Assembly (NCBI GenBank): GCA_029570205.1 | Contig: JAKQSI010000123.1 | Coordinates: 1 to 14,552, forward strand | Reading direction: 5' to 3' | Length of the DNA stretch: 14,552 nucleotides | DNA from: Candidatus Omnitrophota bacterium | GTDB lineage: Bacteria > Hinthialibacterota > Hinthialibacteria > Hinthialibacterales > JAKPRU01 | Shown here: piece by piece, positions 1-14,552 of the stretch | Numbering within the stretch: position 1 is the first letter of the stretch | How the letters are laid out: each line of letters starts with the position of its first letter | Made by a program: the position numbers and the translations under genes | Notes under the pieces: model-generated | The model's input: only the letters and a program-made list of their open reading frames with translations | Database searches by the model: none | Told to the model about the DNA's origin: nothing

Positions 1-112
1 TTTCAAATCCCGAATTAAAAAACCTCACCACTATCCGGAATGATATCACCCCTCCTCACTTCCTGTTAAGGCGGTTTTTAAACTTTTTTTCGTGTGGTGG
101 TGATGATCTTCT

Positions 113-132
113 GACAGGCAGGGACGCCTGTC
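113..132. repeat. Perfect 7-bp stem hairpin (GACAGGC/GCCTGTC)
   Basis: GACAGGC at 113-119 pairs perfectly with GCCTGTC at 126-132 around a six-base loop, AGGGAC. It is followed by CTACC. There is no T-run, so it is not a standard terminator. A second hairpin-like unit at about 201-216 (GGGGGCAAGATGTCCC) has the same plan: a GGC arm, a six-base purine-rich loop and a GCC- or TCC-type arm, then a C-rich tail. I read both as decayed members of a dispersed palindromic repeat family. That is inference from shape, since no genome-wide comparison was possible. Confidence 0.55.
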
Positions 133-251
133 CTACCTGGAGAATCCTCGCCCTCTCTGGCTTAATGACATGGCCCCGTACACGGGGAGGGAGTATCGTC
201 GGGGGCAAGATGTCCCGCTCCCCTGCCGGTGTGCGAATCCTTACGCCCATT

Positions 252-278
252 CTCATTCCGGCGGAAGCCAGGACATTC
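252..278. repeat. Dispersed palindromic repeat remnant (TCATTCCGGCG type), copy 1
   Basis: The 11-mer TCATTCCGGCG at 253-263 occurs again on the opposite strand at 7083-7093. Both copies continue with a near match of the form (G/A)AAG. The sequence resembles a repeat common in many bacterial genomes, whose chance translation reads like HSGESRNP. This copy has lost a clean second arm (GGACATTC instead of GGAATCC), so it is probably old. Confidence 0.55.
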
Positions 279-363
279 TTATGAAATCAAGAACAGAAAA
301 GGCGTTTCCTGCAAGAAAAGAGAAACCGTTTCCTATCCAGTTCTGATGTGCTGAAATGCCACC

Positions 364-1626
364 ATGTCTATCAAGCGATTTCTGGTCATTGTCCTTTTTG
401 CCGTGGTAGGATTCTATTCGACCTGCGTGTTCGTGGATCGCGCGTTTCTGGTTAATTTACTCAAGCCGGAGGTGGATTTTGCATGTTATTACTCGGCGGC
501 TCTTGCGGCACGCTGGGGCGCTCCCATGCACAACAGCGGTCCGTACGCGCTGCTGAAGCCGAATGTTCTCCGAGACACCTGGAAATCCGAAGACGGCGTC
601 CATGCAAAACCGGAAAATGTGTATCTCTATCCCGCGCTTCTGGCGTATATCCTGGTCCCGCTGACTTTCCTGCCGTTCAAGACAGCAGAGGTCCTGTGGA
701 ATCTCTCTTGCCTTCTTGCTTATGGAATCGGGGTCTGGGTATTTATCCGATCCGTTCGTTTGACCGGATTTCAATCCGGAGCCTGGGAGATCGCCTGGCT
801 GTTTCTGTCCATGATCTGGCCGCCGTTTCTGATAGCGGTACAGCATGGCCAGGTGGTTCCGTGGATTTTTCTGTTTCTCTCCCTGACTCTTTGGGCTGTA
901 TTGACCCAGCGTGATTTTCTTGCCGCCGGTGCGCTTGGACTGGCGGCGGGGTTGAAACTCGGCCCTGTTGTTTATGTGGCTTGGCTGTTGGTTCTGCGCC
1001 GATTTCGAGCGGCAGGAATGGCCCTGATTGTTTTCTTGATCCTGCTGTGCGCAGGGCCGACTCATAATGTCCGGCTGTTTCGGTGGGTTCTGCCTCATGT
1101 CCGCCTGGGTTCCACACTGGAGTCAAACCAGTGCCTCAATGGGGTTTTATGCCGGGCCGTGAGTGAGAATCGGGAACGCTGGATCACTCCCGAAAGCCTG
1201 ACAGAGATTCGTGGCGCAATTCGTCTTGCCGCCGGTCTCGGCGCGATTGCTGCGTGTCTTGTGCTTTTCGTGACCTTTCGGTCGGGGAGCAAACCGGAAA
1301 CGATTGTGGCCTCATTCTCACTGGTTGCGTTGACTCTGGCGCTGTTTTCGCCCCTGTCTCGTGTGACCGAATACACCTATGCCTTGTTCGCGATGGGTTA
1401 TACAGGCAAGAGATGCCTGGAGTCCGGCAGGTTGGGGAGGATTGCGCTTGGCATGGCAGGGGGGGTGGTGTTCGGGATGGCAGCGCTGAATTTGGCGGGC
1501 ATTCTGCACCGTTTCCTGGAGGCGCCGTGGACGGGATGGATATCGGTCAATGCCACCTTCCTCTGGGGAATGATTCTATGGATTGTCCTGGCAGCGGATT
1601 CTCTTAAGCCGCACCATGCATCTTGA
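364..1626 (+). CDS. GT87-family (DUF2029-type) polytopic membrane glycosyltransferase
   Basis: A 420-residue hydrophobic protein with roughly nine or more membrane segments. The first helix (about 5-20) is followed by an outer loop with a conserved-looking Asp38 in VDFACYYSAALAA, then the family-typical LYPALLAYILVPLTFLP stretch (about 88-104). Positively charged turns (QRD, RRFRAAG) separate later helices. These features fit the GT87 group of GT-C enzymes, which includes mycobacterial PimE-like mannosyltransferases. The group uses polyprenyl-phosphate sugars and transfers at the outer face of the cytoplasmic membrane, with an Asp in the first outer loop as the likely catalytic base. Sugar and acceptor are unknown. 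The ATG at 364 sits just before the first helix, but the bases upstream show no real Shine-Dalgarno sequence. The gene is monocistronic by layout and ends before a strong hairpin. The family call is fairly sure and the substrate unknown. Confidence 0.8.
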   Translation: MSIKRFLVIVLFAVVGFYSTCVFVDRAFLVNLLKPEVDFACYYSAALAARWGAPMHNSGPYALLKPNVLRDTWKSEDGVHAKPENVYLYPALLAYILVPLTFLPFKTAEVLWNLSCLLAYGIGVWVFIRSVRLTGFQSGAWEIAWLFLSMIWPPFLIAVQHGQVVPWIFLFLSLTLWAVLTQRDFLAAGALGLAAGLKLGPVVYVAWLLVLRRFRAAGMALIVFLILLCAGPTHNVRLFRWVLPHVRLGSTLESNQCLNGVLCRAVSENRERWITPESLTEIRGAIRLAAGLGAIAACLVLFVTFRSGSKPETIVASFSLVALTLALFSPLSRVTEYTYALFAMGYTGKRCLESGRLGRIALGMAGGVVFGMAALNLAGILHRFLEAPWTGWISVNATFLWGMILWIVLAADSLKPHHAS

Positions 1627-1676
1627 CTGCCTGGAACACTGTTTGTATATTAAGATTTCAGAAGATATTACATAGC

Positions 1677-1698
1677 GGGCCGACGGTTTCGTCGGCCC
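1677..1698 (+). terminator. Strong hairpin between the GT87 gene and tig, probable terminator
   Basis: GGGCCGACG at 1677-1685 pairs perfectly over nine bases with CGTCGGCCC at 1690-1698 around the loop GTTT. It lies 50 bases after the GT87 stop codon and is followed by only two T residues and TTATCAATCTCT, so the U-tract is weak. The stem is very stable for its length, and its position between the glycosyltransferase gene and the tig operon fits a terminator. A weak possible promoter (TTGTAT at 1643, TATTAC at 1666) lies just upstream. If that were used for tig, the hairpin would instead be in the leader. Confidence 0.65.
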
Positions 1699-1776
1699 TT
1701 ATCAATCTCTCAGGTATGGGCCATTCCCGGACGGGGCATGGGACCATCCTGGGGAATTCGCAGACGAGGCTAATCG

Positions 1777-3147
1777 GTGAAAATTCTTGAATCAACGGAT
1801 GTGGGAACTTGTCGGAAGAAACTGATCGTGGAAATCCCGCCCGACGAGGTCAGCAAGGAGCTCGAAGACATTTATGCGGAGTTCTCGCGAAGCGCAGATG
1901 TTCCCGGCTTCCGACGAGGACGTGCGCCACGTTATGTTCTTCAGATGCGGTATGGAAGGGCTTTTACCAAAGAGGCCATCCGCAAAGCGGCGGAACAAGG
2001 GTTCAAGGAAGCCCTGAAAGAACAGGGGCTTCGGGCTGTTACGGAGCCGGAATTCGACGGACTGGAAAATCCCACCCGCAATGAGGACGAACCCATCACC
2101 TTTTCGGGTGAAATCGAGTTCATTCCCAAGTTTGAATTGGCCGATTACAGTCAGCTCCGCCCGGCGGAACAGAATCTGGAAGTCACCGAAAAAGAAGTCG
2201 TTGAGACCCTGGAAAGCCTTCGGAAGAGCGCCGCGCTTTACCGGTCGGTGGAACGTCCGGTGCAGAACGGCGACTTTGTTACCTGCTCTGTGGTAGCGAC
2301 CCTTGAAGGCAAGCCGTTTGAGGAGGCCAGCCATCCCGAAATCATTATCGAGGTCGGCTCCAAACGCTATATCAGGGGATTTGAGGATGGGCTGCTCGGC
2401 GCCACAGTCGGCGAAACCCGCGAACTGGATATTGTCCTCCCCGATGATTATCCGGTGGAGGAAAACCGTGGCAAGCAGGCTCATTTCAGTGTCACGGTCG
2501 ATGAGATCAAAGTCGAGCAGCTCCCCGAATTGGACGATGACTTTGCCAAAGACATGGGCGATTTCGAAACAATAGCGGACTTGAAAGACCATATTCGCAA
2601 GGGACTGGAACAGAGCCTGGAAAGCCGAAAAGAGCAGAACCTTCGGGAAAGCATACGCCGTCAGCTTCTGGATGCCAATCAGTTCGACGTGCCTCCCAGC
2701 ATGGTTCGGGCGCGCTTGAACTATATCCAGGCCGTGCAGGATATGGAGTTACGTCGCAGAGGCTCCTCGCTGGATGAGGCAAGACACCTCAATCAGAATC
2801 TTGTCGGTCAGAATCAGATTCGGGCGGAGGAGGAAACCCGTCTCTCCCTGATTCTGGATGAGATCGCGAAACGCGAAAATCTGGAAGTATCCGAAGAAGA
2901 TTATCGAGTGTATGTATCCAACCTGGCTCGCCGGGAGAATGTGGACCCAGTCTGGTACTTTCGACGGATTGAGGAGCAGGATCTCCATGCGTACTATGAG
3001 CGGAACGCCTTGGAAGAAAAGGTTATGAATTTCCTCATGATTCCTCCGGAGGACCGAGCCCCTGCCCCGGCCCCCGACCGACAAACCGAGCAATCCCAGG
3101 CGGCGGCCTCAACCGAAATACCTGAATCCGCCGGGGATGAGAAGTAA
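1777..3147 (+). CDS. tig: Trigger factor (ribosome-associated chaperone, peptidyl-prolyl isomerase)
   Basis: A cytosolic chaperone that binds the ribosome exit tunnel and shields nascent chains. The N-terminal ribosome-binding domain (about 1-120) carries the signature GFRRGRAP at 44-51, matching the family GFRxGxxP loop that docks on ribosomal protein L23. An FKBP-type prolyl isomerase domain follows at about 159-246 (NGDFVTCSVVATLEG to GKQAHFSVTVDEIK). The helical C-terminal substrate-binding arms run from about 250 to 430. The last 26 residues are a Pro/Ala/Gln-rich, probably disordered tail. At 456 residues it is slightly longer than the Escherichia coli protein (432). The start is GTG at 1777, with GAGG at 1766-1769 seven bases upstream. 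It is the first gene of the tig-clpP-clpX order found across many bacteria. The call is certain. Confidence 0.97.
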   Translation: MKILESTDVGTCRKKLIVEIPPDEVSKELEDIYAEFSRSADVPGFRRGRAPRYVLQMRYGRAFTKEAIRKAAEQGFKEALKEQGLRAVTEPEFDGLENPTRNEDEPITFSGEIEFIPKFELADYSQLRPAEQNLEVTEKEVVETLESLRKSAALYRSVERPVQNGDFVTCSVVATLEGKPFEEASHPEIIIEVGSKRYIRGFEDGLLGATVGETRELDIVLPDDYPVEENRGKQAHFSVTVDEIKVEQLPELDDDFAKDMGDFETIADLKDHIRKGLEQSLESRKEQNLRESIRRQLLDANQFDVPPSMVRARLNYIQAVQDMELRRRGSSLDEARHLNQNLVGQNQIRAEEETRLSLILDEIAKRENLEVSEEDYRVYVSNLARRENVDPVWYFRRIEEQDLHAYYERNALEEKVMNFLMIPPEDRAPAPAPDRQTEQSQAAASTEIPESAGDEK

Positions 3148-3159
3148 GGAGATGGACAA

Positions 3160-3786
3160 GTGGTACTGGTTCCGATGGTCGTGGAACAGAGCAACCGGGG
3201 TGAACGTGCCTACGATATTTACTCCCGGTTGCTGAAAGATCGAATCATATTCCTCGGCACTCCCATCGAGGATCATATTGCCAATCTCGTGATCGCCCAA
3301 ATGCTTTTTTTGCAGGCGGAGGATCCCGATAAGGACATTCAGCTGTATATTAACAGTATGGGGGGTTCCGTTTCGGCGGGAATGGCCATCTATGATACAA
3401 TGCAATATGTCAAACCGGCTGTGGCCACAACCTGCATGGGAATGGCGGCCAGCATGGCGGCCGTTCTCCTGGCGGCCGGCGAACCGGGAAAACGGTTCGC
3501 CCTTCCCAACGCCCGGGTGATGATTCATCAACCCATGGGCGGGTTTCAGGGACCGGCAGCCGACATCGAAATCCGGGCGCGTGAGATCCTGGAGATCAAG
3601 GATCGTCTGAACTATATTCTGGCCCACCATACCGGGCAACCGGTCGAGCGGATCATCGAGGACTCGGACCGGGACTTCTTTATGTCCGCAGAGGAGGCCA
3701 AAGAGTACGGATTGATCGATTCGATTTATACACCCAAGAAAAAGGGCGCGCCGGATACCAAAAAGAACGGCGGCAGTTCCGTGTAA
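3160..3786 (+). CDS. clpP: ATP-dependent Clp protease proteolytic subunit ClpP
   Basis: The serine peptidase of the Clp machine, which forms a double heptameric ring and degrades proteins fed by ClpX or other Clp ATPases. The 208-residue protein has the full triad: Ser98 in GMAASMA, His123 in MIHQPMGG and Asp172 in DRDFF. The N-terminal [24 protein letters not shown] is typical of the mature axial-loop region, so little or no propeptide is expected. One deviation is NSMGGSV at 65-71, where almost all ClpPs have NSPGGSV (Pro to Met at 67, next to the oxyanion-hole glycines). The start is GTG at 3160. AAGGAG at 3146-3151 overlaps the tig stop codon and lies eight bases upstream, which suggests translational coupling. 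The C-terminal tail is Lys/Gly-rich. The family is certain. Confidence 0.97.
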
Positions 3787-3856
3787 GACGGTCCTCCACG
3801 CCTGAACGGAATTCGCAACACCATAACCGAGCCACAAACCAGACCGGGGAAGTCCG

Positions 3857-5116
3857 ATGGATTACAAAGGTAGAGGCAAACCACTTTATTGTTCGTTCTG
3901 CGGAAAGCATCAAGATGAAGTCAAGAAGCTGATTGCAGGCCCGCCTCAGAAACACTCCTCGCAGCCGGCCTATATCTGCAACGAATGTGTTCTCCTCTGC
4001 AACAGTGTTCTCGATGAGGAAATCGAAGTCGAGATGCGCGATTTTCCCAAACCTCGGGAACTCAAAGAGGGCTTGGACCAATATGTCATCGGTCAGGAAG
4101 AAACCAAGCGCATTGTCTCCGTGGCCGTCTATAACCACTTCAAGCGTGTGCGCTATCACGAAGCCATCTCCAGCGATGTGGAATTGCAGAAAAGCAATAT
4201 CCTTCTCATCGGTCCCACCGGCGTCGGCAAGACACTCATCGCCCAAACCATGGCGAAAATCCTCAATGTTCCGTTCACCATCGTGGACGCGACCACCCTC
4301 ACCGAGGCCGGATATGTGGGCGAGGACGTGGAGAACATCATTCTCCGCCTTCTCATGGTCACCGGCTACAATGTCGAAAAGGCCGAGAAGGGGATCATCT
4401 ACATTGATGAAATCGACAAAATCGCCCGGACCACTCAGAATGTCTCCATCACACGCGATGTATCCGGGGAAGGTGTACAACAGGCTCTTCTGAAAATCAT
4501 CGAAGGCACAGTCTGTAATGTGCCGCCGCAGGGCGGACGAAAACACCCGCACCAGGAATTCATCCAGGTCAATACGCAGGACATCCTGTTTATTTGCGGC
4601 GGCGCGTTCGTCGGACTGGATAAGATCATCGAACGCCGCGTCGGACGCAAGGTGATCGGATTCGGTACCGAGGATGGCGAACTGACTGCCGTGTTGGACA
4701 ACAATGTCCTGGCCGCGGTGGAACCGGAGGACCTGCTGAAATTCGGCATGATCCCCGAATTCGTCGGTCGATTCTCCTGCCTGGCCACCCTGGAGGAACT
4801 GGATCGAGAGATCCTTCTGAAGATTCTAACCGAACCGAAAAATGCGGTCTGCAAACAGTTCAAGAAGCTGTTGGAGTTTGAGGGGGTCCAGCTCGAATTC
4901 ACTCCGGAGGCGCTGGAGGAAATCGCGGAACAGGCTCTCAAACGCAAAACCGGCGCTCGTGGATTACGGGCGATCCTCGAAAAAGTCATGCTGAATGTCA
5001 TGTATGATCTTCCGTCCATGGCCGGAATCACCAAGTGTGTCATCACGCGTGAGGTCGTGACCCGACAGTCGGAACCGCTCCTCGTGTATGAAGACCAGGC
5101 GGAAACCGCCTCCTAA
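3857..5116 (+). CDS. clpX: ATP-dependent Clp protease ATP-binding subunit ClpX
   Basis: An AAA+ unfoldase that recognises tagged or damaged proteins and threads them into ClpP. The 419 residues are close to the family's usual 420-425. The N-terminal zinc-binding domain has four Cys (12, 15, 41, 44). Walker A is GPTGVGKT at 119-126, and Walker B runs through IIYIDE at 180-185. The pore-1 loop GYVG is at 152-155 and the RKH substrate-gating loop at 228-230. The IGF tripeptide at 267-269 docks on ClpP. Sensor-2 GARGLRAI follows near 370. All elements needed for activity with ClpP are present. The ATG at 3857 has GGGGAAG just upstream. It follows clpP by 70 bases with no obvious terminator or promoter, so co-transcription is likely. 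The call is certain. Confidence 0.98.
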
Positions 5117-5139
5117 AGAATCCCCGGGGGAATCGAATC

Positions 5140-5688
5140 GTGCGAACATTCCAGATCGGTGATACAGTTGTCAAGCCGGGTTTAGGCCTCTGCAAAATCA
5201 AGGGCGTCCAAAAAATGTCGCTGAATGGCGAGGAATGCGAACTGTATGTCCTTCAGGCCGGGGAGGTCAAAGTAATGGTTCCCCTCTCCGCCGCGCATAC
5301 GGGGGGGCTTCGCGCTATCATGGACCCTGAACTCGCCGAACAAGTACTCGGCGCTATCGCGGAACCGATTTACCTGGAAGAGGATCAGGATGAAACTCCG
5401 CAACTCTACGCGATCGATATCGATCAGGCCCGCGATCAGGTCAAACGACGGGACCCGCTTGGACTCGCCGAAATCATCCGCCGGCTGTTCAATAAGGCTA
5501 AAGTCCAGGATCTCTCCAAGTACGAGCAGGAAATCTACTCCCAGAGCATGAATATGCTCGGCGATGAAATCGCGCATCTCGAACACACCACCCGCATGAA
5601 AATTACTCACCGAATCCGCACCCTGCTCAATGAGGCTCGCAAGCAGCGCAAATCCAAGTTCGAATCCCCCCTCGGTCCCAGGGGCTGA
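5140..5688 (+). CDS. carD: CarD/CdnL-family RNA polymerase-binding transcription regulator
   Basis: A 182-residue protein of the CarD_CdnL_TRCF family. The N-terminal RNAP-interaction domain (about 1-65) begins FQIGDTVVKPGLGLCKIKGV, matching the family VGDxVVYPxHGxxxIxxI, and continues with the beta-rich CELYVLQAGEVKVMVPLSAA. The C-terminal part (about 85-170) is helical, with DPLGLAEIIRRLF aligning to the SGDxxEVAEVVRDL segment that packs against promoter DNA. Such proteins bind the RNAP beta subunit and stabilise open complexes, often at ribosomal RNA promoters. The protein contains no Trp. The Trp that wedges into the -10 minor groove in mycobacterial and Thermus CarD falls on Tyr90 by ungapped alignment. 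The GTG at 5140 follows a G-rich stretch 23 bases after clpX, so it is probably the last gene of the tig-clp operon. The family is sure and the promoters it acts on are unknown. Confidence 0.85.
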   Translation: MRTFQIGDTVVKPGLGLCKIKGVQKMSLNGEECELYVLQAGEVKVMVPLSAAHTGGLRAIMDPELAEQVLGAIAEPIYLEEDQDETPQLYAIDIDQARDQVKRRDPLGLAEIIRRLFNKAKVQDLSKYEQEIYSQSMNMLGDEIAHLEHTTRMKITHRIRTLLNEARKQRKSKFESPLGPRG

Positions 5689-5707
5689 AAAAAATATCCA
5701 GAATTAT

Positions 5708-5736
5708 TTGACGCCGCAGTAAGAAAGCGATATACA
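5708..5736 (+). promoter_or_regulatory. Sigma-70-type promoter upstream of the secreted-protein gene
   Basis: TTGACG (5708-5713) and TATACA (5731-5736) are separated by exactly 17 bases, each one mismatch from the TTGACA/TATAAT consensus. This is the best promoter match I see in the window. It starts 20 bases after the carD stop codon. Transcription would begin near 5743, giving a leader of about 175 bases before the ATG at 5918. The leader contains a small hairpin, GGCA/TGCC, at 5880-5891 shortly before the ribosome binding site. Confidence 0.6.
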
Positions 5737-5917
5737 GGAAAATGGTGATGGTCCGCCTGTGACATCGGTTGGGATGAGTATCTTGAACAATTAAGTCGAG
5801 ATCTCCCTTTGGACGACGTTGCGAATGATGATACATGCATTTTATTTATGGGCTTCCATACGCGCTATCTAGTGAGACAGGCAAACGTGCCCATGAAGCC
5901 GAAAAAGGAGACCAACA

Positions 5918-6925
5918 ATGAGACACTTTCCATCATCAATAAACAGGCGAATTGACTTCTCGATGAGCGCATTTCTCATTTCGCAATTGTTGTTTATTCT
6001 TTCGTGCGTCGGCAATCCTGCTTTGGCCGATTCGGTAATGGTTGCCAGACACGAGGTTCCTGTGTTGAGCGAACCAGAGTTACCAGTCACCGGTGTCGAT
6101 CTGGCCAACGTACTTAAGCGACACGTCCCTGATTTTCCGCAATTTGAACGCGATGTGCTTGGACCAGCGGATTTCGGTATCGGGTTTGACTATCGCATTC
6201 CACGGCCACGTTCGCTTACTCACGCGAATACGGCTGAGGGAGCGATGGCCGCCATGGCCTGGCCGATAGATCCGAGAGGCATATCTTTGGAAATCGGCGT
6301 CTTCCGAAGCCACCGGGATGCTTTGCTGGCCGCGAATCTCTTTCTGAATAGTATCCAAATGACATACGACCCGCCTGTTGTTTCGACGGACGATCCGGGA
6401 TACGTGACTTGGATCAATCCGAACTCGAAACTACCGGATGTGTTTGTGCGGGACAACGTGTTTGTCAATATCCAGGTTGCCGAACAGCTTGATCCCGCCA
6501 CCGTAATCCGTGCCATTGACAATGATCTCAAAAACACTGCGGAAGGAATAACGCGGGGAGAAAAAGTTGAGCCACCGATGATTCAAGATGTGGACTTTCC
6601 GTCCGAGATGAGCATATCCCGGGCGAGATTCGGTAAAGCATTGTTGAGTGCAAGCGATCCCAACGGACACAGGGTCTGGCACAGCGTTTGGATTGCGGGA
6701 AACGACCTGCCGAACTTGGGACCGAATACGCAACCATCCGAGCTGACGGAACCCCAAATAACTTGGAAGAATACGGGGATGGTGGAATTTGTGCCGCGCG
6801 GTGCACCGGGAACGATAACGGTGACACTGAAGGCAGTCGCAGTGAACGACCTGTGCGTGGTTTCCGACGTGTGGACGAAAACTGTGCGCATTACAACACA
6901 GGAGGAAATCCAGCCTAAAGAATAG
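5918..6925 (+). CDS. Putative secreted protein of unknown function
   Basis: I do not recognise this 335-residue protein. The ATG at 5918 has a good AAGGAG (5905-5910) seven bases upstream. The N-terminus is a Sec signal peptide: basic residues (Arg10, Arg11), a hydrophobic stretch (about 17-31) and a likely cleavage after NPALA at residue 37. ILSC at 27-30 is a weaker lipobox alternative. The mature part has a mid-section (about 115-215) with VFRSHRDALLAANLFLNS and VFVRDNVFVNIQV followed by a helix (DPATVIRAIDNDLKNT). This resembles the alternating pattern of periplasmic proteins with an 'N-V-F-V' strand, but no named family is claimed. The last 60 residues (GTITVTLKAVAVNDLCVVSD) look beta-rich and might be an Ig-like fold. 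No catalytic motif is visible. It has its own promoter, is flanked by non-coding DNA on both sides, and seems to stand alone. Confidence 0.8.
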   Translation: MRHFPSSINRRIDFSMSAFLISQLLFILSCVGNPALADSVMVARHEVPVLSEPELPVTGVDLANVLKRHVPDFPQFERDVLGPADFGIGFDYRIPRPRSLTHANTAEGAMAAMAWPIDPRGISLEIGVFRSHRDALLAANLFLNSIQMTYDPPVVSTDDPGYVTWINPNSKLPDVFVRDNVFVNIQVAEQLDPATVIRAIDNDLKNTAEGITRGEKVEPPMIQDVDFPSEMSISRARFGKALLSASDPNGHRVWHSVWIAGNDLPNLGPNTQPSELTEPQITWKNTGMVEFVPRGAPGTITVTLKAVAVNDLCVVSDVWTKTVRITTQEEIQPKE

Positions 6926-7410
6926 CAGGCGAGATTTCTTGCGACAGGCGGACGTTGCGCCCGCCATGGGAGAGACGAAGAGCGCATAATTGAGCGGGAT
7001 CTTCCCCCTCTGGATCAAGCCCGAAGTGTAGCCATGACGGGAGATGGAGCGGCTACCGGCGTTCCACCCGGATTCCATCTTTCGCCGGAATGACGGGGCA
7101 TGGCAGTCTGCGACGTGTGTGGAACAAAGACGCTCGTTCCTCCAAAGGCGAACGGTTTCAGAAAATCGCGTCCGCGGATGGTTCGACATGGCGTTTCCTC
7201 CGCAGTTCCATTGTGCCAATGAGACATAAGGCGCGAAGGGCACGGCCTGATTCGTTTGTATTTTGCGCCGGATTCCAAAAGGGGATATAGGGGAACGGGG
7301 AGAGGGGCGCTTTCTTTCCCTATAATTGCATAATAAGATGGCCTCCCGTGGAGAGTTTTCATCTTTGTCGGGACTCCGACGGGCATTTGAACTCACTGAA
7401 GAAGGTCAGC
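6926..7410. other. Non-coding interval with repeat remnant and possible promoter elements
   Basis: No supported gene. Short open frames on both strands here cross the repeat at 7070-7094. A GGCGG (6947-6951) / CCGCC (6961-6965) hairpin follows the secreted-protein gene and might help end transcription, but it has no T-run. TATAAT at 7321-7326 is a perfect -10 hexamer without a recognisable -35 element at the usual distance (GGGAGA there). It is the best candidate for starting the downstream glycosyltransferase operon. A GTCGG/CCGAC hairpin with loop GACT lies at 7367-7380, inside the probable leader. Confidence 0.5.
7070..7094. repeat. Dispersed palindromic repeat remnant (TCATTCCGGCG type), copy 2
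   Basis: ATTCC at 7072-7076 and GGAAT at 7087-7091 form the arms of a short palindrome, flanked by GG and GAC. On the minus strand it starts GTCATTCCGGCG and its chance translation reads RHSGERWNPG, the familiar signature of a repeat scattered through many genomes and often mis-annotated as peptide. It shares the 11-mer TCATTCCGGCG with the copy at 252-278 in the opposite orientation. Confidence 0.65.
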
Positions 7411-9276
7411 ATGTTTCCGAAGCGTTGTTTTGCCTCTCCGGCAGGGAGGATAGGACACTTTTTCTCTCCGTGCGATGGAACCGGAAAGGACCTCGCTTTG
7501 CCTCCTCTCGTTCTTCTGCTGTTTATCAGCCTTACCTGGGCGGCGTTGTTTGCCGTGAATCTTTCAAGTCCTTCGGACCTGATAGGCAAAGATCAGCAAC
7601 GCCCGGCAGCCTACGTGTTGGATGTCTTGCGCAACGGCAATTGGATCTGCCAGAGAGATGTGTCGGGAGCCGTTACCTCGAAACCGCCCCTGTATACCTG
7701 GCTTGCCGCGCTTGTTACCCTCCCGTTCGGTCGCATCAGTCGATTCACGTTGTACCTTCCCAGCGCCTTGTCCGTGTTGGGCGTTTCGTGGTTATTGACG
7801 GCATTGGGAAGCATGTACTATGGGCGGATGGCCGGATTCCTTGCCGCCGTGATGTATCTGCTTTCCTCCACAAGTCTCCGACAACTCTGTCTTGCCCGGA
7901 CAGACCCGCTGTTCTCATTAACCGTATTCGCGGCGGCGTGGTTCGCATACACCGCGTGGGTTGAGGGAAAAGGGTGGACAAGATTCTGGCTCATGTCGGC
8001 GGCAGCCGTTCTCACGAAAGGCCCGCTCGGAGTCGTGATTGCCCTTGGCGGACTGTGGGCAATTGTCTGGGAAAAGTATGATCGAAAGCCGTTTCCTCCG
8101 CTCCGTGGCTCTCATCTTACCGGCATACTTCTTTTCTTCTGTATAACGGGAGGATGGTTCCTTCTTGCTTATGCCGAGATGGGCCGGGCGCTTATCGACC
8201 GGTTGATCGGAACAGAATTGGTCGGTCATGCGCTCGTCGGCGGTAAACAACGACTTCCTCCCGGACACGCATTATTCACCCCCCCGCTCTATTTTCTTGC
8301 ACGTTTTGCGCCGTGGAGCATTGTGGCCTGCTTCGGATTCTGGCGGATCGTGAAACGGCCATCGGCGGATGACACCATCCGACGATTCGAGCGTTTCTGG
8401 TTTTGCTTCTTTTTTTTCGGCCTCCTGATCTTTTCGGTCTCTCCCCACCAGCGCCCCGACCACCTCTTTCCGCTGTTACCGGCAGCGGCGTTGATCGCCG
8501 GACCGGAAGTTTCAAAGGCGCTTCGCCATTATCCTGCGAAGCGTATTCTTTATGGAACCGCCATGCTGGTATTGGTTTCATTACTTTTTGCTTTCATTTA
8601 CCTGCACGTTGTTCGAGGGCACAGCGATCCTGTACAGCGAACCCGCTGGACACAGGAGTTGGCTCATGTAATCCGCCGAGAAGTCGGCAGCGAATTTCCG
8701 CTGATCCACATTGATTCCCCTTACGCTTTGCAATTCGAACTCAACACAATGAAGCCGGTTATTCCGCCGGAACAAGCCGCGCCGCTCCTGAAATCCGACT
8801 ATGCCGCCTTTCTGGTTGTGAGGGCCACCGAAACCGTCGAGGCTCTCCGCTGTATGGCCGGTCCGACACTTTATGAAGTCCTTCGCCGGCCCGATACCGA
8901 CCCCCCCTATCTGCGGATCATCAGTAATCACCCGCGACTGGAATACACACGTCGCATGGCGACTTTCGCCGGCCCGGTTCTTATTCGAATGGACCGAGCA
9001 GATTTGCAGGAATCGCCCAATAACAATCTGCTGTTTCGGGCCAAACAACCTTGCGGAAAAGTAATTCTATCCAATGTCGCCGACTCTCCTTGCCCCTTGC
9101 GCGTCCGTATCAGCAATACACAGCCGGAAATCGTAAAGAATGGGACCCTGGCTCCCGGAGAAACTTGGGAACTGGACTTCGGATCGGAGATATCCGCCGC
9201 ACGAGATATTGACTGTGGGCGGACTCTCCACAAAGATGATTCTTTACACAGTGAGCGATGCAGGATGCTGGAATGA
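7411..9276 (+). CDS. GT-C glycosyltransferase, ArnT/PMT (GT39/GT83)-like
   Basis: A 621-residue integral membrane protein with a first helix at about 30-50, an outer loop, then many helices to about residue 400 and a soluble C-terminal part of about 200 residues. The outer loop holds GKDQQRPAAYVLDVLRNGNW, and the motif KPPLY is at 91-95. This matches the family pattern of an acidic DE-type motif, then GDW, then KPPL, as in ArnT and protein mannosyltransferases, which use polyprenyl-phosphate sugars on the periplasmic side. The usual DE is DQ here (Asp61, Gln62). The acceptor cannot be told. The ATG at 7411 has GAAGAAGG five bases upstream. A GTG at 7348 would add 21 residues but has no ribosome binding site, so I prefer 7411. 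The stop codon overlaps the next gene by ATGA. The superfamily is sure and the substrate unknown. Confidence 0.85.
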   Translation: MFPKRCFASPAGRIGHFFSPCDGTGKDLALPPLVLLLFISLTWAALFAVNLSSPSDLIGKDQQRPAAYVLDVLRNGNWICQRDVSGAVTSKPPLYTWLAALVTLPFGRISRFTLYLPSALSVLGVSWLLTALGSMYYGRMAGFLAAVMYLLSSTSLRQLCLARTDPLFSLTVFAAAWFAYTAWVEGKGWTRFWLMSAAAVLTKGPLGVVIALGGLWAIVWEKYDRKPFPPLRGSHLTGILLFFCITGGWFLLAYAEMGRALIDRLIGTELVGHALVGGKQRLPPGHALFTPPLYFLARFAPWSIVACFGFWRIVKRPSADDTIRRFERFWFCFFFFGLLIFSVSPHQRPDHLFPLLPAAALIAGPEVSKALRHYPAKRILYGTAMLVLVSLLFAFIYLHVVRGHSDPVQRTRWTQELAHVIRREVGSEFPLIHIDSPYALQFELNTMKPVIPPEQAAPLLKSDYAAFLVVRATETVEALRCMAGPTLYEVLRRPDTDPPYLRIISNHPRLEYTRRMATFAGPVLIRMDRADLQESPNNNLLFRAKQPCGKVILSNVADSPCPLRVRISNTQPEIVKNGTLAPGETWELDFGSEISAARDIDCGRTLHKDDSLHSERCRMLE

Positions 9277-10004
9277 CTGAGTCTTCTGTCGATCTGTCGG
9301 TTGTGGTTCCGTGTTACAACGAAGAGGAGAATATCGGTCCGCTCGTAAGGGAATTAGTTGAGGTATTGACTCCGCTTGGTAAATCTTTTGAGATCCTTTT
9401 TGTAGATGATTGCAGCACGGACAGGACGGTGGCTCGTGTGTGGGAGATCCGGGCCGAGTTTCCCGCTGTTCGACTGGTGCGTCATACGAACAACTGGGGC
9501 CAGAGCGCGGCAATTTCCACGGGATTTCAGATGGCGCGAGGAGCCATTCTTGTAACCCTGGATGCGGATCTGCAAAACGATCCTCACGACATTCCGATTC
9601 TGTTGGAGTGTCTCTCGAATGCGGATGTTGTGTGCGGCATCCGCGCTCGGCGCAAGGACCCCTGGATCAGGCGGCTCTCCTCCAGGATTGGGAATGCCTT
9701 CCGAAATCTCATCACAGGGGACAGCATTGTGGATGCCGGATGCTCGCTCCGCGTTCTGAAACGCGAGGTCGTGCATGAACTGCCGCGATTCAATGGATTG
9801 CATCGTTTCCTGCCCACCCTGGCCCGATTCCAGGGCTTTCGTGTTGTACAGGTGCCTGTGAACCATCGACCGCGCCAATTCGGCAAATCCAAGTACGGAA
9901 TTGGGAATCGGTTATGGCGGGGGATCCTGGACTGTTTGGCCGTTCGTTGGTTTAAATATAGATTATTTTCTTCTGGACGGACACAGAAAAACCATGAGGA
10001 ATAA
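9273..10004 (+). CDS. Family 2 glycosyltransferase, polyprenyl-phosphate sugar synthase type (DPM1/ArnC-like)
   Basis: A 243-residue GT-A fold enzyme. PCYNEEEN at 13-20 and VDDCSTD at 44-50 form the nucleotide-sugar pocket. NWGQSAAISTGFQMARG (about 74-90) and the metal-binding LDADLQNDP (Asp97 and Asp99) are classic for the dolichol/undecaprenyl-phosphate sugar synthase branch, as is the late GKSKYG followed by an amphipathic NRLWRGILDCLAVRWF. Unlike ArnC or GtrB it lacks the C-terminal transmembrane pair, so it probably sits on the inner face of the membrane peripherally. The likely reaction is transfer of a sugar from a nucleotide donor to polyprenyl phosphate. The ATG at 9273 overlaps the previous stop by ATGA and has AGGA seven bases upstream. 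An ATG at 9258 has a poorer site. Coupling to its neighbours supports a donor-making role for the GT-C enzyme. Confidence 0.88.
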   Translation: MTESSVDLSVVVPCYNEEENIGPLVRELVEVLTPLGKSFEILFVDDCSTDRTVARVWEIRAEFPAVRLVRHTNNWGQSAAISTGFQMARGAILVTLDADLQNDPHDIPILLECLSNADVVCGIRARRKDPWIRRLSSRIGNAFRNLITGDSIVDAGCSLRVLKREVVHELPRFNGLHRFLPTLARFQGFRVVQVPVNHRPRQFGKSKYGIGNRLWRGILDCLAVRWFKYRLFSSGRTQKNHEE

Positions 10005-10692
10005 CCCGCAGATATCATCCGTCCCCCCGCCTGTTGTTCGATTGCTCATCGCCGTCGGGATTTTGCTTGGCCTCATTCTCCTGATTCGCCATACCTCGCT
10101 GGCCGAGTTCCTGCAGGTATCGCAGATCCCCAAGTGGGGAGAGGACCTCAAGGCATTCGGTGCGTGGACCCAATCGGTATTCTTGTTGATTGGGACCCTG
10201 ATCCTGATCGTCGGAGTTCCCCGACGGATATTAGCAGGGATTGCCGGCGCCTTGTTCGGCTCTTTTCGTGGAATCCTCTGGGTTCAGACGATCACACTCC
10301 TTTCCGGATTGATCAGCTTCGGATTTGCCCGCTGGGTTGTGGGCGATTGGGTGCGCCGGAAATTCAACCGCTACCCCAACCTGGACAGACAATTTCGTGA
10401 ACACGGATTTCTCGTGGTTCTGCTCATTCGCTTGTTTCCCGTCGGACATAATCAATTGACCAATCTCCTTTGTGGAGCAAGCCCGGTAACCGTGCATAGT
10501 TTCTTTTGGGGCACGCTTCTGGGGAGCTTGCCCGATGCCGCAGTCTGCGTCTTTCTTGGAGGCAGCCTCGTCGGCCATACCTGGTTCCGTTTGGCTTGTG
10601 CCCTGGGAGTGCTGATCGTGACAATGACCCTGTTTTGCATCGGCTTCCGATCATCCGATGTGATTACCGACATGACAAAGAAGTTCGACTGA
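9994..10692 (+). CDS. VTT-domain (TVP38/TMEM64, DedA-superfamily) membrane protein
   Basis: A 232-residue membrane protein with helices at about 15-30, 55-75, 80-115, 140-160 and later. The central part shows the VTT (SNARE-associated, PF09335-type) pattern: AGALFGSFRG, then a long helix ending in ARWVVGDWVRRKF, then HGFLVVLLIRLFPVGHNQLTNLLCGASPV, a re-entrant segment with the conserved Arg-x-x-Pro, and FFWGTLLGSLPDAAVCVFLGGSL. Relatives include DedA proteins involved in undecaprenyl-phosphate recycling and eukaryotic lipid scramblases. The precise substrate of the TVP38 branch is not known. The preferred start is ATG at 9994, which overlaps the glycosyltransferase gene by 11 bases. An in-frame ATG at 9901 would add 31 residues that overlap the upstream enzyme and do not look like this family. 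Placement suggests a role in moving a lipid carrier or lipid-linked sugar (inference). Confidence 0.82.
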   Translation: MRNNPQISSVPPPVVRLLIAVGILLGLILLIRHTSLAEFLQVSQIPKWGEDLKAFGAWTQSVFLLIGTLILIVGVPRRILAGIAGALFGSFRGILWVQTITLLSGLISFGFARWVVGDWVRRKFNRYPNLDRQFREHGFLVVLLIRLFPVGHNQLTNLLCGASPVTVHSFFWGTLLGSLPDAAVCVFLGGSLVGHTWFRLACALGVLIVTMTLFCIGFRSSDVITDMTKKFD

Positions 10693-10778
10693 ACTTCTCT
10701 CCCCTCCGGCCACACAAGTACTCTACCCCTGTTCCGCTGTGCCCGCCGAAACTCCGCAGACTCAAATCCCTCTGTTCG

Positions 10779-11759
10779 CTACCGTTTCAACAAAAGATCC
10801 CGGATGATTCCATTCGCGTTTTCCGGTGTGACGCCCAATTCACCGCAGTACTCTTCCGGATGAAACGGCAGTCGCGCTTCGCGAAGTCCATGGTGGTCGG
10901 TCCCAATGGTGAACTGTACTCCCGCCTCCGCCAGCGGACGGATGTCCGCAATGAATGCCTCACGAACCACGGGATTCTTCCAGCAGCCCTCATAAGCCCG
11001 GTTGATCTCCACATAAATCGATGTCCCCCGCAGGATCTCCGCCAGTTGTGCCTGTTCTCCCGGCTGGAAAAATCGGTACTCCTGCACGGTTATCGTGGAG
11101 ATATCCCGCCCCTGTTTCTGGGCGGTGTTCACGATATTTTCAATTCGCATCGAGAAAGGATGGCACAGAATCATCGGGACCGGAAATCTCTTCTGAAGCG
11201 CCTTAAGTTGCTTCGCGCGCTTAATCAGGAGTTGTCCATCGGGCGCCTCTCCGCCGTTGTTCGGGGAAATATGCCAGCCGAGAACATCCGCCATGCGCAT
11301 CGGTTCGGTTTCCAGGTCCCCGTCCAGCTCCCGTGAGTCGATCTCCCAGCCTTTGAATATGAGCAGATCGCTTTTCCTTTTCTTTGCCACCCGATCGAAA
11401 TCCGCCATCAGCGCCTTGTGCCCCGCCGAACCGACCGGATACCATAACGGAAAGCCATTTTCCCCGGCCCAAGCCTCATACTCCGCTTGTGTCTTTCGGT
11501 AAAGTTCGATGTGATCCAGAAGCAGCAAGGCTTTCCGACCGTCCGCCGCGGCCAACTCCACCCATTCATCAAGAGGAACCGGGCGTTCCATCCCCGCATG
11601 AAGGTGCATATCCATTTCACGCAGTTGGAAAAGCGCAGATTCTGATGTTGTCCTGTTATCCGCTGTCTGTGTCTGAGCGCACCCGATGACACAGAGAATC
11701 CCGAAAGCGACGAAGAATACCGCCATGCGGGTGAGTGACAAAGCATTTCGTGATGACAT
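10779..11759 (-). CDS. PHP-domain metal-dependent hydrolase, predicted lipoprotein
   Basis: A 326-residue protein with a lipoprotein signal: a basic N-terminus, a hydrophobic core at 12-26 and the lipobox VIGC with Cys27 as lipid anchor. The mature part has PHP (polymerase and histidinol phosphatase) motifs in order: DMHLHAG (Asp50, His52, His54), LDHIE (82-83), FKGWEID (Glu139), ILCHPFS (His200) and TIGTDHHG (Asp288, His289). These would bind a di- or trinuclear metal centre, often Mn, Fe or Zn, and cleave phosphoesters. The substrate is unknown. Because of the lipid anchor it should act outside the cytoplasm, which is unusual for the better-known members. The start is ATG at 11759, with a perfect AGGAGGT seven bases upstream. 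An in-frame upstream extension to 11864 overlaps mntP and destroys the signal peptide logic. It lies 79 bases after mntP on the same strand, probably in one operon. Confidence 0.8.
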   Translation of the reverse strand: MSSRNALSLTRMAVFFVAFGILCVIGCAQTQTADNRTTSESALFQLREMDMHLHAGMERPVPLDEWVELAAADGRKALLLLDHIELYRKTQAEYEAWAGENGFPLWYPVGSAGHKALMADFDRVAKKRKSDLLIFKGWEIDSRELDGDLETEPMRMADVLGWHISPNNGGEAPDGQLLIKRAKQLKALQKRFPVPMILCHPFSMRIENIVNTAQKQGRDISTITVQEYRFFQPGEQAQLAEILRGTSIYVEINRAYEGCWKNPVVREAFIADIRPLAEAGVQFTIGTDHHGLREARLPFHPEEYCGELGVTPENANGIIRDLLLKR

Positions 11760-11766
11760 GTTTTCT

Positions 11767-11773
11767 ACCTCCT
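11767..11773 (-). promoter_or_regulatory. Perfect Shine-Dalgarno (AGGAGGT) fixing the lipoprotein start
   Basis: On the minus strand AGGAGGT lies seven bases before the ATG at 11759. It is the strongest ribosome binding site in the window and rules out the longer open frame that begins inside mntP. Confidence 0.8.
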
Positions 11774-11838
11774 GTGGGCGTGACCCGGCCTGCTCCGGTT
11801 CGATGCATCTGCCTTCATACAAGCCATAACGGACGATA

Positions 11839-12399
11839 TTAGAACAAGACATGGGAAACCACAATCCGAATGCCGATCAGAAGCAGAATTACCCCGCCCG
11901 CAATCTCCATGCGATGTCCGAATCGGGCGCCGATCCGGTCTCCCAGCAGGAGTCCCAGCATGGAAAGCGCACCGGTCACTACACCGACAATCACACCGGC
12001 GTACCAAATCGAAATGTGCACCATCGCCAGGCTGAGACCGACCGCAAGCGCATCGATACTCACCGCCACGGAAAGCATGACCAGCGTGATCCCCCGGGTC
12101 GGATCGGTCGCGTATGACTCGCTTTCCTCGCGCAATCCGGCACGGATCATGCGCACGCCTACAAAACCCAGCAGGGCAAATGCGACCCAATGGTCGAATA
12201 CCGCAATAAACCGCTCGATGGTCGTGCCCGCAAACCAGCCGATCACCGGCATGAGAAACTGGAACAAACCGAAATGAAACGCGAGACGAAACCGCGCGCG
12301 AACGCCCGCGCTCAGCCCCGCCGCGGCGATCCCCAGACAGACCGCCATAGCATCCATGGCCAGCCCGACTGACATAATCAGGATTTCAATAAGAGTCAC
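11839..12399 (-). CDS. mntP: Manganese efflux pump MntP
   Basis: A 186-residue inner-membrane protein with six predicted helices arranged as two related halves. Each half starts with the family motif: AMDAMAV (Asp16) and SIDALAVGLSLA (Asp116). These match the SMDAFA and SLDAMAVG motifs of Escherichia coli MntP, whose aspartates are needed for Mn(II) export. A charged cytoplasmic loop (REESESYATDPTRG, about 90-103) separates the halves, and GWFAGTTIERF and HWVAFALLGFVGVRMI are also typical. The start is GTG at 12399, with GAGGAAG about eight bases upstream. It is the first gene of a probable two-gene minus-strand unit with the PHP lipoprotein and is divergent from the dihydrolipoyl dehydrogenase. 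I see no yybP-ykoY manganese riboswitch in the 167-base leader region. The call is confident. Confidence 0.92.
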   Translation of the reverse strand: MTLIEILIMSVGLAMDAMAVCLGIAAAGLSAGVRARFRLAFHFGLFQFLMPVIGWFAGTTIERFIAVFDHWVAFALLGFVGVRMIRAGLREESESYATDPTRGITLVMLSVAVSIDALAVGLSLAMVHISIWYAGVIVGVVTGALSMLGLLLGDRIGARFGHRMEIAGGVILLLIGIRIVVSHVLF

Positions 12400-12531
12400 G
12401 GAACAATCTTCCTCGATTCATTTTACCGGGGTCCTTTGGCCGGGAAATGCAACGCTTTGAAAACGGTCCTGCGATGGCAAAACCCTGCTCTTTCCCCTTC
12501 CCTCTTCGTCCTTCATAATACCTTTTCTCAG

Positions 12532-12561
12532 TTCTTAATTTTTAGTTCTTCATTCTTAATT
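12532..12561. repeat. AT-rich direct repeat (TTCTTAATT twice) before lpdA
   Basis: TTCTTAATT occurs at 12532-12540 and 12553-12561, with the related TTCTTCATT just before and overlapping the second copy. The tract is much richer in A+T than its surroundings and ends five bases before the ATG of the dihydrolipoyl dehydrogenase gene. It leaves no room for a Shine-Dalgarno sequence. It could be an UP-like or spacer sequence, or a dispersed repeat. Confidence 0.6.
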
Positions 12562-12566
12562 CAACA

Positions 12567-13973
12567 ATGTCTTCCCTTGCAGTCATCGGCGCCGGGCCGG
12601 GCGGATATGCGGCGGCATTTCTGGCGGCGGACTTGGGAATGAAGGTCGCCCTCATCGACCGTCATCCCACCCCCGGCGGAACTTGCCTGCATTACGGCTG
12701 TATTCCCTCCAAGGCCCTTCTGCACGTCTCCAAGATCCTCTCGGAAGCCCGCGATGCGGCCCGATTCGGGATCCGTTTCCCTGAACCTCAAATCAACCTG
12801 GAAAAAGTCCGGGCCTCGAAAGAGGAAATCGTCCGAAAACTGGCAGACGGGCTGGCCGATCTCTGCAAACGGCGCGGCATTGAGCGGGTTGTCGGCCATG
12901 CGCGGTTTGCGGACTCCCACACCTTGCGGATCGCACGGCCGGATGGCGGTGAGGCTCTCCTGGCCTTTGAACACGCCATCCTCGCAACCGGCTCGGTCTC
13001 CGCCGGTATCCCCGGATTGGCATGGAGTAGTCCGCATGTCTGGGATTCCACACAGGCCTTGGAATTGCCCGCTATCCCGCATTCCATGCTGATTGTGGGC
13101 GGCGGATTCATCGGTCTGGAGCTGGGCACAGTATATGCCTCTCTCGGAACGCGGGTCTCCATGGTGGAGATGACAGACAGCCTCTTGCCGGGCGTAGACC
13201 GCGACCTGGTGCGAGTGCTCAGTGGGCGGATTACCCGGGTCTTCGAAAAGGTGATGCTGAATTCGGTTGTGATGGGCGCAGATATAGGACCCATAGGACT
13301 TATGATCCGCATTCAACACAAAGACGGCCCGGTTTCTGAAGACCAGTACGAGAAAGTCTTGCTTTGCACAGGTCGGAAACCGAACACGGGCGATTTGGGC
13401 CTGGAACACACTTCCGTCGAACTCGATAGTCGTGGGTTTGTGGAAGTGGACACGCAGCAGCGCACAACCGACCCCGCCATTTTTGCCGTCGGCGATCTGA
13501 CCGGCGGACCCATGCTGGCCCACAAGGCTTCCCATGATGGTCGTGTCGCTGTCGAGGCCATTGCCGCCGATCAACCTCCCCGCAAGTTCGCACCCATTCC
13601 CGCCGTCGTGTTCACCGATCCTGAAATCGCCTGGTGCGGACTGACCGAGACAGAGGCCAAACACGCGGCACGCAGCGTGACGGTCACCCGTTTCCCCTGG
13701 GCCGCTTCCGCAAGAGCCGTAACCCTGGGACGCACCGATGGACTCACCAAACTCATCATCGATCCGGAAACACAGCGCATCCTCGGAGTAGGAATGGCCG
13801 GATACGGCGCAGGCGAACTGATTGCAGAAGGCGCTCTGGCTGTCCATACAGGGGCAACCGCCACCGTTCTGGAATCGGTTATTCACCCTCACCCCACCCT
13901 CTCGGAAACCCTGATGGAATCAGCGGCCCTTTTCAGCGGACGATGCACACACCTCTATCGCCCCAGGAAGTGA
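12567..13973 (+). CDS. lpdA: Dihydrolipoyl dehydrogenase (E3 component of 2-oxoacid dehydrogenase or glycine cleavage complexes)
   Basis: A 468-residue flavoprotein that re-oxidises dihydrolipoyl groups using FAD and NAD+. The FAD-binding VIGAGPGG is at 6-13, so translation must start close to ATG 12567. The redox-active disulfide is Cys40/Cys45 in GGTCLHYGCIPSKALLH; the usual sequence between them is LNVG. The NAD+ site IVGGGFIGLELG is at 176-187. The second FAD contact TDPAIFAVGDLTGGPMLAHKA is at about 301-321. The dimer-interface active site HPHPTLSE is at 440-447, with His442 and Glu447 as the catalytic pair. The length is normal. No E1, E2 or glycine cleavage genes lie next to it, so it may serve several complexes. 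There is no visible Shine-Dalgarno sequence. It converges with the pilin-like gene, with only 13 bases between the stop codons. The family is certain. Confidence 0.95.
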   Translation: MSSLAVIGAGPGGYAAAFLAADLGMKVALIDRHPTPGGTCLHYGCIPSKALLHVSKILSEARDAARFGIRFPEPQINLEKVRASKEEIVRKLADGLADLCKRRGIERVVGHARFADSHTLRIARPDGGEALLAFEHAILATGSVSAGIPGLAWSSPHVWDSTQALELPAIPHSMLIVGGGFIGLELGTVYASLGTRVSMVEMTDSLLPGVDRDLVRVLSGRITRVFEKVMLNSVVMGADIGPIGLMIRIQHKDGPVSEDQYEKVLLCTGRKPNTGDLGLEHTSVELDSRGFVEVDTQQRTTDPAIFAVGDLTGGPMLAHKASHDGRVAVEAIAADQPPRKFAPIPAVVFTDPEIAWCGLTETEAKHAARSVTVTRFPWAASARAVTLGRTDGLTKLIIDPETQRILGVGMAGYGAGELIAEGALAVHTGATATVLESVIHPHPTLSETLMESAALFSGRCTHLYRPRK

Positions 13974-13986
13974 GCCCCTGCATCGG

Positions 13987-14552
13987 TCAATTCGTAAAGG
14001 TCGGCGGGCAGGTACCCTTGTAGATTCTCCCATCTACAACAAGGTTCTGCGCCACGGAACAGTCGCCGCCATACCAATAAATGTCACCCGTACTTACAAG
14101 ACCATTCGAAGAAGCGTATGTGGTATTCTGACCTCCCCGCTGCGGTCCGAAAAATGGATTGTTCGATTCGATTCCATTCTCAGATCCGTCCGGCCCCACG
14201 GTGAAAATGCAATAGGCCACATTCTTGACGCCACGCTTCCCCGTTCCGATCTCATAAACGCGAGGCCCCACGTGGTCCATTTTTTCGGTACTCGGCGTGA
14301 ACGGGTCCGCCGGGATCGAGGACAAATACGCCACCGGAGTGGTCAGCCGGAATATGCCCGCTTCCATCCAGCCCCGCTCGTACGGGTAATCCTCAGACTC
14401 AGTTGGATAAAAACCGTTGTCCATCCGATACATCTCGTTCGCCATCGCAATGGCCCGAATATCCGAATAGGCTCTGGCAACTTTCGCCTTCACACGCGCA
14501 TTCATAAAGTTCGGCACCGCAATCGCCGCCAGAATCCCGATAATCGCAACCA
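13987..14552 (-). CDS. Type IV pilin-like / GspG-like prepilin protein (5' end outside the window)
   Basis: The 3' part of a gene that runs off the right edge. Reading the frame to the edge gives VAIIGILAAIAVPNFMNAR, the hydrophobic N-terminal helix of prepilin-type proteins. The cleavage motif (typically FTLIE) must lie a few codons beyond the edge. After the helix come KAKVARAYSDIRAIAMANEMYRMDNGFYP and FRLTTPVAYLSSIPADPF. These are typical of pseudopilin-like proteins abundant in PVC-group, Sumerlaeota and Hydrogenedentota genomes. The C-terminal third has two Cys (in GGDCSVAQ and KGTCPP) that might form a disulfide. Such proteins are built into type II secretion or type IV pilus-like fibres. 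The specific machine is unknown. A GTG at 14517 inside the helix is not the real start. Confidence 0.85.
   Translation of the reverse strand, partial: VAIIGILAAIAVPNFMNARVKAKVARAYSDIRAIAMANEMYRMDNGFYPTESEDYPYERGWMEAGIFRLTTPVAYLSSIPADPFTPSTEKMDHVGPRVYEIGTGKRGVKNVAYCIFTVGPDGSENGIESNNPFFGPQRGGQNTTYASSNGLVSTGDIYWYGGDCSVAQNLVVDGRIYKGTCPPTFTN

Follow-up and report, generated by a model that had tools for sequence, protein, structure and literature searches.

A GT-C/GT2/VTT gene cassette with a candidate dedicated membrane partner for polyprenyl-phosphate sugar transfer

Three overlapping genes and their products

Three genes overlap on the forward strand of the window, i.e., the whole 14,552-nucleotide stretch of DNA that was analyzed. 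The first (positions 7411–9276) encodes a PMT_2/ArnT-like GT-C glycosyltransferase of 621 aa, the second (9273–10004) a GT2 polyprenyl-phosphate glycosyltransferase of 243 aa without transmembrane helices, and the third (9994–10692) a 232-aa membrane protein of the VTT/DedA superfamily, GxPR clade. The GT-C and GT2 genes share 4 bp (ATGA) and the GT2 and VTT genes share 11 bp. Re-derivation of the open reading frames and coordinates agreed with the overlaps given in an initial annotation of the sequence, and its view of the three genes as one co-transcribed expression unit was upheld. An in-frame GTG at position 7348 provides an alternative start for the GT-C gene. In a congeneric second species (L081), the three genes are found in identical order with 90–98% identity. 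Within the class of the window organism, a single genus was found to carry the cassette, and one member of that genus (G001) has neither the cassette VTT nor any close helix-less GT2.

The GT-C enzyme matched Pfam PMT_2 (PF13231) at 4e-11, above the curated cut-off. Against the NCBIfam ArnT model it reached 3.8e-5 and 22.5 bits versus a cut-off of 567, and is thus not an ArnT equivalog. Among the GT-Cs tested, its best cross-match was to the enzyme of a Nitrospirota GT2-LAB_N-GT-C cassette (28.6% over 311 aa, 2e-15); a sequence search of the PDB returned nothing useful. The GT2 enzyme matched Glycos_transf_2 (PF00535) at 4e-33, likewise above the curated cut-off, and resembles ArnC and GtrB in sequence and fold: the closest solved structure by sequence is ArnC 9hwj (1.6e-40), and the AlphaFold model (pLDDT 88) matched ArnC 9asc with a TM-score of 0.78 over the query. 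The DxD motif D97-A-D99 (9561–9569, within TLDADLQNDP) is conserved in relatives, with D97, D99, and Q101 invariant across 31 of them. The Pfam match, the invariant DxD, and the ArnC TM-score place the enzyme among polyprenyl-phosphate GT2s of the ArnC/GtrB/DPMS type. It falls short of the NCBIfam ArnC equivalog (145.7 bits versus a cut-off of 529) and has no C-terminal transmembrane helices; with a helix defined as a 19-residue segment above 1.6 on the Kyte-Doolittle scale, its maximum hydrophobicity of 1.27 corresponds to no hydrophobic segment.

Membership of the third protein in the VTT/DedA superfamily is given by its match to PF09335 (2e-19, 70.5 bits versus a curated cut-off of 33.9). 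Its AlphaFold model (pLDDT 81) had no significant match in the PDB by Foldseek, and a sequence search of the PDB returned nothing useful; the best VIA-align hit (an ECF S-component, Z 6.5) was rejected as a fold relative, being no better than expected for helical bundles. The cassette VTTs form one clade (SH-aLRT 99) in a VTT tree for which the placement of a gammaproteobacterial MAG (L087) was left out of account; the L087 VTT sequence carries GLPR. In the window protein, the conserved GxPR motif G74-V-P-R77 (10213–10224) is presumed to form the tip of the first re-entrant helix. Its Arg is present in 39/39 cassette VTTs versus 0/47 unrelated VTTs, the three Arg-bearing entries in the set of 50 other VTTs being clade members. 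At the presumed second re-entrant tip (RLFPVGHN), Arg146 (10429–10431) is invariant in 32 cassette VTTs and is also found in 48 of the 50 others, and the pattern RxxPxGSN of the cassette VTTs stands against mostly RxxPxxPF in the other VTTs examined. In COG0586 UndP flippases the first re-entrant tip bears conserved acidic residues and the second a pair of Arg, while DedA proteins of COG0398, which have been proposed to be phospholipid scramblase-like, are without acidic residues and without one or both Arg (PMC10127716). With columns mapped by spacing, the cassette VTTs differ from COG0586: they have no conserved acidic residue in columns 70–93, and R146 is kept while the position six residues later is H, S, or N.

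The window genome, which is rich in GT2 (28) and PMT_2 (31) genes, yielded the cassette VTT as its sole PF09335 protein, a count that may be incomplete since the genome is ~93% complete and a second VTT is present in the congeneric genome G002. This single VTT may be the essential UndP flippase of the organism. LAB_N (PF07578), DUF368/PopT (PF04018), and GtrA (PF04138) gave no match in the window genome. No SMR/ArnE-F-like gene was seen on inspection of the cassette ORFs.

Linkage of the GT2 and VTT genes and exchange with LAB_N

Pairs of GT2 and VTT genes recur in Sumerlaeota, Alphaproteobacteria, and plasmids of Alteromonadaceae, mostly with a GT-C, and the adjacency is also present in L087. 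The neighborhood proposed in the initial annotation is conserved in at least four lineages. GT2 precedes VTT in every linked case seen, so that the loss of gene order in relatives named there as a refutation does not hold for this pair, and only the position of the GT-C varies: before GT2 in the window, after VTT in Proteobacteria, and on both sides in Sumerlaeota. The cassette type of VTT was found in 155/248 genomes of one alphaproteobacterial order. A helix-less GT2 lies directly 5′ of the VTT gene in 30/30 of the best-scoring alphaproteobacterial loci, 21 of which have a GT-C too, whereas any GT2 was found within 1.5 kb at 5/59 non-cassette VTT loci, four of these being weak paralogues. 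One genome (G036) has an orphan GxPR VTT, with a helix-less GT2 on a different contig. Several genomes with a cassette VTT also encode other VTT proteins, making it less likely that the former has no more than a general role.

The genes that adjoin the pairs differ between lineages. In Sumerlaeota these are DegT and Gfo/Idh sugar-nucleotide genes. On Alteromonadaceae plasmids the gene order is GT2-VTT-GT39, and in Alteromonas and Salinimonas the plasmid operon, located behind a two-component system, extends to a lipid A phosphoethanolamine transferase and DgkA; from this operon content, the acceptor in Alteromonadaceae is probably lipid A.

In related cassettes, one with a UDP-glucose/GDP-mannose dehydrogenase gene beside it, exactly the position of VTT is taken by LAB_N. 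Either LAB_N or VTT is encoded directly 3′ of 20/33 helix-less GT2s versus 0/47 helix-bearing GT2s (Fisher 5e-9, computed on a table of 19 with and 13 without a partner versus 1 with and 47 without, before L112 was reassigned to the helix-less group). The earlier reasoning that a helix-less GT2 depends on a partner in the membrane finds support in this distribution, in which partners follow helix-less GT2s only. The linkage is not obligatory, since 11–13 of the 33 helix-less GT2s have neither VTT nor LAB_N nearby. In the same alphaproteobacterial order, LAB_N was found in 0/155 genomes with the cassette VTT versus 25/93 without it (Fisher 2e-12, kinship ignored), so that the two co-occur in none of the 248 genomes, and the GT2 tree contains at least four switches between VTT and LAB_N. 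To our knowledge LAB_N has no proven function, and the exchange in the slot thus says only that LAB_N and VTT share one job. Conserved adjacency and the swap in one slot both favor the initial view of the VTT protein as a dedicated partner.

A candidate route for the sugar and its alternatives

With GT2, membrane partner, and GT-C in one conserved unit, the cassette has the layout of a three-component system. On balance we lean toward an Arn/Rgt/Gtr-like glycosylation system in which a VTT protein is the dedicated membrane partner and most likely moves the loaded polyprenyl-phosphate sugar. Judging from family and fold, the helix-less GT2 would work at the inner leaflet, where it would load polyprenyl phosphate with a sugar taken from a nucleotide donor. 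The GxPR-clade VTT would act as membrane partner of the GT2, at the position occupied by LAB_N in sister cassettes, and would most likely carry the polyprenyl-phosphate-sugar to the outer leaflet, where the PMT/ArnT-like GT-C, as its family suggests, would pass the sugar to an outside acceptor. The scramblase-like activity proposed for COG0398-type DedA proteins (PMC10127716) weighs against this reading, as do the helix-less GT2s with no partner gene nearby and the orphan VTT of G036. More tentatively, GxPR VTTs in general could be dedicated forward flippases for polyprenyl-phosphate monosaccharides, interchangeable in function with LAB_N of the MPDU1 clan.

The polyprenyl monophosphate freed outside by a GT2/GT-C pathway needs returning, and the VTT protein could instead be a dedicated recycler that brings the carrier released by the GT-C back to the inner leaflet, in the manner of COG0586 DedA proteins, with the loaded lipid crossing otherwise. 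The flippases PA4029 and DbcA are tied to carrier recycling, DbcA also to the modification of lipid A with Ara4N and PA4029 to resistance against polymyxin (PMC12893004, PMC6849406), and the window genome yielded neither DUF368 nor another VTT. Such a role seems to us rather unlikely, given that the cassette VTTs are without the first-tip acidic residues and the second-tip second Arg of COG0586 UndP flippases (PMC10127716), that other VTTs are found in the same genomes, and that the swap with LAB_N, which belongs to the clan of MPDU1, a protein required for dolichol-P-sugar use (PMC3281891), better suits the handling of a loaded lipid.

The restriction of partners to helix-less GT2s, never helix-bearing ones, and the presence of a small membrane protein, LAB_N, in the same slot would also be expected if the VTT protein were an anchor or docking platform that keeps the GT2 at the membrane and passes its product to the GT-C, moving no lipid. 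A mere anchor could do without the residues conserved at the re-entrant tips (R77, R146, P149, and N157), and the helix-less GT2s without a nearby partner also speak against this explanation, which we regard as improbable. It is very improbable that chance has placed a phospholipid scramblase of the ordinary kind, or a DedA protein with a housekeeping role, beside the glycosyltransferases, even though COG0398-type members have been proposed as scramblases (PMC10127716) and glycosyltransferase genes abound in the window genome. The 30/30 best loci adjoin a single GT2 subfamily, compared with 5/59 non-cassette loci near any GT2, and the mutual exclusion with LAB_N and the conservation across phyla and on plasmids speak strongly against chance co-location. 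General housekeeping as the sole role is disfavored by the coexistence of other VTTs with cassette VTTs.

Relation to known systems and biological meaning

The Arn system (ArnC - ArnE/F - ArnT; lipid A 4-amino-4-deoxy-L-arabinose) is alike in its GT2 loading, membrane-protein transfer, and PMT-like GT-C outside, and ArnC is the nearest solved structure to the cassette GT2. It differs in the C-terminal membrane helices of ArnC and in its partner proteins ArnE/F, which are of the SMR type (PMC9574504), whereas the cassette GT2 is helix-less and its partner is a VTT. The GT2 - LAB_N - GT39 cassettes of Thalassospira, Azospirillum, Ilyobacter, and Nitrospira share the helix-less GT2 subfamily, the slot, and the GT-C family, some with similar two-component regulators, but the partner is a small LAB_N protein instead of a VTT; a literature search covering few subscription journals found no functional paper on them. 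For the Rgt system (RgtE with the GT-Cs RgtD/RgtF; galacturonic acid on lipid A) we know of no VTT partner. It combines a GT2 bactoprenyl-phosphate-GalA synthase with GalA transferases (PMC7663294), RgtE being likened to the cassette GT2 by description. The Gtr/Gtc three-component systems (GtrA-GtrB-GtrII, GtcA) follow a similar logic of GT2, small flippase, and GT-C (PMC7389260, PMC8035078), but the flippase is GtrA, of which the window genome has none.

The DedA/VTT flippases UptA, PA4029, and DbcA (COG0586) and TMEM41B/VMP1/TVP38 (COG0398-like) share the PF09335 domain. Unlike the cassette VTTs, they are general carrier recyclers or phospholipid scramblases with no reported GT2/GT-C operon partnership, and the GxPR tip is private to the cassette VTTs. 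The suggestion that a VTT partner of an ArnT/PMT-like enzyme is undescribed stands in part: a search covering few subscription journals found no description of a GT2-VTT-GT-C cassette, and the literature found had not linked a DedA/VTT protein to this cassette role, but DbcA and PA4029 are already unlinked helpers of Arn-type modification.

The cassette bears on two wider questions: what carries polyprenyl- or dolichyl-phosphate monosaccharides across the membrane in many systems, and which substrates the TVP38-type DedA proteins of bacteria act on. The one-for-one swap of VTT and LAB_N beside the same GT2 offers a clean genetic test with a glycan readout, made practical by the presence of the operon on plasmids of culturable marine bacteria, beside lipid A modification genes, and would widen the known modes of surface decoration in Gram-negative bacteria. 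If the flippase proposal is true, the VTT superfamily would gain a new class of substrate, and a matching role of MPDU1-like proteins at this step in eukaryotes would be suggested.

Cassette genes and their distribution

The ORF positions of the GT-C (7411-9276), GT2 (9273-10004) and VTT (9994-10692) genes, all on the (+) strand, agree with the initial annotation and bear out its overlaps of 4 and 11 bases. Pfam matches to PMT_2, Glycos_transf_2 and VTT each exceed the curated cut-off. The GT2 had been described as lacking ArnC/GtrB-type membrane helices, and it indeed has no transmembrane segment. Its AlphaFold model (pLDDT 88) matches the catalytic domains of ArnC, GtrB and DPMS, and its best PDB relative by sequence is ArnC (9hwj, 1.6e-40). 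No sugar-specific genes flank the cassette within the window. A second GT-C gene, GT87 (PF09594 5e-20; 364-1626, +), lies outside the cassette, 5.8 kb upstream; genome-wide there are about 31 PMT_2 and 28 GT2 matches. The product of 5918-6925 (+), a gene flanked by a CarD-like gene and the cassette, is a 335-aa protein with no Pfam/NCBIfam match that is kept in the congener L081. The 361-aa protein at 10779-11864 (–) resembles PHP/amidohydrolase-type lipoproteins, with no Pfam/NCBIfam family above cut-off.

The cassette is syntenic at L081, from a second species of the same genus, and among sampled genomes of the window's class it occurs in this genus only. One genome of the genus (G001) has neither a cassette VTT nor a close helix-less GT2. 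Members of a sister family carry a lone helix-less GT2, with no partner in the 1.5 kb flanks. In genome G036 the pair is present and unlinked, on separate contigs (L221, L275); its orphan GxPR-type VTT adjoins a complex I/antiporter-like gene. In two genera of the window's order (L276, L278), a helix-less GT2 lies beside a methylthioadenosine phosphorylase-like gene, with no VTT or LAB_N in its 1.5 kb flanks.

Conserved pairing of helix-less GT2s with VTT or LAB_N

A search for conserved neighbourhoods of the three families, as the initial annotation had advised, found the GT2-VTT pair far beyond the window's lineage, i.e., in Sumerlaeota, Alphaproteobacteria, a gammaproteobacterial MAG and plasmids of Alteromonas, Salinimonas and Glaciecola. 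In a Sumerlaea-like genome (L080), a GT2 with 53% identity is directly followed by a VTT (about 27-30%). Around this pair lie genes for a DegT aminotransferase and a Gfo/Idh dehydrogenase, as well as three for GT-Cs. L082, the named record, comes from a Candidatus Sumerlaeaceae MAG. Among 80 GT2 loci sampled from GTDB genomes, Rhodospirillales pairs occur both in GT2-VTT-GT-C operons (L085, L093) and without an adjoining GT-C (L124, L112), and all three genes are present in the gammaproteobacterial MAG (L087). In the order that contains Insolitispirillum, a cassette-type VTT (E below 1e-50, other VTTs lying clearly apart at about 1e-20) is present in 155 of the 248 genomes sampled. At the 30 best-scoring loci, which were selected with a profile built from cassette VTTs and are not a random sample, a helix-less GT2 always lies directly 5' of the VTT, with a GT-C within 1.5 kb in 21. 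By contrast, any GT2 lies within 1.5 kb at only 5 of 59 non-cassette VTT loci.

The position 3' of the GT2 is shared with a second family, LAB_N (identity checked by Pfam on examples). In the set of 80 GT2 loci, 33 GT2s have no C-terminal helices, L112 being counted here because its long ORF is an upstream extension. Of these, 20 are directly followed by a partner gene, a VTT in 6 cases and LAB_N in 14, whereas none of the 47 helix-bearing GT2s is. The two partners exchange, with at least four changes required by the GT2 tree, and they exclude each other: LAB_N was above cut-off in 25 genomes of the Insolitispirillum order and in none of the 155 cassette-VTT genomes (Fisher 2e-12, not corrected for phylogeny). 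Most of the LAB_N genes detected in this order likewise lie 3' of that helix-less GT2, and many adjoin a GT-C. Annotated plasmids carry GT2-LAB_N-GT39 (Thalassospira marina, Azospirillum B510, Ilyobacter) or GT2-VTT-GT39 (Glaciecola, Alteromonas, Salinimonas).

A private signature of cassette VTTs

Cassette VTTs of the window, Sumerlaeota and Alphaproteobacteria form one group (SH-aLRT 99), into which one further VTT (L005) falls. Arg77, in a GxPR motif, is present in 39/39 cassette VTTs examined and in 3 of 50 other VTT entries, all three being clade members (one G036 gene entered twice, and one gene with a contig end just upstream). R146, P149 and N157 are retained, as in other VTTs. COG0586 UndP-flipping proteins are marked by conserved first-tip acidic residues and a second Arg (PMC10127716), which in our alignment are absent from cassette VTTs. 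From the clade, Arg77 and the missing COG0586 residues, the window VTT is therefore, as judged by sequence, a VTT family member with its own signature and not a typical COG0586 UndP flippase.

Envelope context and possible roles of the partner

In Alteromonas and Salinimonas, GT2-VTT-GT39 is followed by a phosphoethanolamine-lipid A transferase and a diacylglycerol kinase, with a two-component system upstream, as in some LAB_N cassettes. These neighbours point to modification of the envelope, probably of lipid A, in these organisms. The loci on the Alteromonas macleodii (L294) and Salinimonas iocasae (L295) plasmids resemble a plasmid-borne lipid A modification island. On a Cetobacterium somerae plasmid (L299), a GDP-mannose dehydratase and a UDP-glucose/GDP-mannose dehydrogenase between LAB_N and GT39 hint at uronic-acid-type sugars.

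The GT2 would make a polyprenyl-phosphate sugar, the VTT partner would handle this loaded lipid within the membrane and most likely carry it outward, and the GT-C would transfer the sugar outside. By clan, LAB_N would be kin to PQ-loop proteins, MPDU1 included. MPDU1 is required for every known dolichol-phosphate-monosaccharide reaction in mammals (PMC3281891). Such kinship somewhat favours a role with the loaded lipid over one in which the VTT recycles the bare carrier. Recycling is nevertheless a strong competing explanation, since it is the route by which two DedA-superfamily proteins, DbcA and PA4029, are believed to aid Ara4N modification (PMC6849406, PMC12893004). A third option is that the VTT is purely an anchor for the GT2.

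A literature search, with most subscription journals outside its reach, found no description of a GT2-VTT-GT-C system, and the variant is apparently undescribed. Of the three-component system first proposed, the conserved operon with a dedicated VTT partner is borne out, and movement of lipid would be the most likely role of the VTT. The cassette is a real and conserved variant among three-component systems for lipid-linked sugar transfer, and its dedicated VTT-superfamily partner would most likely provide transport.
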